Shown here in pieces: positions 1 to 64,000 of a DNA stretch of 64,000 nucleotides. Position 1 is the stretch's first letter. Each line of letters starts with the position of its first letter. The DNA comes from Ignavibacteriales bacterium (GTDB lineage Bacteria > Bacteroidota > Ignavibacteria > Ignavibacteriales > Ignavibacteriaceae). The notes beneath the pieces are model-generated. The model was not told where the DNA came from and searched no databases. It was given only the letters and a program-made list of their open reading frames with translations. The position numbers and the translations under genes are program-made. The stretch spans positions 1 through 64,000 of the forward strand of contig JAGUYG010000051.1 of NCBI GenBank assembly GCA_020061465.1. The letters run 5' to 3'.

Positions 1-1
1 A

Positions 2-136
2 AAAATAGAAACACACGACGAACATATAACAGCTATATTTGATGCAATTAACCGTTTGATAGCTCCGCCTCCGGTAACAAAAAGGAAGATTGGATTTCAG
101 GTAAAAGAGAAAAAAGTTTTATACAAAAAAGTGTAA
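2..136 (+). CDS. C-terminal end of an ORF6N-domain protein (partial)
   Basis: An open frame enters from the left edge of the window and stops at a TAA. Its 44 residues contain an HDEHITAIFDAINRLIAPP stretch followed by a basic RKIGF motif. This is the typical tail of ORF6N/KilA-N-type phage antirepressor-like proteins, which are common in Bacteroidota accessory regions. The start and the DNA-binding domain lie outside the window, so it cannot be said whether the gene is intact. The call rests on recall of the family's C-terminal pattern. Confidence 0.6.
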   Translation, partial: KIETHDEHITAIFDAINRLIAPPPVTKRKIGFQVKEKKVLYKKV

Positions 137-165
137 TTGTTAGTATTTTTTGTAAGGTTAAATAA

Positions 166-435
166 ATGAATTTAAAAAATAGCCACTGGGTAATTGTCGG
201 CGGTGAACCCTATCCTAAATCCGGACCGATGAAAAAGGAATGGGTGCTTGATATTTCGGAACGATCCCGACTTTTTGCGGGAAAAGACCAGTGTTTGGAA
301 GCCGGAGTACCATTTTTCTTTTCCCGAAGGGATGGCAAGCCAAAACAGTGGGGCGGAATAAATAAAAAGAAAACAGGTCGCCTGCTTGAAGGAAGGACTT
401 GGGATGAGTTACCGAAATTGAAGAGGACGGGATAA
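166..435 (+). pseudogene. C-terminal remnant of a DUF5131 (phage Gp37/Gp68-like) protein
   Basis: The 89-residue frame contains the end of a DUF5131 protein: a WVIVGGE strand, a GVPFFF motif, then KQWGG and a KKKTGRLLEGRTWDE tail. Full members have about 230-260 residues with an N-terminal cysteine motif (radical-SAM-like), and that part is absent here. No convincing ribosome binding site precedes the ATG. The piece is therefore read as a remnant left by deletion or recombination. It is followed after 4 bases by the OLD nuclease gene. DUF5131 proteins are often found near phage and defence genes. Confidence 0.6.
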
Positions 436-439
436 AGAA

Positions 440-2302
440 ATGAAACTAGTAAAAGTTAAACTAACTAATTTTCGATGTTATAAAGAAGAAACTTCTTTAG
501 ATTTAAATGACATTACTGTTATAATTGGGAAAAATGATGTTGGTAAATCGGCTATTCTTAGTGCGTTAAATATTTTTTTTGAAGAGGGAAAAATTGACGC
601 TGATGATGCACATATAAGCGGTGATAAAAGCAATGTAAGAATAAGTTGTGAGTTTGATAATTTTCCTGACGAATTGGTGATTGACTCAACTTTCCCAACT
701 AATTTGACGGATGAATTTTTGTTGAATGAGAATAAAAGGTTAGAAATAATAAAGGTGTATAATTGTGAACTGAAAACACCTAAGATCAGTGGTGTTTATG
801 TAAAGGCTGTTCATCCGAGTAAAGAAAAATATAATGACCTTTTACAATTAAAGAATCCAGAATTGAAAAAGCGAGCCAATGAGCTTGAGATTGAATTAAC
901 GGAAGTTGATTTAAGAACAAATACACAAATAAGAAGAAAAATCTGGTCATCTGTTAATGATTTGGAATCAAAACTGCAAGAAATTCACCTGGATAAAGAA
1001 ACCGCAAAAGAAATTTGGTCACAACTTCAAAATTATTTACCTACCTATGCATTTTTCAAAAGTGATAGAGAAAGTACTGATCAGGATAGTGAAGCACAAG
1101 ATCCTTTAAAGTCTGCGGTTGACGAAGCCATAAAAGAGCAGATGGAAGAACTGAATAAAATAACCGAGAAGGTTAAAACTGAAGTAACAAGAATTGCTGA
1201 AAAGACGGTGAAAAAAATAAAAGAAATGAATGAGGATTTAGCAAATGAATTGAAACCGTACTTTGAGGTTCCAAAATGGTCTAGTGTATTTAAAATAAAA
1301 TTGACAGGTGATGAAGAAATTCCCATAAACAAAAGAGGCAGTGGTATAAGAAGATTAATATTATTGAATTTCTTTAGAGCTAAAGCCGAAGATAAAGCTA
1401 AAGAAAAGGATAGTCCGGGAATTATATATGCAATTGAAGAGCCGGAAACTAGTCAGCATCCAAACAATCAAAGAATGCTAATGAGGGCATTTGAAGAATT
1501 AATTTCAACCTATAATACACAGGTTATCTTAACTACTCACAATCCCACTTTTGCTAAACTTGCAGATTTAAAAAACCTTCGTTTCATAGAATATGATGAA
1601 CAAGGCAATCGAAAAATATTGTCAAACGATGAAGCCGCATATAAAAAAATTTCCAAATCGCTTGGAGTTTTACCAGAAAATAATGTCAAGCTCTTTATTG
1701 GAGTAGAAGGTATTCATGATTGTAACTTTTTAATTAGCTATTCAAATATGTTGAGAAGTCATGGAGAGGATGTTCCGAATTTAGAATTAATGGAAAATAA
1801 TGATGAGATAATTTTTTTCCCCATGGGAGGAGGAAACCTGATTTATTGGGCTTCTCGCTTAGAAGGATTGAATCGTCCCGAATTTTATATAACTGATAGA
1901 GATAATCCCCCACCTGCACAACCTAAATATCAGGAATTTATAAATGAAGTGAACGGAAAAGGTGATAACTGTAAGGCTATTTGTACTAATAAAAAGGAGA
2001 TGGAAAATTACATTCATCCTTTGGCAATTAGGTCAGTTCGACCTAAAATTGACATCACATTTAATGATTTTGACGATGTACCTGAAATGGTTGCTAAAAT
2101 AATTCATGAGAATAGCGAAAGGCCGAATCCATGGACAAATTTGAAAAAGGAAAAGAAAGGTGAAAAAATTTCAAATGTGAAAAGATGGTTGAATACGGAA
2201 GCCATTGAAAATATGACGCCTGAGTTGCTAACAGAGGTTGATCCTGATAATGAAGTTAGAGGATGGTTAAATAAAATTAAAGAGTATTGTAATACAAATT
2301 AA
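440..2302 (+). CDS. OLD-family ATP-dependent endonuclease (AAA ATPase + TOPRIM)
   Basis: This 620-residue protein has an N-terminal ABC/SMC-like ATPase with Walker A GKNDVGKS at residues 30-37. A long charged helical insert (about 150-270) follows, then a signature-like RGSGIRR region near 300, Walker B AIEEPETSQHP near 331 and a TTHNP switch histidine near 363. The C-terminal third shows TOPRIM features: GVEGIHD near 420 and a DRD pair near 485. This is the OLD layout, in which ATPase and nickase/nuclease act together; several members are anti-phage effectors. No GajB-type helicase lies next to it, so a stand-alone class 1 OLD is the better reading. It sits between a DUF5131 remnant and a truncated livJ, 12 bases from the latter. 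Its role in defence is inferred from family and context only. Confidence 0.85.
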   Translation: MKLVKVKLTNFRCYKEETSLDLNDITVIIGKNDVGKSAILSALNIFFEEGKIDADDAHISGDKSNVRISCEFDNFPDELVIDSTFPTNLTDEFLLNENKRLEIIKVYNCELKTPKISGVYVKAVHPSKEKYNDLLQLKNPELKKRANELEIELTEVDLRTNTQIRRKIWSSVNDLESKLQEIHLDKETAKEIWSQLQNYLPTYAFFKSDRESTDQDSEAQDPLKSAVDEAIKEQMEELNKITEKVKTEVTRIAEKTVKKIKEMNEDLANELKPYFEVPKWSSVFKIKLTGDEEIPINKRGSGIRRLILLNFFRAKAEDKAKEKDSPGIIYAIEEPETSQHPNNQRMLMRAFEELISTYNTQVILTTHNPTFAKLADLKNLRFIEYDEQGNRKILSNDEAAYKKISKSLGVLPENNVKLFIGVEGIHDCNFLISYSNMLRSHGEDVPNLELMENNDEIIFFPMGGGNLIYWASRLEGLNRPEFYITDRDNPPPAQPKYQEFINEVNGKGDNCKAICTNKKEMENYIHPLAIRSVRPKIDITFNDFDDVPEMVAKIIHENSERPNPWTNLKKEKKGEKISNVKRWLNTEAIENMTPELLTEVDPDNEVRGWLNKIKEYCNTN

Positions 2303-2314
2303 AGGATACATATA

Positions 2315-2791
2315 ATGAAACTAAAAAATCTTTTGCTGTTTGGTTTACTATTTCTTCTTATAGCAAGTTGTGGGAAGAAGGAAGAGGAAATTATCAAAGT
2401 TGGAGCTGTTCTAAGCTTGACAGGTACAGGTGCTGAATATGGTAAAGATCAGCAAAAAGCTATCACATTAGTATTGGAACAACAATCAAGTAAGAACTAT
2501 AAGTACAAATATGATGTTGTTTTTCAAGATAGCAAAAGTGATCCAAAAGAAGGTGTAAATGCTGTAAGATATCTTTTATCTAGTGAAAATTGTCAAGTAT
2601 TTATGACAGTTTTAAGTAGTGTTTCTATGGCAATAAAGGATATTACTGAAAATAATAATAAACCCCTCTTCTGTGTTGCTGCTACACCTAAGTTGACTCC
2701 CAATACTAATTTAGTTTTTAGAAGTTTACCAACTTCAGAATATCAGGCTGAAGTTTTGGCTCAACGAATTTCCGAAATAAATCCAAACTGA
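2315..2791 (+). pseudogene. Truncated Liv-type substrate-binding lipoprotein (livJ remnant)
   Basis: The 158 residues begin with a lipoprotein signal (hydrophobic run, then a lipobox ending LIASC, Cys19). They continue with the first lobe of a type 1 periplasmic binding protein: VGAVLSLTGTGAEYG, then FQDSKSDP. Full-length branched-chain amino-acid binding proteins have about 370-400 residues, and the second lobe is missing. The frame runs out at SEINPN and unrelated sequence begins immediately. It heads the livH/M/G/F operon, so the transporter has lost its local receptor. The fragment might still be exported as a lipid-anchored half protein, but binding is unlikely. Confidence 0.75.
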
Positions 2792-2964
2792 ATTACTCCA
2801 AAGCAAAACCAAACCGTTTCTCGGTCGTTGTTAAAGAATAAGTAATTCTTTACCCGATAGATGAGAACGTTGCTAAAGTTTTTCAAAATCCTGCCGAAGC
2901 TAATAAAGCTTTTCGTGCAATCATAAATGCAATTCCTAAAAAAGCCGCACTTAAGCGGTTATAA
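2788..2964 (+). pseudogene. Relic of a small gene (antitoxin-like?) fused to the break in livJ
   Basis: Immediately at the point where livJ ends, another frame reads LNYSKAKPNRFSVVVKE, one TAA (2839-2841), then VILYPIDENVAKVFQNP and AFRAIINAIPKK to a final TAA. Apart from the single stop the frame is coherent for 58 codons. It resembles small Bacteroidota hypothetical proteins with a PNRF motif and a 'DVAKVF..s..vN.alR' helix, possibly CopG-like antitoxins. No start codon remains. The family call is uncertain; that it is a relic is clear from the in-frame stop. Confidence 0.45.
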
Positions 2965-2974
2965 GCATTGAAGT

Positions 2975-3853
2975 ATGAGCAGCCAGATTATTGTCAACAT
3001 AATTATCTCCTTCAGCATATTTGCTTTAGTTGCCATCAGCTTCTCTCTCATCTATCAAACCACACGTTTCTTCCACTTTGCACACGCAGTAATCTTCACA
3101 TCCGGTGCTTACTTTGCTTTTTTGTTTATACAAATGCTTGGCTGGTCTTACTACTCAGCTATTCCTGCTGCAATTGCTTTGGCTTTGTTGCTTGGCGGCT
3201 TAATAGAGTTTACTATTTACAGACCGTTAAGAAAAAAGAAGTCTTCTGCAATTGTTCTGCTTCTTGCTTCATTAGGTATTTATATTGTACTTCAAAACTT
3301 AATTTCTCTTTTCTTTGGTGATGACACAAAATCTATCCGCACCTGGGAGGTGAGGGAGGGGATTGAGATTGCGGGGGCGTACATTACGCCAGTACAGCTC
3401 GTAATAGTTGCTAGTTCCTTGTTGCTGGTAGGACTGGTTGCTGGATACTTGATGCTGGCAAAGACAGGGAAGGCAATGCGTGCGGTAGCAAGTGACAGTG
3501 AGCTTTCAAAGTTATCAGGAATTAAAAGCGACAGGATAATTTTAATTTCATTTGCAATTGGTTCTGCACTTGCAGGTATTGCAGGCATTCTCGTTGCATT
3601 GGATGTTGATATGACTCCCACTATGGGAATGAATATGCTGCTAATGGGAGTTGTTGCAATGATAATTGGAGGTGTAGGCAGTATATGGGGAATTGTACTC
3701 GGCTCGCTTCTTCTTGCATCGGCACAAAATCTTGCCGTCTGGTACATAAGCTCACAATGGATGGATGCGAGTGCGTTCCTTCTCTTATTAATATTTTTGT
3801 TGTTTAAGCCGGAAGGGTTTGCGGGGAAAAAGATTAGAAAGGCGGAGGTTTGA
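2975..3853 (+). CDS. livH: Branched-chain amino-acid ABC transporter permease LivH
   Basis: The 292-residue inner-membrane protein has about eight hydrophobic helices. It carries the LivH pattern: FSLIYQTTRFFHFAHA early, the EFTIYRPLR motif near residue 80, GKAMRAVASD near 170 and a terminal LLFKPEGFAGKK. It would form the membrane channel with LivM, powered by LivG and LivF. Length is normal. The codons for roughly residues 142-165 (3400-3470) are unusually rich in GCTGGT-type sequence, like the repeats just downstream. The gene starts 10 bases after the livJ relic and is followed by repeats and inserted small genes rather than by livM. Confidence 0.93.
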   Translation: MSSQIIVNIIISFSIFALVAISFSLIYQTTRFFHFAHAVIFTSGAYFAFLFIQMLGWSYYSAIPAAIALALLLGGLIEFTIYRPLRKKKSSAIVLLLASLGIYIVLQNLISLFFGDDTKSIRTWEVREGIEIAGAYITPVQLVIVASSLLLVGLVAGYLMLAKTGKAMRAVASDSELSKLSGIKSDRIILISFAIGSALAGIAGILVALDVDMTPTMGMNMLLMGVVAMIIGGVGSIWGIVLGSLLLASAQNLAVWYISSQWMDASAFLLLLIFLLFKPEGFAGKKIRKAEV

Positions 3854-4003
3854 GGCGGGGTTGTTGGTAGCTGGCTGCCAACCTTCGGTTGATAAACTGG
3901 TCGCTGGCTTCTGGTAGCTGGTAATATTCTTTAGTAAATTGCAAACAAAAAAACTATAACCAGACACAAGATACCAGCAACCAGAAACAAGTAACCAGTA
4001 ATC
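3854..4003 (+). repeat. GCTGGT/ACCAGC repeat tract with imperfect inverted repeat
   Basis: Between livH and the four-helix-bundle gene lie several short copies of a GGTAGCTGG-like unit, followed by the opposite orientation (ACCAGCAACCAG). The arms at 3907-3925 and 3970-3988 are largely complementary, with a 44-base loop. Similar sequence recurs at the 3' end of the next gene (4377-4445) and after livG (6696-6740). No protein is encoded. It looks like a low-complexity, recombination-prone spacer that travels with the four-helix-bundle gene. Confidence 0.65.
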
Positions 4004-4015
4004 AAGGAGGCTGTT

Positions 4016-4438
4016 ATGAGCTATAGGAATTTAGAGGTTTGGCAAATTGCTCGTGAACTTTCAATTTCTGTTCATAAAATGACTTTAAATGAACTGCCTA
4101 AGTTCGAGATGTTTGAGGAAGGAAGTCAAATCAGGAGGTCAAGTAAATCCGTCCGATCAAATATTGTAGAAGGTTATGGAAGAAGAAAATACACAATGGA
4201 TTACATAAAACATCTTACTTACGCACAGGCATCGAATGATGAAACTATTGACCATCTCGAAACTCTTTATGAAACAGAATCACTAAAGAATGAAAAATTG
4301 TATTCAGATTTAAATCAAAGATTAAATACACTTGGAAAGAAACTAAATAAGTTTATCTCTGTTATTGAATCTTCAACAAGAAACAAGAAACCAGCAGCCA
4401 GAAACAAGCAACCAGTAACCGAAACAAGTAACCGGTAA
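4016..4438 (+). CDS. Four-helix-bundle protein (23S rRNA intervening-sequence type)
   Basis: This is a 140-residue protein of the pfam05635 family: [14 protein letters not shown] at the N-terminus, [20 protein letters not shown] near residue 45, and [14 protein letters not shown] near 70. These proteins are named for reading frames inside 23S rRNA intervening sequences but are also found as single genes; their function is unknown. The gene has a good ribosome binding site (AAGGAGG, 7 bases before the ATG). Its last ~20 residues ([12 protein letters not shown]...) are low-complexity and are encoded by the ACCAG-type repeat, so the natural end of the family was overrun. It is inserted between livH and livM. 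Confidence 0.85.
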
Positions 4439-4445
4439 CCAGCAT
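4377..4445 (+). repeat. AACAAG/ACCAG repeat at the 3' end of the inserted gene
   Basis: Short imperfect units of the form AGAAACAAGnAACCAG repeat here, overlapping the end of the four-helix-bundle gene and its stop codon. The unit matches the repeat before the gene (3961-4003), so the gene is bracketed by the same sequence on both sides. Confidence 0.6.
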
Positions 4446-4519
4446 CCTGTATCTTGCGTGTTTATATCGAAAAGTATATGTTTATGTATAAAGGTATATG
4501 ATAAAGTGCATATAGCTAA

Positions 4520-4538
4520 GCTTTAATAATTATTAAGC
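4520..4538. promoter_or_regulatory. Palindrome upstream of hicBA, possible operator
   Basis: GCTTTAATAATTATTAAGC is an almost perfect dyad (one extra T in the left half) lying 29 bases before the hicB start. HicB antitoxins commonly autoregulate by binding an upstream dyad, so it could be the operator. The short HicB here lacks an obvious DNA-binding tail, which weakens that reading. Confidence 0.35.
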
Positions 4539-4566
4539 AGGCGTTATAAAAAGAAGGATTATTGCA

Positions 4567-4815
4567 ATGAAACTTTTAGATTATACCGTAATATTTGAAC
4601 CGTTGGAAGAGGGCGGCTATATGGTGGTAGTTCCTGCTCTGCCGGGAGTTGTAACTTATGGCGATTCTTTAGATGATGCACGTACAATGGCAGTTGATGC
4701 AATTAAATGTCATTTAGAGGGGCTTTTTAAAGATGGAGAAAAAATTCCGCAGGATATCAGCTTCAAAAAGCAGCCGGTTAAAGAAAAACTCTCAATACCT
4801 GTAAATATTTTATGA
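4567..4815 (+). CDS. hicB: HicB-family antitoxin (short form)
   Basis: The 82-residue protein shows the HicB partial RNase-H-like fold: YTVIFEPLEEGGYMVVVPALPG, GDSLDDARTMAVDAIKCHLE, then a PVKEKLSIPV end. HicB neutralises the HicA mRNA interferase by direct binding. Order is antitoxin first, with hicA overlapping by 4 bases (ATGA), which implies coupled translation. An AAGGA site lies about 9 bases before the ATG. The pair sits inside the liv operon. There is no C-terminal HTH or ribbon-helix-helix domain. Confidence 0.85.
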   Translation: MKLLDYTVIFEPLEEGGYMVVVPALPGVVTYGDSLDDARTMAVDAIKCHLEGLFKDGEKIPQDISFKKQPVKEKLSIPVNIL

Positions 4816-5024
4816 GCAATGGACTCCCTGTCTTAAAGGCAAAGGAAGTTATAAGAGTTTTAGAGAAAGCAGGTTTTTATATTCATCATCAATCGGGCAG
4901 CCTCGTTCAGTTAAAGCACAAAATTAAAACACATTTGCGTGTAACAGTTCCATTTCATAATAAAGACCTTCCAAAACTAAAGCAAGCAGAAATTTCACTA
5001 CAGGAATTTAACAGGCTTCGTTAA
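4812..5024 (+). CDS. hicA: HicA-family toxin, probably inactive
   Basis: The 70-residue double-stranded-RNA-binding-fold protein keeps KAKEVIRVLEKAGFYIHHQSGS and the later HLRVTVPFH strand. HicA toxins normally have a catalytic histidine in a GSH motif; here the motif reads GSL (Leu31). The usual stretch between the PxH strand and the KQA helix is also shortened (HNKDLPKLKQAEIS). Both changes suggest a dead or weakened toxin. The stop codon is one base before the livM start, so the gene is now part of the operon's translational chain. Confidence 0.8.
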   Translation: MSNGLPVLKAKEVIRVLEKAGFYIHHQSGSLVQLKHKIKTHLRVTVPFHNKDLPKLKQAEISLQEFNRLR

Positions 5025-5025
5025 A

Positions 5026-5955
5026 ATGGAATACCTGCTTCACATATTAATCCTAATCTGCATCTATATAATACTTGCTGTATCTTTAAATCTGCTGGTT
5101 GGCTATACGGGAATTCTTTCTATTGCTCACGCTGCGTTTTATGGTGTGGGGGCTTATGTGGCAGCATTAATGGCTCTTCGTTTAGAGACTCCCTTTCTGC
5201 TAAATCTTGTTTTAGCTTTAATTGCTGCCGGTGCTTTTGGTGCAATTGTGGGAATTCCCTCGCTTCGTTTAAGAGATGATTATTTTATTATTGCAACATT
5301 CGCTTTCCAGATAATTATTTTCAGCATATTGAATAATCTTGTAAGCTTTACAGGTGGTCCTTTGGGTTTACCGGGAATTCCTCAGCTGGAAATATTTGGA
5401 TTAACTATTTCAACTCATATAGAATTTTTAATTCTTGCCTGTGTGCTAGCCGCCCTTGTTTACCGGACGGCAAGCAGAATCGTTAAATCTCCTTTCGGCA
5501 GATTACTCAAAGCCATACGAGAAGATGAAGTTTTTACTCAGGCTGCCGGAAGAAATGTGGCATCAGCTAAAGTGAAAGTATTTATAATAAGCGCATCGCT
5601 TGCTTCGATTGCCGGAGTGATTTATGCGACCTACATTACTTACATTGACCCGACAAGCTTTACGCTGATGGAATCTATCTTTATCATTTCTATTGTCATT
5701 ATCGGTGGAGCGGCAAATCTTAAAGGTTCAATATTAGGTGCGGCTTTCCTTGTTGCATTACCTGAGCTGTTAAGATTTATCGGACTGCCAAGCTCCGTTG
5801 CAGCAAATGTAAGACAAATTCTTTACGGTGCTATGCTGGTTATTATGATGATGTGGAGACCGCAGGGATTTTTAGGTGAGTATGCGTTTGGAAAAAATTC
5901 AGGAGACAGAAGTCAGAAAGCAGAAGTAAGAACCAATCGGGGAAATGATGCTTAA
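5026..5955 (+). CDS. livM: Branched-chain amino-acid ABC transporter permease LivM
   Basis: The 309-residue multi-spanning protein has the LivM hallmarks: NLLVGYTGILSIAHAAFYGVGAY near residue 25, LRLRDDYFIIAT near 85, FGRLLKAIREDE near 160 (contact with the ATPases), and an end reading WRPQGFLGEY. It pairs with LivH. It starts one base after hicA and overlaps livG by 11 bases. That is the only liv junction without an insertion. Confidence 0.93.
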   Translation: MEYLLHILILICIYIILAVSLNLLVGYTGILSIAHAAFYGVGAYVAALMALRLETPFLLNLVLALIAAGAFGAIVGIPSLRLRDDYFIIATFAFQIIIFSILNNLVSFTGGPLGLPGIPQLEIFGLTISTHIEFLILACVLAALVYRTASRIVKSPFGRLLKAIREDEVFTQAAGRNVASAKVKVFIISASLASIAGVIYATYITYIDPTSFTLMESIFIISIVIIGGAANLKGSILGAAFLVALPELLRFIGLPSSVAANVRQILYGAMLVIMMMWRPQGFLGEYAFGKNSGDRSQKAEVRTNRGNDA

Positions 5956-6694
5956 AGTTTCAAACTTAAATAAGAATTTTGATGGAGTGGTTGCTCTTAA
6001 GGATTTTTCTCTTGAGTTGAAGGAGAAAGAGATAATCGGGCTGATCGGTCCGAATGGCGCAGGGAAAACAACTTTCTTTAATGTGCTTTCAGGATTCGTA
6101 AAACCGGAAAGCGGAAAAATAATTTACCGGGGAAAAGATATTACAAATTCCGGTTCGCATAATATTGTTTTTGAAGGAATATCGAGAACATTTCAGGACC
6201 TCCGCTTAATAAGACAGATACTGGTTATTGAAAATATCCTGCTTTCATTCAATCATACTAATGGAGAGAATATTTATAACATCATGTTTAATCAGCGCTC
6301 ATGGAAAAAAATTGAAGAGCAGGACAAGCAAAAGGCATTTGAACTTCTGGAATACGCAGGTATAAAAGATAAAGCTAACGATCTTGCAAATGATCTTTCT
6401 TATGGTCAACAAAAGTTGTTGAGCTTAATATGCTGTCTTGCTGCTGATGCAAAGCTGCTTTTGCTTGATGAACCGATAGCTGGAATCAATCCTGAAATGA
6501 GAGAGAAGATTCTGAATATAATTTCTGAGCTTCCTTTAAAAGGCAAATCTGCAATTATAATCGAGCACGATATGGATTTTATCGAAAGGATTTGCAGCAG
6601 GGTGATCTTTATGGATATGGGAGAAAAAATAAGTGAAGGAACTCCTTCAGAAGTGAGGAATGATCCAAAAGTGATCGAGGCATATCTTGAATGA
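5945..6694 (+). CDS. livG: Branched-chain amino-acid ABC transporter ATP-binding protein LivG
   Basis: A 249-residue ABC ATPase: Walker A GPNGAGKT at 35-42, the LivG-type insertion with GISRTFQDLRL, signature LSYGQQKL, Walker B LLLLDEPIAGI, H-loop IIIEHDM. Length is normal for LivG (about 250). It overlaps livM. A second ATG directly after the first gives a protein one residue shorter. After it the operon is interrupted by a repeat and higBA before livF. Confidence 0.93.
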   Translation: MMLKVSNLNKNFDGVVALKDFSLELKEKEIIGLIGPNGAGKTTFFNVLSGFVKPESGKIIYRGKDITNSGSHNIVFEGISRTFQDLRLIRQILVIENILLSFNHTNGENIYNIMFNQRSWKKIEEQDKQKAFELLEYAGIKDKANDLANDLSYGQQKLLSLICCLAADAKLLLLDEPIAGINPEMREKILNIISELPLKGKSAIIIEHDMDFIERICSRVIFMDMGEKISEGTPSEVRNDPKVIEAYLE

Positions 6695-6695
6695 T

Positions 6696-6740
6696 ACCGG
6701 ATGTTGGTTCCGGGATACTTGCTGCTGGTCTCTGGTTACA
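6696..6740. repeat. GCTGGT-type repeat after livG
   Basis: The stretch GGATGTTGGTTCCGGGATACTTGCTGCTGG and the following TCTCTGGTTAC resemble the repeat units around the four-helix-bundle gene. It marks the left border of the higBA insertion. Confidence 0.45.
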
Positions 6741-6797
6741 CATTTAAGTAAGTTGAACAAAAGCATAATCGCTAATAGAGTGATCGTCTATATATGC

Positions 6798-6829
6798 TTG
6801 ACATATATAATTGCCCTTCGTAATTTTTA
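6798..6829 (+). promoter_or_regulatory. higBA promoter (TTGACA-N17-TAATTT)
   Basis: TTGACA at 6798-6803 is followed by TAATTTTTA from 6821, that is TTG-N20-TAnnTTT, the Bacteroidota-like spacing seen at several other genes in this window. The GTG start of higB lies at 6833, only a few bases beyond the element, so the transcript would be leaderless or almost so. The module therefore seems to bring its own promoter into the liv operon. Confidence 0.55.
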
Positions 6830-6832
6830 TCC

Positions 6833-7117
6833 GTGATTAAATCGTTTAAAGACAAGGAAGCAGAAAATATTTTTAACCAGGTACTTTCAAGAAAAATACC
6901 TGTTGAAATTCAATACCGGGCATTAAAAAAACTAATACTTTTAAATAGTGCGGAAAGCGAAACTGACCTTCTGATTCCCAAATCCAATCGTTTCGAGCAT
7001 CTCAATGGAAAAAGAAAATCAGAATGTTCGATCAGGATAGATGATCAATGGCGGATTTGTTTCAGGTTTGAAAACGGGAACGCTTATGATGTAAGCATTG
7101 AAGATTATCATAAATAG
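6833..7117 (+). CDS. higB: HigB-type RelE-superfamily toxin
   Basis: The 94-residue protein starts MIKSFKDKEAENIF at a GTG codon. It contains the HigB pattern RALKKLILLNSAESETDL, PKSNRFEHLNGKRK and the C-terminal IRIDDQWRICFRFENGNAYDVSIEDYH. HigB toxins cleave mRNA on the ribosome. All the usual elements are present and length is normal, so the toxin looks intact. Toxin-first order and a short distance to higA fit the higBA arrangement. Confidence 0.9.
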   Translation: MIKSFKDKEAENIFNQVLSRKIPVEIQYRALKKLILLNSAESETDLLIPKSNRFEHLNGKRKSECSIRIDDQWRICFRFENGNAYDVSIEDYHK

Positions 7118-7130
7118 CAGGAGAAACAGA

Positions 7131-7460
7131 ATGAATAAATCGAATAAAATACCAACACCGACTGTAGGAGAAATATTGCGTGAAGAATTTCTGGAGCCAT
7201 TGGGAATAACCGCATACCGTTTATCCAAAGAGATAAATGTATCAACCACAACCATTCTTGATATTATAAATAATAATAGAAAAATCACCGTAGATACTGC
7301 TCTAAGGTTATCCCGTTATTTTGGTAATTCAGCACACTTCTGGCTTAATCTCCAAAACGATATTGATATCAGGAACCAGAGGGACAAGATTGCTTCAGAT
7401 ATAAAAAAAATAATTCCATTTAATCAAAGCTCAGGCGAAAGCAGCCACCCATCAGCCTGA
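7131..7460 (+). CDS. higA: HigA-type HTH (XRE) antitoxin
   Basis: 109 residues from the ATG at 7131, which has a GGAGAAA ribosome site upstream and matches the family's usual N-terminus (PTPTVGEILREEFLEPLGIT). An earlier in-frame codon at 7098 would overlap higB and add an atypical leader. The HTH spans about residues 20-75 (YRLSKEINVSTTTILDIINN, then TALRLSRYFGNSAHFWLNLQ). It neutralises HigB and represses the module. It is followed after 22 bases by livF, so higBA separates livG from livF. Confidence 0.9.
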   Translation: MNKSNKIPTPTVGEILREEFLEPLGITAYRLSKEINVSTTTILDIINNNRKITVDTALRLSRYFGNSAHFWLNLQNDIDIRNQRDKIASDIKKIIPFNQSSGESSHPSA

Positions 7461-7482
7461 ACTAGCTGACATCTAAAAGTTA

Positions 7483-8184
7483 ATGCTTGAAATAAAAAAC
7501 TTAAATACAGGATATGATAAGAAGCAGGTTTTATTCGATGCTTCTATTAATGTAAAGCGTGGAGAGATAGTTTCGGTTATTGGTCCAAACGGCTCGGGAA
7601 AATCTACTTTGTTGAAAGCAGTATGCGGGTTGATTCCAATTTGGTCGGGTGAAATGCTGCTGAATGGAAAGAAGCTGAATGGAAATGAACCGCCTGATAA
7701 TCTAAAGCTTGGAATGAGCTTTTGTCCGCAGGGTAACCGCGTATTTGATGAATTATCGGTGAAAGAAAACCTTGATGTCGGCGGATATATATTGAATAAA
7801 GCAAAACTATCGTTAAGAATTAATGAAGTACTTGAAATATTTCCAATGCTTAAAGAAAGATTAAATCAGGAAGCCGGCTCATTAAGCGGAGGTGAACAGC
7901 AGATGCTTGCAGTTGCAAGAGCATTAATTCCTGAGCCGGAAATATTACTTCTTGATGAGCCGTCATTAGGTTTGGCTCCTTATCTTGTTAAAGAATTATT
8001 TGATAAGCTTGTTGAGCTTAATAAACAATTAGGGATTACAATTCTTATAGTCGAGCAGAAAGTAAATGATGTATTGGAAATATCAAATCGTACTTATGGA
8101 TTGAAGCTTGGTAGAATAGCTTACGAAGGAACATCGGAAGATTTGATAAATAATAAAAAAATTTTAAAGGAGTTATTTTTGTAA
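7483..8184 (+). CDS. livF: Branched-chain amino-acid ABC transporter ATP-binding protein LivF
   Basis: The 233-residue ABC ATPase has Walker A GPNGSGKS at 34-41, LSGGEQQML signature, Walker B ILLLDEPSLGLAP and H-loop LIVEQKV. Length is typical for LivF. It is the last gene of the interrupted liv operon. With livH, livM and livG intact, the membrane and ATPase parts of the transporter could still be assembled if another binding protein is supplied in trans. Confidence 0.92.
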   Translation: MLEIKNLNTGYDKKQVLFDASINVKRGEIVSVIGPNGSGKSTLLKAVCGLIPIWSGEMLLNGKKLNGNEPPDNLKLGMSFCPQGNRVFDELSVKENLDVGGYILNKAKLSLRINEVLEIFPMLKERLNQEAGSLSGGEQQMLAVARALIPEPEILLLDEPSLGLAPYLVKELFDKLVELNKQLGITILIVEQKVNDVLEISNRTYGLKLGRIAYEGTSEDLINNKKILKELFL

Positions 8185-8732
8185 TGAGTCTGCTAATAAA
8201 GGCTAACTAAAAATATTTGTCCTAAGGACTCATTTGAGAAATTTTAGTTATAGTTCTCAATTTATAGACGGGGCTATCTGAAGAATCCCTTTAGGAAAGC
8301 CGTTTCGATTGGTTATTCTATTACCGTTCACTTTAGTGAACGGATTAAACGAGTAAGAAATCAATGGCTTTAGCCACATTAAGAATGGAAATTGATAGAT
8401 AAAATATAAGTGAGATAATTTCTTAATTCGGCGTTTTAAAGATTCTAAAATTAGATTGTATTATTTATCCACGAGCCTTTTTACAGAAACAACCGTGCAG
8501 GTTCCTTTAGATATTTAATTATGTATTATGGTTTATTATATATAATTCATTTTCAATGGAGCTTAATTTTTCTTCTATAAATTTAATCTGTCGGGAAATT
8601 AATCATATATTTTACTTCTACTCGACTTACAATACCGAACTTAATTCCTTCCTCGATTCCGGAATTAATTTATAATCAATCCCTAATTTCTTATTGAAAT
8701 CCATAACCTATTCAGCTAAATTTCAGTCGTGT
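8185..8732. other. Gene-free spacer between livF and dapF
   Basis: No coding frame is supported. The spacer holds a dispersed repeat copy (8213-8266), a perfect 9-bp hairpin CCGTTCACT/AGTGAACGG (8324-8343) without a T-run, and an 8-bp inverted repeat TTAATTCC/GGAATTAA near 8641-8668. It looks like decayed or repeat-derived sequence. Confidence 0.5.
8213..8266 (+). repeat. Dispersed non-coding repeat, copy 1
   Basis: The sequence ATATTTGTCC..GGACTCATTTGAGAAATTTT followed by TTCTCAATTTAT occurs here and again at about 15006-15058. Both copies lie outside genes. The shared block is about 50 bases with small differences. Confidence 0.55.
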
Positions 8733-9599
8733 ATGAAAAATCTTTCTTTTACTAAAATGAGCGGCGCCGGGAATGACTTTATTGTTATCGACAAAAATAA
8801 GTTTCCCGGATTTGCTGTGAATCCTTCTCTCATTCGTAAATTATGTGACAGACGTAACGGCATCGGTGCAGACGGCTTGATAACTATTGAAAAAAAACCT
8901 GAATTCGATTTCGAGATGGCTTATTACAATGCCGATGGTTCGACAGGCAGCCTTTGCGGCAACGGCGCAAGATGTGCTATTAAGTTTGCACTATTAAATG
9001 GATTAATAAACGGCTCGGTTACAGATTTTATTTGTGAGGGTGTTGAATATTCGGGCGCTGTGTTGAATGAAGATTTGATTCAATTTAATTTGAATAAACC
9101 TTCGAAAATAGATTTAAATGTTCTTATAAATGTTGATAACACAGAAATAAAATTGAGCAGCATAAATACCGGCTCGCCTCATGCGGTTATTTACATAAAT
9201 GACTTCAGTCAAATACCTGAAGAATCGGAAAAACTTTTAACTAAATTGAATACATTTCCAGTCGTTGAGCTTGGAAGAAAGATTAGGAATCACGAACATT
9301 TCGCTCCTGCCGGGACAAATGTAAATTTTTTGATGATACACAATAATCAAATATATATAAGAACATACGAGCGTGGAGTTGAAGACGAAACATTAGCATG
9401 CGGTACCGGCTCTGTTGCTGCTGCTGTTATTAGTAATCTTAAATTTGGTTTGCAGCCGCCAATAAAATTAATTTCAAAAAGCGGTGAAGAGTTGTCTGTT
9501 AACTTTAATTATAGGGATAGCGAATTCACTGATATATCACTTACAGGACCGGCAAAAATTATTTTTACCGGTGAAATTGATCTGGAAAAGTTTACTTAA
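8733..9599 (+). CDS. dapF: Diaminopimelate epimerase
   Basis: From the ATG at 8733 the protein has 288 residues and begins LSFTKMSGAGNDFIVID, the normal DapF N-terminus; a TTG further upstream (8694) adds an unlikely leader. Both catalytic cysteines of the epimerase are visible: Cys75 in GSLCGNGARC and Cys223 in LACGTGS. The enzyme converts LL- to meso-diaminopimelate for lysine and peptidoglycan. The ABM-like gene follows after 15 bases. Confidence 0.95.
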   Translation: MKNLSFTKMSGAGNDFIVIDKNKFPGFAVNPSLIRKLCDRRNGIGADGLITIEKKPEFDFEMAYYNADGSTGSLCGNGARCAIKFALLNGLINGSVTDFICEGVEYSGAVLNEDLIQFNLNKPSKIDLNVLINVDNTEIKLSSINTGSPHAVIYINDFSQIPEESEKLLTKLNTFPVVELGRKIRNHEHFAPAGTNVNFLMIHNNQIYIRTYERGVEDETLACGTGSVAAAVISNLKFGLQPPIKLISKSGEELSVNFNYRDSEFTDISLTGPAKIIFTGEIDLEKFT

Positions 9600-9614
9600 T
9601 TATTTGGAGAAAAA

Positions 9615-9929
9615 ATGGCAAGAGTTATCTTCTCAATACAGTATGAAATTAGTCCGCAAAGAAGAGATGAATACTTTAAAATCATTAAAGAATTAAAAAA
9701 TTTGATGACTACCGAAGGACTGGAAAGTTATTCCGTTTACGAAGTGAAGGGGAAACCGAATCATTTTGAAGAGATGTACACATTTAACTCGATGGAAGCA
9801 TACGAAGCTTTTGATGACGACCAGGATGAAAGAATAAACATACTTGTGAATAAGCTAAATGATTTAACGCTTAAAGAGTCGACAAAGTACAGTACTTTGA
9901 TAGAAGTTGATTCTTCTATATTGAAATAA
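9615..9929 (+). CDS. ABM-like dimeric alpha/beta-barrel protein, function unknown
   Basis: The 104-residue protein has alternating strands and helices (RVIFSIQYEISPQRRDEYF, then LESYSVYEVKGKPNHFEEMYTF, then MEAYEAFDDDQDE). This suits the ferredoxin-like fold of antibiotic-biosynthesis-monooxygenase/Dabb domains. No catalytic residue can be named. It has a GGAGAAAA site before the ATG and follows dapF closely, perhaps as one unit. Confidence 0.55.
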   Translation: MARVIFSIQYEISPQRRDEYFKIIKELKNLMTTEGLESYSVYEVKGKPNHFEEMYTFNSMEAYEAFDDDQDERINILVNKLNDLTLKESTKYSTLIEVDSSILK

Positions 9930-9997
9930 ACTTTCAATAAAAGGGTTCCTGCTTTAATGCGGAAATCTCTGCACCGTTTGTACATTGTATTTTACGC

Positions 9998-10351
9998 TTT
10001 GCCAAGCGGTCAGCTAAGATATCTATATTCACTTACTCTTCGATACCTATGCTTAAGGTTTCCGGTTCAGTTACCATTAATTATTTAACCGGCAGTTTTG
10101 TTTAAGGGGTCATCTACTCGGTACAGTTCAATACATATTTGCTTGACGATTTAGTTTATCTCAACGCCGGTTACAGGGAATCGGTTTACAAGTACGGATC
10201 GAGTAATCCGAAAAATCGTCAGCAAAACATTATAAGCGATATATCTTTCCTGATTTCAAAAAAAATCTTTCTTCAATTAAATTACGAATGAAATTTCGAG
10301 AGGAACATCACACTTTCCAGATTCATTTTAGGCATTACAACCCGGTTCTAA
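9998..10351 (+). pseudogene. Decayed outer-membrane beta-barrel gene (3' part)
   Basis: One reading frame gives barrel-like alternating sequence: AKISIFTYSSIPMLKVSG, VIYSVQFNTYLLDDLVYLNAGYR, then FERNITLSRFILGITTRF ending in Phe, as outer-membrane barrels do. It contains two in-frame stops (TAA after ...TGSFV and TGA after ...LNYE, the latter where Trp would suit). No start or signal peptide remains upstream. It is read as the 3' third of a lost outer-membrane protein gene; the exact family is not recognised. Confidence 0.5.
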
Positions 10352-10420
10352 GCAATTTTATTATATTTTCTTAGTAAAGATTTATATCTATCTTTCGCCT
10401 CAAAAATAAAATATATATCT

Positions 10421-11464
10421 ATGTTTGAGTACGTCGGGGCAATACACATGCATTCAATCTACTCCGATGGTTCAGGTACAGTCGAAGAGATTGTTAAGTT
10501 CGCACAGGAAATCGGATTGGATTTTATTATTCTAACCGACCACAACACGTTGAGAGCTTTATCCGAAGGTTACGAAGGCTGGCACGGCAGCACTATGCTT
10601 TTAGTGGGATGTGAAATTAACGACAGAAAAAATAAAAACCATTACCTGGCTTTTAACATCGATAAAACGTACTCAACACGTCTTTCCGCAAAAGAATATA
10701 TAAGAAGAATTAAGGAAGACGGCGGTATTGGCTTTCTTGCTCATCCTCATGAAAAAAGAACCCACATGAAGGAACATCCTCCATATCCCTGGACAGAGTG
10801 GGATACGAATGATTTTACGGGAATAGAAATATGGAATCACATGTCGGAGTGGATGGAAAATTTAACCGAGCAGAACAAGTATCAAGCTTTTCTTCATCCG
10901 TTGCGTACGATTGTCGCACCGCTGCCGGAGACCTTAAAAATTTGGGATGAACTCAATCTAAAAAGACGTATTACGGGTATAGGCGGTGTTGATGCACATG
11001 CCCATAAGCATAATCTGTTAGGCTTTTTTGAAGTAGAAGTTTTTCCTTATAAGGTCCTTTTTAAGTCAATCAAGACTCATATCTTATCCGAACAGGAAAT
11101 TAAAAAAAGAAAAACTTCATTAGATGCCTCAAAAGAAATTATCTATGGCTGCCTTGAAAGAGGTTCGTGTTTTATTGCAAATGACTATCACGGGGATTCC
11201 AGAGGATTTAGATTTTTCGCTAAAGCAAGAAATAAAATCTATCAAATGGGTGAAACAATAAAGCATACCGGTAAGGTAAATCTTAAAGTAATGCTGCCGT
11301 CGGTAAAAGGCGAAATCAAACTAATTCACAACGGAAAGCAGATTGACTCTGTTGACGCAAATTCAAGTGAATTTATCGTTAAGCAAAAAGGAGTTTACCG
11401 TATCGAAGTTTATTTAAATAAAAAGGCATGGATTTTTTCGAATCATATTAGGATAGGAGTGTAG
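10421..11464 (+). CDS. PHP-domain metal-dependent phosphoesterase-like protein
   Basis: The 347-residue protein starts with a PHP motif (HMHSIYSDG, His9/His11/Asp16), then ILTDHN (Asp40-His41), FLAHPHEKR near 108 and GGVDAHAH near 190. These are metal-binding motifs of the polymerase/histidinol-phosphatase fold. The last ~100 residues look like a beta-sandwich domain (GSCFIANDYHGDSRGFRFFA, KVMLPSVKGEIKLIHNG). Similar PHP/CehA-like proteins occur as stand-alone genes, and the substrate is unknown. There is no signal peptide. No neighbour suggests a pathway. Confidence 0.8.
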   Translation: MFEYVGAIHMHSIYSDGSGTVEEIVKFAQEIGLDFIILTDHNTLRALSEGYEGWHGSTMLLVGCEINDRKNKNHYLAFNIDKTYSTRLSAKEYIRRIKEDGGIGFLAHPHEKRTHMKEHPPYPWTEWDTNDFTGIEIWNHMSEWMENLTEQNKYQAFLHPLRTIVAPLPETLKIWDELNLKRRITGIGGVDAHAHKHNLLGFFEVEVFPYKVLFKSIKTHILSEQEIKKRKTSLDASKEIIYGCLERGSCFIANDYHGDSRGFRFFAKARNKIYQMGETIKHTGKVNLKVMLPSVKGEIKLIHNGKQIDSVDANSSEFIVKQKGVYRIEVYLNKKAWIFSNHIRIGV

Positions 11465-11585
11465 GTTTAATAATGTTTTGATAAATTTACATCAGTGGTT
11501 TACCGAATATTAACCGCTTTGAGTTTGAAACAGTATGGAAAATTTGTCATTATACATTATCCATTAATAATTATACATTAACCAC

Positions 11586-11697
11586 GCGCCCGTAGTTCAA
11601 TTTACCTGCCATAGGCAGGCGGATAGAACGTTGGATTCCGGTTCCAAAGGCTGAGGGTTCTGCTATAAGCATCCTTCGGAAAGTCCTTCCGGGCGCA
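11586..11697 (+). tRNA. tRNA-Arg (anticodon CCG) with extra sequence in D- and T-loops
   Basis: The acceptor arms GCGCCCG (11586-11592) and CGGGCGC (11690-11696) pair fully, with discriminator A at 11697. D-stem GTTC/GAAC, anticodon stem TTGGA/TCCAA with loop TTCCGGT (CCG at 11638-11640), and T-stem GAGGG/CCTTC are all present. Two extra pieces interrupt it: 18 bases (11603-11620), including the hairpin CCTGCC-AT-AGGCAGG, in the D-loop between AATT and GGATA, and about 20 bases in the T-loop after TTC. Without them a normal 74-base tRNA remains. No CCA is encoded. It may be a dead tRNA, or the inserts may be tolerated or processed. Confidence 0.75.
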
Positions 11698-12143
11698 CTA
11701 ATTTTTATTTAACTGCTAAGGAACTACACAACTAATTACAAGATTATAAGATTTTGCCAAAGGCTTTCCTTTGTCAAAATTATAAAATTACAAGATTTCG
11801 AGATTATAAGATTTCAAGATTCCATGATTGATTCGAAGGTATACCGTCGGGACGAGATTATTGATAGAATCAAATTCGTCTACGAATTCTTTCTGTAAGA
11901 GTCATGTAGTCGATTTCTATATCATTTGATTATAACGTATAATTATTTTACTGCTTAGCGCCAATCTTAAACGATAAAGGTTACTTTTAAGCACCATATT
12001 TTTTCTGTTGTTTGCCTCATAATCTTTCCAACTTTATGGAACATTACAGAATAATGTGCTAAATTTGACAGTAAATTATTGAACAAGGCTAACCTTTCTT
12101 TTAGCCGTTAAACAAATTTTTATTCACTTTAAGGAATTAATGG
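11698..12143. other. Gene-free AT-rich spacer with short direct repeats and a hairpin
   Basis: Units like CAAGATTATAAGATT recur several times between 11740 and 11825. A hairpin TTTTGCCAAAGG/CCTTTGTCAAAA (11752-11779, one mismatch, CTTT loop) lies among them. No coding frame is supported. The promoter of the downstream TPR gene should be here but no clear element was found. Confidence 0.5.
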
Positions 12144-12830
12144 ATGCTTACTAAAAAGAAAAAATTATCAAGAAAAGAGATTAAAGAAGACAAGCTCGTT
12201 TCCGCTTATTACAAAGCTTTCGGATTTTTTGAAGAGAACAAATCCCGAATTCTAATGTATGCTGGAGCTTTAGCGGTTGTTATTGCGGCGGTTTACTTCT
12301 ACTCCAATTATCAAGGCGAGAATAACGAGAGAGCAGGATACTTATTATCTAAAGTGATGCCGTTATACGATGCAGGCTCCTACCTTGAAGCAATCGAAGG
12401 CAGACCCCAGGAAAATATTGACGGATTAAAAAAGATCGTTGACGAATACGGCAGCACCGAAAACGGCGAGACAGCAAAAATTCTTTTAGCAAATTCTTAC
12501 AATATGTTAGGTAAATTTGATGAAGCTTTTAAATATTACAAAGATTTCGGCGGGAAGAATTATTTGTTGAAGGCTACTGCTCTTGCCGGACAGGCAGCTT
12601 ACTTTGAAATGAATAAAGATTATTCAAAAGCGGCAAGTCTTTACAAAAAGGCTGCATATATATCCGAGAATAATATGCTTAACGGAGAGTATTTATTAAA
12701 AGCCGGAATAAATTATATGAAAGCCGGTGACAAAGATGAAGCAAAAAACCTTTTTGAGGTGATAAAGAAAGACCACACTACTTCGATGGCATACAGAGAA
12801 GTGGAAAAGTATTTACAGCAAATTAACTAA
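12144..12830 (+). CDS. Membrane-anchored TPR protein
   Basis: The 228-residue protein has a basic N-terminus, one membrane helix at about residues 37-56 (MYAGALAVVIAAVYFY) and a C-terminal TPR-like domain (ILLANSYNMLGKFDEAFKYY, AAYFEMNKDYSKAASLYKKA, AGINYMKAGDKDEAKNLF). The layout resembles YfgM/tol-pal-associated helper proteins that expose TPRs to the periplasm, but no precise family is recognised. The next gene, a T9SS-secreted protein, begins 30 bases downstream, so the two may be co-transcribed. Confidence 0.75.
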   Translation: MLTKKKKLSRKEIKEDKLVSAYYKAFGFFEENKSRILMYAGALAVVIAAVYFYSNYQGENNERAGYLLSKVMPLYDAGSYLEAIEGRPQENIDGLKKIVDEYGSTENGETAKILLANSYNMLGKFDEAFKYYKDFGGKNYLLKATALAGQAAYFEMNKDYSKAASLYKKAAYISENNMLNGEYLLKAGINYMKAGDKDEAKNLFEVIKKDHTTSMAYREVEKYLQQIN

Positions 12831-12860
12831 AACTTATTTCATCAAATAATAGGAGGCATC

Positions 12861-14717
12861 ATGAGAAGAATATTACTTGCTTGTGCAGTTTTATTTGTCT
12901 GCACCGAAATCAGCTTTGCGCAACTTAGTAATGTTGCAAATTTTAACAGGTCGGATATAACTCCAGATCCAACCATGCCATATTACAAACCAGGCGCTGC
13001 AGGAAATATCGGAATCAGATCTGTATGGGTTACAAACGACCTTGACAATGACGGTAAACCGGAACTGATAGTTACGGACTATTCAAACAATGGTCGAGTC
13101 CATGTGTTAGAAGTTAATGGAGATGCCTTAGAAATCGTTTGGTCTTCTCCAATTATTACTACTCATTCTTCCGGGAGCGGTAGTACTCCAAGATGGGTAC
13201 GTTCGGGTGATTTAGACGGGGATGGTAAGGGTGAGATTATTTTCCCCGTCAGCCAGGGATCTTTAGATTACGAAATCCAAGTTTGGGAATGGGACGGAAT
13301 AAATGACGATAGTTACATACTTGCTACTGTTCTCGAGATGAATGCTTTTGCAGCTCAGGGAGTTGGTAATTTTAGAACAAATAGAGAAGTTGCAATGGTT
13401 TTTGATGTCGACGGAGATGGACTTGACGAATTCATAATGTCGAATAGAGACCATAGTGTGTATATACTCGGTATCTCCGGTGATGTGCCGGGATTTGGCG
13501 GCTGGCAGTTAGAGGGTGGTGACCCTGCAGAAGTGCCGGTAAACAGTAAAAGTTTTTCTACATCTCATTGGCACTCTATCCCTGCTGATATTAATGGCGA
13601 CGGCAATTTAGAAATTGTAAATCACATGTGGAATTTCTGGGGGTTCTGGAGTATAAAACCTACCGGACCTAATACTTACCAATATCCGGATACTAATCAA
13701 GCCAATCATTACGTTGAATTTTTACGCTCCCAAAGTGTTGATGGAGTTTCATATATGGGTATTCAGCGAGTTGATGTAGATGGAGATGGTAAAGATGAAA
13801 TTGCCGGAATAATTTACAGCGGAGTAAGTGACATAGAATATGCTTTAGCACTTGTAAGTATACCAAAGGATGCTGATCCGCTTTATTCTTGGGATCCATC
13901 AAATTATGTTATTCTAGCGGAAAAACAATGGGAATTGGCTGGTAAAACCGGCGGTTCATTTTGGGGTATTGGCGCTGCAGACTTAAATAATAACGGGCGT
14001 GAAGAAATCCTAATCGGCGGTTCAAACGATTATAATATCGTTGCTATCGAATATAATGGTTCAGGCGATATTCTAGATCCAGCTAATTATACTTCCGAAA
14101 TTATTTTTTCGAACGGACACTATAATAGATTTTCTTCTGTTGATATTATTGATTCAGCCGGAGTAATTGATACGGTAGCAGCAGCAGACAACGAAAGTCC
14201 GTTTATTTCAAAAATGTATGCAGGCAGCGATATAAATGGAAATAATAAACAAGAAGTAATTGTTACTTACCAGAGTGTTGTTGACTCGGTTAAGTATACA
14301 TACAAGAGGTGGGATGGTTCTGCATTCGTAACTGATTCGGTCGCAGTTAGATGGAATCCGGATCAAACTACCGTTTGGATGCTCGAATCACTTGTCACAG
14401 GTATTCGCACGGTTGAACTTCCAATTATTTCACCGGATGATTATAGGCTTGCTCAAAATTATCCTAATCCTTTTAATCCAACGACAAATATTCAATTTAC
14501 TTTACCTGTTGATAAGAAAATTTCACTGCATATTTACGATATGTTAGGCAACGAAATTAAAACCCTCATTAGCAATGAAGAGGTTGCAAGGGGAGTATAC
14601 GAAGTAACCTGGGACGGCACAAACAACAGCGGAAGTGCTGTTGCCAGCGGGCAGTACATCTATACTTTGAAGTACGGCAACTTCAGCAAGTCTATGAAAA
14701 TGACCCTGCTGAAATAA
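12861..14717 (+). CDS. Secreted FG-GAP/VCBS repeat protein with T9SS sorting domain
   Basis: The 618-residue protein has a signal peptide (about 1-20, ending SFAQ). It carries at least six FG-GAP/VCBS-like calcium motifs such as DLDNDGKPEL, DLDGDGKGEI, DVDGDGLDEF, DINGDGNLEI and DVDGDGKDEI, pointing to a beta-propeller. The last ~85 residues are a T9SS C-terminal sorting domain with NYPNPFNPTT and a final MKMTLLK. It should be exported by Sec, passed through the T9SS and anchored or released at the cell surface. The ligand is unknown. A clear terminator follows. Confidence 0.88.
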   Translation: MRRILLACAVLFVCTEISFAQLSNVANFNRSDITPDPTMPYYKPGAAGNIGIRSVWVTNDLDNDGKPELIVTDYSNNGRVHVLEVNGDALEIVWSSPIITTHSSGSGSTPRWVRSGDLDGDGKGEIIFPVSQGSLDYEIQVWEWDGINDDSYILATVLEMNAFAAQGVGNFRTNREVAMVFDVDGDGLDEFIMSNRDHSVYILGISGDVPGFGGWQLEGGDPAEVPVNSKSFSTSHWHSIPADINGDGNLEIVNHMWNFWGFWSIKPTGPNTYQYPDTNQANHYVEFLRSQSVDGVSYMGIQRVDVDGDGKDEIAGIIYSGVSDIEYALALVSIPKDADPLYSWDPSNYVILAEKQWELAGKTGGSFWGIGAADLNNNGREEILIGGSNDYNIVAIEYNGSGDILDPANYTSEIIFSNGHYNRFSSVDIIDSAGVIDTVAAADNESPFISKMYAGSDINGNNKQEVIVTYQSVVDSVKYTYKRWDGSAFVTDSVAVRWNPDQTTVWMLESLVTGIRTVELPIISPDDYRLAQNYPNPFNPTTNIQFTLPVDKKISLHIYDMLGNEIKTLISNEEVARGVYEVTWDGTNNSGSAVASGQYIYTLKYGNFSKSMKMTLLK

Positions 14718-14750
14718 TACCATAGATGAAATAATTAGCATAAATACAAA

Positions 14751-14778
14751 GCCGTGGATTTTTATTCACGGCTTTTTT
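14751..14778 (+). terminator. Rho-independent terminator after the FG-GAP protein
   Basis: GCCGTG and CACGGC form a 6-bp stem around an AT-rich loop (14751-14772), followed directly by a run of T. It lies 34 bases past the stop codon. Its stem is the same as in the terminator at 27479. Confidence 0.85.
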
Positions 14779-15005
14779 ATTGAGTCCTGGAAAAAGTTTG
14801 AGTAATTGAGTACACTCACGAGATAACAGTGATAACTAATAGATCTTCACAAAACTCAAGAAACAGGATAGAAATTCTGTAGGGAGGATTTGAAATAATC
14901 TTTGAAATCAAAGAAAGTCAAAATAAAATAATACGGCAATAAGATTCAGTTCGACGGGGTTTGTTAGAGTTACTAAGGTTCAGGTGAAAAAGATAAAATT
15001 CCAAC

Positions 15006-15058
15006 CAAAGATATTTGTCCGATGGACTCATTTGAGAAATTTTTTCTCAATTTATTTC
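15006..15058 (+). repeat. Dispersed non-coding repeat, copy 2
   Basis: The second copy of the ATATTTGTCC..GGACTCATTTGAGAAATTTT..CTCAATTTAT block seen at 8213. It lies just past the 3' end of the large helicase gene. The remaining spacer from 14779 to 15071 holds nothing else that can be supported. Confidence 0.55.
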
Positions 15059-15071
15059 CGTTCATAATTTA

Positions 15072-18000
15072 TTAGCGGATTAGCGGCTGCTCGTCATCAA
15101 ATAACTTTAACAGCGGCTTTTCACTCTCAATTGACAGCTGTTTTTTAGCGTCTCTCTGCTTCATAGCTCTTTTCACTAAATTTGTTTTACCCATTTGTTT
15201 ATATATCATTATTGCTCTATCAAATTCTTCCAGCTTCAGTAACGTATCGGCAATTTTTATATTGTTCTTACCGTGTTTCATATACATGTTAAGAGCTTCA
15301 GAATACTTCTGAATTTTAAAATAAATATCTCCTGCTTTTAGATAATTGCCCAATTCTATGCATAACGAAACTGCTTTAGTATATTCTTTTGCCTCAATAT
15401 ACAGGTTCACTGCTCTCTTAAAATCAGATTTAGATTCATAGAACTGTGCTAACCTTAAATAATTTCTGTTTTCTCTTAAAAATAGAAGTATGGTTTCATC
15501 CTCACAATTTTTGAAGAGATATTCATAAGCTTTCTCCTTTACGGAATCTTTTTCTGAACTTTCTGCTCGTAGAAAGAGAAGGAAATTGTTTTCATTCAGT
15601 TCAAGTTTATTAATCATCGATTGATAATTGTTCCAGGAAATAAAATGCAGTGCTATGGCAGAATTCTCATTTACCTCAGTAAACTTCTGTTTATTCTCCT
15701 TAAAGTAATCATATACAATCGAATAAGAACGACGATGTTCATAACTTGATTTGAGTTCAACCAAAGATTTAAAGTAATCATTATACTTTTTGCTATTTTC
15801 AAAATAATTTAGAGCATCAATTATAAATTTGCCTTTAATATCCATAAGTATTAATCGTTGAGCCCACATTGATATCTCCAAACAACGAAATTCTTCGTCT
15901 TCATTCTGTTTACCTGTATCAGCAAAATAAATACCCATTGCCTTAACTACGTTTGAATCATTGTAAAGCTCGAGACTACCAAAACTGCTTTTAAATTTCC
16001 AGAGAGGGGAATCAAATATTAGCTTTGCAAATATATCAGCCCTTGATTCCTCCAGACAAAAACTTGCTACAATTTCAAGTTGATCAAATAAGAAGCATGT
16101 ACCCCAGGATTTTAATGCGTCATCAATTTTATTTAATTTGTAATAGCATACTCCTGTGTTAATCATATCCATTATAATGTTACTGCATTGCAGCGCAAGA
16201 TCAAATTCATCTCTTGAGTAAAACTGCTGTCCGTAATTTCTTATTTCTTTTGATGTAAGATATTTAGATACAAATTCAGTCTTATAGTAATTATCATTTT
16301 TATCTTCCTCAGATTTAATATAGGAAATGAATGCTTTATGATAATCTCTTAGTTTCTCATAAGATTTACCGGCAGAAAATAAATTACCAGCCAGTTCAAA
16401 ATATTTAGCTGCCTCTTTGTAGTTACGATGCAAGAAGCTGCATTCCGCCGTTTTTTCGTTGTCTTCTATGGCAAGGTATCTTAGATATGCACCGAAATAT
16501 TTTTTGGATTTGTACAGATTTTCTGCCTGTTCTTTTATTTCCTCTTGAGAATAATTTTTCTTCAAAACTTTTAATACGGAGCTTGCGTCTTTTTTCTTTT
16601 CGTAAACCTTGATAAGCTCGGTAAAATTGTTAGTTCTGTTATAAAGCTGAATTAGTTTTTGCTCATACTTCACGGAAGCCTTTCTGCTTATTTTTTTCAA
16701 GCAGAAAATTGCCCTCTCGAAATCACCGGAATTCTCAAATATCAGTGCTGCTTTCTCAAATTGTTTAAGCTTCATATAAATAACAACAGCTTTTTCTGAT
16801 TTGCCTGCTGCTTCGTAATAGTAAGCAGCTTTCTCCTTATTCTTAAGCTTGCTTTCAAACACCTGAGCAGCGCTCTCGAAATTTTTGTCTTTAATAAAAT
16901 AATCTGCCGCTTTCTGATATTGTTTCTGCTCTAAATAAATTTGAGCAAGATCGGAAAACCTGCCTTCCTGCTCATAGACCTTTAAGGTCAAGTTATAAAT
17001 TTTTGATTTCTCATCCAGTTGATTCCACAACCTGAGAGCATCAGAAAAAGCGGATGACTTTTCATAATTGATCGCAGCTCGTTTAACATCTCCGTGTTTT
17101 TCAAAATATTTAGCAGCTTCAAGAAAGTTTTCGTGTTTTTCATTATAGAACGCGAGAACTTTTACAAGTTGTTCTTCCGCATTTGCATTTTTATAACATT
17201 CAATTGCAGCTTTGTAATATTCTCTTTCGAAAAAATAATCGCCCTGTTCAAGCCATTCTTCAGGAGTTGATATAACATTCCATATTTTATCAATATAATC
17301 GACATCATCCGATAGAAAAATCTTATCTGCCAAGTGCTGATTTTTCCAAATTACAGATGCCTGAGCACCATCATAAATTAAAAGATCTTTTTGTGCACGC
17401 GTAATTGCAACGTACAGCAAATTTATTTCGTGTTTGATTTTTGCTTGATGGTAGGAAATTTGCTCACTATTTAAAATATTTTTCCATAAGTCTTTTGAAA
17501 AATCATCGGCACAGAACTTCCACAAAAGCACAGTATCAAATTCCAATCCTTTTGCTTCGTAAATTGTAAAAATTAATTCTGTTTCAAGCAGCTTTTTAAG
17601 CTTTTTCTTTTCAGTTTCGGTTCTTACAAGAATAGTTTTTTTTGCGCCGGTTGTGGTAAGGCTTTCAATCATCTCCGGCTCTTTAATTCCGATAACAACC
17701 ATCGGGGGTCTGCTTTTAAATTTCCAGTCTTCATGCAACTGGTCGCTGCTTACACCCAGCAGTCTGGTTTTTATCTCGAGCAAAGAATTAGAAAGTTCAA
17801 CAATGCTGCCTGAACTCCTAAAATTAAGATTTAGAAAACGAACTTCAGGCACCTTTATATTTCTTGAATAAAAATGCTGTCTTAATTCCTCCCACCTAAA
17901 ACCGCTTGGATTTATAATTTGTTTTGTATCCCCGGTAAGAACCAGATCGAGCGGATTATTTACCAAATAAAAAAGTAGTTCATGCTGAATATCTGTTAAA

Positions 18001-19493
18001 TCCTGGACTTCATCGCAAACTACAAAATCATAAATAAATTTTGACTGCCCGCCATTTCCGTGCACTCTTTCATTAATAATATTTATTACTTCGCGGGTAA
18101 GGTCAAGTTCGTCCCACAATTTATTCTGTTCAAGTTTATCCTGATACCATTCAAAAATCTGATAAATTATTTTTCTGTCTATAACAAAGTTGGGAGCTTT
18201 TTTCTTTCCCAGCATTTCATATTCAAGGAAAGAAAGAAATTTCTTCTTTGTAAGCTCTTTTTGCTTGTAAAATAATTCGAGAATATTTTCTATTACAATC
18301 TGAAAACGTTCAATATTAATCGAAGAAAAATCGTTGAGATTTTTAATTAAAGCCGGAATATTCATCTTCATAAATCTATTAACAATGTGTTCAATTTTGC
18401 CAGCCGACTCCAGATTTTCGAAAATATTGAACTGCCTTTGAAGTGAATTTATCAAGCCGGTATCAATCTGATCCGCTTTGACTTTATGAAGAGCAAATTC
18501 AAAAAGCTTTACATTAAGCTGCGGCAATGCCCCTTTTATTATTGAGCGGATTTCTTCCCAAATTAATGGAATATCATACTTTGCTGTATTAACTGCCTGT
18601 CTGCCCGATGAACGAATTAGTGACATGAATTTTTCTAAATCCACTTCATTATCTATGTTGAAATATTTATTATTAGCTTCTGCAACGCTCAAACAAAATT
18701 CCTTGTAAGTGAAAAACTGCGGCGGGAGGAATTCAGAATATCTTTTATCGGAATTAATCAATCCGTTATATAATCTCTCGGCAGAATTTTTCAAAAACTT
18801 ATTATAAGTAATGAACAACTTTTTGTATCTGCCCAATGAAGTTTTTAGGAGATAGTAAACGCCGATTGTTGTTTTTCCGCTTCCTGCGGTTCCGGAGAGC
18901 AAAATAGGAGGAACTGATTTCAACACCTGAATTTGCTGCGGTGTCATATAAAGGAATAGCTCAAAATCATCTTTTGTATACATTTCGATTCGCTGCCATT
19001 CTGCAGTGTCCAGCTTATGCCATTTTTGCGAGCCCGAATCATCGGAAACTTTTTTGGTTATAGCTTCCTGAGTAAAGCATGATTCACCTAAATCCTCGAA
19101 TAAAGGATTGTCAAGTTCACTTTGAGAATAAGGAATAAAATTTAGGAAGGGAGCATTTTGGGGAAAAATGCTTTTGCTCTTTAATGATATATCATCGTGC
19201 GAAACTATTCCCCAGATATAAACAAAAATATTTTCGTCAAAAGAATTCTCGTTTTCAGCGCTGTTAAAATTATCAGCTTTACCGAGGGTGAATAAAATTC
19301 TTTTGCTTCTATCGAGCCGTGCTTCAAAAATAGTTTTATTCGAAGATGTGCCCTTAACCTTCTTCATATTTAAGCTGCCGTCCCAGCATCCGATTTCCAA
19401 AAACTCCAATTGTTTTTTTATTTTTTTTCTTTGCTGAAATGGCTCATTAATTAAATATTTTTTGAAAATATCATTTATTAAAACAACCGGCAT
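15072..19493 (-). CDS. Giant SF1 (UvrD-like) helicase with ParE/RelE-like N-terminus and long TPR array
   Basis: 1473 residues. Residues ~1-100 read like a ParE/RelE fold (FLEIGCWDGSLNMKKVKGT, IFEARLDRSKRILFTL, IWGIVSHDD). An SF1A helicase follows: Walker A GTAGSGKTT near 200, Walker B VVCDEVQDLTD near 492, GDTKQI near 519, LNLNFRSS near 560, YEAKGLEFDTV near 647 and LLYVAITRAQKDLLIY near 697. From ~745 to ~1460 there are more than fifteen TPR-like units with A(A)xxYE..G and K.Y..A..Y patterns. All helicase motifs needed for ATP use are present. It is a lone gene with spacers on both sides. The architecture recalls eukaryotic TRANK1-like helicase/TPR proteins. Its job is unknown; RNA/DNA surveillance or defence is possible. 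Confidence 0.88.
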   Translation of the reverse strand: MPVVLINDIFKKYLINEPFQQRKKIKKQLEFLEIGCWDGSLNMKKVKGTSSNKTIFEARLDRSKRILFTLGKADNFNSAENENSFDENIFVYIWGIVSHDDISLKSKSIFPQNAPFLNFIPYSQSELDNPLFEDLGESCFTQEAITKKVSDDSGSQKWHKLDTAEWQRIEMYTKDDFELFLYMTPQQIQVLKSVPPILLSGTAGSGKTTIGVYYLLKTSLGRYKKLFITYNKFLKNSAERLYNGLINSDKRYSEFLPPQFFTYKEFCLSVAEANNKYFNIDNEVDLEKFMSLIRSSGRQAVNTAKYDIPLIWEEIRSIIKGALPQLNVKLFEFALHKVKADQIDTGLINSLQRQFNIFENLESAGKIEHIVNRFMKMNIPALIKNLNDFSSINIERFQIVIENILELFYKQKELTKKKFLSFLEYEMLGKKKAPNFVIDRKIIYQIFEWYQDKLEQNKLWDELDLTREVINIINERVHGNGGQSKFIYDFVVCDEVQDLTDIQHELLFYLVNNPLDLVLTGDTKQIINPSGFRWEELRQHFYSRNIKVPEVRFLNLNFRSSGSIVELSNSLLEIKTRLLGVSSDQLHEDWKFKSRPPMVVIGIKEPEMIESLTTTGAKKTILVRTETEKKKLKKLLETELIFTIYEAKGLEFDTVLLWKFCADDFSKDLWKNILNSEQISYHQAKIKHEINLLYVAITRAQKDLLIYDGAQASVIWKNQHLADKIFLSDDVDYIDKIWNVISTPEEWLEQGDYFFEREYYKAAIECYKNANAEEQLVKVLAFYNEKHENFLEAAKYFEKHGDVKRAAINYEKSSAFSDALRLWNQLDEKSKIYNLTLKVYEQEGRFSDLAQIYLEQKQYQKAADYFIKDKNFESAAQVFESKLKNKEKAAYYYEAAGKSEKAVVIYMKLKQFEKAALIFENSGDFERAIFCLKKISRKASVKYEQKLIQLYNRTNNFTELIKVYEKKKDASSVLKVLKKNYSQEEIKEQAENLYKSKKYFGAYLRYLAIEDNEKTAECSFLHRNYKEAAKYFELAGNLFSAGKSYEKLRDYHKAFISYIKSEEDKNDNYYKTEFVSKYLTSKEIRNYGQQFYSRDEFDLALQCSNIIMDMINTGVCYYKLNKIDDALKSWGTCFLFDQLEIVASFCLEESRADIFAKLIFDSPLWKFKSSFGSLELYNDSNVVKAMGIYFADTGKQNEDEEFRCLEISMWAQRLILMDIKGKFIIDALNYFENSKKYNDYFKSLVELKSSYEHRRSYSIVYDYFKENKQKFTEVNENSAIALHFISWNNYQSMINKLELNENNFLLFLRAESSEKDSVKEKAYEYLFKNCEDETILLFLRENRNYLRLAQFYESKSDFKRAVNLYIEAKEYTKAVSLCIELGNYLKAGDIYFKIQKYSEALNMYMKHGKNNIKIADTLLKLEEFDRAIMIYKQMGKTNLVKRAMKQRDAKKQLSIESEKPLLKLFDDEQPLIR

Positions 19494-20004
19494 TGTGTAC
19501 TCTTTTGATAATCTTCGTAATTCGTGGAAATTATTTAAACAAATATATTAGCGGCGAATTTAAAATGTTTGGGAATTTCAGTATTCCGGCTAAATATAGG
19601 CCTGAAAAATCTGGAAAAGTTTAGTTATTTGCTCACCTTACGTAATACGAAGAGATGAGATCTTTTTAGAGTTCATGCCAATCTTCATTTCTAATGATAA
19701 ACGCTATTTTTAGGTGATTTTTCTATTAGATAGTAAAGATGTCATTTCTCCTCACCCATCTCTTTGCGGAATATGAGTTTCTTAGAAGAAAATTATGGAG
19801 TCTTAAACTTGAATAATTTGAGGCGAGAATACAGACAAAAAATAAATGGCAGTTCAGACTATTTTTCTTGACAACTCAGTTACATATAGTTATTTTTTTG
19901 GCGCTTTATTTTCAACAAAATTTTTGAATGAGACTTCTATAGATGTTTAGATACACGTATCCCATTTCCCCCCTATTTTTTTGCTTTTTTTATCGGAGGT
20001 ATAA
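19494..20004. other. Gene-free divergent spacer between helicase and TonB receptor genes
   Basis: Two divergent genes start at its ends. No coding frame is supported. A promoter-like element for the rightward operon lies at 19868-19898, and a GGAGGT ribosome site lies at 19995-20000 just before the TonB receptor ATG. No clear element was found for the leftward helicase gene. Confidence 0.5.
19868..19900 (+). promoter_or_regulatory. Promoter-like element upstream of the TonB receptor operon
   Basis: TTGACA at 19868-19873 and TATTTTTTTG at 19891-19900 give TTG-N20-TAnnTTT, matching the spacing seen before efp and higB. It implies a long 5' untranslated region of about 100 bases before the ATG at 20005. 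Confidence 0.45.
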
Positions 20005-22767
20005 ATGATTAAAAGGTTACTAATAATTCTTTTTCCTTCACTTATTCTTACCATAACTCTCATCGCCGGAACGACAGGAAAGCTTGCCGGATATGTTAAA
20101 GATGCAGCTACCGGTGATGCACTGATTGGTGTTAACGTAATTCTTGAAGGAACAAATTACGGAGCTGCTACAGATGTTAACGGCTTTTATGTTATTAACA
20201 ATCTTCCGCCCGGAGCTTATAAGGTAAATTTTTCTGCTATCGGCTACCAAAAGAAACAATTCGTTAATGTTAAAGTATCTGTCGACTTCACTACCAGCCT
20301 GGATGTTGAACTTAACACCGCGACCATTGAGCTTGAAACTATTGTGGTTGAAGCCCAGGCGCCGTTAGTTCGGAAAGATTTAACTTCCTCGCAAGTAACG
20401 ATCGATGCAAATCATATTCAAACACTTCCGGTTGAATCAATAAGTCAGATATTAACTTTGCAGGCGGGTGTTACTCAAGGCGTAGGCGGCGAGCTTCATA
20501 TCCGCGGCGGAAGATCTAATGAAATTCTTTATACCGTAAACGGAGTTTCGATATCAAATCCGTTTAATAACAGTGCAACAATTCAAATTGCTACCAATGC
20601 AATTCAAGAGCTTTCAGTTGTAAGCGGAACTTTTAATGCGGAGTACGGCAATGCATTAAGCGGAGTGGTAAACACTGTTACTAAAGAAGGTGGGAATCAG
20701 TATACGGGCAGGGTTTCGGCTTACACCGGTGATCATATCAGCTCCCGTTCAAATACATTTTTTAATGTTGACGATGCAAATCCTTTTAGCAATCATGTAT
20801 ATGAAATGACCTTCGGCGGACCGTTTCCATACAGCAATAATCAATTCAGCTTTTTCCTTTCCGGAAGATATGAATACGACGAAGGCTGGTTATACGGAGT
20901 TAGAGAACAAAACATTTACGATTCCGTTTATATCAATCCTGCCGATCCGAATGACGTAAGAGTAACTTCCACCGGAGAGAGAGCAATTGTTCCGATGAGC
21001 TGGTCGAGAGATTTCAGCGGAACGGCAAAGCTTACGTACAAACCTATTCCGACAATCAAAGTAAATTTTGATGCTCTTTATTCGCGTTCGAAATCTCAAG
21101 GTTACTCTCACAGTTTTAAATACAATCCCGATGCTAATACAACAGCTTATGACGAGGGTATCCTAACTACACTTGAGCTGCGGCATACTCTTAACTCAAA
21201 AACTTTTTATACCCTTAAGGGTTCCTACAACTTTCATGATTATAAGAATTACCTATTCCCTCTCCTCGAGAGTGAAGGAAAAGCGGTTGACTATTATCCC
21301 GGTTTAGGTACAGAAAATTATTATGCGGATCCACGCTATCAACCGGACCACAAGTTAACGCGTCCTTCTCCGTATACTTTTTATTTCGGCGGAACGCAAA
21401 ACAGTCATAATTATGAACGCGCACAAACCTGGCTTGCTAAGTTTGATATTACAAGCCAGATTTCTGCAAATCATGAAATTAAATTTGGGCTTCAGGGCAG
21501 ACTAAATCAATTAGATTATGAGAACTTTGTAATCAGAAGAGATTCAACCAGAAATTTGACTCCGACTATTCCGGGCATTGAAACAGCCGATCACGATCTC
21601 TATACACGCAAGCCGGTTGAGTTCTCAACTTATTTGCAGGACAAAATGGAATTTGATAAAATGATTTTGAATATTGGCATTCGTTATGATTATTTCCATC
21701 CGAAAGCTCAATACTCAACAAACATTTTTTATCCTTCACCTAAGGATCCGCTGCTTCCGGATTATGTTGATCCATCAACGCTGCTTGCCGATGCACCGGC
21801 GAAACATCAGATTAGTCCAAGGGTAGGAGTTTCGTTCCCCATTACCGATCGTGGAATAATTCACTTTTCGTACGGTCACTTCTTCCAGATGCCTCCGTTT
21901 CAATATCTTTACAGCAATGCTGATTTTAAATACAGCCTTGCCGTTGGCAGACAATTATTCGGTAATGCCCATTTGAATCCTGAAAAACAAGTAACATACG
22001 AACTTGGATTACAGCAGCAATTAACCGATGATATCGCTTTTAACGTTACAGGTTTTTATAAGGACGTAAGAGATTTGCTCGCTTTACAGGTTATCCGCGT
22101 AAGCGGCGATCGTACTTATTTGAAGTACGTAAACAAAGATTATGGAAACATTAAAGGCATAACTTTTTCTTTAACGAAGAGAAAAAATAAAGGCGATATT
22201 CTAGGTGTTACGTTAGATTATACTTTCCAGGTTATGGAAGGAAACGATACAAACGCAGATGCATTCTTCCTTGATTTATCTTCCGGCAGGCAGACTGAAA
22301 ATATTCCGGTCTATTTAAGCTGGGATCAAACGCATAATTTAAACACTACCGTTTCCGTTGGTGAAGCGGGTGATTGGAATGTTACGCTTGTTGGACGAAT
22401 CGGAACCGGGCTGCCTTATACACCGCAAATTCTCGAAAAACAAATTTGGGTTCAAACCAACAGCGGACGCCGCCCTTCAACTATGAGGGTGGACCTTCTT
22501 GCCGAAAAAAATCTTTCTTTATTCGGAGTTGATTTTATTATATTCTTAAAGGTATTCAATCTGTTCGATACTCTTAACGAAAGATTTGTTTACGATGATA
22601 CAGGCAGAGCTTCCTATTCTTTATTCCAATCTACCGGCGGAGCTAAATCAGCCGACGACTTAGCTGCAAAAGTTCCGGGAGTCCATTCCTCTGAGGAATA
22701 TTACCAAAGACCTAATTATTATTATCCGCCCAGAGAAGTGCGGCTGGGCTTATCATACGAGTTTTAA
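20005..22767 (+). CDS. TonB-dependent outer-membrane receptor (SusC-like with regulatory domain)
   Basis: The 920-residue protein has a signal peptide (1-21) and a carboxypeptidase-regulatory-like domain (about 25-105: GKLAGYVKDAATGDALIGVN, GFYVINNLPPGAY). A plug follows (LQAGVTQGVGGELHIRGGRSNEILYTVNGV, GEYG-type SGTFNAEYGNALSGVVN), then a long barrel ending in LSYEF. Such receptors import substrates with energy from TonB-ExbBD. It forms an operon with a T9SS-type secreted protein and a PorV-like protein, 25 and 62 bases apart. That trio is typical of Ignavibacteria and suggests a surface uptake or processing system whose substrate is not evident. Confidence 0.9.
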   Translation: MIKRLLIILFPSLILTITLIAGTTGKLAGYVKDAATGDALIGVNVILEGTNYGAATDVNGFYVINNLPPGAYKVNFSAIGYQKKQFVNVKVSVDFTTSLDVELNTATIELETIVVEAQAPLVRKDLTSSQVTIDANHIQTLPVESISQILTLQAGVTQGVGGELHIRGGRSNEILYTVNGVSISNPFNNSATIQIATNAIQELSVVSGTFNAEYGNALSGVVNTVTKEGGNQYTGRVSAYTGDHISSRSNTFFNVDDANPFSNHVYEMTFGGPFPYSNNQFSFFLSGRYEYDEGWLYGVREQNIYDSVYINPADPNDVRVTSTGERAIVPMSWSRDFSGTAKLTYKPIPTIKVNFDALYSRSKSQGYSHSFKYNPDANTTAYDEGILTTLELRHTLNSKTFYTLKGSYNFHDYKNYLFPLLESEGKAVDYYPGLGTENYYADPRYQPDHKLTRPSPYTFYFGGTQNSHNYERAQTWLAKFDITSQISANHEIKFGLQGRLNQLDYENFVIRRDSTRNLTPTIPGIETADHDLYTRKPVEFSTYLQDKMEFDKMILNIGIRYDYFHPKAQYSTNIFYPSPKDPLLPDYVDPSTLLADAPAKHQISPRVGVSFPITDRGIIHFSYGHFFQMPPFQYLYSNADFKYSLAVGRQLFGNAHLNPEKQVTYELGLQQQLTDDIAFNVTGFYKDVRDLLALQVIRVSGDRTYLKYVNKDYGNIKGITFSLTKRKNKGDILGVTLDYTFQVMEGNDTNADAFFLDLSSGRQTENIPVYLSWDQTHNLNTTVSVGEAGDWNVTLVGRIGTGLPYTPQILEKQIWVQTNSGRRPSTMRVDLLAEKNLSLFGVDFIIFLKVFNLFDTLNERFVYDDTGRASYSLFQSTGGAKSADDLAAKVPGVHSSEEYYQRPNYYYPPREVRLGLSYEF

Positions 22768-22792
22768 TCCAGTTAGTCAGGAGAAAAGTTTA

Positions 22793-25700
22793 ATGACAAT
22801 TACAAAAAATATTAGCTCGCTTTTTACAGTCATCCTTCTGATTTTGTTTGCTACCTCCCCGATTTATTCTCAAACTGAAAGAGAATTGCAGAGAGAAAAA
22901 GAACGGCAGGCAGTTAAAGAATATATGAATAGCATACTTTCACAGAGGCAAAATACACAGCCCGAACAAAACGCAGAGACGAAAGATGACCTTGAAAAAA
23001 AATACAATAATAAACTTTCAAAAATAACCGGGGCAAAAGACCGCAAGCATTACTTCATGACCGGTAATAACATTGCGGTGGAAGTTTATAATTACGGCGG
23101 TATTGCCCCGGGATATGATCTTATCAGAAATGTTAATAACGGTGTATGGAGAGGTCTTTCGTACATCTTTCAATTTTGTCCGCTTGTAGCTGCCTCAGTG
23201 CCAAGCGGTTTAGATCCAAATCAGCAACTGCATATCATATCAGATGGTTTGTGGGATTACCCTGGATTAAGGGAATTCAATCCTGATGACCCAAATGAAC
23301 TCTGGTCTTTCCAACCGCTTCCCGGTTATGCAGATCCTAATCAAGAATATATGGCATCAAACCCGGCTGAAGATAGAGACGGCGACGGTAAGCCGGATAG
23401 CTGGCCCCATAGCTGGTACAACCCTATTCTTGGTAAATATGTTTGGCCCGGCTTTTTAGCGCAAGATGCAACTAATGCCGATCTCGAAGTATTTTGGGCG
23501 ATGGATGATAGGGATAATAAAGAGTTTCCATACTATCCTTTTCCTTCCGATTCTACCCGCAAAGGATTAGGAATTCAAATTGACGGAAGAGGATTTCAAT
23601 GGAGTAATGCTCTTGCAGAGAATACTATATTCTTTGTTTATACTATTACAAATGTAAGCGAAAAAGACCTCGATACAGTGTACTTTGGAATTTACGGCGA
23701 TCCCGACTTGGGCGGCGGCTCTCCTGAAAACACTGACGACCATGGTTTGTTTATTCCCCCGTACGATTATGACGGCAAACATGATGTAAGCAATATCCCG
23801 GTCTACGCACGAAGCATGGTTTACTTTTGGGATCCGGATATGAAAGGTAATTTAGGTCTTCCGCTCGGTTATATTGGCTGTAAGTTCCTCGAAAGTCCGG
23901 GCAATGCCGAAAACGGAATTGATGATGACGGCGATGGAATGATTGATGAACGACAGGACGATGGTATAGATAACGATGGCGATTGGAATCCTCTGACCGA
24001 TGACGTTGGTATTGACGGAATACCAAACACAGGTGATGAAGGTGAAGGCGACGGTGTTCCCACCGCAGGAAGAAAGCTTCCCGACGGCTCACTTCATCCG
24101 TTATATCCGGGCGAACCTAACTTTGAATTAACTGACCTCGATGAATCGGACCAAATCGGTTTAACGAGCTTTAACAGTTGGTCATGGAATACTGATAAAG
24201 TTTCAAACGATGAATCAATGTGGAATCGTATTCAGGCGCATAACTTCAGCGATATTCAGCAGAATCAAGATATTGTGTTCATCTTTGGTTCGGGACCTAT
24301 CTCACTGAAGAAGGGCGAAACAAAAAGAATTTCTATGGCTTTATTATTTGGTGAAGATTTAGACGATTTGCTAATAACGGCAGAGACTGTTCAAAGAATT
24401 TATAATGCTAATTACAGATTCTTTAAACCTCCTGCAAAGCCTAAGGTTACTGCAGTACCTGGAGATAAAAAAGTAACTCTATTCTGGGATACTAAAGCTG
24501 AAGAAAGCGTTGACCCTATCACCGGAAAAGATTTTGAAGGTTATGTAATTTATCGCAGCACGGATCCTTCCTTCGGCGATATTCAAAACATCACTGACGG
24601 TAAAGGTTCAAAGTTTTTCCTCGAGCCACTTAAAGACCTCTATGGTAACGAAGCAAAGTGGGATATTGACTACCGCGATGAACCTTACATTGATGAAAAC
24701 TTAAACGGAAGATACGACGAGGGCGAACCCTACACGGATATCAATCTTGACGGTAAGTGGACCGCAAAAATTAAAGACTGGTGGAAAGGTTATCATCCTG
24801 TTACTTATCAGGGCAGGGGTATTCAGTATTATTTAGGAAACAACACCGGCTTGGTTCATTCGTTCGTCGATTCCAATAACGTTATCAACGGACAAACTTA
24901 TTATTACGCAGTTGTTGCTTACGATCATGGTGATTCCGTCGGAATTCCCCCTTCGGAAACCACACGAAAAATTACAGTTGATCCAATAACATCGCGGCTT
25001 CAGTTTGACGAAAACACTGTGATGGTTATACCGGGTCCAAGAGCAAGCGGCTACGTTGCTCCATCATCGGACATTTATGTGGAACAGACAAAGGGAATCG
25101 GAACCGGTAGAGTTAAAGTGGAAATTCTAAACGATCTTTCTACGCTTGAAAGCGGCGAATATAAAATTTTCTTTGCCGATAGTATTCAATATCATGGCAA
25201 AATGATCCCCCGATTAAATTATTCTGTTTTGAGAATGGAGAAAGTAAATGACAACTTCACGCTTTACGATACAAATTTCACAAAGCTCACCTATACTCAT
25301 TTAGCGGACGATTTAGATATTGTTGTAAAAGACGGAAACGGTACGGTGTACACCCGTAATGTTGATTATGTAATTGACAGCGAGCGAGGCATCATAAGAC
25401 GAACAAGTTCTGGCAGCATGACAACCGATAAAACTTATTCCATCTCATATAATTACTATCCGGTTTACTACAGCTCGTATTTAAATGACGATGACGGAAA
25501 TCCTGTCTTTGATGGAGTATCTGTAAAAGTAAAGGGTGATCCGGTTCTTGAGCTTGATACTATCAAAACCGGATGGGTTGAAGGTAATTCGAATTATAGT
25601 TACGTAATCCAGAAAGGCTCAATAGGAGCCGGCAAACATTATGCAGCAGATTATCAAATACAATTCTCTTCTTCAAACATAGATTCTGCTCTTATTCAGG

Positions 25701-26368
25701 TGCCGGGTAAAGTAATTAAGGTACCTGTGAAATATTCTGTTAAAAAGATTACACAGAATGAATCCCAGCAGCCCATCTTAACATTTTTAAAAGAAAAACC
25801 GGCATCCTTCGATTCTGCCTGGACACAAGGCGAAGAAATCATTTTATTTGTGCCGAATGCGATTGGGCAGCCTACAGAAACTACCTGGGGTGTAATTATT
25901 TCGAAACCAACCGATACTCTGATTACGTCGATAGCTCCAACTGAGGGAGACGTTTTTGTGCTAGCTACTAAACGACCGTTTAACAAGGAGGATGAATTTG
26001 CATTTAAGACTACTGCTGCCAAGTATAATTCGGATTTGAGCAGATCACGCCTGGATAAAATTTACGTTGTGCCTAACCCTTACGTTGGTCATAACGAAAT
26101 TGAACCTGTTACTAAACTCCCAGGGCAGACCCGCGGCGAAAGAAGAATTTACTTTGAAAATCTTCCGCCGAAATGCACTATAAGGATTTATACACTAAGC
26201 GGCGAGTTTGTACAAAGCCTTGAGCACGAAAGCACTCTTGAAAACGGCAGGGAGTATTGGAACCTGTTAAACAGGGACGGTTTTGGCGTTGCCTATGGAG
26301 TTTATTTTGCACACATCGATGCCCCGGGCATCGGTGAGAAATTAATCAAGTTTGCATTAATTAAATAG
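22793..26368 (+). CDS. Large secreted multidomain protein with T9SS-type end
   Basis: The 1191-residue protein has a signal peptide ending PIYSQ (about 27), a charged segment, then a large extracellular region. Visible parts are an Asp-rich calcium motif GIDDDGDGMIDERQDDGIDND near residue 380, a fibronectin-III-like stretch (PAKPKVTAVPGDKKVTLFWD) near 545 and more beta-rich sequence. It ends in a YVVPNPYVG...IRIYTLSGEFV domain, the Ignavibacteria form of the T9SS sorting domain. No enzyme motif is recognised. It is probably a surface partner of the preceding TonB receptor. Confidence 0.8.
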   Translation: MTITKNISSLFTVILLILFATSPIYSQTERELQREKERQAVKEYMNSILSQRQNTQPEQNAETKDDLEKKYNNKLSKITGAKDRKHYFMTGNNIAVEVYNYGGIAPGYDLIRNVNNGVWRGLSYIFQFCPLVAASVPSGLDPNQQLHIISDGLWDYPGLREFNPDDPNELWSFQPLPGYADPNQEYMASNPAEDRDGDGKPDSWPHSWYNPILGKYVWPGFLAQDATNADLEVFWAMDDRDNKEFPYYPFPSDSTRKGLGIQIDGRGFQWSNALAENTIFFVYTITNVSEKDLDTVYFGIYGDPDLGGGSPENTDDHGLFIPPYDYDGKHDVSNIPVYARSMVYFWDPDMKGNLGLPLGYIGCKFLESPGNAENGIDDDGDGMIDERQDDGIDNDGDWNPLTDDVGIDGIPNTGDEGEGDGVPTAGRKLPDGSLHPLYPGEPNFELTDLDESDQIGLTSFNSWSWNTDKVSNDESMWNRIQAHNFSDIQQNQDIVFIFGSGPISLKKGETKRISMALLFGEDLDDLLITAETVQRIYNANYRFFKPPAKPKVTAVPGDKKVTLFWDTKAEESVDPITGKDFEGYVIYRSTDPSFGDIQNITDGKGSKFFLEPLKDLYGNEAKWDIDYRDEPYIDENLNGRYDEGEPYTDINLDGKWTAKIKDWWKGYHPVTYQGRGIQYYLGNNTGLVHSFVDSNNVINGQTYYYAVVAYDHGDSVGIPPSETTRKITVDPITSRLQFDENTVMVIPGPRASGYVAPSSDIYVEQTKGIGTGRVKVEILNDLSTLESGEYKIFFADSIQYHGKMIPRLNYSVLRMEKVNDNFTLYDTNFTKLTYTHLADDLDIVVKDGNGTVYTRNVDYVIDSERGIIRRTSSGSMTTDKTYSISYNYYPVYYSSYLNDDDGNPVFDGVSVKVKGDPVLELDTIKTGWVEGNSNYSYVIQKGSIGAGKHYAADYQIQFSSSNIDSALIQVPGKVIKVPVKYSVKKITQNESQQPILTFLKEKPASFDSAWTQGEEIILFVPNAIGQPTETTWGVIISKPTDTLITSIAPTEGDVFVLATKRPFNKEDEFAFKTTAAKYNSDLSRSRLDKIYVVPNPYVGHNEIEPVTKLPGQTRGERRIYFENLPPKCTIRIYTLSGEFVQSLEHESTLENGREYWNLLNRDGFGVAYGVYFAHIDAPGIGEKLIKFALIK

Positions 26369-26430
26369 AGTATGAGGTAAAGATGAAAAAAAATTGCAGC
26401 TCATATTCATTCGTTAAAAAGGAGATTTCG

Positions 26431-27456
26431 ATGAAATCTTTTAGTATAATTTTTATAGTTTTAATTTGTGTTGGTTTAACCATCAATCTGTACGGACAAA
26501 TAGGAGCCCAAACAAATAAATCGGGCACTACAGCGGCACAATTCTTAAAGATTGGTGTTGGTCCCCGAGCAATCGGAATGGGCGGGGCTTTTACCGCAGT
26601 AGCCGATGATATCAATTCGTTGTATTGGAATCCTGCCGGGCTCTCAAGAATGTATTCCCGCGAAGCTTACTTTAATCATGTTGATTGGATTGCAGACGTT
26701 GGTTTAGATTATGCAGGTTTCGGAATTGACATAAGCGGTGTTGGAACACTTGGTGCATTTGTCTCCGTACTTTCTATGGAAGATATGCTGGTTAGAACAC
26801 TTGAAAGACCTGAAGGAACAGGCGAGTATTTCTCTGCCGGTGCTTTGATGATCGGGATATCGTATGCCAGAAATTTAACAGAAGAATTCTCGATCGGTTT
26901 TAATGTTAAGTATATTAATGAATATATCTGGAACGAATCGGCTTCGGCAATTGCATTTGATATAGGAACATTGTACACAATTCCTTTCTTGAATAAGTTT
27001 AGTCTTGGTGCAAGTATTTCCAACTTTGGTCCAAAAATGCAGCTTGAGGGAAGAGACATCTTAGTAATAACTCATACAGGCTCCGGTGATGCCAATATAA
27101 TTAATACTCTACTTCAACTGGAGAAATTTGAACTACCGCTGCTTTTTAGGTTTGGTTTTGCTGTCGATGTGTTTCAAACAGCAGACTACCGCTTAACTGC
27201 AGCCGTTGATGCAATTCATCCGAATGATAATAACGAATACGTAAACGCCGGTTTCGAATATACGTGGAATGATATTTTCTTCATCAGAGGCGGTTATAAA
27301 TCCTTGTTTGAAAATGAAGGTGAGCAAGGCTTAACATTAGGTTTCGGATTGAATTATAGAATTATAGGTTCAGTTAAAGTTAAGGTTGATTATGCATACC
27401 AGGATTTCGGTAGATTGAAGAGTGTTCAGTACTTCTCAATAGGCGTTCGTTTCTAA
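26431..27456 (+). CDS. PorV/PorQ-family (UPF0164) outer-membrane protein
   Basis: The ATG at 26431 has a GGAG site 6 bases upstream and starts a signal peptide (MKSFSIIFIVLICVGL, cut after YGQ). An earlier ATG at 26383 adds a polar leader and is unlikely. The 341-residue protein carries the PorV signature AQFLKIGVGPRAIGMGGAF, AVADDINSLYWNPAGLS, and ends in an outer-membrane-like FSIGVRF. PorV delivers T9SS cargo to the attachment complex in Bacteroidota. Whether this is the true PorV or a dedicated paralogue for the upstream secreted protein cannot be told. Confidence 0.85.
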   Translation: MKSFSIIFIVLICVGLTINLYGQIGAQTNKSGTTAAQFLKIGVGPRAIGMGGAFTAVADDINSLYWNPAGLSRMYSREAYFNHVDWIADVGLDYAGFGIDISGVGTLGAFVSVLSMEDMLVRTLERPEGTGEYFSAGALMIGISYARNLTEEFSIGFNVKYINEYIWNESASAIAFDIGTLYTIPFLNKFSLGASISNFGPKMQLEGRDILVITHTGSGDANIINTLLQLEKFELPLLFRFGFAVDVFQTADYRLTAAVDAIHPNDNNEYVNAGFEYTWNDIFFIRGGYKSLFENEGEQGLTLGFGLNYRIIGSVKVKVDYAYQDFGRLKSVQYFSIGVRF

Positions 27457-27478
27457 TCAAAATTGGGCAATATTTCAA

Positions 27479-27511
27479 GCCGTGGAATTTTCATTTTCAC
27501 GGCATTTTTTG
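27479..27511 (+). terminator. Rho-independent terminator of the TonB/secreted/PorV operon
   Basis: GCCGTGGAA...TTCACGGC forms the stem, with a T-run right after. It lies 22 bases beyond the PorV-like stop codon and uses the same GCCGTG/CACGGC stem as the terminator at 14751. Confidence 0.85.
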
Positions 27512-27577
27512 TTTAAAAACGTAACTTTTTTGAACGAAATGAACCTATTATTGTACAAATCGATGATTTCCATTTTC

Positions 27578-27610
27578 TTGACTTTCAGGGTGCATATCTA
27601 TATCTTTTTG
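27578..27610 (+). promoter_or_regulatory. efp promoter-like element
   Basis: TTGACT at 27578-27583 and TATCTTTTTG at 27601-27610, again TTG-N20-TAnnTTT. It lies 33 bases before the efp ATG, a plausible distance for a short leader. Confidence 0.5.
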
Positions 27611-27642
27611 CCCTATTTATTCATAATTATTAGTGAGAATTC

Positions 27643-28206
27643 ATGCCCGATACTTCCGATTTCAGAAACGGATTAATTATAAAATTTAGAAATGATTTGT
27701 ATTCCATTGTTGAATTTCAACACGTTAAACCAGGTAAAGGGGGCGCCTTTGTTAGATCTACTCTCAAGAATCTAAAAACCGGAAAAGTTTTCGATAATAC
27801 CTTCAGAGCAGGTGAAAGTATCGAAATAGTTCGTGTTGAACGTAAAAAATATCAATATCTTTACCGTGAAGGGGATTTTTTGGTCTGTATGGATAACGAT
27901 ACCTTCGAGCAGATTAATGTGCCGATTGCTTATTTTAGTGAAGGTTTTGCTTATCTTAAAGAAAGCGAGGAAGTTGAAATTTTGTTTAACGGTGATCAAA
28001 TAATAAATGTCGAAATACCCATATTTGTTGCCCTAAAAGTAGTTGAAACCGAACCCGGCTTTAAAGGTGATACAGCCACGGGGGCTAATAAACCCGCCAA
28101 ACTTGAAACAGGCGCAACGATAAATGTACCGCTTTTTATAAATGAAGACGATTATTTGAAAGTTGACACGCGAACCGGAGAATACGTCGAGAGGGTAAAA
28201 TCTTAA
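27643..28206 (+). CDS. efp: Elongation factor P
   Basis: The 187-residue protein shows the three-domain EF-P layout: N-terminal KOW-like domain with the conserved loop KPGKGGAF (Lys32, the residue modified in many bacteria), then two OB-fold domains ending DDYLKVDTRTGEYVERV. EF-P rescues ribosomes stalled on polyproline. It heads an efp-accB-accC cluster (15 and 25 bases between genes), a grouping common in bacteria. Confidence 0.96.
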   Translation: MPDTSDFRNGLIIKFRNDLYSIVEFQHVKPGKGGAFVRSTLKNLKTGKVFDNTFRAGESIEIVRVERKKYQYLYREGDFLVCMDNDTFEQINVPIAYFSEGFAYLKESEEVEILFNGDQIINVEIPIFVALKVVETEPGFKGDTATGANKPAKLETGATINVPLFINEDDYLKVDTRTGEYVERVKS

Positions 28207-28221
28207 CAGCAGGTAAAAATA

Positions 28222-28680
28222 ATGGATTTAAATCTTATCAAACGGCTCGTCAAAATTGTTAATTCAAGTGATATTACCGACCTTGAAGTTCAGGAAGACG
28301 GGCTTAAAGTAAAAATTTCAAAAAAGATCAGGGGAACACAAATTGTTACACACTCGCATCTTCAACCAGCGCCCGTTCAAGAAGCTGCTAAAGCTCAACC
28401 GGAAACTCTGCCTGCAGAAATTGAAAGCAAAACTGAAAACCAACATGAGATAAAGTCACCTATTGTAGGCACATTTTATAGAGCACCTGCGCCGGATGCC
28501 GATCCTTATGTGCAAATCGGCGACATTGTATCACCCGGTACAGTATTGTGTATTGTGGAAGCAATGAAGCTAATGAACGAAATAGAATCAGATGTTAGCG
28601 GCAAAATCATAAAAATACTGGTTGAAAACGGCAAGCCGGTTGAATATAGCCAGCCGCTGTTTTTAATTCAAACCGCTTGA
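28222..28680 (+). CDS. accB: Biotin carboxyl carrier protein of acetyl-CoA carboxylase
   Basis: The 152-residue protein has the N-terminal [19 protein letters not shown] helix-strand, an Ala/Pro/Glu-rich linker (about 50-75) and a C-terminal biotinyl domain with EAMKLMNE (biotinylated Lys116). It carries biotin between AccC and the carboxyltransferase at the first step of fatty-acid synthesis. It lies directly upstream of accC. Confidence 0.96.
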
Positions 28681-28705
28681 TATGTATTTCTAATTCTGAG
28701 GATAA

Positions 28706-30040
28706 ATGTTTAAAAAAATATTGATTGCCAACCGGGGTGAGATTGCTCTTCGCATTATAAGAACCTGTAAAGAATTAGGAATAAAAACAGTAGCTGTTTA
28801 TTCCGAAGCTGACCGCGATTCCCTGCATGTTACGTTTGCCGACGAAGCCGTCTGTATCGGTCCACCTCCGAGTAAAGATAGTTACCTAAAGATTCCATTA
28901 ATAATATCCGCAGCGCAGGTTACCGGTGCTGAGGCTATTCATCCCGGCTACGGTTTCCTTGCGGAGAACGCAAATTTCTCTGAGATATGTGCCGAATCGG
29001 GTATTAAATTTATCGGTCCTTCTCCAGATATGATAAATGCAATGGGTGATAAATCCTTTGCTAAGGAAACCATGAAGAACAACGGTGTTCCGGTTATTCC
29101 GGGAAGCGATGGAATTATTACAGATAAGAAAGAAGGAAGAAATCTTTCGCACGAAATTGGATTTCCGGTAATAATTAAAGCATCAGCAGGCGGCGGTGGA
29201 AAAGGTATGCGTATAGTTTGGGAAGAAAAAGAATTTGACAAAGCCTTCCAGATGGCTCAAACAGAAGCCGAATCCGCTTTCGACAATCCGGCAGTGTACA
29301 TCGAAAAGTTTATCGAAAATCCCCGTCACATAGAAATTCAAATTCTTGGCGACAGCTTCGGTAATGTTTATCATTACGGAGAACGAGATTGTTCTATTCA
29401 GCGTCGTCATCAAAAATTGATCGAAGAAGCTCCTTCTCCTATCATCGATGCAGATATCAGAAATAAAATGGGTGAAACTGCCGTCTTAGGTGCTAAAGCC
29501 GTAAACTATGAAGGTGCCGGCACCATAGAGTTTCTGATGGATAAGTACAAAAACTTTTACTTCATGGAGATGAATACCCGAATACAAGTTGAACATCCCG
29601 TTACCGAAATGGTTTATGATGTAGATCTGATTAGACAGCAGATTTTGGTAGCTGCGGGCGAAAAGATTGAAACCTTACCGCGGAAGCCAATTGGACATAG
29701 CATCGAGTTTAGAATAAACGCAGAAGACCCTAAACATAACTTTCGTCCATCGCCCGGTAGAATTGAATCGCTGCATTTCCCGGGCGGATTTGGGGTTAGG
29801 GTAGATTCACATATTTATCAATCCTATAGCATTCCTCCATATTATGATTCGCTAATAGCAAAGCTGATTGTTTGGGGCAAAAATAGAACACACGCAATTG
29901 CAAGAGCCAAAAGAGCATTAGAGGAATTTATTGTAGAAGGAATAAAAACGACTATTCCATTTCATCAAAAGGTTCTTGAAGATGAAAGATTTCTTAAAGG
30001 GAATTTCGATACCGGCTTTTTAGATTCTTTTGATTTTTAA
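28706..30040 (+). CDS. accC: Biotin carboxylase subunit of acetyl-CoA carboxylase
   Basis: The 444-residue ATP-grasp enzyme starts [23 protein letters not shown]. It contains the glycine loop [12 protein letters not shown] near 160, [19 protein letters not shown] near 230, [14 protein letters not shown] near 290 and the C-terminal biotin carboxylase domain ([17 protein letters not shown]). Length is normal for stand-alone AccC. Confidence 0.96.
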
Positions 30041-30227
30041 AGCATTATAATTTTTTATTGGAACTTTAATCTTATATGTTTTAATCGTGTTGAGGAATAA
30101 CCATTATAGGGGAACATCGAAATCAATTATAAATTGAAAAAACGCTTCAATTGATAGAAAGATATAACTTAAATTCGCTTGCTGCCCCGGCTAAATTGTT
30201 AAACAATTAAAATAACTTGAGGTATTT

Positions 30228-30608
30228 ATGAACTTTCCGTCTAACTTAAAATACACAAAAGAACACGAATGGGTTTTAGTTGAAGAAAATATCGGTATAA
30301 TGGGCATTACGGATTATGCGCAAGGCGAGCTTGGAGACGTAGTATTTGTTGATATTGACCCATCGCTCAGCGCAGTAACAAAAGGTGAATCATTCGGTTC
30401 TATCGAGGCAGTAAAAACTGTCAGTGATCTTTATGCACCATGCAGCGGAAAAATAATCGAAATTAATAAACTTCTCGCGGATAACCCTGAAGTTGTGAAT
30501 TCAGATCCTTATGGACAGGGATGGATGGTGAAAATAGAAATAAGCGATTTGAACGAACTGAATGACTTATTGGACGCCGAAGAGTACAAAAAGCTTATTG
30601 GTCAGTAA
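30228..30608 (+). CDS. gcvH: Glycine cleavage system H protein
   Basis: The 126-residue protein has KYTKEHEWVLVEE, GITDYAQGELGDVVFVD and ESFGSIEAVKTVSDL with the lipoylated Lys63. It shuttles the aminomethyl group between the P, T and L proteins. No other gcv gene is nearby. It is followed by a strong hairpin. Confidence 0.95.
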   Translation: MNFPSNLKYTKEHEWVLVEENIGIMGITDYAQGELGDVVFVDIDPSLSAVTKGESFGSIEAVKTVSDLYAPCSGKIIEINKLLADNPEVVNSDPYGQGWMVKIEISDLNELNDLLDAEEYKKLIGQ

Positions 30609-30691
30609 TCAAGCTAATTTTATGTTCTGTTCCTAACGTTTTTATCATTGAAAGACATTCCTTTTCTGCCGATAAATATGATTTAACCGTC

Positions 30692-30726
30692 AAATAATAA
30701 AATCCTCTTGCAGGATTTTATTATTT
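30692..30726. terminator. Long perfect hairpin between gcvH and guaA
   Basis: AAATAATAAAATCCT and AGGATTTTATTATTT are perfect 15-base complements around a CTTGC loop. The AT-rich arms provide A- and T-runs on both sides, so it could act as a terminator in either direction. It rules out the TTG in its loop (30708) as the guaA start. Confidence 0.7.
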
Positions 30727-30767
30727 TAAACCGGTCGTTTTTCCAATTTAGTTTTTTGAGAAAGTAT

Positions 30768-32309
30768 TTGAAGCACGAAGAAGTAATATTAATCTTAGAT
30801 TTTGGTTCTCAGTATACGCAGCTAATAACGAGAAGAATTAGAGAAGCAAACGTCTACTCGGAAGTTTATCCTTATTCAATTAGCGCCGAAGCCGTAAAAA
30901 ACATTTCTCCTGCAGGAATCATTCTTTCCGGCGGACCGATGAGTGTTTACGATGAATCGGCGCCTCAATTATCGAAAGATATATTGAGCTTGGGAATTCC
31001 AATACTCGGAATTTGTTATGGTCTGCAGCTTGTTTGTAAACTGTTAGGCGGTAAAGTTGAAAAAGCTTCCGATAGAGAATACGGCAAATCGCTGCTCAAC
31101 ATATTATGTTCAGATGGATTGTTCAGAAATATTCGTAACAACTCTGCCGTATGGATGAGCCATGGTGATTTATTAACAGAAGCTCCCGAAGGATTTTGCA
31201 TAACTGCCAAATCAGTTCACTCTCCCATTTGTGCACTTGAAAATAAGGAGAAAAAAATATTTGGAGTTCAGTTTCATCCCGAAGTAATTCATACCGAAGA
31301 AGGTACAAAAATCATTAATAATTTTCTTTATAACATTTGCAAATGCAAAGGCGATTGGACCCCCCGAAATTTCATTGATAAAAGCATTAAAGAAATACAA
31401 GAGAAAGCAGGTTCATCAAAAGTAATTTGTGCTTTAAGTGGTGGAGTTGATTCCACAGTAGCGGCTGTTTTAGTTCGAAGAGCGATCGGTGAAAATTTAA
31501 TATGCATTCATATCGATACGGGTTTGATGAGAAAAAACGAGAGTGCAGAAATTTCAAAGGTGTTTAAGGAGAATATAAAATTAAACTTAATTCATATTGA
31601 TGCATCAAAAAGATTTCTTGAGAAATTAAGCGGAGTGTTTGATCCCGAAGAAAAGAGAAAAATTATAGGACGAACCTTCATAGAAGTATTTGAAGAAGAA
31701 GCAAAGAAAAACGGCAGCATTGAGTTTTTAGTACAGGGAACACTCTATCCTGATGTAATCGAATCGTCTTCGGCTGAAGGTGCTTCGGCAACAATTAAAA
31801 CGCATCATAACGTAGGCGGATTGCCTGAAAGAATGAACCTGAAATTATTAGAACCGTTCAGAGACTTATTTAAAGATGAAGTTAGAAGAGTTGGTAAAGA
31901 ATTAGACATTCTGGATGAACTGCTCGAAAGACATCCTTTCCCCGGTCCGGGTTTGGCAGTTAGGATAATAAGCGATATAACTGCCGAAAAACTTGACATT
32001 TTACGTGGGGCTGACGATATTTTTATCGGCGAGATAAAAAAGGCAGGTTTGTACAATGAAATATGGCAGGCATTTGCTGTACTTCTGCCGGTTCAGTCGG
32101 TTGGCGTAATGGGCGATGCTCGAACTTATGAAAATGTGCTTGCGCTGCGCGCCGTTACTTCGGTTGACGGGATGACTGCCGATTGGTTTCAGTTTGATAA
32201 TGATTTTTTAGCAAATGTCTCGAATAAAATTATTAATAAAGTTCGAGGAATTAATAGGGTGGTTTATGACGTTAGTTCAAAACCTCCTTCTACTATAGAA
32301 TGGGAATAA
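30768..32309 (+). CDS. guaA: GMP synthase (glutamine-hydrolysing)
   Basis: Starting from TTG at 30768 the 513-residue product begins [19 protein letters not shown], the proper GuaA N-terminus; an upstream TTG at 30708 sits inside a hairpin. The class I amidotransferase has GICYGLQ (Cys83) and FGVQFHPEV. The ATP pyrophosphatase has SGGVDST at 224-230. The dimerisation domain ends KPPSTIEWE. It converts XMP to GMP. A TPR gene follows after 4 bases, also with a TTG start. Confidence 0.96.
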
Positions 32310-32313
32310 CGAT

Positions 32314-33219
32314 TTGACGACGAGTAAGGATATAGAACTAAAACTTGAATTAGCAGATGATTTTTACAAACACGGTAAGCACCTTCATGCGATACAAATT
32401 TATCGTTCTCTTTTAGATGAAAATCCGGATTTAATCGATGCGTATCTTGGACTTGCCAGCTCCTATGTTGAAATTCAAAATCCTGATGCTGCAATGAATA
32501 TCATTGATTCATGCCTTGAACTGCACCCTGATGAACTAGATATCAGATTGTATTACATACCTTTTCTTCTTAAGCATTCCAAGTGGGAAAAGATTATAGA
32601 TATTTTAAGTTATATTTCTCCTCAAGATGAGCCGCAGATTCTTTTTTATTTAGGATATGCAAATTATATGTTGGAGGAATATGAGATAGCTAAATTGAAC
32701 TTTCTCGGTTTCATCTCTCTTCAAAATGACACAGCATTATTAAATGAAGCATATTTGTACCTTGTAAAAATTGATCTACAATTAGGTAACTTTAAATCTG
32801 CTTTAACTTTTTCTAGAAAAGCGGAGAAAATATATTCTAATTATTGGGAACTGAATTTTCTGAATGCGAAAATTTATTCTGCGTTAGGAATGGAAACACA
32901 TGCCAAAACTTCTATAGAGAAAGCGATAAAGTTAAATCCAAGAGAACCGTTATTATTTGAGTTTGCCGGCAACATATACTTCAAGTTGTCCGATTATTTA
33001 AATGCCGAAAAATATTTCTCTAAGTATATTGAGCAAACCGACAATGCCTCTTCCGATGTTTATACAAACCTGGCTGAAGCGTGTTTAAGAATAGAAAAAC
33101 TTAAAAAAGCATCTGAATATTTTGATGCGGCTATTAAACTCGATCCCGGTAATAGAAAGGCAATTGACAGAAGAAAGCATCTTGACACTGTAAAAAAGAA
33201 AGAAACTTCCGATGGCTAA
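32314..33219 (+). CDS. TPR protein, function unknown
   Basis: The 301-residue protein has no signal peptide and consists of about seven TPR-like helix pairs (LADDFYKHGKHLHAIQIYRSLL, AYLGLASSYVEIQNPDAAMNI, FEFAGNIYFKLSDYLNAEKYF, AEACLRIEKLKKASEYFDAAI). The start is TTG, 4 bases after guaA, and its end overlaps the next gene by 8 bases. It is therefore likely translated with its neighbours. The partner is not known. Confidence 0.8.
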   Translation: MTTSKDIELKLELADDFYKHGKHLHAIQIYRSLLDENPDLIDAYLGLASSYVEIQNPDAAMNIIDSCLELHPDELDIRLYYIPFLLKHSKWEKIIDILSYISPQDEPQILFYLGYANYMLEEYEIAKLNFLGFISLQNDTALLNEAYLYLVKIDLQLGNFKSALTFSRKAEKIYSNYWELNFLNAKIYSALGMETHAKTSIEKAIKLNPREPLLFEFAGNIYFKLSDYLNAEKYFSKYIEQTDNASSDVYTNLAEACLRIEKLKKASEYFDAAIKLDPGNRKAIDRRKHLDTVKKKETSDG

Positions 33220-34963
33220 AAACTTTTTTAAAATTCTGCTGATCATTTTTGTAACCTTTAATATCGCAGTGTTTGCACAAATCAAATCTGCCGACGAAAG
33301 TCTAGAGGTAGAATTTAAATTAGGATTGAATTTGTACAATTCTTATCAATATGATGAAGCATTAAATGTGTTTGAACGAATTACAGAGCACAGAGATTTA
33401 AATCGGAAAACCACCGCAGCGCTGCTAATGAAAGGTAAGTGCCTGTTGAATTTAAATGAGTATGATAAATCTGTTCAAACGTTAACCGCACTGATTGAAA
33501 ATTATCCCGAAAGCAAATACATCGATGAAGCAAGAATAACTAAAGCTGCAGTTCTCTTGAGTAAAAAAAATGCAAGCAATGCCTTTGCAGAATTGATTGC
33601 CATCATCCAAAACTCGGTTGATGCAGATTATATATCGAAAGCCAAATCATTAGCTGAAAAAATTGCTCTTACTTATCTCAATGCTGAAGGATTGAATAAA
33701 TTTTTATCGGGTTTTACCGGAATTAAAACTTCGCCGTTATTAATGCTGCTTCAAGCTAGACTGTATTTGAAACAAAATGATCAAAAGGCTGCGGAGGAAA
33801 TTCTACTGAAAATCATTAAAGATTTTCCCAGTTCGGAAGAATACTTCACTGCTTTAACATTACATCAAGACTATCAAAATAAGTATGAAAAACCGGGTTC
33901 AGTGATAATAGGAGTGCTGCTTCCTTTAAGCGGTAACAAGCTAAGCAGTGAAGCCGCGTCTGCCGCATTTGATATCCTTGAGGGGATTAAATTTGCAGTA
34001 TCGGAATACAACCGCGGTAGAAACGAAAAAATCGGATTACTGCTAAGGGATTCGAAACTCGAAAAAGAAGTGATTGCAAAAATTAAGTCCGAATTTGAAA
34101 ACATATCATCAATAAAAGCAATTATCGGTCCTCTTTTCAGCAGCGAAGTAAGGGATGCAATAACCGAATTTAGAAACACTAATATTCCGATTATTTCTCC
34201 AACGGCAACAGATGACGACCTAACTTTTATTAACAATAATTTTTTCCAGGCTAATCCTTCCTTTTCATTTAGAGGTAAGATAATGGCACAGTACATCTAC
34301 TTTGTTGAAAATAAAAGAAGTATGGGTATACTTAACGCAATTGAAGGATACTCTCCCATTTTAGCAGCAGCATTTGCAAATGAATTTGAAAGATTGGGGG
34401 GAGAGATCGTAATAAGGCAAACTTATCAAAGCAACACTTTCAATCTTAACGAACCTGTTTCCAGGATAGCTGCATTTGCCGGCAAATTAGATGGGCTTTA
34501 CATTCCTCTTTCGGATAAATCAAACGTAACGGCAATACTTTCTCAATTAGTGCAGCACAATTTAGACTTACCACTTTATGGAAATCAGGATTGGTTCCTC
34601 GCCAAAGGCTATGAAACTTCTACGGCACTCAGCAATAAATTAACTTTTACATCGGATTATTTTATTCCATATTCAGATGAAAATTTCAGCGAATTCAATA
34701 AAACATTTTATGCACGAACAAAAAAAGACGCAAGTAGAAACGTACTTTACGGTTATGATGCTGCAAAGTATGTATTATCTATATTTGACGGCAAAACAAT
34801 TGGACGCGAAGATGTTACCGCAATTATAGAATCCGGTTTTATTACAACCGGATTTCACAATAACATCGCAATTGATTCTGCAAGAATAAATAAATATCTG
34901 AATATTGTTCGTTACCGCGACGGAGTATTTGAATTAATCGACAGATTTAGATTGGGAAATTAG
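33212..34963 (+). CDS. Periplasmic TPR + type 1 binding-protein fold (LpoA-like)
   Basis: The 583-residue protein has a signal peptide (about 1-22, FNIAVFAQ). An N-terminal TPR part follows (VEFKLGLNLYNSYQYDEALNVFERI, LLMKGKCLLNLNEYDKSVQTL). From about 230 there is a type 1 periplasmic binding fold (VIIGVLLPLSGNKLSSEAAS, LLLRDSKLEKEVI, AIIGPLFSSEVRDAI, IPIISPTATDDDL). This TPR-plus-binding fold order matches LpoA, the activator of penicillin-binding protein 1A, although a ligand-binding role is also possible. It overlaps the cytosolic TPR gene by 8 bases. Confidence 0.75.
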   Translation: MAKNFFKILLIIFVTFNIAVFAQIKSADESLEVEFKLGLNLYNSYQYDEALNVFERITEHRDLNRKTTAALLMKGKCLLNLNEYDKSVQTLTALIENYPESKYIDEARITKAAVLLSKKNASNAFAELIAIIQNSVDADYISKAKSLAEKIALTYLNAEGLNKFLSGFTGIKTSPLLMLLQARLYLKQNDQKAAEEILLKIIKDFPSSEEYFTALTLHQDYQNKYEKPGSVIIGVLLPLSGNKLSSEAASAAFDILEGIKFAVSEYNRGRNEKIGLLLRDSKLEKEVIAKIKSEFENISSIKAIIGPLFSSEVRDAITEFRNTNIPIISPTATDDDLTFINNNFFQANPSFSFRGKIMAQYIYFVENKRSMGILNAIEGYSPILAAAFANEFERLGGEIVIRQTYQSNTFNLNEPVSRIAAFAGKLDGLYIPLSDKSNVTAILSQLVQHNLDLPLYGNQDWFLAKGYETSTALSNKLTFTSDYFIPYSDENFSEFNKTFYARTKKDASRNVLYGYDAAKYVLSIFDGKTIGREDVTAIIESGFITTGFHNNIAIDSARINKYLNIVRYRDGVFELIDRFRLGN

Positions 34964-35103
34964 TTCAAGAAATTTACCCAAGCGCTTCTTATCCAAATCT
35001 TTTGGGAAAACAATTTTACCTATTTGGATTTTTATTGCATTAGTTTTTTTTCAAACCATTTTTAAGTAAACATTTTTAGTTAAAGTTAAAATGGAGGTGT
35101 GCC

Positions 35104-35784
35104 ATTCTTACAGTTAAAGAATTACCGGTTGACGATAGACCAAGGGAGAAGTTGATAATGCGCGGCGCTCAGAGCTTAACGGATGCCGAGCTGATTGCTA
35201 TTCTGTTAAGGACAGGCAAAAAAGGAAAAACAGTTCTTGAGTTGGCGCAGGAATTAATTAATCAACACGGTAATCTGGCTATCCTGGCTTCAAAGCCTTT
35301 ATCGATTCTTACGAATTCAAAAGGGATAGGCAACGATAAAGCGGCAGCTCTAATGGCAGCTTTTGAACTAAGCAGAAGAGTTCTGTTTCAATCCAAATGG
35401 TTTTTGGATAAAAAAATTACCTCACCCGCTGAAATTGCGGAAGCTTTTATACCGCTTTTACGGGATAAGCTTAAAGAGGAATTTATATTAGTGTGTCTTA
35501 ACACGGCTAACAAAATTATTAAACATGAAATAATTTCGGTGGGAAATTTAAATTCAAGCATAGTTCATCCGAGAGAAATATTTAAGACTGCAATAGAAAA
35601 CTCTTCCGCGAGTGTAATACTTCTTCATAATCATCCCAGCGGAAATCCCGAACCAAGCATGGAAGACATAGCAATTACCAAAAAGTTAGTAGAAGCCGGA
35701 AAAATTCTGGAAATCCCGGTTTTTGATCATATCATCATAGCCGGTGAGTCGTATACAAGTTTTGTAGAAAAAAGATTGATTTAA
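35104..35784 (+). CDS. radC: RadC-family (JAB/MPN) protein, probable ATT start
   Basis: The family N-terminus (VKELPVDDRPREKLI) is encoded upstream of the first ATG/TTG codons and in the same frame. The only plausible initiator there is ATT at 35104, with GGAGG 6 bases before it (35093-35097). From that codon the protein has 226 residues, normal for RadC. It shows an HhH-like region (LTNSKGIGNDKAAALMAAFEL) and the JAMM metal motif LLHNHPSGNPEPSMED. RadC function is unsettled despite the name. Starting at TTG 35152 or ATG 35158 would cut off a conserved segment. Confidence 0.88.
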   Translation: MLTVKELPVDDRPREKLIMRGAQSLTDAELIAILLRTGKKGKTVLELAQELINQHGNLAILASKPLSILTNSKGIGNDKAAALMAAFELSRRVLFQSKWFLDKKITSPAEIAEAFIPLLRDKLKEEFILVCLNTANKIIKHEIISVGNLNSSIVHPREIFKTAIENSSASVILLHNHPSGNPEPSMEDIAITKKLVEAGKILEIPVFDHIIIAGESYTSFVEKRLI

Positions 35785-35923
35785 TCGAAAAAACCCAATT
35801 TTGATATCAGGGGGAAATTAATACTTGAATTTCAGGCTTGATTTTATTATATAGTAACAGTGTTTGAAGCGCTGATTTTTAAAGATAAATCTTTGTATAT
35901 ATACCATTTACGTACGGTTTATA

Positions 35924-35954
35924 TTGAAACTGAAATCTAAATATGATATATTTT
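35924..35954 (+). promoter_or_regulatory. Promoter-like element before the lipoprotein/LysM pair
   Basis: TTGAAA at 35924 and TATATTTT at 35947-35954 are spaced TTG-N20-TAnnTTT. The ATG of the lipoprotein lies 41 bases downstream, with a strong GGAGGT site. Confidence 0.45.
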
Positions 35955-35994
35955 ACCATCATTTTATAAACAAACATTAAGTGGAGGTTCAAAT

Positions 35995-36270
35995 ATGAAA
36001 GTCGTTAAATTGTTAAGAAGCACGTTCCTGATCGCTACGTTCGCCGTTACGGTAGCAGCGTTAAGCGGTTGCGGCGGCGTCAGTGAGGCTCAGTTGGCAG
36101 AACTAAGAAATTTAAGAGCTGAGGTCAACTCACTTGAAGCTGAAGCAAATGCGCTTAAAGAAGAAAGAGCCCGCCTTGAGAGAGATATTGCAGAGAAGAA
36201 TGCAAAGCTTGAACAATGCGCTAAAGAAAAAGAAGAAGCTGAAGCAAATTTGGAGAAATTACCCAAGTAA
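35995..36270 (+). CDS. Small coiled-coil lipoprotein
   Basis: The 91-residue protein has a lipoprotein signal with lipobox ALSGC (Cys26) and then one continuous charged helix with heptad pattern (LAELRNLRAEVNSLEAEANA, EERARLERDIAEKNAKLEQC). It resembles Lpp/YbgF-like coiled-coil lipoproteins that form trimers between outer membrane and peptidoglycan. The next gene encodes a LysM protein, which supports a cell-wall role. The exact function is unknown. Confidence 0.75.
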   Translation: MKVVKLLRSTFLIATFAVTVAALSGCGGVSEAQLAELRNLRAEVNSLEAEANALKEERARLERDIAEKNAKLEQCAKEKEEAEANLEKLPK

Positions 36271-36315
36271 TTTCAATTTGAATTTTTTTAATAACTTGAA
36301 ATTGGAGGAAGTTTT

Positions 36316-36996
36316 ATGAAAGTAACAAAATATTTGGTAAGTGTTTTTTCGCTCCTACTCCTCTTCTCTGTAACAATAATTGCTCAAGATGCAGATATGA
36401 CCGTAGAGCAATGGGAAGCCGAGATGAGCCGTCTTAAAGCAAAGCATCAAACCCTAACTCAGGAGATTCAAGCCCTTCAGGCTGATGTTAATAATTTGAA
36501 ATCAATGGAACTGCAAAGCTACGAGGACTGCCTCGATGAGCTTTATGCTATGGTCGGCGCAACTAAAGCAGACGTTGATAATTTCAGAAAAGCTGTTGCC
36601 GAACTTGACGGCAAAATTAAAAGAAAAGAAGGTCCGAAAGCCGATAGACAAAAAGACCTGAATGCATTGAAGATGAATAAAATTAGTGCTCTCCCGGAAT
36701 TTTTCGATAGAGTACACAATCAGATACAAAGAAACTTAGATGCATGGGTTGAAGAGCCTACAGAAATAGTTTATACCGTAGTTAAAGGGGATCACCTGTG
36801 GGGCATTGCAAAGAAACCACAGCACTACGGAAATCCTTTTGCTTGGCCAATCATCTATAAAGCTAATAGGGATCAAATTAAAAACCCGGATTTAATTTAT
36901 CCAAATCAGAAGTTTAAAATTCCTGCTCTTACCGAAGAAGAAAAAGCCAAGTACGATAAGATCAGAAGAAATTACAAGCCGGCTCCGGTTCAATAA
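36316..36996 (+). CDS. Secreted coiled-coil LysM protein
   Basis: 226 residues: a signal peptide (about 1-24, TIIAQ), a coiled-coil segment (about 30-135), then a LysM-type domain (VVKGDHLWGIAKKPQHYGNPFAWPIIY... LIYPNQKFKIP) near residues 155-205. LysM binds N-acetylglucosamine polymers, so the protein probably attaches to peptidoglycan. It has a GGAGG ribosome site and follows the coiled-coil lipoprotein by 45 bases. A terminator ends the pair. Confidence 0.85.
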   Translation: MKVTKYLVSVFSLLLLFSVTIIAQDADMTVEQWEAEMSRLKAKHQTLTQEIQALQADVNNLKSMELQSYEDCLDELYAMVGATKADVDNFRKAVAELDGKIKRKEGPKADRQKDLNALKMNKISALPEFFDRVHNQIQRNLDAWVEEPTEIVYTVVKGDHLWGIAKKPQHYGNPFAWPIIYKANRDQIKNPDLIYPNQKFKIPALTEEEKAKYDKIRRNYKPAPVQ

Positions 36997-37039
36997 TAGG
37001 AATTAAATTTTCTGAATGAATAATAATTTTGAATTGATT

Positions 37040-37075
37040 AACCCTTGTCGCCCATGGGTGATAAGGGTTTTTTTA
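37040..37075 (+). terminator. Rho-independent terminator after the LysM gene
   Basis: AACCCTT and AAGGGTT form the outer stem, and the middle (TCGCCCATGGGTGA) adds an inner CCCATGGG dyad. A T-run follows. It separates the LysM gene from phoH, which starts 18 bases later. Confidence 0.85.
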
Positions 37076-37093
37076 TTTAAATGAGAATTTAGA

Positions 37094-38059
37094 ATGACAA
37101 CGGTCGAGAAACGATTAACCTTAGACAATATCAACATGTTATCCCTGCTGGGAACAAATGATAGTAATCTTTCATTAATAGAAGACAGATTTAATGCCCA
37201 GATAATTGTAAGAGGAGATAATGTAATTCTAAAAGGGGTTGACGAAGAAGTTGATACAATAGAAAAAGTATTTAAGGAAATGGTTTATGTATTGAACACA
37301 AGCGGTAATCTAAAATCCTCGGACGTTGAAACCATATTAGACCTTACACTTCAAGGTAAAGAAATAATCAGCGATAAGGATTATGATGCCATTGTTCTTT
37401 ATACGAAGAATGATGTTATTAAAGCAAAAAGCACCGGACAGCTAAACTATCTGCAAACAGCACTTAAAAATGACATCTGTTTTGTGATAGGTCCTGCGGG
37501 TACAGGAAAAACCTACCTTGCAGTAGCATTAGCAGTATCTGCATTAAAAAAGGGATTGGTAAACAAAATTGTGCTCGCCCGTCCCGCAGTTGAAGCCGGT
37601 GAAAGTTTAGGTTTCCTTCCGGGTGACTTTCGCGAAAAGATTGATCCATATCTGCGTCCTCTTTATGATGCATTAGACGATATGATGCCTTCAGAAAAGT
37701 TAAGAGCCTACATTGAGAAAAGAATTGTCGAAATAGTACCTTTAGCTTACATGAGGGGAAGAACATTGAATAATTCGTTCGTAATTTTAGATGAAGCGCA
37801 AAACTCGACTGCAGTTCAGATGAAAATGTTTTTAACCAGGCTTGGAGTTAATTCCAAATCGATTATAACAGGCGACATCACTCAAATTGACCTCCCGCCT
37901 AAAACGGTAAGCGGACTTGTGCAAGCTAAAGAAATTCTCAGCGATATTGAAGGCGTCGGTTTTGTTTATCTTGACAAAGCCGATGTTGTCCGCCATAAGT
38001 TAGTTAAAGATATAATTAATGCTTATGAGAAGTTTCATACATCTCAAAACGGAATGTGA
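37094..38059 (+). CDS. phoH: PhoH-family ATPase
   Basis: The 321-residue protein has a KH-like N-terminal region (IEDRFNAQIIVRGDNVILKG) and an ATPase with Walker A GPAGTGKT near 133-140, ARPAVEAGESLGFLPGD near 160 and Walker B FVILDEAQN near 230, then a GDITQIDLP motif. PhoH-like proteins are linked to RNA metabolism and are often near ybeY; no ybeY is seen here. The assignment is safe, the physiological role is not settled. Confidence 0.93.
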   Translation: MTTVEKRLTLDNINMLSLLGTNDSNLSLIEDRFNAQIIVRGDNVILKGVDEEVDTIEKVFKEMVYVLNTSGNLKSSDVETILDLTLQGKEIISDKDYDAIVLYTKNDVIKAKSTGQLNYLQTALKNDICFVIGPAGTGKTYLAVALAVSALKKGLVNKIVLARPAVEAGESLGFLPGDFREKIDPYLRPLYDALDDMMPSEKLRAYIEKRIVEIVPLAYMRGRTLNNSFVILDEAQNSTAVQMKMFLTRLGVNSKSIITGDITQIDLPPKTVSGLVQAKEILSDIEGVGFVYLDKADVVRHKLVKDIINAYEKFHTSQNGM

Positions 38060-38112
38060 TTATATCTATTTACACAATGGGCTGGCTAATTGTACCGCGT
38101 AATTCCAATGGA

Positions 38113-38940
38113 TTAAATTTTTTTCAATGCAGTTTTACTTTCGTTCCAATATTTATCCATCTCTTCAAGATTAGATTCATTTATGCTTTTTCCGTTATCG
38201 CGTAATTTTTGCTCAATATATTTAAATCGCTTGGTGAATTTTTTATTCGTTTTCCTTAAAGCATTTTCAGGATTTATCTCCAGGAATCTTGCATAATTAA
38301 CCAAAGCAAAAAACACATCGCCTAATTCATCTTCCAGCTTTAGGTTATAAATTTTATCCGGTTCATCCAAGCGATCCTTTTTACTTTTTCCTTTTGACTT
38401 TTCACTTTTTTCTTTTTCCGCCTGATGCATTTCTTCTATTTCTTCAATTACTTTTTTCCAGACATCTTCTTTATTTTCCCAATCGAAGCCTACTTTTGCA
38501 GCTTTTTCCTGTAAACGATAAGCTTTTTGAAGGGCTGGTAATTTTTCGGGTACACCTTCTAAAACGGAATTTCGTCCTTCGCTTAGCTTAATTGATTCCC
38601 AATTTTTCTTTACCTGTTCAGGACCCGAAACCTCAACATCTCCAAAAACATGCGGATGCCGACGTATCAATTTTTCTTTAATGGAATCGATAACCATTTC
38701 AAGAGTGAATTTACTATCATCTTCTGCAATTACGCTATGGAATACAACGTGAAGCAGCAAGTCACCAAGCTCGTTCTTAAGCTCATCGAAATTGTTTTCA
38801 TCGATTGCTTCTACAACTTCATGCGCTTCTTCCAAAGTGGCTGCTTTAATAGATTCATTTGTCTGTTCTCTGTCCCATGGACATTCTTTGCGAAGGCGTT
38901 TCACTATTTCCACAAATTCTTTAAATTTAACATCAATCAT
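38113..38940 (-). CDS. mazG: MazG nucleoside triphosphate pyrophosphohydrolase
   Basis: The 275-residue protein has two MazG modules. The first has CPWDREQTNESIKAATLEEAHEVVEAI and ELGDLLLHVVFHS. The second has GFDWENKEDVWKKVIEEIEEM and LEDELGDVFFALVNYAR. The Glu/Asp residues bind Mg. It degrades non-canonical or excess NTPs. A Lys/Ser-rich insert (EKSEKSKGKSKKDR) separates the halves of the second module. It converges with phoH. Confidence 0.94.
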   Translation of the reverse strand: MIDVKFKEFVEIVKRLRKECPWDREQTNESIKAATLEEAHEVVEAIDENNFDELKNELGDLLLHVVFHSVIAEDDSKFTLEMVIDSIKEKLIRRHPHVFGDVEVSGPEQVKKNWESIKLSEGRNSVLEGVPEKLPALQKAYRLQEKAAKVGFDWENKEDVWKKVIEEIEEMHQAEKEKSEKSKGKSKKDRLDEPDKIYNLKLEDELGDVFFALVNYARFLEINPENALRKTNKKFTKRFKYIEQKLRDNGKSINESNLEEMDKYWNESKTALKKI

Positions 38941-39038
38941 ATTATATATTCTCTCTTAATAAATTTAGGGGTAGCTGTTTAGCTTGCCAAAATGCGAACA
39001 AAAATAAGAAAAAACATTAACCATAAAAAGGAGCAGTC

Positions 39039-39494
39039 ATGATCGAAAAAAGAATCACCGAATTGGGGTATACTTTGCCCGAAGCGCCAAAACCGTTAGC
39101 TGCATATATTCCGGCTTTAAAGGTGGGCGATTTTATCTACACTGCCGGACAAATTCCATTAGAAAATGGTTCGTTGAAATATTCCGGAAAATTAGGCAGA
39201 GAGATTACCGAGGAAGAAGGGAAAAGAGCAGCCGAAATTTGTGCGTTAAATTGTCTTAGCGTAATTAAAAGCGTTATAGGAAGTCTCGATAAAATAGACA
39301 GGATTGTTAAGCTTACGGTATTCGTCAACAGTGCTGATGGATTTATTAGCCAGCCTCAGGTAGCAAATGGTGCATCGGAATTAATCGGTAAAATTTTCGG
39401 AGAGAAAGGAAAACATGTAAGAAGCGCTGTAGGGGTAAACGAACTACCGCTGAACGCACCTGTTGAAATTGAAATGATAGTTAAATTAAAATGA
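39039..39494 (+). CDS. RidA/YjgF-family protein
   Basis: The 151-residue protein of the long RidA type has GYTLPEAPKPLAAYIPALKVGDFIYTAGQIP, EEGKRAAEICALNCL, IVKLTVFVNS and RSAVGVNELPLNAPVEIEMI. Members hydrolyse reactive enamine/imine intermediates; this subgroup lacks the last conserved motif of classical RidA in part, so the exact activity is uncertain. An AAGGAG site precedes the ATG. Confidence 0.9.
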   Translation: MIEKRITELGYTLPEAPKPLAAYIPALKVGDFIYTAGQIPLENGSLKYSGKLGREITEEEGKRAAEICALNCLSVIKSVIGSLDKIDRIVKLTVFVNSADGFISQPQVANGASELIGKIFGEKGKHVRSAVGVNELPLNAPVEIEMIVKLK

Positions 39495-39845
39495 GTTTAT
39501 AATGAATAGTTGTTAAAAAGCAAGCACGGGTTTGAAAAATGATTTGACTATCATGTAAATTATTTTTACGTTAATACCAAAATTAAGAGGCGCCTTGATG
39601 TTCCGGGGTAAACATAGAGCAGCTTCATTTGAGGGACCAAATTTTCACTCCTCCAGGAAAATTTGCACACGAGTTAATTCTTTTCTCGCCATGTTTTACC
39701 GCAGCGGAATAAACAACAGCTTTTTAACTTATGTCAGATTCAACTTATGTATTGTAAATAATGTCTTGATAAAATAAGAGTACGAATTATCCCGTATAAT
39801 GAAAGTGTGATCTGAAATTGGTATACAGAAAAACATAGGGATTAT
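39495..39845. other. Spacer between ridA-like and T9SS genes
   Basis: No convincing gene. A 59-codon frame at 39598-39777 has a GAGG sequence 7 bases before its ATG, but its product shows no recognisable pattern. AT-rich sequence fills the rest. Confidence 0.4.
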
Positions 39846-40682
39846 ATGAAAGCGGAAAATATATCTTTATTAGCAATATTCTTCGCTGTATCTATTTTAT
39901 ATTCAGCAAATGTACAGCTTAAGGCAGATGAAGTTGTAATCTATTCAAATTCATTCGAGTCATCGGATGATACTATTGGATGGCATGTAAACGCCGATAT
40001 TCAATTCCATTTAGAAGCGCCTCCAAACGGCGGTGAACAATCACTTTACGTTTCCGGCGGATGTATTGTTCCTCATTTTTGGACAGAACTGGGTCCATTT
40101 GAAAAGGATATATTTTTGCTTCTCCGCTGCTGGGGAAAAAATCTTGGTATAGGAGGAGGAGTTTCAATTGAAGTGGAGGGTGATTATCCGCGGGCAGCTT
40201 CCCACATTTATATAAATCAAAAAGAGTGGACTTATTATGAAAGTAAAGACACATTATTCTGTCCGGCAGGAAAGGAAATCATTCTTTCGATGGTTTCGGG
40301 AGGATTTGTTTCAAGTGCAATGTTAGTCGATCTTGTTGAAATAATAAATGTTGATGTTCTAACTTCAGTCGGAGAACAACGAAATAATTTGATGCCTCAA
40401 ACAATAAACTTACTTCAAAACTATCCCAATCCATTCAACCCTGTAACAAGAATAAAGTATATTATACCTTCAGATGTTAGGCGTGAGTCTTCAAATGTAA
40501 CATTAAGAGTTTATGATGTACTCGGAAAGGAAATTGCTATTTTAGTCAATGAAGAACAATCCGCAGGCGAGTATGAAGTTGAGTTTAATGCTTCAAAATA
40601 CAATTTAACAAGCGGTATCTATTTATATATTTTGAAAACAGAAGAAAAAACATTTGGTAATAAGATGTGTTTGATACAATAA
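39846..40682 (+). CDS. Secreted protein with T9SS sorting domain
   Basis: 278 residues: a signal peptide (about 1-29), a beta-rich domain of ~150 residues with FESSDDTIGWHVNADIQFH and GGEQSLYVSGGC, which looks like a jelly-roll/carbohydrate-binding-type sandwich. The final ~85 residues are a T9SS C-terminal domain with NYPNPFNPVTRI and KIT-like tail. The domain's ligand is unknown. Its T9SS domain is closely similar to that of the next gene but with a different short insert after IPSD. Confidence 0.75.
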   Translation: MKAENISLLAIFFAVSILYSANVQLKADEVVIYSNSFESSDDTIGWHVNADIQFHLEAPPNGGEQSLYVSGGCIVPHFWTELGPFEKDIFLLLRCWGKNLGIGGGVSIEVEGDYPRAASHIYINQKEWTYYESKDTLFCPAGKEIILSMVSGGFVSSAMLVDLVEIINVDVLTSVGEQRNNLMPQTINLLQNYPNPFNPVTRIKYIIPSDVRRESSNVTLRVYDVLGKEIAILVNEEQSAGEYEVEFNASKYNLTSGIYLYILKTEEKTFGNKMCLIQ

Positions 40683-40768
40683 TTTGTGGCTTAACTTATC
40701 AAGTTGACCTACAATATTCAAACAAAAAATGTCTTTATGATGATGAAAAATAAAATTTAGGTAATATC

Positions 40769-42925
40769 ATGAAAAAGAATAGTAAAGCTCATTTTGAATT
40801 CTATTACTTAGCTGAACTAACTCTTCAAAAAATCAAACTACTAAGCCGGTGGGAAGCAATGCTGGATAAAAAATCACTTATCTGGCTTAAGCGAAAGGGA
40901 TTTCACCTCGACCTTATTCCGCGAAAGACCATGCTGGGAAAAACTGTGTATGAAACTGTCTTTAGTACCTCTTCGCGTTATGTGGATTTTTATAAACGCA
41001 AATTTTATAACTCTCAGTTAAAGAAGACGGAAGCAAGCCAAAGGCTGGAAGGTTTTTTATTTGGTTATCCATCATGTTGTGTTAATCAATTTATTATGCA
41101 GCCATACTCTCACAACAGTTTATCAAAGGATCGGCAGAAGCGATTGTTTTATTGGGCTTGCTTAAACTGCAGGGTTACACCTGAGTTGATTCCTTATTAT
41201 GATTCTGTTTATAATGAAACCGAAGAATGGTTTAATTATCATTTTCCCGATGAACGAATTAATGCCGTAAATAAATATCGGAAAAAAATAATAACTGCTG
41301 CCGCTGCAATTCTATTTTCAGCAGGATTATCTTATGGGCAGAGTGAAAACGATACCACACATTACATTCCTTTACCGGATGATCTTAATCTTAATGGATT
41401 AACCTACGCAGAAGAAGTATATCTCGGTGCTTACGATTATAGCAAAATAAGAACCAGCCATCAGTTTGCACTTTTTTATAAATCGATTATCGATTCCCTT
41501 CCTAATACGGTGCAAACAAACAGAACTTACCGGGAAGATTACAAAATGGATGGTGTAGTTATGTGTCCCAAATGTGGTTTATATGTGAATATGGGATTTG
41601 TAAAAATAATTAATCCGCTGAGAAAACTTGAATTAGATATTCCCTACTTGGGTTTACATTTTATGGAATTCGGTCATTTTTCTTATGGCGATGACGATAC
41701 TTTTAGCAGAACTAATATCGATACGCTTAAGAAAATTTTATTCCCCTTCGATCCTGAACATATTTTGCCGGTAATTGGTGATACGGACGGCGATGGATTG
41801 ACAGACGAAGAAGAAGACAGCTTATCGACTTACTATATGATTAACAACAGTGATTCTGATAATAATGGTGTACCTGATGGAGCCCAGCTCGCTGAGGAAC
41901 TTATACGTATGTTTCCCAAACTGAAAAATACGAGCGATAATATACATAGCTATATTGAATTATTACCGGTTTATGGTTTGGAAAACTGCAATGTTTGCGG
42001 TTCAGTTCATAATATGGGATATGTCGAGATTATAAATCCTGAAAATAAGAGAAAACTGCAGATACCGTTCATTGCTTTACATGCTCTCGCAAACGGAAGC
42101 TTTGGTTACAATGGATCTGTTCATCAAAATGAAAGAATTGATGCTGTTGAATTGACAAGAGCGATGAAAACACATACTATTTTTATTGATGATGATTCCG
42201 ACAATGACGGCTTGAATAATACCGAAGAATTGCATTTTAACCTGGATACAAACAATACTGATTCTAATAATAATGGAATTACTGATGCAGGAGAATTAGC
42301 TTTAAAATTCGTGGACAGCATAAAAGCATTACCAATTGAACCAAAAACTGATGGACCTTACATTAAATACATTGAAATGAAAGGCATTCACATTTGTTCA
42401 ATTTGCGGAGAAAAAGTTGTGATGGGAATAAGAAAAATTTATAATCCTCTCATTAACACAACAGAGCCTTTTGAAATCAGTAATTACGCTTTTCATTTTT
42501 TAGAAAACGGCAGCTTTGAACATGAAGGTTTCCCTTATTTGGAAGGAAATAACCGGATAGACCCAATTTTATTATCAATCTATTTAAATATTTCAATTAC
42601 AGGGATAGATGAAGACTTAACAAGAACTAACCCGCTGCAGTTCACGCTTTACCAAAACTATCCCAATCCATTCAACCCGGTAACAAAAATAAAATACTCA
42701 ATCCCGCCAGGTAGTCCCCTCTTGAGAGGGGCGAGGGGTGTGTTAGTAACACTGAAAGTTTATGATGTGCTTGGAAATGAAGTTGAATGCTTAATCAATA
42801 AGGAACAACCCGCAGGCGAGTATGAAGTTGAGTTCGACGGCAGCAATTTTACCAGCGGAATTTATTTCTATCGATTGCAGGCAGATGGGTTTGCAGCAGC
42901 TAAGAAATTTGTTTTGTTGAAATAA
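40769..42925 (+). CDS. Chimeric DUF483-like / triple CxxC-module surface protein with T9SS domain
   Basis: 718 residues. Residues 1-167 look cytosolic and contain FLFGYPSCCVNQF and FYWACLNCR, reminiscent of DUF483. A signal-like helix follows at ~171-190 (IITAAAAILFSAGLSYG). The exported part has three ~140-residue repeats, each with a CxxCG pair (Cys266/269, 407/410, 543/546), then MG..kIiNP, a histidine and GsF.y. They are separated by two calcium-binding Asp-rich linkers (DTDGDGLTDEEED, DDSDNDGLNNTEE). The end is a T9SS domain with NYPNPFNPVTKI that carries an inserted repeat-derived GSPLLRGARGV. An internal export signal after a 167-residue domain is unusual; a gene fusion or an unrecognised internal start is possible. 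Confidence 0.7.
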   Translation: MKKNSKAHFEFYYLAELTLQKIKLLSRWEAMLDKKSLIWLKRKGFHLDLIPRKTMLGKTVYETVFSTSSRYVDFYKRKFYNSQLKKTEASQRLEGFLFGYPSCCVNQFIMQPYSHNSLSKDRQKRLFYWACLNCRVTPELIPYYDSVYNETEEWFNYHFPDERINAVNKYRKKIITAAAAILFSAGLSYGQSENDTTHYIPLPDDLNLNGLTYAEEVYLGAYDYSKIRTSHQFALFYKSIIDSLPNTVQTNRTYREDYKMDGVVMCPKCGLYVNMGFVKIINPLRKLELDIPYLGLHFMEFGHFSYGDDDTFSRTNIDTLKKILFPFDPEHILPVIGDTDGDGLTDEEEDSLSTYYMINNSDSDNNGVPDGAQLAEELIRMFPKLKNTSDNIHSYIELLPVYGLENCNVCGSVHNMGYVEIINPENKRKLQIPFIALHALANGSFGYNGSVHQNERIDAVELTRAMKTHTIFIDDDSDNDGLNNTEELHFNLDTNNTDSNNNGITDAGELALKFVDSIKALPIEPKTDGPYIKYIEMKGIHICSICGEKVVMGIRKIYNPLINTTEPFEISNYAFHFLENGSFEHEGFPYLEGNNRIDPILLSIYLNISITGIDEDLTRTNPLQFTLYQNYPNPFNPVTKIKYSIPPGSPLLRGARGVLVTLKVYDVLGNEVECLINKEQPAGEYEVEFDGSNFTSGIYFYRLQADGFAAAKKFVLLK
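42713..42745 (+). repeat. Palindromic repeat inserted in frame in the T9SS-domain coding sequence
   Basis: CCCCTC-TTGA-GAGGGG (42716-42731) followed by CGAGGGGTGTGTTAG is a hairpin repeat of a type often scattered in Bacteroidota/Ignavibacteria genomes. It keeps the frame and adds about ten residues. The related hairpins at 48455 and 48551 lie outside genes. Confidence 0.55.
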
Positions 42926-43001
42926 TCGGTGATACATATATAGCACAAAGAATATTTTTTTCGACTTTGTGCGACATTTCGTAATTCGTGAACATTCGTG
43001 C

Positions 43002-43799
43002 TCATTCGTGGCTTCCTGCTAATAGCAGAGCCTTTAATTTCCTAATCAATTCTAAAGTTTCATTGTATGAGCCGTTTTCGTTCATTAGAGATTTAATTAC
43101 AGCGCTGCCGACAATCACACCATCGCAGTATGGTTTGTATGATTCAACGTCGTCGGGAGTTGATATGCCGAATCCAACCAGCATTTTATTTTTAGAAATG
43201 TGAGTTCGCACTCTTTCCACAAACTCAATATTTGATTTCGCTTCTTTTCTCATACCGGTCGTACCGCTTACGCTGACGCAGTAAACAAACCCGCGGCTCT
43301 TTTCATCTATCAATTTTATTCTTTCATTCGGTGTAGTTGGTGTTACGAGCAATATTACATCCAAGCCGGAAAAATGATTTTCGAAAAAATTATCGTACTC
43401 TTCTATCGGAACATCTGGAATGATAACCCCTGCAGCACCCGAAGCTTTTGCTCTTTTCGCGAATCTTTCCATTCCAAAATTGAGCACCGGATTAGCATAA
43501 CCCATCATTATAACAGGTTTATCAGTTTGGTTTGAAATTTCTTTAACATAAATAAACACATCATCCAGCGTTACGCCATTTTCAATTGCGGCTTGCGACG
43601 ATTGTTGAATTATTGGACCATCAGCTAAAGGATCGCTGAATGGAAATCCGATTTCCAATAAATCAGCTCCGGCGTTTAGAACATCGAGTGCAAGTTTTGT
43701 GAATGATTGTTTGTCGGGAAAACCAGCAGTAAGAAAAATAGAGAGAACTTTTTCTCCGTTCCCGTTTTTATTTTTGATGTAATCTGAAGTAAGAGACAT
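43002..43799 (-). CDS. trpA: Tryptophan synthase alpha subunit
   Basis: The 265-residue TIM-barrel protein has LLEIGFPFSDPLADGPIIQ (catalytic Glu/Asp region), VIIPDVPIEEYD, LLVTPTTPNERI, VYCVSVSGTTG and VGFGISTPDDV. It cleaves indole-3-glycerol phosphate to indole and passes it to TrpB. It is the last gene of the trp operon, and is separated from trpB by a toxin-antitoxin pair. The stop of the toxin gene is 5 bases before its ATG. Confidence 0.96.
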   Translation of the reverse strand: MSLTSDYIKNKNGNGEKVLSIFLTAGFPDKQSFTKLALDVLNAGADLLEIGFPFSDPLADGPIIQQSSQAAIENGVTLDDVFIYVKEISNQTDKPVIMMGYANPVLNFGMERFAKRAKASGAAGVIIPDVPIEEYDNFFENHFSGLDVILLVTPTTPNERIKLIDEKSRGFVYCVSVSGTTGMRKEAKSNIEFVERVRTHISKNKMLVGFGISTPDDVESYKPYCDGVIVGSAVIKSLMNENGSYNETLELIRKLKALLLAGSHE

Positions 43800-43804
43800 A
43801 GTGG

Positions 43805-44263
43805 TTATATCTTGTCCTTGAGATTTAAAAATTGAGATATTTTGTCCAAGAATATTTTTAAATCAACCAAATTATTTTGAAGATAATCATAGAGAAGTTC
43901 TTCATTTATCTCCCAATAAATATGCACTAGCCTATTTCTAAATTTTGCCATAGAAATTAAGTTTTTTATAAAATCTTTATCGGACATTCCTTTTATATTA
44001 GAAAATGCTCCTTGTTCATGCAATACTTTGAACGTATCGCCAAAATTTTTGGGCATTCGGTAATTGTTTTTAGAAATTATGTGATTACAAATATCTATAG
44101 CTGATTCAATGGCAACTATAAAGTTGTATTTAGCACTATCAATTTTATCCAAATTCCCTAAAAAATCATCTCTTTTAATTGAGCGAAAAGAATTCAGGCG
44201 TTCAAACGCTTTCTTCATTTCAGAAATTAATGTTGCAATTTTGTCTTCATTATATCTTGGCAT
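43805..44263 (-). CDS. hepT: HEPN-domain toxin (HepT-like, DUF86)
   Basis: The 152-residue all-helical protein has the HEPN RNase motif R109-x4-H114 followed by Tyr116 (FRNRLVHIYW), the full Rx4HxY form in which the tyrosine is the site of AMPylation in known HepT/MntA pairs. Length is normal. It overlaps the MNT gene by 14 bases. The toxin looks intact. The pair lies between trpB and trpA on the operon's strand. Confidence 0.88.
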   Translation of the reverse strand: MPRYNEDKIATLISEMKKAFERLNSFRSIKRDDFLGNLDKIDSAKYNFIVAIESAIDICNHIISKNNYRMPKNFGDTFKVLHEQGAFSNIKGMSDKDFIKNLISMAKFRNRLVHIYWEINEELLYDYLQNNLVDLKIFLDKISQFLNLKDKI

Positions 44264-44699
44264 TTGAACTTTCCCTTAAATATTCATCTCTGATATAAAC
44301 AAAATCAAAATATTTTTTAAGTACCAATCCTTCAAAATCAACTCTTAACAATTCATCTCTATCAATTATAACAATTCCATCTTTAATAACATTATACTGA
44401 AAGGGTATTGGGGCATAATTAATTATCCTTACATCAAAATCAAAACTGAGAATATTTTCCAGCTCATGTTCTAATTCAAACTCTAAAGATGATGCTTCCT
44501 CGAACATACTTTTTGAAATATAGATTGCAATATCAATGTCTTTAAAGGTAGTATTTGAAGGGGTCTCTTGTACTTTTTCTCTGCTCATTTTGCCTGAATA
44601 AGATGATGTAAATGAACCGAAGATATAAGCAAAAATAACATATTCTTTAGCTTCGATGATGTTAATAATGTTTTTAATGATACTATATTTATCTTTCAT
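44250..44699 (-). CDS. mntA: MNT-type nucleotidyltransferase antitoxin (MntA-like)
   Basis: The 149-residue protein carries the minimal nucleotidyltransferase motif: GSF (Gly28-Ser29) and DID (Asp54, Asp56), with a third Asp in FDFDVRIIN near 89. In known systems this enzyme AMPylates the HEPN toxin and silences it. The spacing between GS and DxD is about 24 residues instead of the usual ~10 because of a polar insert (SGKMSREKVQETPSN). Its activity is therefore uncertain. It lies 59 bases after trpB. Confidence 0.85.
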   Translation of the reverse strand: MKDKYSIIKNIINIIEAKEYVIFAYIFGSFTSSYSGKMSREKVQETPSNTTFKDIDIAIYISKSMFEEASSLEFELEHELENILSFDFDVRIINYAPIPFQYNVIKDGIVIIDRDELLRVDFEGLVLKKYFDFVYIRDEYLRESSNAKI

Positions 44700-44758
44700 A
44701 ATTCAATTACAATAATGTTCTCACTAAAAATATATTTATAGTTCATATAAACAAAACA

Positions 44759-45955
44759 TTATAGTTCTAATTTTTCTCTTATCGTATTTAAATCCTTATC
44801 GCCTCTGCCGCTTACATTAACGATTACAATTTCATCCTTGCTCGTTCCGGGCAAAAGTTTTTCCAGATATGCAAAAGCATGTGCAGTCTCTAACGCAGGA
44901 ATTATTCCTTCCGTTTGAGAAATTAATTTTGTAGCTTCGATAGCTTCATCATCTGTAACCGAAAAGTAGTTTACAAGATTTTTATCTTTTAAATAACTGT
45001 GTTCCGGACCGACACCGGGATAATCCAATCCGGCAGAAATGGAATGAACTTCGGATACCTGTCCATCATTCTTTTGCAGCAAATAAGTTTTCATTCCGTG
45101 AAAAATACCTTCACGTCCTAATGTCAAACTTGCACAATGCTTATCAGTATCGATGCCGAATCCCGCTGCTTCAATTCCAATCAATTTAACATCATCATTT
45201 ATGAAAGGATAAAATATACCGATAGCATTGCCGCCGCCTACACATGCAACAATGTAGTTGGGCTTTCTGCCTTCTGCTTTTACGATCTGTTCTTTAGTTT
45301 CGATGCCAATGACAGATTGAAAATCCCTAACTATCATTGGATATGGATGAGGTCCGACAACCGATCCTATTATGTAATGAGTCGTTGAACAATTAGTAAC
45401 CCAATCACGGATAGCTTCATTAGTTGCATCCTTCAGAGTTCTGCTTCCTGATTTAACGGGAATAACTTCCGCTCCTAATAATTGCATACGAAATACATTT
45501 AAGCTTTGCCGTCCCATATCAACCTCGCCCATATAAACAGCGCACTCCATTCCGAATTTTGCACATGCAGTTGCTGCTGCAACTCCATGCTGTCCTGCAC
45601 CGGTTTCGGCAATTATCCTTTTCTTACCCAATTTTTGTGCGAGCAGTATTTGCCCTAACGCATTGTTTATTTTGTGTGCACCCGTGTGGCAAAGATCTTC
45701 GCGCTTCAAATATATTTTTGCCCTGTTAAAATATTTAGTAAGGTTTTCTGCAAACGTTAACGGTGTCGGTCGTCCGCTGTACTCGTGGTGAAGAGAATTC
45801 AACTCGGCAATAAAATCCGGATCGTCTCTCAACTTTAAATAAGTTGATTCAAGTTCCAGCAGAGGAGTAATCAAAGTTTCCGGTACATAGCGTCCGCCGT
45901 ACTTGCCGTACTTGCCTCTTTCATCGGGTAAATTGTATTTAGTTTTGCTCGGCAT
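44759..45955 (-). CDS. trpB: Tryptophan synthase beta subunit
   Basis: From the ATG at 45955 the protein has 398 residues and starts with the usual [23 protein letters not shown]; an upstream ATG (45988) lies deeper in aroF and is unlikely. Key sites: PLP lysine in [28 protein letters not shown] (catalytic Glu region) and CVGGGNAIG phosphate loop. It joins indole and serine to tryptophan. It overlaps the end of aroF by 17 bases. Confidence 0.96.
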
Positions 45956-46973
45956 AAAAATTAACCTTTTTATCAACGATAGGCGCAAGCTGTTCTACTT
46001 TATTCAGCAGTTGTTTGAAATTTTTTGGTGTCAGCGACTGAAAACCGTCTGATAACGCATTCTCCGGATGGTTGTGCACTTCGATAATTAATCCATCAGC
46101 GCCGCAGGCAATGGCTGCCATAGCCATTGGAGTTACTTTATCCCAAATTCCAATTCCGTGCGAAGGATCCACAAAGATTGGCAAATGAGAATGTTTCTTT
46201 ATAACAGGAACAGCATTCAAGTCGAGCGTATTTCGCGTGTGTGTTTCGAATGTACGAATGCCTCTTTCGCACAATATCACGTTGTAATTTCCTTGCGAGA
46301 GAATGTATTCGGCACTCATCAATAAGTCTTCGATAGTTGCCGCTAATCCTCTTTTGAGTAGAACAGGATTCGGTAATTCTCCGACAGCTTCGAGCAGGGA
46401 AAAATTTTGCATATTGCGCGCGCCAACTTGAATAATATCGGCTATTTCCGAAATCATTGGGAGTGTTTGAGTATCCTTCGCCTCGGTAACAATGCTCATT
46501 CCCAATTCTTTCTTTACGTCAGCTAAGTATTCTAAGCCTTTCTCTTTCAAGCCTTGAAATGCGTACGGACTTGTTCTCGGTTTATAAGCGCCGGCTCTTA
46601 AAAATTTAATTCCCATTTCCTTCAACTCGCCGGCAATGTCAAATATTTGCTGGCGGCTTTCGACTGAACAAGGACCGGCAATAATAGCAATTTCATTTCC
46701 GCCAAACGTTGAACCGTTAAGATTAATAACAGTATCTTCCGTTTTCATCTCGCGGCTAACAAGCTTATATGGCTTGGAAACGCGGTATACATCTTCCACT
46801 GAACTCATTAATAAAAATTCACCTTCGGTAAGCTGGGTGGTTTGTCCTGTCACACCTATCGCCATCTTTTCTGAACCGATTATAGTGTGAGGCTTACATC
46901 CTTTTGAAAGAATTTTTTCTTTCACCTTTTGGATGTCTTCTTCGGGTGCATTTAACTTCATCATGATTACCAT
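45939..46973 (-). CDS. aroF: 3-deoxy-7-phosphoheptulonate synthase (type I-beta, with ferredoxin-like N-domain)
   Basis: 344 residues. The N-terminal ~70 residues ([21 protein letters not shown]) form the ferredoxin-like regulatory domain of DAHP synthases like that of Thermotoga. The barrel has [43 protein letters not shown] and [11 protein letters not shown]. It makes the first intermediate of the shikimate pathway. It sits between trpF and trpB with overlaps on both sides, so its expression is tied to trp control. Confidence 0.94.
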
Positions 46974-47587
46974 TTTTTACTCCTTATTGTTTTTATTTTG
47001 TTGAAAAATTCTTCTACTTTTTTTTTGTCTTTTTTGCCTGGTTCAATTTCAAGTGAAGATAAAATATCTATGGCTGTAGGATTTATCTCATTAAATATTT
47101 GCTCTATATTATCTGTCGAAATTCCGCCCGCGAGAATAATTTTATCTCTTAAGCTGATCGGAATCATTTCCCAATTAAATCTTTTTCCTGTGCCGCCGTA
47201 TTCAATCTGTGAAAATGTATCAAGCAGATAACCGCAGTTTTTATAACGATTCAATGATTCAAAATTGAAATTATTTTTTATTCTAAAGGTTTTTATTCTG
47301 GCAGCATAAATCTTTTCCAAATATTCCGGTTCTTCATCGCCATGAAGCTGAGCCGTGTTCAAACTGACGTCGTGAATTATGCGGTTAACTGTGTCCGGAT
47401 TTTCATTTACGAATACTCCTACCTTCATTGTGAAAGGAGAAAGCTTATGGATTATCTCCTTAGCAGCCGTAACATCGATACGCCTTTTACTCTCATCATA
47501 AAAGATGAAGCCCAAAGCATTCGCTCCTAATGACTCGCATATAAGCGCATCTTCCAAGTTCGTAATGCCGCAGATTTTCACTTTCAT
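46967..47587 (-). CDS. trpF: Phosphoribosylanthranilate isomerase
   Basis: The 206-residue barrel begins KVKICGITNLEDALICESLGANALGFIF, with the catalytic Cys in KICG. It also has VGVFVNENPDTV, AQLHGDE, LDTF and LAGGISTDNIEQ. It overlaps trpC by 4 bases (ATGA) and aroF by 7, indicating coupled translation. Confidence 0.95.
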   Translation of the reverse strand: MKVKICGITNLEDALICESLGANALGFIFYDESKRRIDVTAAKEIIHKLSPFTMKVGVFVNENPDTVNRIIHDVSLNTAQLHGDEEPEYLEKIYAARIKTFRIKNNFNFESLNRYKNCGYLLDTFSQIEYGGTGKRFNWEMIPISLRDKIILAGGISTDNIEQIFNEINPTAIDILSSLEIEPGKKDKKKVEEFFNKIKTIRSKKW

Positions 47588-48372
47588 CTAATTAACCATT
47601 CTTTAATTTCTTTAACTGATTTTCTAACATCGTTTGATGACATGAAAAGCTCGCCGATTAGTACCGCGTTAGTCCTTGTTTTTTTAATTAAAACAAAATC
47701 CTCTTTGCTTTTAAATCCGCTTTCGGAAATGATAAGAACGTCGTCCGGTAAATGCTGAGCAAGAGAAACAGTTGTATCAAGACTTACAGTAAAATCATCA
47801 AGATTTCTGTTATTAATTCCTATAATTTTATTCAAAGAAAAATCTATCTTATCAAGCTGTTTTTCAGAGTGGAGTTCTAGAAGAACTTCCATTCCTATTT
47901 CTTTAGCCGCATGAGTGAGTTCACTTATCTGATTTTCAGATAGAACTTCGGAAATAAGCAAAATAATATCCGCGCCAAAAGCTTTTGATTCGAAAACCTG
48001 GAATTCATCGATAATAAAATCTTTTCGCAACAGCGGAACGGTTTTAATTTTTGCAGCATCTTGTAGATAATTTATATGTCCTTGAAAAAAATTTAAGTCA
48101 GTCAAAATTGAAATTACATCAACATTTTCATCAAGATAAATTTGTATAAGTTCAATATGATTGAAACTTTCACGAATTATTCCTTTCGAAGGACTTGCTT
48201 TTTTTACTTCAGCAATTAGGGATAAATCATGCTTTTTATTTGCAGTGGAGTAAAACTCCAAATGAGTATTTTCAAAGAACTCCATTTCTCGAAAAGAATT
48301 AAGGGCAAACTTGCCCTTCAGCTTTAAGATCTCAGATTTTTTAACCTCAATTATTTCACTTAAGATATTCAT
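47584..48372 (-). CDS. trpC: Indole-3-glycerol phosphate synthase
   Basis: The 262-residue barrel has LIAEVKKASPSKGIIRE near residue 53 with the active-site lysines, LLRKDFIIDEFQVFESKAFGADIILLI, EVLLELHSE, IIGINNRNLDDF and ISESGFKSKEDF. It closes the indole ring. It is preceded by a 272-base spacer with two hairpins, the only real gap in the front part of the operon. Confidence 0.95.
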   Translation of the reverse strand: MNILSEIIEVKKSEILKLKGKFALNSFREMEFFENTHLEFYSTANKKHDLSLIAEVKKASPSKGIIRESFNHIELIQIYLDENVDVISILTDLNFFQGHINYLQDAAKIKTVPLLRKDFIIDEFQVFESKAFGADIILLISEVLSENQISELTHAAKEIGMEVLLELHSEKQLDKIDFSLNKIIGINNRNLDDFTVSLDTTVSLAQHLPDDVLIISESGFKSKEDFVLIKKTRTNAVLIGELFMSSNDVRKSVKEIKEWLIR

Positions 48373-48454
48373 AATGCTTCTTTATTAAAAAATATTGTAT
48401 TTATAACAACTTTTTTTGTTGCTCTAGACACTGTTCGCCTTGAACTCTCTCTAA

Positions 48455-48477
48455 TCTCTCTCTTAGAAAGAGAGAGA
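48455..48477. repeat. Perfect hairpin in the trpD-trpC spacer (1)
   Basis: TCTCTCTCTT-AGA-AAGAGAGAGA is a perfect 10-bp stem. A partial direct copy of the left arm (CTCTCTCTAA) precedes it. It lacks a T-run in the operon's direction. Confidence 0.65.
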
Positions 48478-48550
48478 CTTATTAGAATTTATGCCTTTAC
48501 AATTAAAGTTCTGACAGAATAATAAATGTAAAGTTAATCTTATCAATAAG

Positions 48551-48573
48551 CCCTTCTCTTTTTAAGAGAAGGG
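48551..48573. repeat. Perfect hairpin in the trpD-trpC spacer (2)
   Basis: CCCTTCTCTT-TTT-AAGAGAAGGG is a perfect 10-bp stem followed by TTGGGATGAGTT. It resembles the palindromic repeat at 42716 and is probably a dispersed repeat of the same class, not an operon-specific signal. Confidence 0.65.
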
Positions 48574-48644
48574 TTGGGATGAGTTCGTCTCAATTTAATT
48601 AAAAATCATGCCTTGTTTGTAACCCTAGACTACATTGTACTCCT

Positions 48645-49664
48645 TTATGCTTTCTTTCCGAATTCAATCAAGTCGTTTAATTTTTTAAGTGACGCACCGC
48701 TAAGTATCGATTCTTCTGCTGCTGCAAGACATTCTTCAAGATTATCTGAATAACCCGCACAGTACAACGCAACCGCAGAATTTGCAGTGATGGTATGAAA
48801 AGCTCCGTTTTTTTTCTTATTCGAAAAGACCTCGAGTATTATTTTTGCATTAACAGTTGGGTTATCGCCTTTAATTTGCTCAACCGGAATTTTAGGATAG
48901 TTAAATGAAGTATTGTCCAGTAAGTAAGTCTTTAATCCATTCTGTTTTTCATATTCATAAACAATTGAGGTATCGCTTAGTATTATCTCATCGTACCGGT
49001 CTTCAGTACATACAAAACATGCTTTCTCTATTTCTAAAAATTTTGCTGCGGCGGACATAATTTCTGCAGCTTTGTTGTTAAATGTTCCGATAAGCTGCCG
49101 CTTTACGTTGGCAGGATTGGTTAAGGGTCCTAACATATTGAAAACGGTTTTCATACCGAGTTCTTTCCTAACGGGGGCAGCATGTTTCATTGCGGGGTGG
49201 TACAAGGGAGCAAATAAAAATGTTATTCCGATTTTATTCAAAGCAGCTTCGGACTGTTCTCTAATAAGGTTTATGTTTACGCCTAACTCCTGCAAAACAT
49301 CAGCACTGCCTGATTTGCTGGAGATAGATTTATTTCCGTGTTTGGCTACTTTTACACCGGCACCTGCGGCTGCAAAAGCAGCCGCTGTAGAGATGTTAAA
49401 GCTTCCCGAATTATCTCCGCCTGTACCGCATACGTCAATTACGTTTTCATCATCGGATTGGATTTTAATACACTTCTGCTTCATTGTATGAGCAAAACCG
49501 GCAACCTCTTCGGCTGTTTCGCCTTTTGCTTTTAGCGCGATAAGAAATCCCGCTAAGTGTGAGGGGTTAACATTTCCTTCCATTATTTCCGCCATTGCAG
49601 AAGATGACTCGGAGAAATTAAGATTTTCTCCGGCAATAACTTTTTCTAAATAGTATTGTATCAT
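48645..49664 (-). CDS. trpD: Anthranilate phosphoribosyltransferase
   Basis: From ATG 49664, which overlaps the trpG stop by 4 bases, the product has 339 residues. An ATG 12 bases upstream is also possible. Motifs: DVCGTGGDNSGSFNISTAAAFA (PRPP site), KHGNKSISSKSGSADVLQELG and MKTVFNMLGPLTNPA. It transfers phosphoribose to anthranilate. Confidence 0.95.
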   Translation of the reverse strand: MIQYYLEKVIAGENLNFSESSSAMAEIMEGNVNPSHLAGFLIALKAKGETAEEVAGFAHTMKQKCIKIQSDDENVIDVCGTGGDNSGSFNISTAAAFAAAGAGVKVAKHGNKSISSKSGSADVLQELGVNINLIREQSEAALNKIGITFLFAPLYHPAMKHAAPVRKELGMKTVFNMLGPLTNPANVKRQLIGTFNNKAAEIMSAAAKFLEIEKACFVCTEDRYDEIILSDTSIVYEYEKQNGLKTYLLDNTSFNYPKIPVEQIKGDNPTVNAKIILEVFSNKKKNGAFHTITANSAVALYCAGYSDNLEECLAAAEESILSGASLKKLNDLIEFGKKA

Positions 49665-50227
49665 AGCTTTAACCAATTTTTTATTATGTTCTTGCCTTCT
49701 GCTGTTAAAATTGATTCCGGGTGAAATTGAATACCCTCAACGGGAAATTTCTTATGTCGTACTCCCATAATTATTCCATCTTTTGTTTCTGCACTTATCT
49801 CTAGAGTTTGCGGCAATGTTTCCTTCTCTACAATTAGCGAATGATATCGTGTTGCCTCAAACTCATTCGGAACATTTTTGAATATTGTCTTTCCGTCATG
49901 CATTATTATAGATTTTTTACCGTGCATTAATATCGGCGCTTTTGTGATTTTTCCGCCGTAAACAATTCCTATGGCTTGATGACCTAAACACACGCCAAGA
50001 ATCGGTATCCTATCGCCAAAATTTTTTATTGCCGTAAGCGTTACGTTAGAATCTTCGGGCTTTCCGGGTCCGGGCGATATTAAAATTTTATCGGGATTCA
50101 TTTCTTCAATATCGTTCCCGTCAATTTCATCGTTTCTTTTGATAATCAGATCGCTTTTATATTTACCCAATAATTGAACAAGGTTATATGTGAATGAATC
50201 GTAATTGTCAATTACTAATATCTTCAT
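49661..50227 (-). CDS. trpG: Anthranilate synthase glutamine amidotransferase subunit
   Basis: The 188-residue class I amidotransferase has ILVIDNYDSFTYNLVQLLG, ISPGPGKPEDS, ILGVCLGHQAIG (catalytic Cys) and VEGIQFHPES (His/Glu). It gives ammonia to TrpE. It overlaps trpE by 20 bases. Confidence 0.95.
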   Translation of the reverse strand: MKILVIDNYDSFTYNLVQLLGKYKSDLIIKRNDEIDGNDIEEMNPDKILISPGPGKPEDSNVTLTAIKNFGDRIPILGVCLGHQAIGIVYGGKITKAPILMHGKKSIIMHDGKTIFKNVPNEFEATRYHSLIVEKETLPQTLEISAETKDGIIMGVRHKKFPVEGIQFHPESILTAEGKNIIKNWLKL

Positions 50228-51683
50228 CTATTACCTCGGCATATTTTAAAGCATTAACTAATACAGCAGATTTATTTTTAATTTCTTTAGCCTCCAATTC
50301 CGGTTTGCTGTCAGCAACTATGCCCGCACCGGCTTGCCAGTAAACAACATTACCTTTAGCAAATAAAGTTCTTATAGCTATACACATATCAAGGTTGCCT
50401 GAAAAATCAAAGTAACCCACTGCACCTGCATATACATTTCTTTCTTCCGGTTCATATTCGTTGATAAGTTGAATTGCGCGAATCTTCGGAGCGCCTGTAA
50501 CTGTTCCGGCAGGGAAGCATGACATCAATGCATCAATTGAATTTTTATTGTCTGCGAGTTCGCCTTCTACTTTGGAAACGATGTGCATTACGTGAGAGTA
50601 CCGTTGAATTTTCATTTGTTCGGATACTACAACCGAGCCATACTTGCAAACTCTTCCTAAATCGTTTCTTCCTAAATCGACAAGCATTGTATGTTCGGCT
50701 AATTCTTTTGGATCGTTCAATAGGTTTTTTTCGAGTTCGATATCTTCTTCAATTGTTTTTCCCCTGCGGCGTGTTCCGGCAATCGGCAGAACCTGTGCCC
50801 GGCGATTTTTTACTTTTAACAGATCTTCGGGTGAAGTTCCGATGATGGTAAAATCCTTTTCGAATTCAAGATAATACATGTAGGGTGAAGGATTAATTAT
50901 TCGCAGCGCACGGTAGATGTTAAGCAGGTCGCCTTTGTATTCGGAGGAGAATCTTTTTGACAGAACAATTTGAAAGATGTCCCCCTCAATTATGTTGTGT
51001 TTACTTTTATTCACCTGTTCGTAAAATTCTTCGGTATCGAAGTCACTAACTACCTTGCCGTTATTTTTAAAATCGCTGCTGTACTCAACTTGTTTTTTAA
51101 GAGATTTTTTTAAGTCCGCTATTTTTTCTTTAGCGAGATAGTAAGATTGTCTTAGGTCGGTTTTTCCGTCTATAATAGAATTTGAAATTAAAATGATTTG
51201 ATGTTTATAATGGTCGAAAGCCAGGATGGTGTCATAAATTCCGAAGATTGAATCTGGATTGTCAAAAGAAGCAGTGCTGAACTTGATTACTTTTTCAATC
51301 AGAGCAACATTTTCATAACCTAAGTAACCTACAATTCCGCCGGTAAAATCCGGTAAGTTTTCCAATTTCGGCTGCTGGTATTTTTGAATCTCACTGCGAA
51401 TATATTCAAATATTGACTTATTTATCACAGACTTACCTTCTTCAGTCTGTTCAGTTATTATACTGCCCTTATTGTAAAAGATTTTTCTTGGTCCCTTCCC
51501 GATAAAGGAATAACGCGCCATGCTCGCAGATCCCTCCACAGATTCCAGTAAGAAGCTTTGCGAGCCATTCTCCCGGATTTTTAGATAAGCTAAAACAGGC
51601 GTTAGTAAATCCGCCGTTATAACCTCGTAAACCGGAATGAGGTTAAACGATTCAGCCAATTCTTGATATTTATCGAAAGTCAT
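50208..51683 (-). CDS. trpE: Anthranilate synthase component I
   Basis: The 491-residue chorismate-utilising enzyme has the feedback-type N-terminal motif LLESVEGSASMARYSFIG (tryptophan-binding ESx region), ending catalytic blocks IFQIVLSKRFSSE, PSPYMYYLEF, PIAGTRRRGKT, ELAEHTMLVDLGRNDLGRV and CFPAGTVTGAPK. It makes anthranilate from chorismate with TrpG. It is the first structural gene behind the leader peptide and attenuator. Confidence 0.96.
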   Translation of the reverse strand: MTFDKYQELAESFNLIPVYEVITADLLTPVLAYLKIRENGSQSFLLESVEGSASMARYSFIGKGPRKIFYNKGSIITEQTEEGKSVINKSIFEYIRSEIQKYQQPKLENLPDFTGGIVGYLGYENVALIEKVIKFSTASFDNPDSIFGIYDTILAFDHYKHQIILISNSIIDGKTDLRQSYYLAKEKIADLKKSLKKQVEYSSDFKNNGKVVSDFDTEEFYEQVNKSKHNIIEGDIFQIVLSKRFSSEYKGDLLNIYRALRIINPSPYMYYLEFEKDFTIIGTSPEDLLKVKNRRAQVLPIAGTRRRGKTIEEDIELEKNLLNDPKELAEHTMLVDLGRNDLGRVCKYGSVVVSEQMKIQRYSHVMHIVSKVEGELADNKNSIDALMSCFPAGTVTGAPKIRAIQLINEYEPEERNVYAGAVGYFDFSGNLDMCIAIRTLFAKGNVVYWQAGAGIVADSKPELEAKEIKNKSAVLVNALKYAEVIDEDISN

Positions 51684-51700
51684 TATTTTACCTTTAAACG

Positions 51701-51736
51701 AAAAAACCCTTCCCAGTTATCTGAGAAGGGTTTTTT
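51701..51736 (-). terminator. trp attenuator terminator
   Basis: Read on the minus strand, AACCCTTCTCAG and CTGGGAAGGGTT pair (one G-T) around a short ATAA loop, followed by six T. It lies between the leader peptide stop and trpE. Its left arm (TTCTCAGA, 51720-51727) can alternatively pair with TTTGAGAA (51748-51755) directly after the leader stop codon. Confidence 0.85.
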
Positions 51737-51756
51737 AATAAAATATTTTCTCAAAA

Positions 51757-51852
51757 TCACCGGGTCATACTATAAGGCACACTAAACCACCACCAGAAGT
51801 ACTGGCTAAAAAATAAGTTTGTGTTATAATATGTTCCGGTAAACTTTTTCAT
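51757..51852 (-). CDS. trpL: trp leader peptide with Trp-Trp-Trp
   Basis: A 31-codon frame from ATG 51852 to TGA 51757 encodes MKKFTGTYYN...SQYFWWWFSVPYSMTR. Three successive TGG codons lie at 51787-51795. It is followed by the attenuator terminator and then trpE. When charged Trp-tRNA is scarce the ribosome would stall on the WWW codons and leave TTTGAGAA free to break the terminator. When it reaches the stop it would cover that segment and let the terminator form. The promoter ends about 11 bases before the ATG, so there is almost no 5' leader and no ribosome binding site. Confidence 0.85.
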   Translation of the reverse strand: MKKFTGTYYNTNLFFSQYFWWWFSVPYSMTR

Positions 51853-51863
51853 ATCGTGTGGTG

Positions 51864-51893
51864 CAAATATACATTTCTTTTTTTATTTGTCAA
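51864..51893 (-). promoter_or_regulatory. trp operon promoter
   Basis: On the minus strand, TTGACA (51888-51893) and TATATTTG (51864-51871) give TTG-N19-TAnnTTTG, a complete match to the Bacteroidota promoter pattern. A start about 6 bases past the element puts the leader-peptide ATG almost at the 5' end of the mRNA. Confidence 0.75.
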
Positions 51894-52177
51894 GCGGCAG
51901 GGAAAAATATTTTAATCAGAGGTTATTCAGTTCTGCTAAATTGAAAAAACAACCTATAAGCGGTCGAAATAAAAATTACCGCTATTCAATAAGCAGCATC
52001 TCCTCTTTACCTTGATAGTATAAACCTCTTGTAGCTATATTTCGAATGGGAAAAGAGATTGATACGAAACGTCAACTTTAAGGTTGTTCAAATCAATCAT
52101 ATACTCTTATGAATTATGTTATCATTGATTTTGTTTATTCTTTTGTTTAATATTCCACAAGACAAAGAGGTTGTAAG
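51894..52177. other. Divergent spacer between trp promoter and next gene
   Basis: AT-rich and without a supported coding frame. The rightward gene at 52178 must start from a promoter here, but no element with the pattern seen elsewhere could be fixed. Confidence 0.4.
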
Positions 52178-52675
52178 ATGAAAAAATTAACTTTAATTAT
52201 TTTAGTTTTATTTGTAAGTGTAAGTTATTCGCAATTTAAGGATCCGGGCTTTCCTACTTCTAATGTAAAAGAGGGCATTATTTCAAATTCATTCAGCCCT
52301 CTATTCGGATTTTTAAATTCCGATAATTTCCAGATGAAACATTCTTATTCTTTGTCTTATTCTTCATTTGCCGGACAGGGCTTAGCTTTAGGTGTATATA
52401 CCAATAGTATGTTTTACAAATTCAGTGATAATTTGGATGTTCAGGTGGATGCTAGTTTAGTTCATTCGCCTTATTCTTCGTTTGGGAAAGATTTCCAAAA
52501 TAGCTTGACCGGTTTTTATATCAATCGGGCAGCTCTAAATTATCGTCCGTGGGAGGATGTGTTTATTTCTGTTCAATACAGAAATTTACCTTCTGCTTAT
52601 TACTATCCTTACGGCGGTTTTTTCGGAAACAGATATCTTAACAGAAATCCTTACGGTGGATGGTTTTTCGAGTAA
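52178..52675 (+). CDS. Exported protein of unknown function
   Basis: The 165-residue protein has a signal peptide (about 1-19, SVSYSQ) and then aromatic, Gly- and Ser-rich sequence with alternating pattern (HSYSLSYSSFAGQGLALGVY, LDVQVDASLVHSP, VFISVQYRNLPSAYYYPYGG). This suits a small outer-membrane or surface beta protein. No family is recognised. The gene ahead of rsfS, for a LytR_C protein, follows after 45 bases. Confidence 0.65.
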   Translation: MKKLTLIILVLFVSVSYSQFKDPGFPTSNVKEGIISNSFSPLFGFLNSDNFQMKHSYSLSYSSFAGQGLALGVYTNSMFYKFSDNLDVQVDASLVHSPYSSFGKDFQNSLTGFYINRAALNYRPWEDVFISVQYRNLPSAYYYPYGGFFGNRYLNRNPYGGWFFE

Positions 52676-52720
52676 TAATGGGCTTAATCAACAACAAATT
52701 TTAAAATTGAGATGGAGTAA

Positions 52721-53209
52721 GTGAAGATTCAATCGTCGCTTCAAAAACAATCCAAAGTAAAAAATATAAAAACCTCCGCAGCCAATCATATTTTAAATTT
52801 CATTATTGCAATTCTTTCCCTTGCCATTATTTTTTTGGCTTATTCAATCGTAACAAAACTTCAAAGTGTTTCATTGGCTGAAGAAGAAACCGTTAAGAAA
52901 AATATTCCCGCCAACATAATTCAAGTAGAAGTATTAAACGGCTGCGGCAGAACGGGAGTTGCGGATAAGTTTACAAATTTTTTACGTGATAATAAATTCG
53001 ATGTAGTGCACATGGGGAATTATATGTCGTTTGATATGGATAAAACTCTAATCATCGATAGAACAGGAAACAAAGCTAATGCTAAAAAAGCTGCCGAAAC
53101 TCTTGGCGTTGAGGAAAGAAATATTATTCAACAAGTGAACGAAGATTATTTGTTAGATGTTTCAATCATCATCGGTAAAGATTATTACCGGCTTAATCCA
53201 TATAAGTGA
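52721..53209 (+). CDS. LytR C-terminal-domain membrane protein
   Basis: The 162-residue protein starts at GTG with a GGAG site, has one membrane helix (about 24-48, NFIIAILSLAIIFLAY) and a LytR_C domain (IQVEVLNGCGRTGVADKFTNFLRDNKFDVV, ERNIIQQVNEDYLLDVSIIIGKDY). LytR_C domains usually follow LCP ligase domains; here the domain stands alone, as in many Bacteroidota. It overlaps the next frame. Confidence 0.85.
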   Translation: MKIQSSLQKQSKVKNIKTSAANHILNFIIAILSLAIIFLAYSIVTKLQSVSLAEEETVKKNIPANIIQVEVLNGCGRTGVADKFTNFLRDNKFDVVHMGNYMSFDMDKTLIIDRTGNKANAKKAAETLGVEERNIIQQVNEDYLLDVSIIIGKDYYRLNPYK

Positions 53210-53220
53210 AAGGAGACGAT

Positions 53221-53613
53221 TTGGATTCTAAATTGTTAACGGAAAAAATTTCAGATTTAATTTTTAGCAAGAAAGGCTCTAACGTAAGAATTCTTGACCT
53301 TCAAAAACTTACGACTATTGCAGATTACTTCGTTATTTGCAGCGCCGATTCGAATGTGCAGGTTAAAGCAATTTCCGATGCAGTTGACGACGGTTTGAAC
53401 AGCGAAGGTATAAAGTATTGGCACAAAGAAGGCTACACTGCTTTAAATTGGGTTTTGATCGACTATGTAGATGTTGTCGTTCATATATTTAGAAATGAAG
53501 CGAGGAATTTTTACAACCTTGAAAAACTTTGGGGAGACGCTCCGACAATCGCTTTAGAGGATCCCGCACTCAAGGTGCAGCCTATGAAGAAAACCCGAAC
53601 AGTGAAAAAATAA
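53221..53613 (+). CDS. rsfS: Ribosomal silencing factor RsfS
   Basis: The TTG at 53221 is preferred because AAGGAG lies 5 bases upstream; a GTG at 53206 overlapping the previous stop is the alternative. The ~130-residue product has NVRILDLQKLTTIADYFVICSADSNVQVKAI, GYTALNWVLIDYVDVVVHIF and ARNFYNLEKLWGDAP, the RsfS/YbeB pattern. It binds L14 and blocks subunit joining in starvation. The C-terminus has a short basic tail. Confidence 0.93.
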   Translation: MDSKLLTEKISDLIFSKKGSNVRILDLQKLTTIADYFVICSADSNVQVKAISDAVDDGLNSEGIKYWHKEGYTALNWVLIDYVDVVVHIFRNEARNFYNLEKLWGDAPTIALEDPALKVQPMKKTRTVKK

Positions 53614-53654
53614 AATCCCGCATTTAACTATTTAAGAAAAACCCGGATTACATA

Positions 53655-55283
53655 TTGAAAGAATATTTAATTAGCGCATTTAAATCTGCTGCTCAAAAAC
53701 TCGATTATTTAAACTCAATTGAATTCGTTTTCGATATTCCCAAATTAGAAGCACACGGTGATCTTTCGAGCAACGCCGCAATGCTGCTAACAAAGAAATT
53801 AAGAAAAAGCCCCCGGACGACTGCCGAAGAAATTATTTCTGCTCTCCATTTAGACCCTGCCGTTGTTTACAAAGCTGAAATTGCCGGGCCTGGCTTCATG
53901 AACTTCTTCTTCACTCCTTCATACATCGCTGGAAAAATTAAAGATGTTTTGCAAGAAAGTGTGAATTACGGAAGATCAAATAAATATGCAGGTAAAAAAG
54001 CTAATGTGGAATTCGTTTCTGCAAATCCCACAGGACCATTAACTGTGGGACATGGAAGAAATGCCGTAGTCGGCGATACGATTGCTAATCTGTTGGAATG
54101 GATCGGTTACGAGGTTGACAGAGAATATTATTTTAACAATGCCGGCAGACAAATGCGTGTTCTCGGTGATTCTGTTAAATTAAGATACCTCGAGTTATTA
54201 GGACATGAAATTGAGTTTCCTTCCGATTACTATCAGGGTGAGTATATAAAGGAGATTGCTCAAACTCTAATTGATGAGTTCGGCGATAAGATTATTGATG
54301 ATCCACCGGATGGAATATTTAAAGAACGTGCTGAAAAATTAATTTTTCAAGATATAGAAAAAACACTGTCCAGCCTGAATATAAAACACAAAATTTTTTA
54401 TAATGAAAATACGTTGTATGAGGAAAAGAAAATTGATCTGCTGTTAGACATTTTCAAACAAAGAGAGCTTTCTTATGAAAAGGACGGAGCCGTTTGGTTA
54501 AAGCTGTCAATGTTAGGCAATCAACAGGATAAAGTTATAGTTAAATCAACGGGCGAACCGACGTACCGGCTTCCCGATATTGCATATCATATAACAAAAT
54601 TCGATCGCGGATACGATCTGATGGTTGATTTATTCGGTTCGGATCATAATGCAACTTATCCCGATGTGCTTGCAGGACTAAAAGCATTAGGTTATGATGC
54701 GGTTAGAGTAAAAGTTTTAATTCATCAGTTTGTTACAATCATGGAAAACGGTGAAGCTGTTAAAATGTCAACACGCAAAGCAAACTATATCACGCTTGAT
54801 CAGCTTATCTCCGAAGTTGGAAGCGATGTTGTAAGATATTTTTTCAATATGCGAAATATTGCTTCTCACATGAATTTCGATCTATCGCTGGCAAAAAAAC
54901 ATTCCGAAGAAAATCCGGTTTTTTATCTTCAATACGGTCATGCAAGAATTTGTTCAATCCTAAGAATGATTGAGGGAGAGAATCTAAAATTATCGGTAGA
55001 TGACTTGCATCTTCTCACGTCAGATGAAGAACAGCAATTAATTAAGAAGATAATTCAATTCAAAGAAGAAGCGCTGTTCAGCGCCGAAGGTTTTGAGACG
55101 AATAGAATTTGTACTTATCTCGAAGAGTTAGCGGCAGCCTTTCATAGGTTTTATACTTTTTGCAGGATTATCGGAAGCGAAAAGAAGTTAGCTGAGGCTC
55201 GTATCGCTTTAGCAACGGCAGCTAAGATTGTTCTGAAAAACGGAATGAGCATACTTGGCGTTCACGCCCCCGAAAGAATGTAG
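53655..55283 (+). CDS. argS: Arginyl-tRNA synthetase
   Basis: The 542-residue class I synthetase starts at TTG. It has an N-terminal additional domain, then VEFVSANPTGPLTVGHGRNAVVGD (the HIGH motif as VGHGRN), YDLMVDLFGSDHNATYPDV and VKMSTRKANYITLDQLI (KMSK-like), and ends with the anticodon-binding domain (IASHMNFDLSLAKK, HRFYTFCRI) and a C-terminal GVHAPERM. Length is normal. Confidence 0.95.
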   Translation: MKEYLISAFKSAAQKLDYLNSIEFVFDIPKLEAHGDLSSNAAMLLTKKLRKSPRTTAEEIISALHLDPAVVYKAEIAGPGFMNFFFTPSYIAGKIKDVLQESVNYGRSNKYAGKKANVEFVSANPTGPLTVGHGRNAVVGDTIANLLEWIGYEVDREYYFNNAGRQMRVLGDSVKLRYLELLGHEIEFPSDYYQGEYIKEIAQTLIDEFGDKIIDDPPDGIFKERAEKLIFQDIEKTLSSLNIKHKIFYNENTLYEEKKIDLLLDIFKQRELSYEKDGAVWLKLSMLGNQQDKVIVKSTGEPTYRLPDIAYHITKFDRGYDLMVDLFGSDHNATYPDVLAGLKALGYDAVRVKVLIHQFVTIMENGEAVKMSTRKANYITLDQLISEVGSDVVRYFFNMRNIASHMNFDLSLAKKHSEENPVFYLQYGHARICSILRMIEGENLKLSVDDLHLLTSDEEQQLIKKIIQFKEEALFSAEGFETNRICTYLEELAAAFHRFYTFCRIIGSEKKLAEARIALATAAKIVLKNGMSILGVHAPERM

Positions 55284-55300
55284 GAATTAATAACTCGCAC

Positions 55301-55415
55301 TTCGCAAATGCGAACGAAACCTCCGAGGTTTTGTTCATTAGTATATTTTATAATTTGTTTTTTAGTTCATAGTCACAAATATTTTCGTAAAACCATTCAT
55401 TGAAACCTCGGAGGT
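55301..55415. repeat. Inverted-repeat element between argS and comF
   Basis: ACCTCCGAGGTTT (55319-55331) and AAACCTCGGAGGT (55403-55415) are perfect 13-base inverted repeats around 71 AT-rich bases. A small hairpin TTCGCA/TGCGAA (55301-55314) adjoins the left arm. No coding frame is inside. It looks like a short palindromic or MITE-like element, or a bidirectional structure between the convergent genes. Confidence 0.6.
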
Positions 55416-55471
55416 GGGCTGTAAAATATATGGAAAAAACAAAATTTTTGAATTTCAATACTACTGATAGC

Positions 55472-56167
55472 CTATATTTGATCTGCAATAGCAACCGATG
55501 CAGCGTACACTTTTTTAGCACCGCTTTCAATCAATACTTTGCCGCATTCGGTAATAGTTGCTCCGGTTGTAATCACATCGTCGATTAGCAATATCGATTT
55601 GTTCTTAATCATACTTGTCGATTTCAAAGAAAAAGCGCCGGACATATTCATTTCTCTTTCATGCATATCCAGGGTAGTTTGCGATTCGGTGTAGCGGTTT
55701 CTCTTTATCACTTGTGAAGAGTATTTTATTTTTAATTCGCGGCTTAATCCTTTTGCAATATATGTAGCTTGATTAAATCCCCTTTCAGCCTTTTTTAACC
55801 TATGAAGCGGCACCGGTATAATTAAGTCTATTTGCCATCCGGTAAACAAATCATGAAAATTTTTTCCCAACTCACTTCCTAAAAATAATCCGATATTAAA
55901 TCTGTTCTCGTATTTCAAAGAGTGAATGATGTGCTGCAATGCTTTTTCTTTTTCGAAGACGAACAACGAAATAAAATCTGTTATAATTTTTCTCTGCTGA
56001 AATTTTCTTGCATATTCTTCCCTTAGCCTTTCGGGCTCTGCTAATTTTATTTCAGAGAAACAATTCATGCAAACCACAGATTCGGATGGTCCTAATTTTA
56101 ATTTACATGCCGCACAGAATCGCGGCAGAAAAAAATCAAAAAGTGAAACACAAAATTTTTTCATCAA
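55472..56167 (-). CDS. comF: ComF-family phosphoribosyltransferase-like protein
   Basis: The 231-residue protein has an N-terminal zinc-finger-like part (FCAACKLKLGPSESVVCMNCF) and a PRTase domain with IPVPLHRLKKAERGFNQATYIAKGL and LLIDDVITTGATITECG. ComF proteins act in DNA uptake in transformable bacteria. Length is typical. No other competence gene lies nearby. Confidence 0.9.
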   Translation of the reverse strand: MMKKFCVSLFDFFLPRFCAACKLKLGPSESVVCMNCFSEIKLAEPERLREEYARKFQQRKIITDFISLFVFEKEKALQHIIHSLKYENRFNIGLFLGSELGKNFHDLFTGWQIDLIIPVPLHRLKKAERGFNQATYIAKGLSRELKIKYSSQVIKRNRYTESQTTLDMHEREMNMSGAFSLKSTSMIKNKSILLIDDVITTGATITECGKVLIESGAKKVYAASVAIADQI

Positions 56168-56391
56168 AAGCTAATTTGTTAAATCAAGTGTATTTATTCT
56201 CAATACTATTTTTGTTTTAAGTCAAAAATTTCCGACCGCAAAATCCTGTTAAAAAAAAATTTCAGATGGGAGAATACTCTTAAAAGAAGCTAAAAAAATT
56301 AATACCGGCTAAATCAAAAATCTTCATTCGTTAATCCTTATTCTGAGATCAAAAAACCGATTGCTGCCGGCAGCATCTCACTAAGGATTGA

Positions 56392-58542
56392 TTAAAGCAT
56401 TCCTGCTCTTTTGCGTAAAAACCATTCGAATGAAAGTAGAAGTATTACTATTGCCATCAGCCACTCATTAGACCAAAGACTTATTTCGCTTACCGCAATT
56501 TTTTCTTTAGATGACTGTTCTAGTAATTGTTTTATATCTGAAAAATATTCAGCGTAATCAGAATAGTGAAAAAACTTTCCACCTGTTTGAATTGCCAGAA
56601 GGTTAAGGAATTCAATATTCATTGGGGGAGTAAGCATTTCAACGTCCACTTCTCCAATGTTAAATTTACCCGCATCGGTTCCGATGCTTTTACCGGCGAG
56701 CAGCGCTTCTCCCGAGTAGCTATAATCGCCCGGTTTATTAGTTAAATAAATTCCTTCATATAATCCGCTTCCCAATGAATTGAGGAAAACCTCGCCTGTT
56801 TGACTTCCATCCGATAAAGAAATTTTAACTTCGGCATCCGTAACGGGATTAAATGCTTCATCATAAACTTGAGCCGAAAACTCTATTTGCTCGCCAGGTG
56901 AATAAACTCGCTTGGAAGATTTTATCGTTACTTGTTTTTTATCTTCGGAAGTGTTTAGCCACTTGACACTGCTTAATATGAATCTGTCGAAAAGATCAAG
57001 ATTACGCTGTGCTGTTTGCAGCTTCCATTTCCATAAATCAGAGGCAAGTAGGGCAATAGACCTTTTCCCGCCAAGTCTTCGTGTTAATATTAACGGTGAA
57101 TTAAGCGGAACGTTATTAACCTTTACCCTTGCTGTTATGTAGCTTTCCGGTTTCGGTTTTAAATCTGCCGCAGGTTGATAAATCGGCGGTAAATTATTCC
57201 ATGCGTTTATGGGATCTATCGCATTATTCTGAATCAATGGATTTCTTGATTCTGCGGATGAAACTGAAGGCTGTACTTCAATTATTTGATTATTAAAATT
57301 ACCAATAGTAAAAGGAAGTTCCTGCTGGAAGATTCGTAAAGATGGGAAATGAATTCCCGAAGTTAGCGTACTAAAGAAAGGTTTATTTTTTTCGGTGATT
57401 GCTTTCTGAACTGCTTGGGTTAAATCGGCGGGTAAACCGGCGGAAGGGAATCCAATCATAAAAATAACATCAGCGCTGTCAATTAATTTCTGCTTATCGT
57501 TTTGTTCTAAGAATTTATTATTACCCAAATACGTTACTGACTTGATTTCTAAATTTTCATCGGATTTCAATGTGTTTCGAATAAAAGAGAGATCTGATGA
57601 GGGACTGCCTGCAAGCAGTAAAATTTTAAGCTTATTGCTTAGAACATTTATGTAAAATATCTTTTTATTATTCGCAGTTGAAAATTCACCTTCGAGATTA
57701 GAAACCACGACAGTTAATTTTTTTTCACCGCCTGTTTTAGGTGTATATGCAAAGTTTACATTTTGAATTCCGGCGTCACTAAGCGAAATATTTTTCTGCT
57801 CGATCAATGTGTTATCTTCAAATAAAGAAACGCTCACAGATGCGCTAACAAATCCCCGGTTAGTAATTGACGAGGCAATAGTTGTCGGCGTTTCGGCATA
57901 AATATATTCATTGAATAAAACGCTTTTCACTTCAACATCATTTCTCTGTGTAGTATCGCCTAAACCTATAGTGAATACCGGTACTCCCAGCTTCTCTGCT
58001 GAATAAAGCGGATTGATGCCTTCCGTAATAACTCCGTCGGTTATTACTGAAATCGAAGCAATATTTTTTCTATCCTTTTGAATGCTGTTAAAAACTTTTT
58101 CAAAATTTGTCACACCCTCATCAAAGGCTAACTCTTGCGGATCGTCATTTTCAAGCGGTTTCGGTTCAATACCGAATGAATATAATGCAGATTTTTCGAG
58201 CAGGTTTTCATTCGATAACCTGCGAAGAAAATCTGTTATAACGCCGCGCCTGTTTGTTCCGTCATTAATCAAAATAGATCTTGAGTTATCAACAAAAACA
58301 AAATTGACCGGCTGCAATACAAGTTTCTTCGCTAAAGTAAGAATCGGTTCAAATACAATAAATAAAATCAGTATTAATGAAATTGTTCTTAGCGCGGTTA
58401 ATATAAATTTTCTTGCCGGCGATATTAGTGGAACAGTATAACGGTACACGAAAAAAGCATATCCGCCCAGGAGCATGAGAAATAGGATGAACAGAAATGG
58501 ATTAAAAGAAAAGGTAAGATTTATTTTTTCAATATTGAACAT
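56392..58542 (-). CDS. Membrane protein with VWA-like domain
   Basis: 716 residues. Two N-terminal membrane helices (about 15-32 and 46-66), a VWA-like region from about 75 (NFVFVDNSRSILI, SISVITDGVITEG), a central part with glutamine-amidotransferase-like LKILLLAGSPSSDLSFI and VIFMIGFPS, a beta domain (KQVTIKSSKRVYSPGEQIEFSAQVYD), and one C-terminal helix (LMAIVILLLSFEWFLRKR). It resembles BatA/BatB-neighbour proteins of Bacteroidota. It is the third gene of a surE-phzF unit; its ATG overlaps the phzF stop. Confidence 0.75.
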   Translation of the reverse strand: MFNIEKINLTFSFNPFLFILFLMLLGGYAFFVYRYTVPLISPARKFILTALRTISLILILFIVFEPILTLAKKLVLQPVNFVFVDNSRSILINDGTNRRGVITDFLRRLSNENLLEKSALYSFGIEPKPLENDDPQELAFDEGVTNFEKVFNSIQKDRKNIASISVITDGVITEGINPLYSAEKLGVPVFTIGLGDTTQRNDVEVKSVLFNEYIYAETPTTIASSITNRGFVSASVSVSLFEDNTLIEQKNISLSDAGIQNVNFAYTPKTGGEKKLTVVVSNLEGEFSTANNKKIFYINVLSNKLKILLLAGSPSSDLSFIRNTLKSDENLEIKSVTYLGNNKFLEQNDKQKLIDSADVIFMIGFPSAGLPADLTQAVQKAITEKNKPFFSTLTSGIHFPSLRIFQQELPFTIGNFNNQIIEVQPSVSSAESRNPLIQNNAIDPINAWNNLPPIYQPAADLKPKPESYITARVKVNNVPLNSPLILTRRLGGKRSIALLASDLWKWKLQTAQRNLDLFDRFILSSVKWLNTSEDKKQVTIKSSKRVYSPGEQIEFSAQVYDEAFNPVTDAEVKISLSDGSQTGEVFLNSLGSGLYEGIYLTNKPGDYSYSGEALLAGKSIGTDAGKFNIGEVDVEMLTPPMNIEFLNLLAIQTGGKFFHYSDYAEYFSDIKQLLEQSSKEKIAVSEISLWSNEWLMAIVILLLSFEWFLRKRAGML

Positions 58543-59411
58543 TAAAACGTCAGCACTCCCTTAAAAACGGTAACGGCATTACCGGATATGTATAATTTGT
58601 TTGAAAGCTTTGAGTAATTTACATCTACTCTGCCGCGTCTACCCAAAACATCTCCCTGTTCAAAAGTATAATTGAACTCATCTTTATCGTTTTTGATGAA
58701 TCCGAGTTTAAGAAGCACCAGCAGCAGCGGTCCGTTTGTGGAACCTGTAACCGGATCTTCGTCAATGCCATGAGCAGGAACAAAGTAACGGCTGTGAGCA
58801 AAACTATCTTTATCAATTGTATCAAGTGTAAAAACAACAATACCTTCAAACTCTTTGCTTGAAATAGACAACTCAACCATTTTTTTGAAATCGGGTTTTA
58901 TGCCGTGCAGCGTTGAAAGATCATTAACAAAAATGTAAAGGTTTTTATTCCCTAAAATAATCCACGGTACATTTTCATTTAACTTGTCGGATTTAATTCC
59001 GAGCACGCTGATAATTTCTTCTTTTAATCCGGAGAACTCATTCATCTGCATCAGCGGTACCTGCATAAAGTATTTGCCGTCTTTTACTTTACATTTAAGA
59101 ATACCCGATAAAGTATCAAAGCGGATGTCAGAATTGTCGGATATTCTGTTTGTTTGTTTAAGGTAATGAAGCGTTGCTATGGTTGCATGTCCGCATAATT
59201 TAACTTCTGTAGCAGGCGTGAACCATTGCAATTTAAAATCAGCATTTTCGGAATTGGATATGAAAGCAGTTTCCGAAAGATTCATCTCTTTAGCAATTAA
59301 CTGCATTTGTTCGGCAGTTAAACCCTCGCCGGTTGTAACCGCGGCGGGATTTCCCTCAAATGGATTTTGAGTGAAGGCATCTATTTGATAAATCTCAAGT
59401 GTTCTTTGCAT
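58542..59411 (-). CDS. PhzF-family isomerase/epimerase
   Basis: From ATG 59411, which lies inside the end of surE, the product has 289 residues and starts LEIYQIDAFTQNPFEGNPAAV, the family signature. It also has NLSETAFI (catalytic Glu), KLCGHATIATLHYL and a second GIDEDPVTGSTNGPLLL half. PhzF-like proteins share the DapF fold. The substrate is unknown. It overlaps surE by 17 bases. Confidence 0.88.
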   Translation of the reverse strand: MQRTLEIYQIDAFTQNPFEGNPAAVTTGEGLTAEQMQLIAKEMNLSETAFISNSENADFKLQWFTPATEVKLCGHATIATLHYLKQTNRISDNSDIRFDTLSGILKCKVKDGKYFMQVPLMQMNEFSGLKEEIISVLGIKSDKLNENVPWIILGNKNLYIFVNDLSTLHGIKPDFKKMVELSISSKEFEGIVVFTLDTIDKDSFAHSRYFVPAHGIDEDPVTGSTNGPLLLVLLKLGFIKNDKDEFNYTFEQGDVLGRRGRVDVNYSKLSNKLYISGNAVTVFKGVLTF

Positions 59412-60174
59412 CGAATAGTCTTTCAAGTTTCCATTCTTTCAGTTTCTCATACGTTTCATAATCTGTCAAATCAAAATGAATAGGAGTAACCGATACGTAG
59501 TTATTTTTGATAGCCGCTTGATCGGTCTGGATTTCCTTATCCACTTCAATCAGGTTGCCTGTTAACCAATAATAATTTCTTCCGTAAGGATCGATACGCT
59601 GCTCATAAATATCATCCCACTTCGATTTGCCCTGCTTTGTTACCAGGATTCCGGCAATCATCTCTTCGGGAACATCGGGAACGTTAACATTCAATAGAGT
59701 ACCGTTTGGCACTTTCTTTTGATGCAGCTCGAGAGCTAAGATCTTGGCAACCTTGCCGGCAAATTCAAAATTCTTAACAGCATGATTTGTAACTGAAATT
59801 GCAATCGAAGGAACATCCATTATTGCGGCTTCCCTTGCTGCCGATACTGTGCCTGAATAAATGATATTTATTGCCGTATTCGAACCGTGGTTTATGCCTG
59901 AAACAACTAGGTCAGGAGGTTCTTTCATTAAATTTCGTATACCCATCTTAACGCAATCAGCCGGAGTGCCGTCTACTGCATATCCGAAAAAATCGCCGTT
60001 TTTAAAGTAATTAATCACTCGCAGCGGAATCTGCATCGTAATCGCATGACCCACCGCGCTCTGCTCTTTAAGCGGGGCGACCACTGTAACCTCACTTATT
60101 TCCTTCAAGTATTTTACAAGCACATGAAGTCCGTTTGAATCTATTCCGTCATCGTTAGAAACTAAAATTTTCAA
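59395..60174 (-). CDS. surE: 5'-nucleotidase SurE
   Basis: The 259-residue protein has ILVSNDDGIDSNGLHVL (metal site), VVAPLKEQSAVGHAIT, DGTPADCVKMG and DLVVSGINHGSNTAINIIYSGTVSAA. These are full SurE motifs. It dephosphorylates nucleoside monophosphates. It begins the surE-phzF-VWA unit from the divergent spacer at 60175-60407. Confidence 0.95.
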   Translation of the reverse strand: MKILVSNDDGIDSNGLHVLVKYLKEISEVTVVAPLKEQSAVGHAITMQIPLRVINYFKNGDFFGYAVDGTPADCVKMGIRNLMKEPPDLVVSGINHGSNTAINIIYSGTVSAAREAAIMDVPSIAISVTNHAVKNFEFAGKVAKILALELHQKKVPNGTLLNVNVPDVPEEMIAGILVTKQGKSKWDDIYEQRIDPYGRNYYWLTGNLIEVDKEIQTDQAAIKNNYVSVTPIHFDLTDYETYEKLKEWKLERLFDAKNT

Positions 60175-60243
60175 AATTATACCTTGCTTTATTTGAAAAA
60201 TTGCGGGCTAAATATAAGACATAGGTTGGTGAGTCTCAATTGA

Positions 60244-60308
60244 AGGGGGAGTGGGTTGTGGGTGGTTGGTTGTAAGTTGTAGGTTGTTGGTGGTGGGTAG
60301 TTTGTTGT
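60244..60308. repeat. GT-rich repeat tract in the surE/YfiH-like spacer
   Basis: Units such as GGTTGTGGGTGGTTGGTTGTAAG repeat imperfectly. They recall the GCTGGT-type tracts around the liv insertions but contain fewer GCTGG cores, so membership in that family is uncertain. Confidence 0.45.
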
Positions 60309-60394
60309 TATTAATTTTATTTCAAGGTTGTTTCCGCTTAGTAATTGAGTCTTTTTAAATTTTATTTTTAGTAAATTTGCGCCTCATAAGTCTG

Positions 60395-60402
60395 TATATT
60401 TG
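60395..60402 (+). promoter_or_regulatory. TATATTTG -7-like element next to a start codon
   Basis: TATATTTG matches the TAnnTTTG element and ends 6 bases before the ATG of the next gene, which would make its mRNA leaderless. An upstream TTG at 19-20 bases is not clear, so support is partial. Confidence 0.35.
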
Positions 60403-60407
60403 CATTA

Positions 60408-61148
60408 ATGATTATTCTTCAGTCAAGCCTTTTAAATCAGTTTCCTGAAATAATCTTTGGTTTTTCTACAAAAATTGGATTGAACAGAAAGCCGCCCTAT
60501 TTTTTTAATGTTTCTATGTCGGTAGGAGATAACGAAGAGACAGTACACGAAAACAGAACAAAGTTTTTTAACGGGCTTGGTCTAACTGCCGGCTGCATGG
60601 CATATCAAAAACAAATTCATGGTGACGAAATAAATTATGCTGCAGTACCGGGTTATCAAGGCGAAAGCGATGCATTGATTACCGATCAAAAAGAAATAGC
60701 ATTGGCAATTAGCTCAGCAGATTGTCCTGCGATCTTTTTATATGACCGGAAGAAAAAATTAATTGCCGCTGTACACTCCGGTTGGAGAAGCACCCACAAG
60801 AAAATTTTGATGAAGACATTGTTAAAGATGAGAAACGATTTTTTTTCAAATCCCTGCGATCTTGCTGTGTATATAGGTCCATCAATAAGCCAGAAAAACT
60901 ATGAAGTTGGTTCTGAGATAGCTTCACTATTTGATAAAAAATACCTGCTTAAAAATGAATCAAAATACCTGCTTGATGTTGCAGGTATAAATTATGACAT
61001 GCTTCTGCAATTCGGTGTGCCTGAACGTATGATTCAACGTTCACATTTGTGTACTTATGAAATGACGAACTTGCTTCATTCCTATAGAAGAGACGGACAA
61101 ACATCGGGTCGTTCATTCGGAGTAATGGCAATAAGGAATAATAAATGA
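60408..61148 (+). CDS. YfiH-family protein (multicopper-oxidase-like/purine nucleoside phosphorylase)
   Basis: The 246-residue protein has FGFSTKIGLNRKPPYFFNVS, MAYQKQIHGDEI, ALAISSADCPAIFLYD and AVHSGWRSTHKKI with the metal-binding His/Cys residues, and ends in LCTYEMTNLLHSYRRDG. Family members were called laccases and shown later to act on purine nucleosides. It overlaps the EamA gene by 4 bases. Confidence 0.9.
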   Translation: MIILQSSLLNQFPEIIFGFSTKIGLNRKPPYFFNVSMSVGDNEETVHENRTKFFNGLGLTAGCMAYQKQIHGDEINYAAVPGYQGESDALITDQKEIALAISSADCPAIFLYDRKKKLIAAVHSGWRSTHKKILMKTLLKMRNDFFSNPCDLAVYIGPSISQKNYEVGSEIASLFDKKYLLKNESKYLLDVAGINYDMLLQFGVPERMIQRSHLCTYEMTNLLHSYRRDGQTSGRSFGVMAIRNNK

Positions 61149-62089
61149 ATAACGGAACAATTAAAGTAACCGCTGTATTCGTAATGATCTGTTTATTGTG
61201 GGGTTCTACCTGGCTGGCAATTCGTGTCGGGCTTGAATCTCTAACTCCTATGATTTCAGCCGGCATCCGATTTTTAATTGCGTCTCTGCTTATTCTTCTT
61301 ATTATGAAATTCAGAAATATTAAACCTCAATCGGATAAAACAGCCTATCGATTATACTTCGTAATGGGAATATTCTCTTTTGTAATCCCTTTCGGGCTTG
61401 TTTATTGGGCAGAGCAGTTTGTTCCATCGGGTTTAGCTTCGGTTCTTTTTGCAGTTTACCCGTTCTTCGTTGCTATTTTTTCCTTCTTTGTTTTTAAGAA
61501 TGATAAGATAGGATTAAATAAAATGATTGGAATTGTTGCGGGATTTACCGGAATTGTGATTATTTTTTCCGAAAGTTTTGACTGGAACTTTTCAGATTAT
61601 TTTCTGGGGATGCTTGCGATTGTTTTAAGCGGCACAATGCAGGCAGCAATTGCTGTTTCGATAAAAAAATTTGGCGGACATTTACACCCCCTTTCAATGA
61701 ATTTTGTACCGATGCTCCTTGCCGCAATTTTAATGCTGCTTATCGGTGTTTTGATTGAGGATAAATCAAGGTTAGTTTTTGATTTTAATGCAGCAGCCTC
61801 AGTATTGTATTTGGGAGTTTTTGGCAGTGTCTTCACATTTACGGGGTACTATTGGCTTCTGAAGAGAATAAACATTATTGTGCTGTCGCTTGTGGCTTTT
61901 ATAACGCCTATCATAGCGCTGCTATTGGGGTGGATTTTTTATAATGAGCAATTAACATTTCGTCATTTGGTGGGAAGTATGCTGGTCTTATTCGGTTTGT
62001 TAAGTGCTAACATCGGCGGAAGAGAGCAGATTAAAAAATTATTGAATTTTAGAAATTACCGTTTTACAGGCGTTAGAAAAGAAAGTTAA
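61145..62089 (+). CDS. EamA (DMT superfamily) transporter
   Basis: The 314-residue protein has ten hydrophobic helices in two EamA repeats, starting VFVMICLLWGSTWLAIRVGL, with IPFGLVYWAEQFVPSGLASVLFA and a second half ending FVTPIIALLLGWIFYNEQL-like sequence. It probably exports or imports a small metabolite; the substrate is unknown. A short basic tail follows the last helix. Confidence 0.9.
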   Translation: MNNGTIKVTAVFVMICLLWGSTWLAIRVGLESLTPMISAGIRFLIASLLILLIMKFRNIKPQSDKTAYRLYFVMGIFSFVIPFGLVYWAEQFVPSGLASVLFAVYPFFVAIFSFFVFKNDKIGLNKMIGIVAGFTGIVIIFSESFDWNFSDYFLGMLAIVLSGTMQAAIAVSIKKFGGHLHPLSMNFVPMLLAAILMLLIGVLIEDKSRLVFDFNAAASVLYLGVFGSVFTFTGYYWLLKRINIIVLSLVAFITPIIALLLGWIFYNEQLTFRHLVGSMLVLFGLLSANIGGREQIKKLLNFRNYRFTGVRKES

Positions 62090-62094
62090 GTCAG

Positions 62095-62472
62095 ATGGTT
62101 AACATTATCAGAATAAAAAAAGCAACGTTTTATGCTTATCATGGAGTGCTGTCCGAAGAGCAGAGCGTAGGCGGAAAGTTTGAAGCCGACGTTGATATCT
62201 ATACCGATTTTTCTGAGGCTGCGCGGAAAGACAGTCTAAAGCAAACAATCGATTATGACAAGGTATATAAATTCATGTATCAGCTTGTTCTTGAGCAAAA
62301 GTATTATCTTATTGAAGCGCTTGCAATGAAAGTAGCCGACGAATTATTAAAGAAATTTTCACAAGTAACTAAAGTTGCCGTTCGCGTTCGAAAAAATAAT
62401 CCGCCCTTAGGCGGCGTGGTTGATTGTGTGGAAGTTGAAGTAATTAAAGAACGCTCTGATTTAACCGATTAA
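62095..62472 (+). CDS. folB: Dihydroneopterin aldolase
   Basis: The 125-residue protein has IIRIKKATFYAYHGVLSEEQSVGGKF, DYDKVYKFMYQLV, LIEALAMKVADELL and KNNPPLGGVVDCVEVEV, with the active-site Tyr/Glu/Lys pattern. It acts in folate synthesis ahead of FolK, whose gene follows. Confidence 0.94.
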   Translation: MVNIIRIKKATFYAYHGVLSEEQSVGGKFEADVDIYTDFSEAARKDSLKQTIDYDKVYKFMYQLVLEQKYYLIEALAMKVADELLKKFSQVTKVAVRVRKNNPPLGGVVDCVEVEVIKERSDLTD

Positions 62473-62491
62473 AAAATCCAAGGCAAATAAA

Positions 62492-62989
62492 ATTAATAAC
62501 ACTGCATACATCGGCTTGGGATCAAATATCGGCGATCGAATTGGGTTTATTCGGAATGCCGTTGAGGAAATTCGAAAGGATGTTCATTGTAAGGTAAAGT
62601 TAGTTTCTGCAGTGTACGAAACTGCTCCATATGGTAATTCAAAGCAGCCAAATTTTTATAACGCAGTAATCATGATCTCAACAAACTATACTTTAGAAGA
62701 GCTGTTTTCCTTCCTTAAAGGAATCGAATTAAAATTGGGGCGGAAGGATTCTGTTAGGTGGGGACCACGCGAGATTGATCTTGATATTTTATTTTTCGAT
62801 GAGATAATTTATTCCGAAAATAATTTAAAAGTACCTCATCCTGGTGTTCATTTGAGAGATTTTGTATTAGTACCGCTGGTTGAAATAGCGCCGAATCTGA
62901 TTCACCCTGAATTAAAAGAAAAAATTATTGATATTTGTAAAAGAAATTCTGAAAAAAATGTAATTCAAAAGCTTTCTGAAAAAATTTAA
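62492..62989 (+). CDS. folK: HPPK (folate pyrophosphokinase), probable ATT start
   Basis: The first strand of HPPK (YIGLGSNIGDR) is split if translation begins at the first TTG (62516). Extending upstream in frame gives INNTAYIGLGSN, with ATT at 62492 the only plausible initiator and AAGG 8 bases before it. The 165-residue product has ETAPYGNSKQPNFYNAV, WGPREIDLDILFF (metal-binding DLD) and VPHPGVHLRDFVLVPL. It phosphorylates 6-hydroxymethyl-dihydropterin. It lies after folB by 19 bases. Confidence 0.9.
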   Translation: MNNTAYIGLGSNIGDRIGFIRNAVEEIRKDVHCKVKLVSAVYETAPYGNSKQPNFYNAVIMISTNYTLEELFSFLKGIELKLGRKDSVRWGPREIDLDILFFDEIIYSENNLKVPHPGVHLRDFVLVPLVEIAPNLIHPELKEKIIDICKRNSEKNVIQKLSEKI

Positions 62990-62995
62990 AATAAA

Positions 62996-63667
62996 TTGAG
63001 TAAAAGCTTGAAGGTAAATGCCGAAGTAAAATACATTGCAATAGAAGGGGTAATCGGAGTAGGAAAAACCACCTTGGCAAAAAAAATAAAAGATAGTCTT
63101 AACGCACAAATTATCCTCGAGCAATTCGAAGTAAATCCGTTCCTTGAAAATTTTTATGCAGATAGAAAAAGATATGCTTTTCAAACACAAATGTTTTTTT
63201 TGATAAACAGATACAAGCAGCAGCAAGAATTAAATCAGGAAAATCTATTTACAGAGTATATTGTGTCAGATTATATTTTTGAGAAAGACAGAATTTTTGC
63301 CTATCTGAATTTAAACGGCGAAGAGCTTAAGCTGTACGAGAGTCTCTTCCCGCTGCTGGCGCGTAATCTGCGAAAACCCGATTTAGTGCTTTACTTACAA
63401 TCTTCTGTTGAAAGACTAATGTACAATATCCGGAAAAGAAGCCGTAAGATAGAGCGAAACCTGACGCGCAGTTATATTGAAGAATTAAGCGAGGCTTACA
63501 ATCATTATTTTTTTAGATATAACTCAACCCCGCTATTAATTGTTAATTCCTCTGAAATTGATTTTGTGCACAGCGAGGATGATTTTGATGAGTTATTTAA
63601 ACAAATATTCAGAGAAGACAGAGCCGTTACTGAATATTTCAAACCGGAATCCAAGAGGTTAGAATGA
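62996..63667 (+). CDS. Deoxynucleoside kinase (dNK/dGK family)
   Basis: The 223-residue protein starts at TTG, 6 bases after folK. It has IAIEGVIGVGKTTLAKKI (P-loop at 18-25), EQFEVNPFLENFY, FFLINRYKQQQEL, DYIFEKDRIFAYLNL and VLYLQSSVERLMYNIRKRSRKIER (lid). It phosphorylates deoxyadenosine, deoxyguanosine or deoxycytidine for salvage. folK-dNK neighbours are common in Bacteroidota. Confidence 0.9.
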   Translation: MSKSLKVNAEVKYIAIEGVIGVGKTTLAKKIKDSLNAQIILEQFEVNPFLENFYADRKRYAFQTQMFFLINRYKQQQELNQENLFTEYIVSDYIFEKDRIFAYLNLNGEELKLYESLFPLLARNLRKPDLVLYLQSSVERLMYNIRKRSRKIERNLTRSYIEELSEAYNHYFFRYNSTPLLIVNSSEIDFVHSEDDFDELFKQIFREDRAVTEYFKPESKRLE

Positions 63668-63867
63668 ACATTTTAAGAATTATTTTATTCTTTATTCTTT
63701 TCTTTATAATATTTAAAGCAATTAGACTTATACTTCGAATGATACGGGGACATGGGGAAGTTGATAAATCTTTTCGCAAAAGTTCAAAAATCCGCAGCAA
63801 GTTCAAAAATGCCGAAGAAGTATCTTTTACGGAAATAAAAGACAAATCCGAAAGCGATAAGAAATAA
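63664..63867 (+). CDS. Small membrane protein (DUF4834-like)
   Basis: The 67-residue protein has one N-terminal membrane helix (about 3-26) with aromatic and isoleucine residues, then a basic and polar tail (RKSSKIRSKFKNAEEVSFTE). It overlaps the kinase gene by 4 bases. Length and pattern fit DUF4834 proteins, known from Bacteroidota; function unknown. Confidence 0.65.
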   Translation: MNILRIILFFILFFIIFKAIRLILRMIRGHGEVDKSFRKSSKIRSKFKNAEEVSFTEIKDKSESDKK

Positions 63868-63878
63868 ATTTCCAGCTC

Positions 63879-64000
63879 ATGGCAAAAAAAAACTTTTTAT
63901 CGAATATTCTATACAAGATATTTCAAAAACTATTTGGCACCGTTGAAGATAAAGACCTGTCGCTATCCAACCCGCAAAAATTTTTAATTGTAAGACAGCA
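63879..64000 (+). CDS. Start of a family 9 glycosyltransferase (partial)
   Basis: An ATG at 63879 opens a frame running off the window. Its first 41 residues end LSLSNPQKFLIVRQ, the entry into the first strand of GT9 heptosyltransferases (LIVRQHNQLGD). The rest is outside. It would add heptose-like sugars to lipopolysaccharide. Confidence 0.55.
   Translation, partial: MAKKNFLSNILYKIFQKLFGTVEDKDLSLSNPQKFLIVRQ

Follow-up and report, generated by a model that had tools for sequence, protein, structure and literature searches.

Short palindromes of bacterial genomes are usually regarded as intergenic, and the Rickettsia palindromic elements, which lie inside genes, are longer and mainly known from protein genes. 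The tyrT repeats (rtT) of E. coli form a tandem series behind a tRNA, and every unit bears the 3' end of tRNA-Tyr. Other short bacterial palindromes, named REP, BIME or REPIN, are thought to be moved by the HuH transposase TnpA-REP (RAYT), as outlined in the consulted part of PMC8266576, and the tags of REP are given as GTAG/CGTC in the excerpt used of PMC3733652. From mitochondria, the consulted sections of PMC2800124 describe the double-hairpin elements (DHE) of Allomyces mtDNA and the hairpin elements of sponge mtDNA as short sequences of one or two hairpins, considered mobile, whose form is conserved more than their loops. Also, in cryptophyte mitochondrial genomes, tRNAs are found at the ends of A-T rich intergenic palindromes, with tandem repeats as well, according to the excerpt used of PMC5910586. 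We found no prior description of hairpin inserts in tRNA loops in the literature searched, subscription journals being mostly outside its coverage.

Here we describe palindromes that occupy fixed sites within the loops of tRNA copies in more than one genus, with compensatory changes. The window analysed is a stretch of 64,000 nucleotides from an Ignavibacteriales bacterium of the Ignavibacteriaceae (contig JAGUYG010000051.1), whose genome is called the source genome below. Positions 11586-11697 of the window are likely the lineage's ancestral tRNA-Arg(CCG), recently inactivated in place by two hairpin inserts of loop-specific families that are also found in dispensable tRNA copies.

Structure of the interrupted tRNA-Arg(CCG) gene

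The first-pass annotation had proposed a tRNA-Arg(CCG) with inserts in both the D-loop and the T-loop, and direct reading together with comparison to the intact tRNA-Arg(CCG) of the relative G016 bore this out. The features of the locus are the following.

10421..11464, plus strand: upstream synteny anchor, an ORF that we take to encode a PHP-like protein, a name given from the look of the sequence and not from a family search
11586..11697, plus strand: tRNA-Arg(CCG) locus whose D-loop and T-loop each carry a hairpin insert; orthologous, in place, to the relatives' intact tRNA
11586-11600: tRNA nucleotides 1-15, by direct reading
11601..11620, plus strand: D-loop insert, TTTA + CCTGCC-ATA-GGCAGG + C, which takes the place of tRNA nucleotides 16-17
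11621-11660: tRNA nucleotides 18-57 of the BLAST query (3' part of the D-arm, anticodon arm, 5' strand of the T-stem, TTC)
11631..11647, plus strand: anticodon arm TTGGA-TTCCGGT-TCCAA, anticodon CCG, unaltered
11661..11680, plus strand: T-loop double mini-hairpin TGCT-ATA-AGCA / TCC-TTC-GGA, between C56 and R57
11681-11697: remainder of the T-loop, T-stem and acceptor (17 nt)
12144..12830, plus strand: downstream synteny anchor, an ORF for a presumably TPR-like protein

The gene reads as 15 nt of tRNA, 20 nt of foreign sequence, 40 nt of tRNA, again 20 foreign nt and 17 nt of tRNA. BLAST aligned nucleotides 1-15, 18-57 and 61-75 with the G016 gene at 100% identity, that is 70 nt (15+40+15), the D-loop and the T-loop being the only places of difference. 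All four stems pair and the anticodon is CCG, while a 20-nt insert in each of the two loops leaves neither a normal 7-nt T-loop nor a short elbow-forming D-loop. The D-loop hairpin has its arms at 11605-11610 (CCTGCC) and 11614-11619 (GGCAGG), with ATA between them; an insert had been placed at 11603-11620, and its presence holds whereas its bounds do not, the non-homologous stretch being 11601-11620. Inserts of this size make a tRNA call unlikely, and ARAGORN gave none in the window, which indicates that relics of this kind can escape annotation tools. Rfam did not report a tRNA at the locus either, even at E <= 1 on the 501-base stretch 11400-11900, where neither a recognised splice-site intron nor a group I/II intron was found and no Rfam match reached E <= 1. 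A promoter/terminator scan gave no excess over shuffles, and strict 18-mer double hairpins numbered 0 across the window. Just downstream of the tRNA, at 11730-11830, we also noted A+T-rich direct repeats ACAAGATT(A)TAAGATT...

The source genome has another tRNA whose D-loop and T-loop both carry inserts, near C15:33112-33250 on the minus strand, with anticodon UCG and the T-loop insert TGCTAACAGCATCCTTCGGA. It adjoins a 3' fragment of tRNA-Arg(ACG) that has a normal T-loop, and the intact counterpart pair of these Arg relics lies at C15:49889-50078. This sister copy bears on whether the window gene might be a working tRNA, either with its inserts spliced out or with enlarged loops that are tolerated. 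The intact stems and the 70 unchanged nucleotides would fit such a tRNA. However, the acceptor stem of the C15 copy is broken and its fold does not surpass that of shuffled sequences (z -0.90), the inserts of different tRNAs show no constant splice-like boundary sequence beyond the loop, and an intact tRNA-Arg(CCG) stands elsewhere in the genome. Moreover, the predicted RNA fold of the window gene keeps the acceptor, D and anticodon stems, but the 5' strand of the T-stem pairs with the insert. We consider a working tRNA very unlikely; judged from the DNA, the window gene is probably no longer functional.

Synteny and the replacement tRNA-Arg(CCG)

A normal tRNA-Arg(CCG) was matched by the window DNA stretch in 16 of 40 relatives, and ARAGORN assigned all 16 to Arg(ccg). 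The PHP-like ORF lies beside the intact tRNA in 12 of these 16 loci and the TPR-like ORF in 16 of 16, counts affected by some loci ending early at contig ends or at the 1.5 kb flank. The intact orthologs used in this comparison come from other genera, and the window's own genus is represented by one genome.

The search for tRNAs in the source genome gave 47 matches, 45 of them above the cut-off. Among the fetched loci, ARAGORN recognised an intact tRNA-Arg(CCG) of another type, here called type B (L051, C47:21989-22061), and also the Arg tRNAs UCG, ACG, UCU and CCU. Type B has matches at E < 1e-18 in 11 of the 40 relatives, all Arg(ccg). By these criteria 16/40 relatives hold the window type (type A), 11/40 type B and 13/40 neither; the two types are mutually exclusive among the 40 relatives, and the source genome alone holds both. 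Its type A is present only as the disrupted window gene and a decayed Arg(UCG) relic. Over 76 nt, the type B genes of the source genome and of G038, which is from another family, do not differ, and the flanks are not shared; such identity without common flanks suggests that type B was acquired by transfer.

A second intact tRNA-Arg(CCG) had been named beforehand as the finding that would favour a pseudogene, and the C47 gene answers to it. The annotation had left the choice open between a pseudogene, a spliced tRNA and one working with enlarged loops: the first is favoured by L051, and the other two gained no support, the T-stem being predicted to fold with the insert. Because the relatives keep the intact gene in synteny, 70 nt are identical and a different intact tRNA-Arg(CCG) exists in the genome, the window gene is very probably a young, in-place pseudogene rather than a spliced or large-loop tRNA. 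The perfect stems and the 70-nt match to another genus count against a pseudogene, and continuing selection may also explain them; we read the perfect conservation outside the loops as a sign of its youth. Its loss would be tolerated if CGG can be read by the other tRNA-Arg(CCG) and also, through wobble, by tRNA-Arg(UCG). In this sense, the locus would be a natural record of tRNA gene loss and replacement, where one native tRNA is knocked out and covered by another.

Hairpin inserts and tRNA relics across the family

The T-loop inserts form a family of two adjacent mini-hairpins with stems of 3-4 bp and triloops, flanked by TTC and RA. They occur in copies of Arg, Val, Thr, Glu, Ser, Pro, Ala, Cys and Met tRNAs; in the source genome, they also follow tRNA-Pro(CGG), tRNA-Thr and a tRNA-Met. 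A first pattern search gave 15 places in 6 of 80 family genomes, and a scan of genome contigs returned 11 stretches, 10 from Ignavibacterium MAGs and one coding-looking match in a Nitrospinaceae MAG; matches of 3-bp patterns in other genera were taken as chance, those read looking coding. The first 3-bp patterns (8/391 genomes) had pointed to a narrow range of the source genome and the genus g20 Ignavibacterium only, and this was wrong because G001 carries a form with 4+4-bp stems, invisible to such patterns. Ignavibacterium has 3+3 stems, the source genome 4+3 or 4+4, and G001 4+4.

We compiled 44 rows of inserts, 33 of them distinct, and aligned the 28 distinct ones of 18 nt (alignment A1), keeping 5 of 20 or 22 nt out of the pair counts. 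Among these 28 Ignavibacterium inserts, GC outnumbers CG by 18 to 10 at pair 10-16, CG outnumbers GC by 22 to 6 at pair 19-25, and 96.4% of the cells of each mini-helix are paired. The covariation score of 0.41 was reached by none of 500 shuffles, a control that kinship among rows may inflate, and slid versions nonetheless all scored lower (0.06-0.23). A single long hairpin was rejected as a model, pair 10-25 failing in 24 of 28. The insert TCCRAAGGATGCTTYGCA is the reverse complement of TGCRAAGCATCCTTYGGA, which shows that the element exists in both orientations.

A sequence-blind structural scan (T-stem, TTC, two adjacent perfect hairpins with stems of 3-6 and loops of 3-5, RANT, T-stem partner) found 4 distinct places in 207 kb of loci of the source genome, the window gene included, 15 in 164 kb of G019 and 11 in 400 kb of G001, counts which are not densities, many loci having been fetched for holding such inserts. 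There were 0 in 400 kb of G007 and 0 in two sets of relatives' Arg loci; a mixed set gave 29, some of them repeating G019 and source-genome places. Sampling of G001 and G007 was mostly at even steps, with a single tRNA locus added for each. All matches have triloops, though loops up to 5 were permitted. The reversed sequence gave 1 match in 3.06 Mb, and the form of the T-loop insert is therefore not chance.

The pattern TSCRAAGSATSCTTYGSA with at most 1 mismatch has 92 sites in the source genome and 19 in G019, against 0 in the control. In G019, 16 of the 19 fall at known T-loop insert sites; in the source genome, none of the 16 sites that were read in context is in a tRNA. So the element is mainly T-loop-bound in Ignavibacterium and a dispersed palindrome in the source genome. 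The 92 dispersed sites hold palindromes like TCCGAAGGATCCTTTGGA (e.g. L269-L282), and at least one lies apparently inside a protein gene (L279). Of 7 Y1 transposase (RAYT-like) genes inspected in the source genome, 2 have several double-hairpin palindromes nearby, at L314 (C68) and L317 (C109). PF01797 genes are present in 9 of the 10 genomes searched, so that their presence does not discriminate between genomes. The tag tetranucleotide GTAG/CGTC beside the hairpin is absent at the T-loop inserts.

In the source genome, D-loop inserts are often a hairpin followed by TAAA (Gly twice, Thr, Met, Asp), and the window insert, TTTA followed by a hairpin, resembles them by form only, in inverse order. 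It has no close sequence relative in the source genome. The search for its palindrome elsewhere, proposed in the annotation, located 5 places of the general form, none of them recognised in another tRNA, because D-loop inserts share form and not sequence. With only 5 such places, a high-copy repeat was discarded. G019 reuses hairpins per loop, with TCCGTTAGCTAACGGA mostly in D-loops and TCCCGACAAGTCGGGA in anticodon arms. Among 45 distinct insert segments from tRNA relics of the source genome and G019, 32 are palindromic by the rule applied, where 6.3 would be expected from random pieces of the same loci, and 13 are not.

Partial copies flank intact tRNAs, 5' halves upstream and 3' halves downstream, and partial or full extra copies with hairpins in the same loops were found in the source genome and two other genera. 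A relic at most 1.5 kb from a distinct tRNA was counted in 12/44 cases in the source genome, 18/42 in G019, 2/8 in the G001 sample and 1/2 in the G007 sample, with the caution that a few of the shortest matches (e.g. Leu-UAA and Ser-UGA of the source genome) may be chance. The Arg(ACG) fragment and copies of Leu(CAA) have a normal T-loop, which counts against the reading preferred here. The source genome also shows, at L066 (C15:88200-89200), an intact tRNA-Leu(CAA) flanked by copies whose variable arm holds a 39-nt hairpin insert. In G019, many 5' halves of tRNA-Leu(CAA) precede the intact gene in a long tandem array (L158:832-1465), and every half contains CCTGTCTGCCGACAGGCAGG in its D-arm.

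The recurrence of hairpins at the same loop sites, in the source genome and in relatives' tRNA copies, agrees with the early remark that stem-sparing inserts are hard to attribute to random decay. The source genome is a 122-contig assembly, a point in favour of assembly error. Nevertheless, either that or ordinary random pseudogene decay is barely credible: the same insert forms occupy the same loop sites in the single-contig G019 and G001 and in separate MAGs, and the window gene has no point decay. An artefact of assembly was rejected on the strength of the inserts in single-contig genomes.

Tandem arrays follow the tRNAs Thr-TGT and Glu-TTC in G019, G081 and G001. In G001, tRNA-Thr is followed by 11 tandem units of ~112 bp (L337:2860-4173), each composed of the tRNA 3' part with a T-loop hairpin insert and a copy of a terminator-like hairpin, and 7 of the 11 pass the strict double-hairpin scan; the tRNA-Thr of G019 has a similar array of ~111-bp units. 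The double-hairpin T-arm might be a functional structure, for example a folded-strand recombination site like integron attC, with the units of 110-450 bp as cassettes. In agreement, structure is kept while sequence and stem length vary between genera, and arrays stand after the same tRNAs in these three genomes. On the other hand, most units contain just a terminator-like spacer and the window copy is a lone gene without units, and we regard this explanation as improbable.

Some of these loci contain genes with GIY-YIG domains (PF01541). In G019, 16 of 18 matches form 6 clusters, each starting ~60 nt or less from an intact tRNA, and the remaining 2 are part of long frames. In the same genome, tRNA-Leu(CAG) is followed by five 450-bp units in tandem that contain GIY-YIG genes, at 120014-122135 (L162 and following). 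Of the 7 matches in the source genome, 2 adjoin tRNAs (Asn C11, Pro C73), and no tRNA was recognised on reading the PF01541 stretch of C36. Relics beside GIY-YIG/tRNA loci carry hairpins. One could suppose that GIY-YIG elements with a restoring tRNA half invade tRNA genes, and that hairpins on the displaced halves, here on a whole tRNA, are selected and not just tolerated, as they would abolish a site for a nuclease or recombinase, or prevent recombination or mispairing between the relic and the real tRNA. The clusters beside intact tRNAs and the hairpins of the adjacent relics speak for such a protective edit. However, GIY-YIG genes are missing from many arrays (Thr, Glu, Val, Ala), none lies near the window gene in the ORF list for 8000-16000, and the intact tRNA, the expected target, still stands beside its relics; this account seems rather doubtful.

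Under the preferred reading, recent inactivation in place of a dispensable tRNA, the inserts would be DNA-level elements: short palindromes, mobile or spread by gene conversion, that insert into tRNA loops and survive only in tRNA copies which the cell can do without. Both the tandem relic arrays and the small GIY-YIG endonuclease genes may be part of the same process. Since similar hairpins are found in the same loops of many relatives' leftover tRNA copies, the data suggest that something targets tRNA genes in this bacterial family. As a tentative extension, Ignavibacteriaceae could possess a dedicated family-wide tRNA-gene system, in which small elements, some with GIY-YIG, duplicate tRNA halves in tandem beside intact tRNAs, and the extras then receive hairpins in their D-, anticodon- and T-loops through a DNA process that is structure-specific, the shape of two mini-hairpins with triloops being kept while the sequence drifts; the window gene would then be a whole native tRNA retired in this way and replaced by a foreign isoacceptor. 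Hairpin DNA, small GIY-YIG nucleases and tRNA genes, the last being frequent sites of integration, are here connected in a way that can be tested.

Comparison with described palindromic elements

The inserts share with the Rickettsia palindromic elements a position inside genes and differ in length and in the protein-gene setting. The rtT repeats are like the arrays described here in being tandem repeats downstream of a tRNA and containing its 3' end; to our knowledge they have no hairpins in the T-loop, a trait of the present arrays only. The association of tRNA, palindrome and tandem repeat is common to the cryptophyte mitochondrial genomes, where hairpins inside tRNA loops do not appear in the consulted part of PMC5910586. 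As in REP/BIME, the T-loop element resembles a mini-hairpin followed by its inverted copy and a double-hairpin palindrome has 92 dispersed sites in the source genome; unlike REP, the T-loop inserts lack the GTAG/CGTC tag and, in Ignavibacterium, the elements reside mainly in tRNA T-loops. The DHE and sponge elements are mitochondrial, and the consulted sections of PMC2800124 mention neither a concentration of them in tRNA loops nor a connection with tandem tRNA fragments; unlike DHE, the inserts reported here measure 18-22 nt with triloops. They are alike in their short make of one or two hairpins and in the conservation of form over loops. Furthermore, the T-loop inserts have, as DHE do, two adjacent hairpins with compensatory changes, and a double-hairpin palindrome of one form is dispersed over the source genome, with no site in the control and none in a tRNA among the 16 read.

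What the first reader, a model, noticed from the sequence alone, without database searches (positions are those of the whole stretch)
51701..51893. Complete ribosome-controlled trp attenuator with a WWW leader peptide, nearly leaderless
The minus strand shows, in order, a TTG-N19-TATATTTG promoter, an ATG about 11 bases after it, a 31-codon peptide with three adjacent Trp codons, its stop, and then a terminator with six T before trpE. TTTGAGAA just after the leader stop can pair with TTCTCAGA in the left arm of the terminator, the expected antiterminator. Such attenuation is best known from proteobacteria; here it appears in an Ignavibacteria-like genome and the leader peptide has essentially no 5' UTR or ribosome site.
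Basis: partly seen in the sequence, partly recalled or inferred. Interest (0 to 1): 0.65.

Follow-up and report, generated by a model that had tools for sequence, protein, structure and literature searches.

The report
Near-leaderless tryptophan attenuator before trpE
A short tryptophan-rich reading frame just after the promoter lets a moving ribosome decide whether the tryptophan genes are transcribed; the same arrangement sits in front of trpE in most of the Bacteroidota genomes checked (apparently not in the green sulfur bacteria), and the frame has almost no room or signal for normal ribosome loading.

Summary
The minus strand carries a Bacteroidota-type promoter (TTG-N19-TATATTTG), an ATG 11 nt later, a 31-codon frame with three adjacent Trp codons, and an intrinsic terminator before the trp operon. 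All 46 Ignavibacteria-type trpE genes found in other genomes have a Trp-containing leader frame and a terminator. A third helix pairs the first codons with the last codons. All three helices show compensatory change; one subclade changed strands 2, 3 and 4 together. No Shine-Dalgarno-like motif precedes the leader in 47/47 cases, and the promoter box lies at most 13 nt upstream in 46/47. The arrangement also precedes trpE in 23 of 26 Bacteroidia-type genomes picked without prior knowledge and in many Rhodothermia-like ones, but not in Chlorobium-like genomes. The same genome has matching His and Thr leaders, and no TrpR or TRAP. This is classical ribosome-mediated attenuation in a phylum for which I found no report in the library searched (a 2010 survey I could not read may cover it). 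Transcription start and response to tryptophan remain untested.

The parts
51891..51893 (-). -33 promoter element TTG(AC)
   Evidence: Sequence; TTGAC at 22-24 nt before the -7 box, 4 or 5 of 5 bases matching in 44 of 47 leaders
51864..51871 (-). -7 promoter element TATATTTG (Bacteroidota consensus TAnnTTTG)
   Evidence: 5 or 6 of 6 fixed bases in 43 of 47 leaders, box-to-ATG distance 13 nt or less in 46 of 47; combined score 10 or more in 38/47 vs 0.4% of shuffles
51757..51852 (-). Leader peptide frame, 31 codons, MKKFTGTYYNTNLFFSQYFWWWFSVPYSMTR, stop TGA
   Evidence: no Pfam or NCBIfam model matches
51787..51795 (-). Three adjacent Trp codons (20-22), the proposed stall site
   Evidence: Trp clusters at the same place in relatives; first Trp at median codon 17 in Ignavibacteria
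51824..51842 (-). Strand 1 (TTACCGG and CATATTATAA, leader codons 4-10)
   Evidence: MFE fold; 16 compensatory cells, 0 of 500 shuffles as many
51748..51775 (-). Strand 2: TTATAGTATG and CCCGGT pair with strand 1; CCCGGTgattTTGAGAA pairs with strand 3
51712..51727 (-). Strand 3: TTCTCAgataACTGGG, antiterminator partner (left arm, loop and start of right arm of the terminator)
   Evidence: 2:3 duplex -20.3 kcal/mol, 0 of 500 shuffles; pair counts
51701..51736 (-). Intrinsic terminator hairpin (3:4) with six T
   Evidence: 100% of cells paired, 10 compensatory cells, 0 of 500 shuffles; a terminator follows the leader in 47 of 47
50208..51683 (-). trpE, anthranilate synthase component I; first gene of the controlled operon
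   Evidence: Pfam PF04715 + PF00425
43002..50227 (-). Rest of the presumed operon: trpG, trpD, trpC, trpF, DAHP synthase, trpB, a HepT/MntA-like pair, trpA
   Evidence: ORFs and Pfam matches; trpA (43002-43799) assigned from its sequence, not by a family search; co-transcription not tested

Best explanation
This is a ribosome-mediated transcription attenuator of the trp operon. RNA polymerase starts a few bases before the leader ATG (inferred) and a ribosome loads on the 5' end without a Shine-Dalgarno site (inferred from sequence). With enough Trp-tRNA the ribosome reaches the stop codon, where its footprint covers strand 2 (CCCGGUGAUUUUGAGAA); the 3:4 hairpin then forms and transcription ends before trpE. 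When Trp-tRNA is scarce the ribosome halts on codons 20-22, strand 2 stays free, pairs with strand 3 as it emerges, and polymerase passes into trpE. Without translation the 1:2 helix ties up strand 2 and the terminator forms. Shown here: the elements, their conservation and their covariation. Inferred: the start site, translation, stalling and the response to tryptophan.
For: A Trp-containing leader frame plus terminator before trpE in all 46 Ignavibacteria-type loci from other genomes. WW frames in 45 of 47 upstream regions vs 1.0% of shuffles, WWW in 36 of 47 vs 0.02%. Alternative helices: 2:3 better than 95% of shuffles in 38 of 47, 1:2 in 27 of 47, the two sharing at least 4 nt of strand 2 in 44 of 47. 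Compensatory change in 3:4, 1:2 and 2:3; in L030/L035/L041 strands 2, 3 and 4 change together (TGAGA/TCTCA/TGGGA to TGTAA/TTGCA/TGTAA). Geometry: strand 2 starts a median 22 nt after the last Trp codon and spans a median -6 to +12 around the stop, so a stalled ribosome leaves it free and a terminating one covers it. Nascent-strand folding: downstream of a stalled ribosome 2:3 forms until strand 4 is nearly complete; with a ribosome at the stop only 3:4 forms. The upstream gene is divergent, so the terminator serves no other transcript. No TrpR or TRAP in the genome, with working controls.
Against: No expression data. In plain equilibrium folding of the whole leader, strand 1 pairs with strand 2 around a stalled ribosome and the terminator still forms; relief therefore needs the stalled (or a queued) ribosome to block the 1:2 helix, which is assumed. 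Once strand 4 is complete the terminator outcompetes the antiterminator, so the outcome must be kinetic. The covariation of the 2:3 helix is modest (4 cells, 5 of 500 shuffles), and two of its columns are unpaired in 6 of 19 aligned rows, partly through misalignment.
Confidence: 0.92

Rival explanations
1. The terminator is read by a protein or RNA sensor (TRAP, TrpR, T-box), and the Trp-rich frame is incidental.
For: Other bacteria control trp that way; the two Bacilli loci that came up with the same query (L047, L049) carry T-box-like leaders (by eye).
Against: No TRAP or TrpR gene in the genome, with controls ringing; no Rfam family at its gathering score in the window; Trp codons kept in 47 of 47 leaders while the rest of the peptide varies.
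Confidence: 0.03
2. The leader acts in trans: the short peptide or the terminated leader RNA is the main functional product, as described for peTrpL and rnTrpL of Sinorhizobium (PMC7298713), and attenuation is secondary.
For: The terminated leader would be a small near-leaderless mRNA, as in Sinorhizobium.
Against: Outside the Trp codons and the paired segments the peptide is poorly conserved, so no conserved trans function is visible; the conserved segments are explained by RNA helices.
Confidence: 0.03
3. Translational control: stalling changes the folding near the trpE start rather than transcription termination.
For: Some trpE starts have a Shine-Dalgarno-like motif (22 of 47) that could be hidden or exposed.
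Against: All 47 leaders have a hairpin followed by a T run before trpE; no conserved helix over the trpE start was seen by eye in the printed leaders.
Confidence: 0.02

Closest known systems
Escherichia coli trp operon attenuator (trpL; Rfam Trp_leader RF00513)
   Same: Leader frame with adjacent Trp codons, alternative 1:2, 2:3 and 3:4 helices, intrinsic terminator before trpE.
   Different: No Shine-Dalgarno-like motif and a predicted 5' UTR of about 7 nt; 31 codons instead of 14 (recalled); Trp codons lie in the loop between strands 1 and 2 instead of at strand 1 (recalled for E. coli); no match to the Rfam model; no TrpR in the genome.
Sinorhizobium meliloti trpL/rnTrpL
   Same: Trp leader frame that begins at or next to the transcript's 5' end, attenuation without transcription repression (PMC7298713).
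   Different: Unrelated peptide and RNA sequence, different phylum; the Sinorhizobium 5' end is mapped, this one is predicted.
Actinobacterial trp attenuators (Corynebacterium, Streptomyces)
   Same: Leader peptides with double or triple Trp codons and terminators before trp operons (PMC1262725).
   Different: Different phylum and sequence; no near-leaderless layout is described in the passages read.
Histidine leader peptides before hisS in Bacilli
   Same: Leader-peptide attenuation outside Proteobacteria and Actinobacteria (PMC2965389).
   Different: Different amino acid, gene and phylum. That 2010 paper states that to its authors' knowledge no leader-peptide system was then known outside Proteobacteria and Actinobacteria, ermC apart.

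Membership tests
Ribosome-mediated (leader peptide) trp attenuators | Short frame with tandem Trp codons between the promoter and trpE | tested here: met
Ribosome-mediated (leader peptide) trp attenuators | Intrinsic terminator between leader frame and first structural gene | tested here: met
Ribosome-mediated (leader peptide) trp attenuators | Antiterminator mutually exclusive with the terminator | tested here: met
   joint change of strands 2, 3 and 4 in L030/L035/L041
Ribosome-mediated (leader peptide) trp attenuators | Ribosome at the stop codon covers strand 2, ribosome at Trp codons does not | tested here: met
   Position statistics and folds, (footprint of 13 nt downstream assumed)
Ribosome-mediated (leader peptide) trp attenuators | Stalling at Trp codons prevents the 1:2 helix | tested here: inconclusive
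   Strand 1 lies upstream of the stalled footprint (codons 4-10); equilibrium folding allows 1:2 around the ribosome
Ribosome-mediated (leader peptide) trp attenuators | trpE expression rises when charged tRNA-Trp falls | not testable with these tools
   Needs an experiment
Rfam Trp_leader (RF00513) | Covariance model match at gathering score | tested here: not met
   No match at gathering score in the window; not among matches at E of 5 or less
T-box riboswitch | Rfam T-box match upstream of trpE | tested here: not met
   Searches list none
TRAP-dependent attenuator | TRAP (PF02081) encoded in the genome | tested here: not met
   the control (Bacillus subtilis) rings
Leaderless trpL of the Sinorhizobium kind | Transcript starts at the leader ATG | tested here: inconclusive
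   Promoter spacing predicts a 5' UTR of about 7 nt here and 0-9 nt in nearly all relatives (start assumed 4 nt after the box); not mapped

The most novel reading that the evidence does not exclude
Near-leaderless, Shine-Dalgarno-independent leader frames are an old, phylum-wide way of controlling amino acid operons in Bacteroidota (trp in most lineages, also his and thr here). In Ignavibacteria a modified form has a 1:2 helix that flanks the Trp codons, so that relief depends on the stalled ribosome, or a second ribosome queued behind it over codons 5-15, acting as a plug.
Probability: 0.3. Interest if true: 0.65.

Novelty: new member of a known kind. Interest (0 to 1): 0.5.

Why it matters
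Leader-peptide attenuation is a textbook mechanism known mainly from Proteobacteria and Actinobacteria. Here it appears as the common control of trpE over much of the phylum Bacteroidota, in a setting where the leader frame has no Shine-Dalgarno site and starts almost at the 5' end of the RNA. That gives a natural test of how ribosomes load quickly enough to keep pace with RNA polymerase without Shine-Dalgarno pairing, and whether transcription and translation are coupled in this phylum. It also supplies a simple signature (TAnnTTTG, then ATG within 13 nt, then a run of one amino acid's codons, then a terminator) for finding amino acid attenuators in Bacteroidota.

Tried and rejected
A phylum-wide pattern scan for TTTG-N-ATG-N-TGGTGGTGG was too noisy to count with; it only pointed to candidates that were then checked next to trpE. 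Rfam at a loose threshold gave a weak His_leader match (29.6 bits, gathering 49), which is below the cut-off and probably reflects the general leader-plus-terminator shape. A first attempt to forbid pairing across the ribosome in folding gave empty structures because of a wrong constraint; it was replaced by folding only the RNA downstream of the ribosome. A first pass over Bacteroidia loci missed minus-strand cases because of orientation and was redone. Literature searches for leader-peptide attenuation in Bacteroidota, Flavobacterium or Bacteroides found nothing relevant; the 2010 survey of Lopatovskaya and others (cited in PMC4833913) is not held and may contain Bacteroidetes predictions.

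Full report
Observation. TTTGAGAA (51755-51748) pairs fully with TTCTCAGA (51727-51720). The leader folds far better than shuffles (z -5.6). In shuffles of the upstream 400 nt a WWW frame never appears (0 of 5000), and among 48 ORFs of 150 aa or more in the window only trpE has a WW short frame upstream. The neighbour upstream is divergent, so the terminator can only act on the trp transcript.

Close relatives. A scan of genome contigs with TrpE gave 46 Ignavibacteria-type loci plus two Bacilli with T-box-like leaders. Forty-four of the 46 have a leader frame with adjacent Trp codons; the other two have WAWFW (L033) and two separated Trp codons (L018). All 47, the window included, have a hairpin plus T run after the leader. 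The expected frequency of a WW frame in shuffles is 1.0% per region.

Structure. The antiterminator is longer than first proposed: CCCGGTgattTTGAGAA (strand 2, across the stop codon) pairs with TTCTCAgataACTGGG (strand 3: left arm, loop and start of the right arm of the terminator). A further helix pairs codons 4-10 (TTACCGG, CATATTATAA) with codons 26-31 (TTATAGTATG, CCCGGT). Both use the same strand 2 in 44 of 47 leaders; 2:3 beats 95% of shuffles in 38 of 47 and 1:2 in 27 of 47. On an alignment of 19 window-type leaders the terminator has 10 compensatory cells and no broken pair, the 1:2 helix 16 compensatory cells, and the 2:3 helix 4 (5 of 500 shuffles reach it). In L030, L035 and L041 strands 2, 3 and 4 changed together (TGAGA/TCTCA/TGGGA to TGTAA/TTGCA/TGTAA), which is what two competing helices sharing strand 3 require. 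In some other Ignavibacteria (L023, L037, L039, L040, L051) strand 2 lies after the stop codon instead of in the frame, yet still pairs with strand 3.

How it works. Strand 2 begins a median 22 nt after the last Trp codon and spans about -6 to +12 around the stop. A ribosome halted at Trp therefore leaves it free, and one at the stop covers it. Folding only the RNA downstream of a stalled ribosome gives the antiterminator until strand 4 is nearly complete; with the ribosome at the stop only the terminator forms. These are equilibrium folds of growing strands, not a kinetic simulation. One point is open: strand 1 lies upstream of the stalled ribosome, and if pairing around the ribosome were allowed the 1:2 helix would still form. 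Either the bulk of the ribosome prevents this, or a second ribosome queued over codons 5-15 covers strand 1; a first Trp at codon 17-20 leaves room for about one such ribosome. This second idea is inference.

Near-leaderless start. TAnnTTTG and TTGAC at 22-24 nt spacing stand before the leader ATG in Ignavibacteria (score 10 or more of 11 in 38 of 47 against 0.4% of shuffles), with 13 nt or less between box and ATG in 46 of 47. With the usual start about 4 nt after the box (recalled for Bacteroidota promoters), the 5' UTR is about 7 nt here. A Shine-Dalgarno-like motif precedes the leader in 0 of 47 and trpE in 22 of 47. Leaderless trp leader frames have a precedent in Sinorhizobium (PMC7298713).

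Spread in the phylum. Regions upstream of trpE were taken from genomes across the phylum. Trp-rich leaders occur in 20 of 20 genomes of the window's family and order, in 27 of 52 regions from other orders and classes, and in 23 of 26 Bacteroidia-type genomes picked without prior knowledge, plus 4 picked because of a WWW hit. Examples are MKIRNANISTWWWPNA, MRHVAYHSAHYFGWWWFSTAAVGRARA and MKRNNLNNTNWWWHFKILDVA. Terminators and 2:3 pairings for 33 of these are (17 of 33 at p of 0.05 or less against shuffles). Leaders are absent in families f26, f39 and f24; the contig length of G106 is that of Chlorobium tepidum as I recall it, so these look like green sulfur bacteria. In these other lineages the first Trp is at median codon 11, against 17 in Ignavibacteria, and the 1:2 helix is rarer (7 of 33 against 28 of 47). 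Whether the phylum-wide pattern is ancestral or repeated was not tested by a tree.

Other leaders in the same genome. Before hisG lies MKRQILNIEIHHHHLSDFYAGR with a terminator, and before the fused aspartokinase-homoserine dehydrogenase lies MSTTIYKYNLSCGMSGTTTTTPTGMDGG with a terminator. No TrpR (PF01371) or TRAP (PF02081) was found, with controls ringing.

Known or new. The mechanism is classical leader-peptide attenuation. No Rfam, Pfam or NCBIfam model covers the leader. The held literature describes such attenuators in Proteobacteria, Actinobacteria (PMC1262725) and, for hisS, Bacilli (PMC2965389); I found no report for Bacteroidota, but a 2010 survey that could hold predictions is not in the library. 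I therefore file it as a new member of a known kind, with a wide and, as far as I could read, unreported spread.

Noticed in passing
L168:561-629 (G000 contig C120, before hisG): His leader frame MKRQILNIEIHHHHLSDFYAGR followed by a terminator: a second amino acid attenuator in the same genome.
   Followed up: partly
L167 minus strand, offset 5923 (G000 contig C2, before a fused aspartokinase-homoserine dehydrogenase): Thr leader frame MSTTIYKYNLSCGMSGTTTTTPTGMDGG followed by a terminator with a long T run.
   Followed up: partly
43805-44699, minus strand: A HepT-like RNase (PF01934) and a nucleotidyltransferase (PF18765), resembling a HepT/MntA toxin-antitoxin pair, sit between trpB and trpA inside the attenuated trp operon.
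   Followed up: partly
45939-46973, minus strand: A DAHP synthase gene lies inside the trp operon between trpF and trpB, so the attenuator may also set flow into the shared aromatic pathway.
   Followed up: no
L103-L106, L108-L113, L117-L120, L147-L153 (families f4, f8, f10, f21, f24, f26, f28, f39): Some lineages of the phylum, green sulfur bacteria apparently among them, have trpE without any Trp-rich leader; how they control trp was not examined.
   Followed up: no
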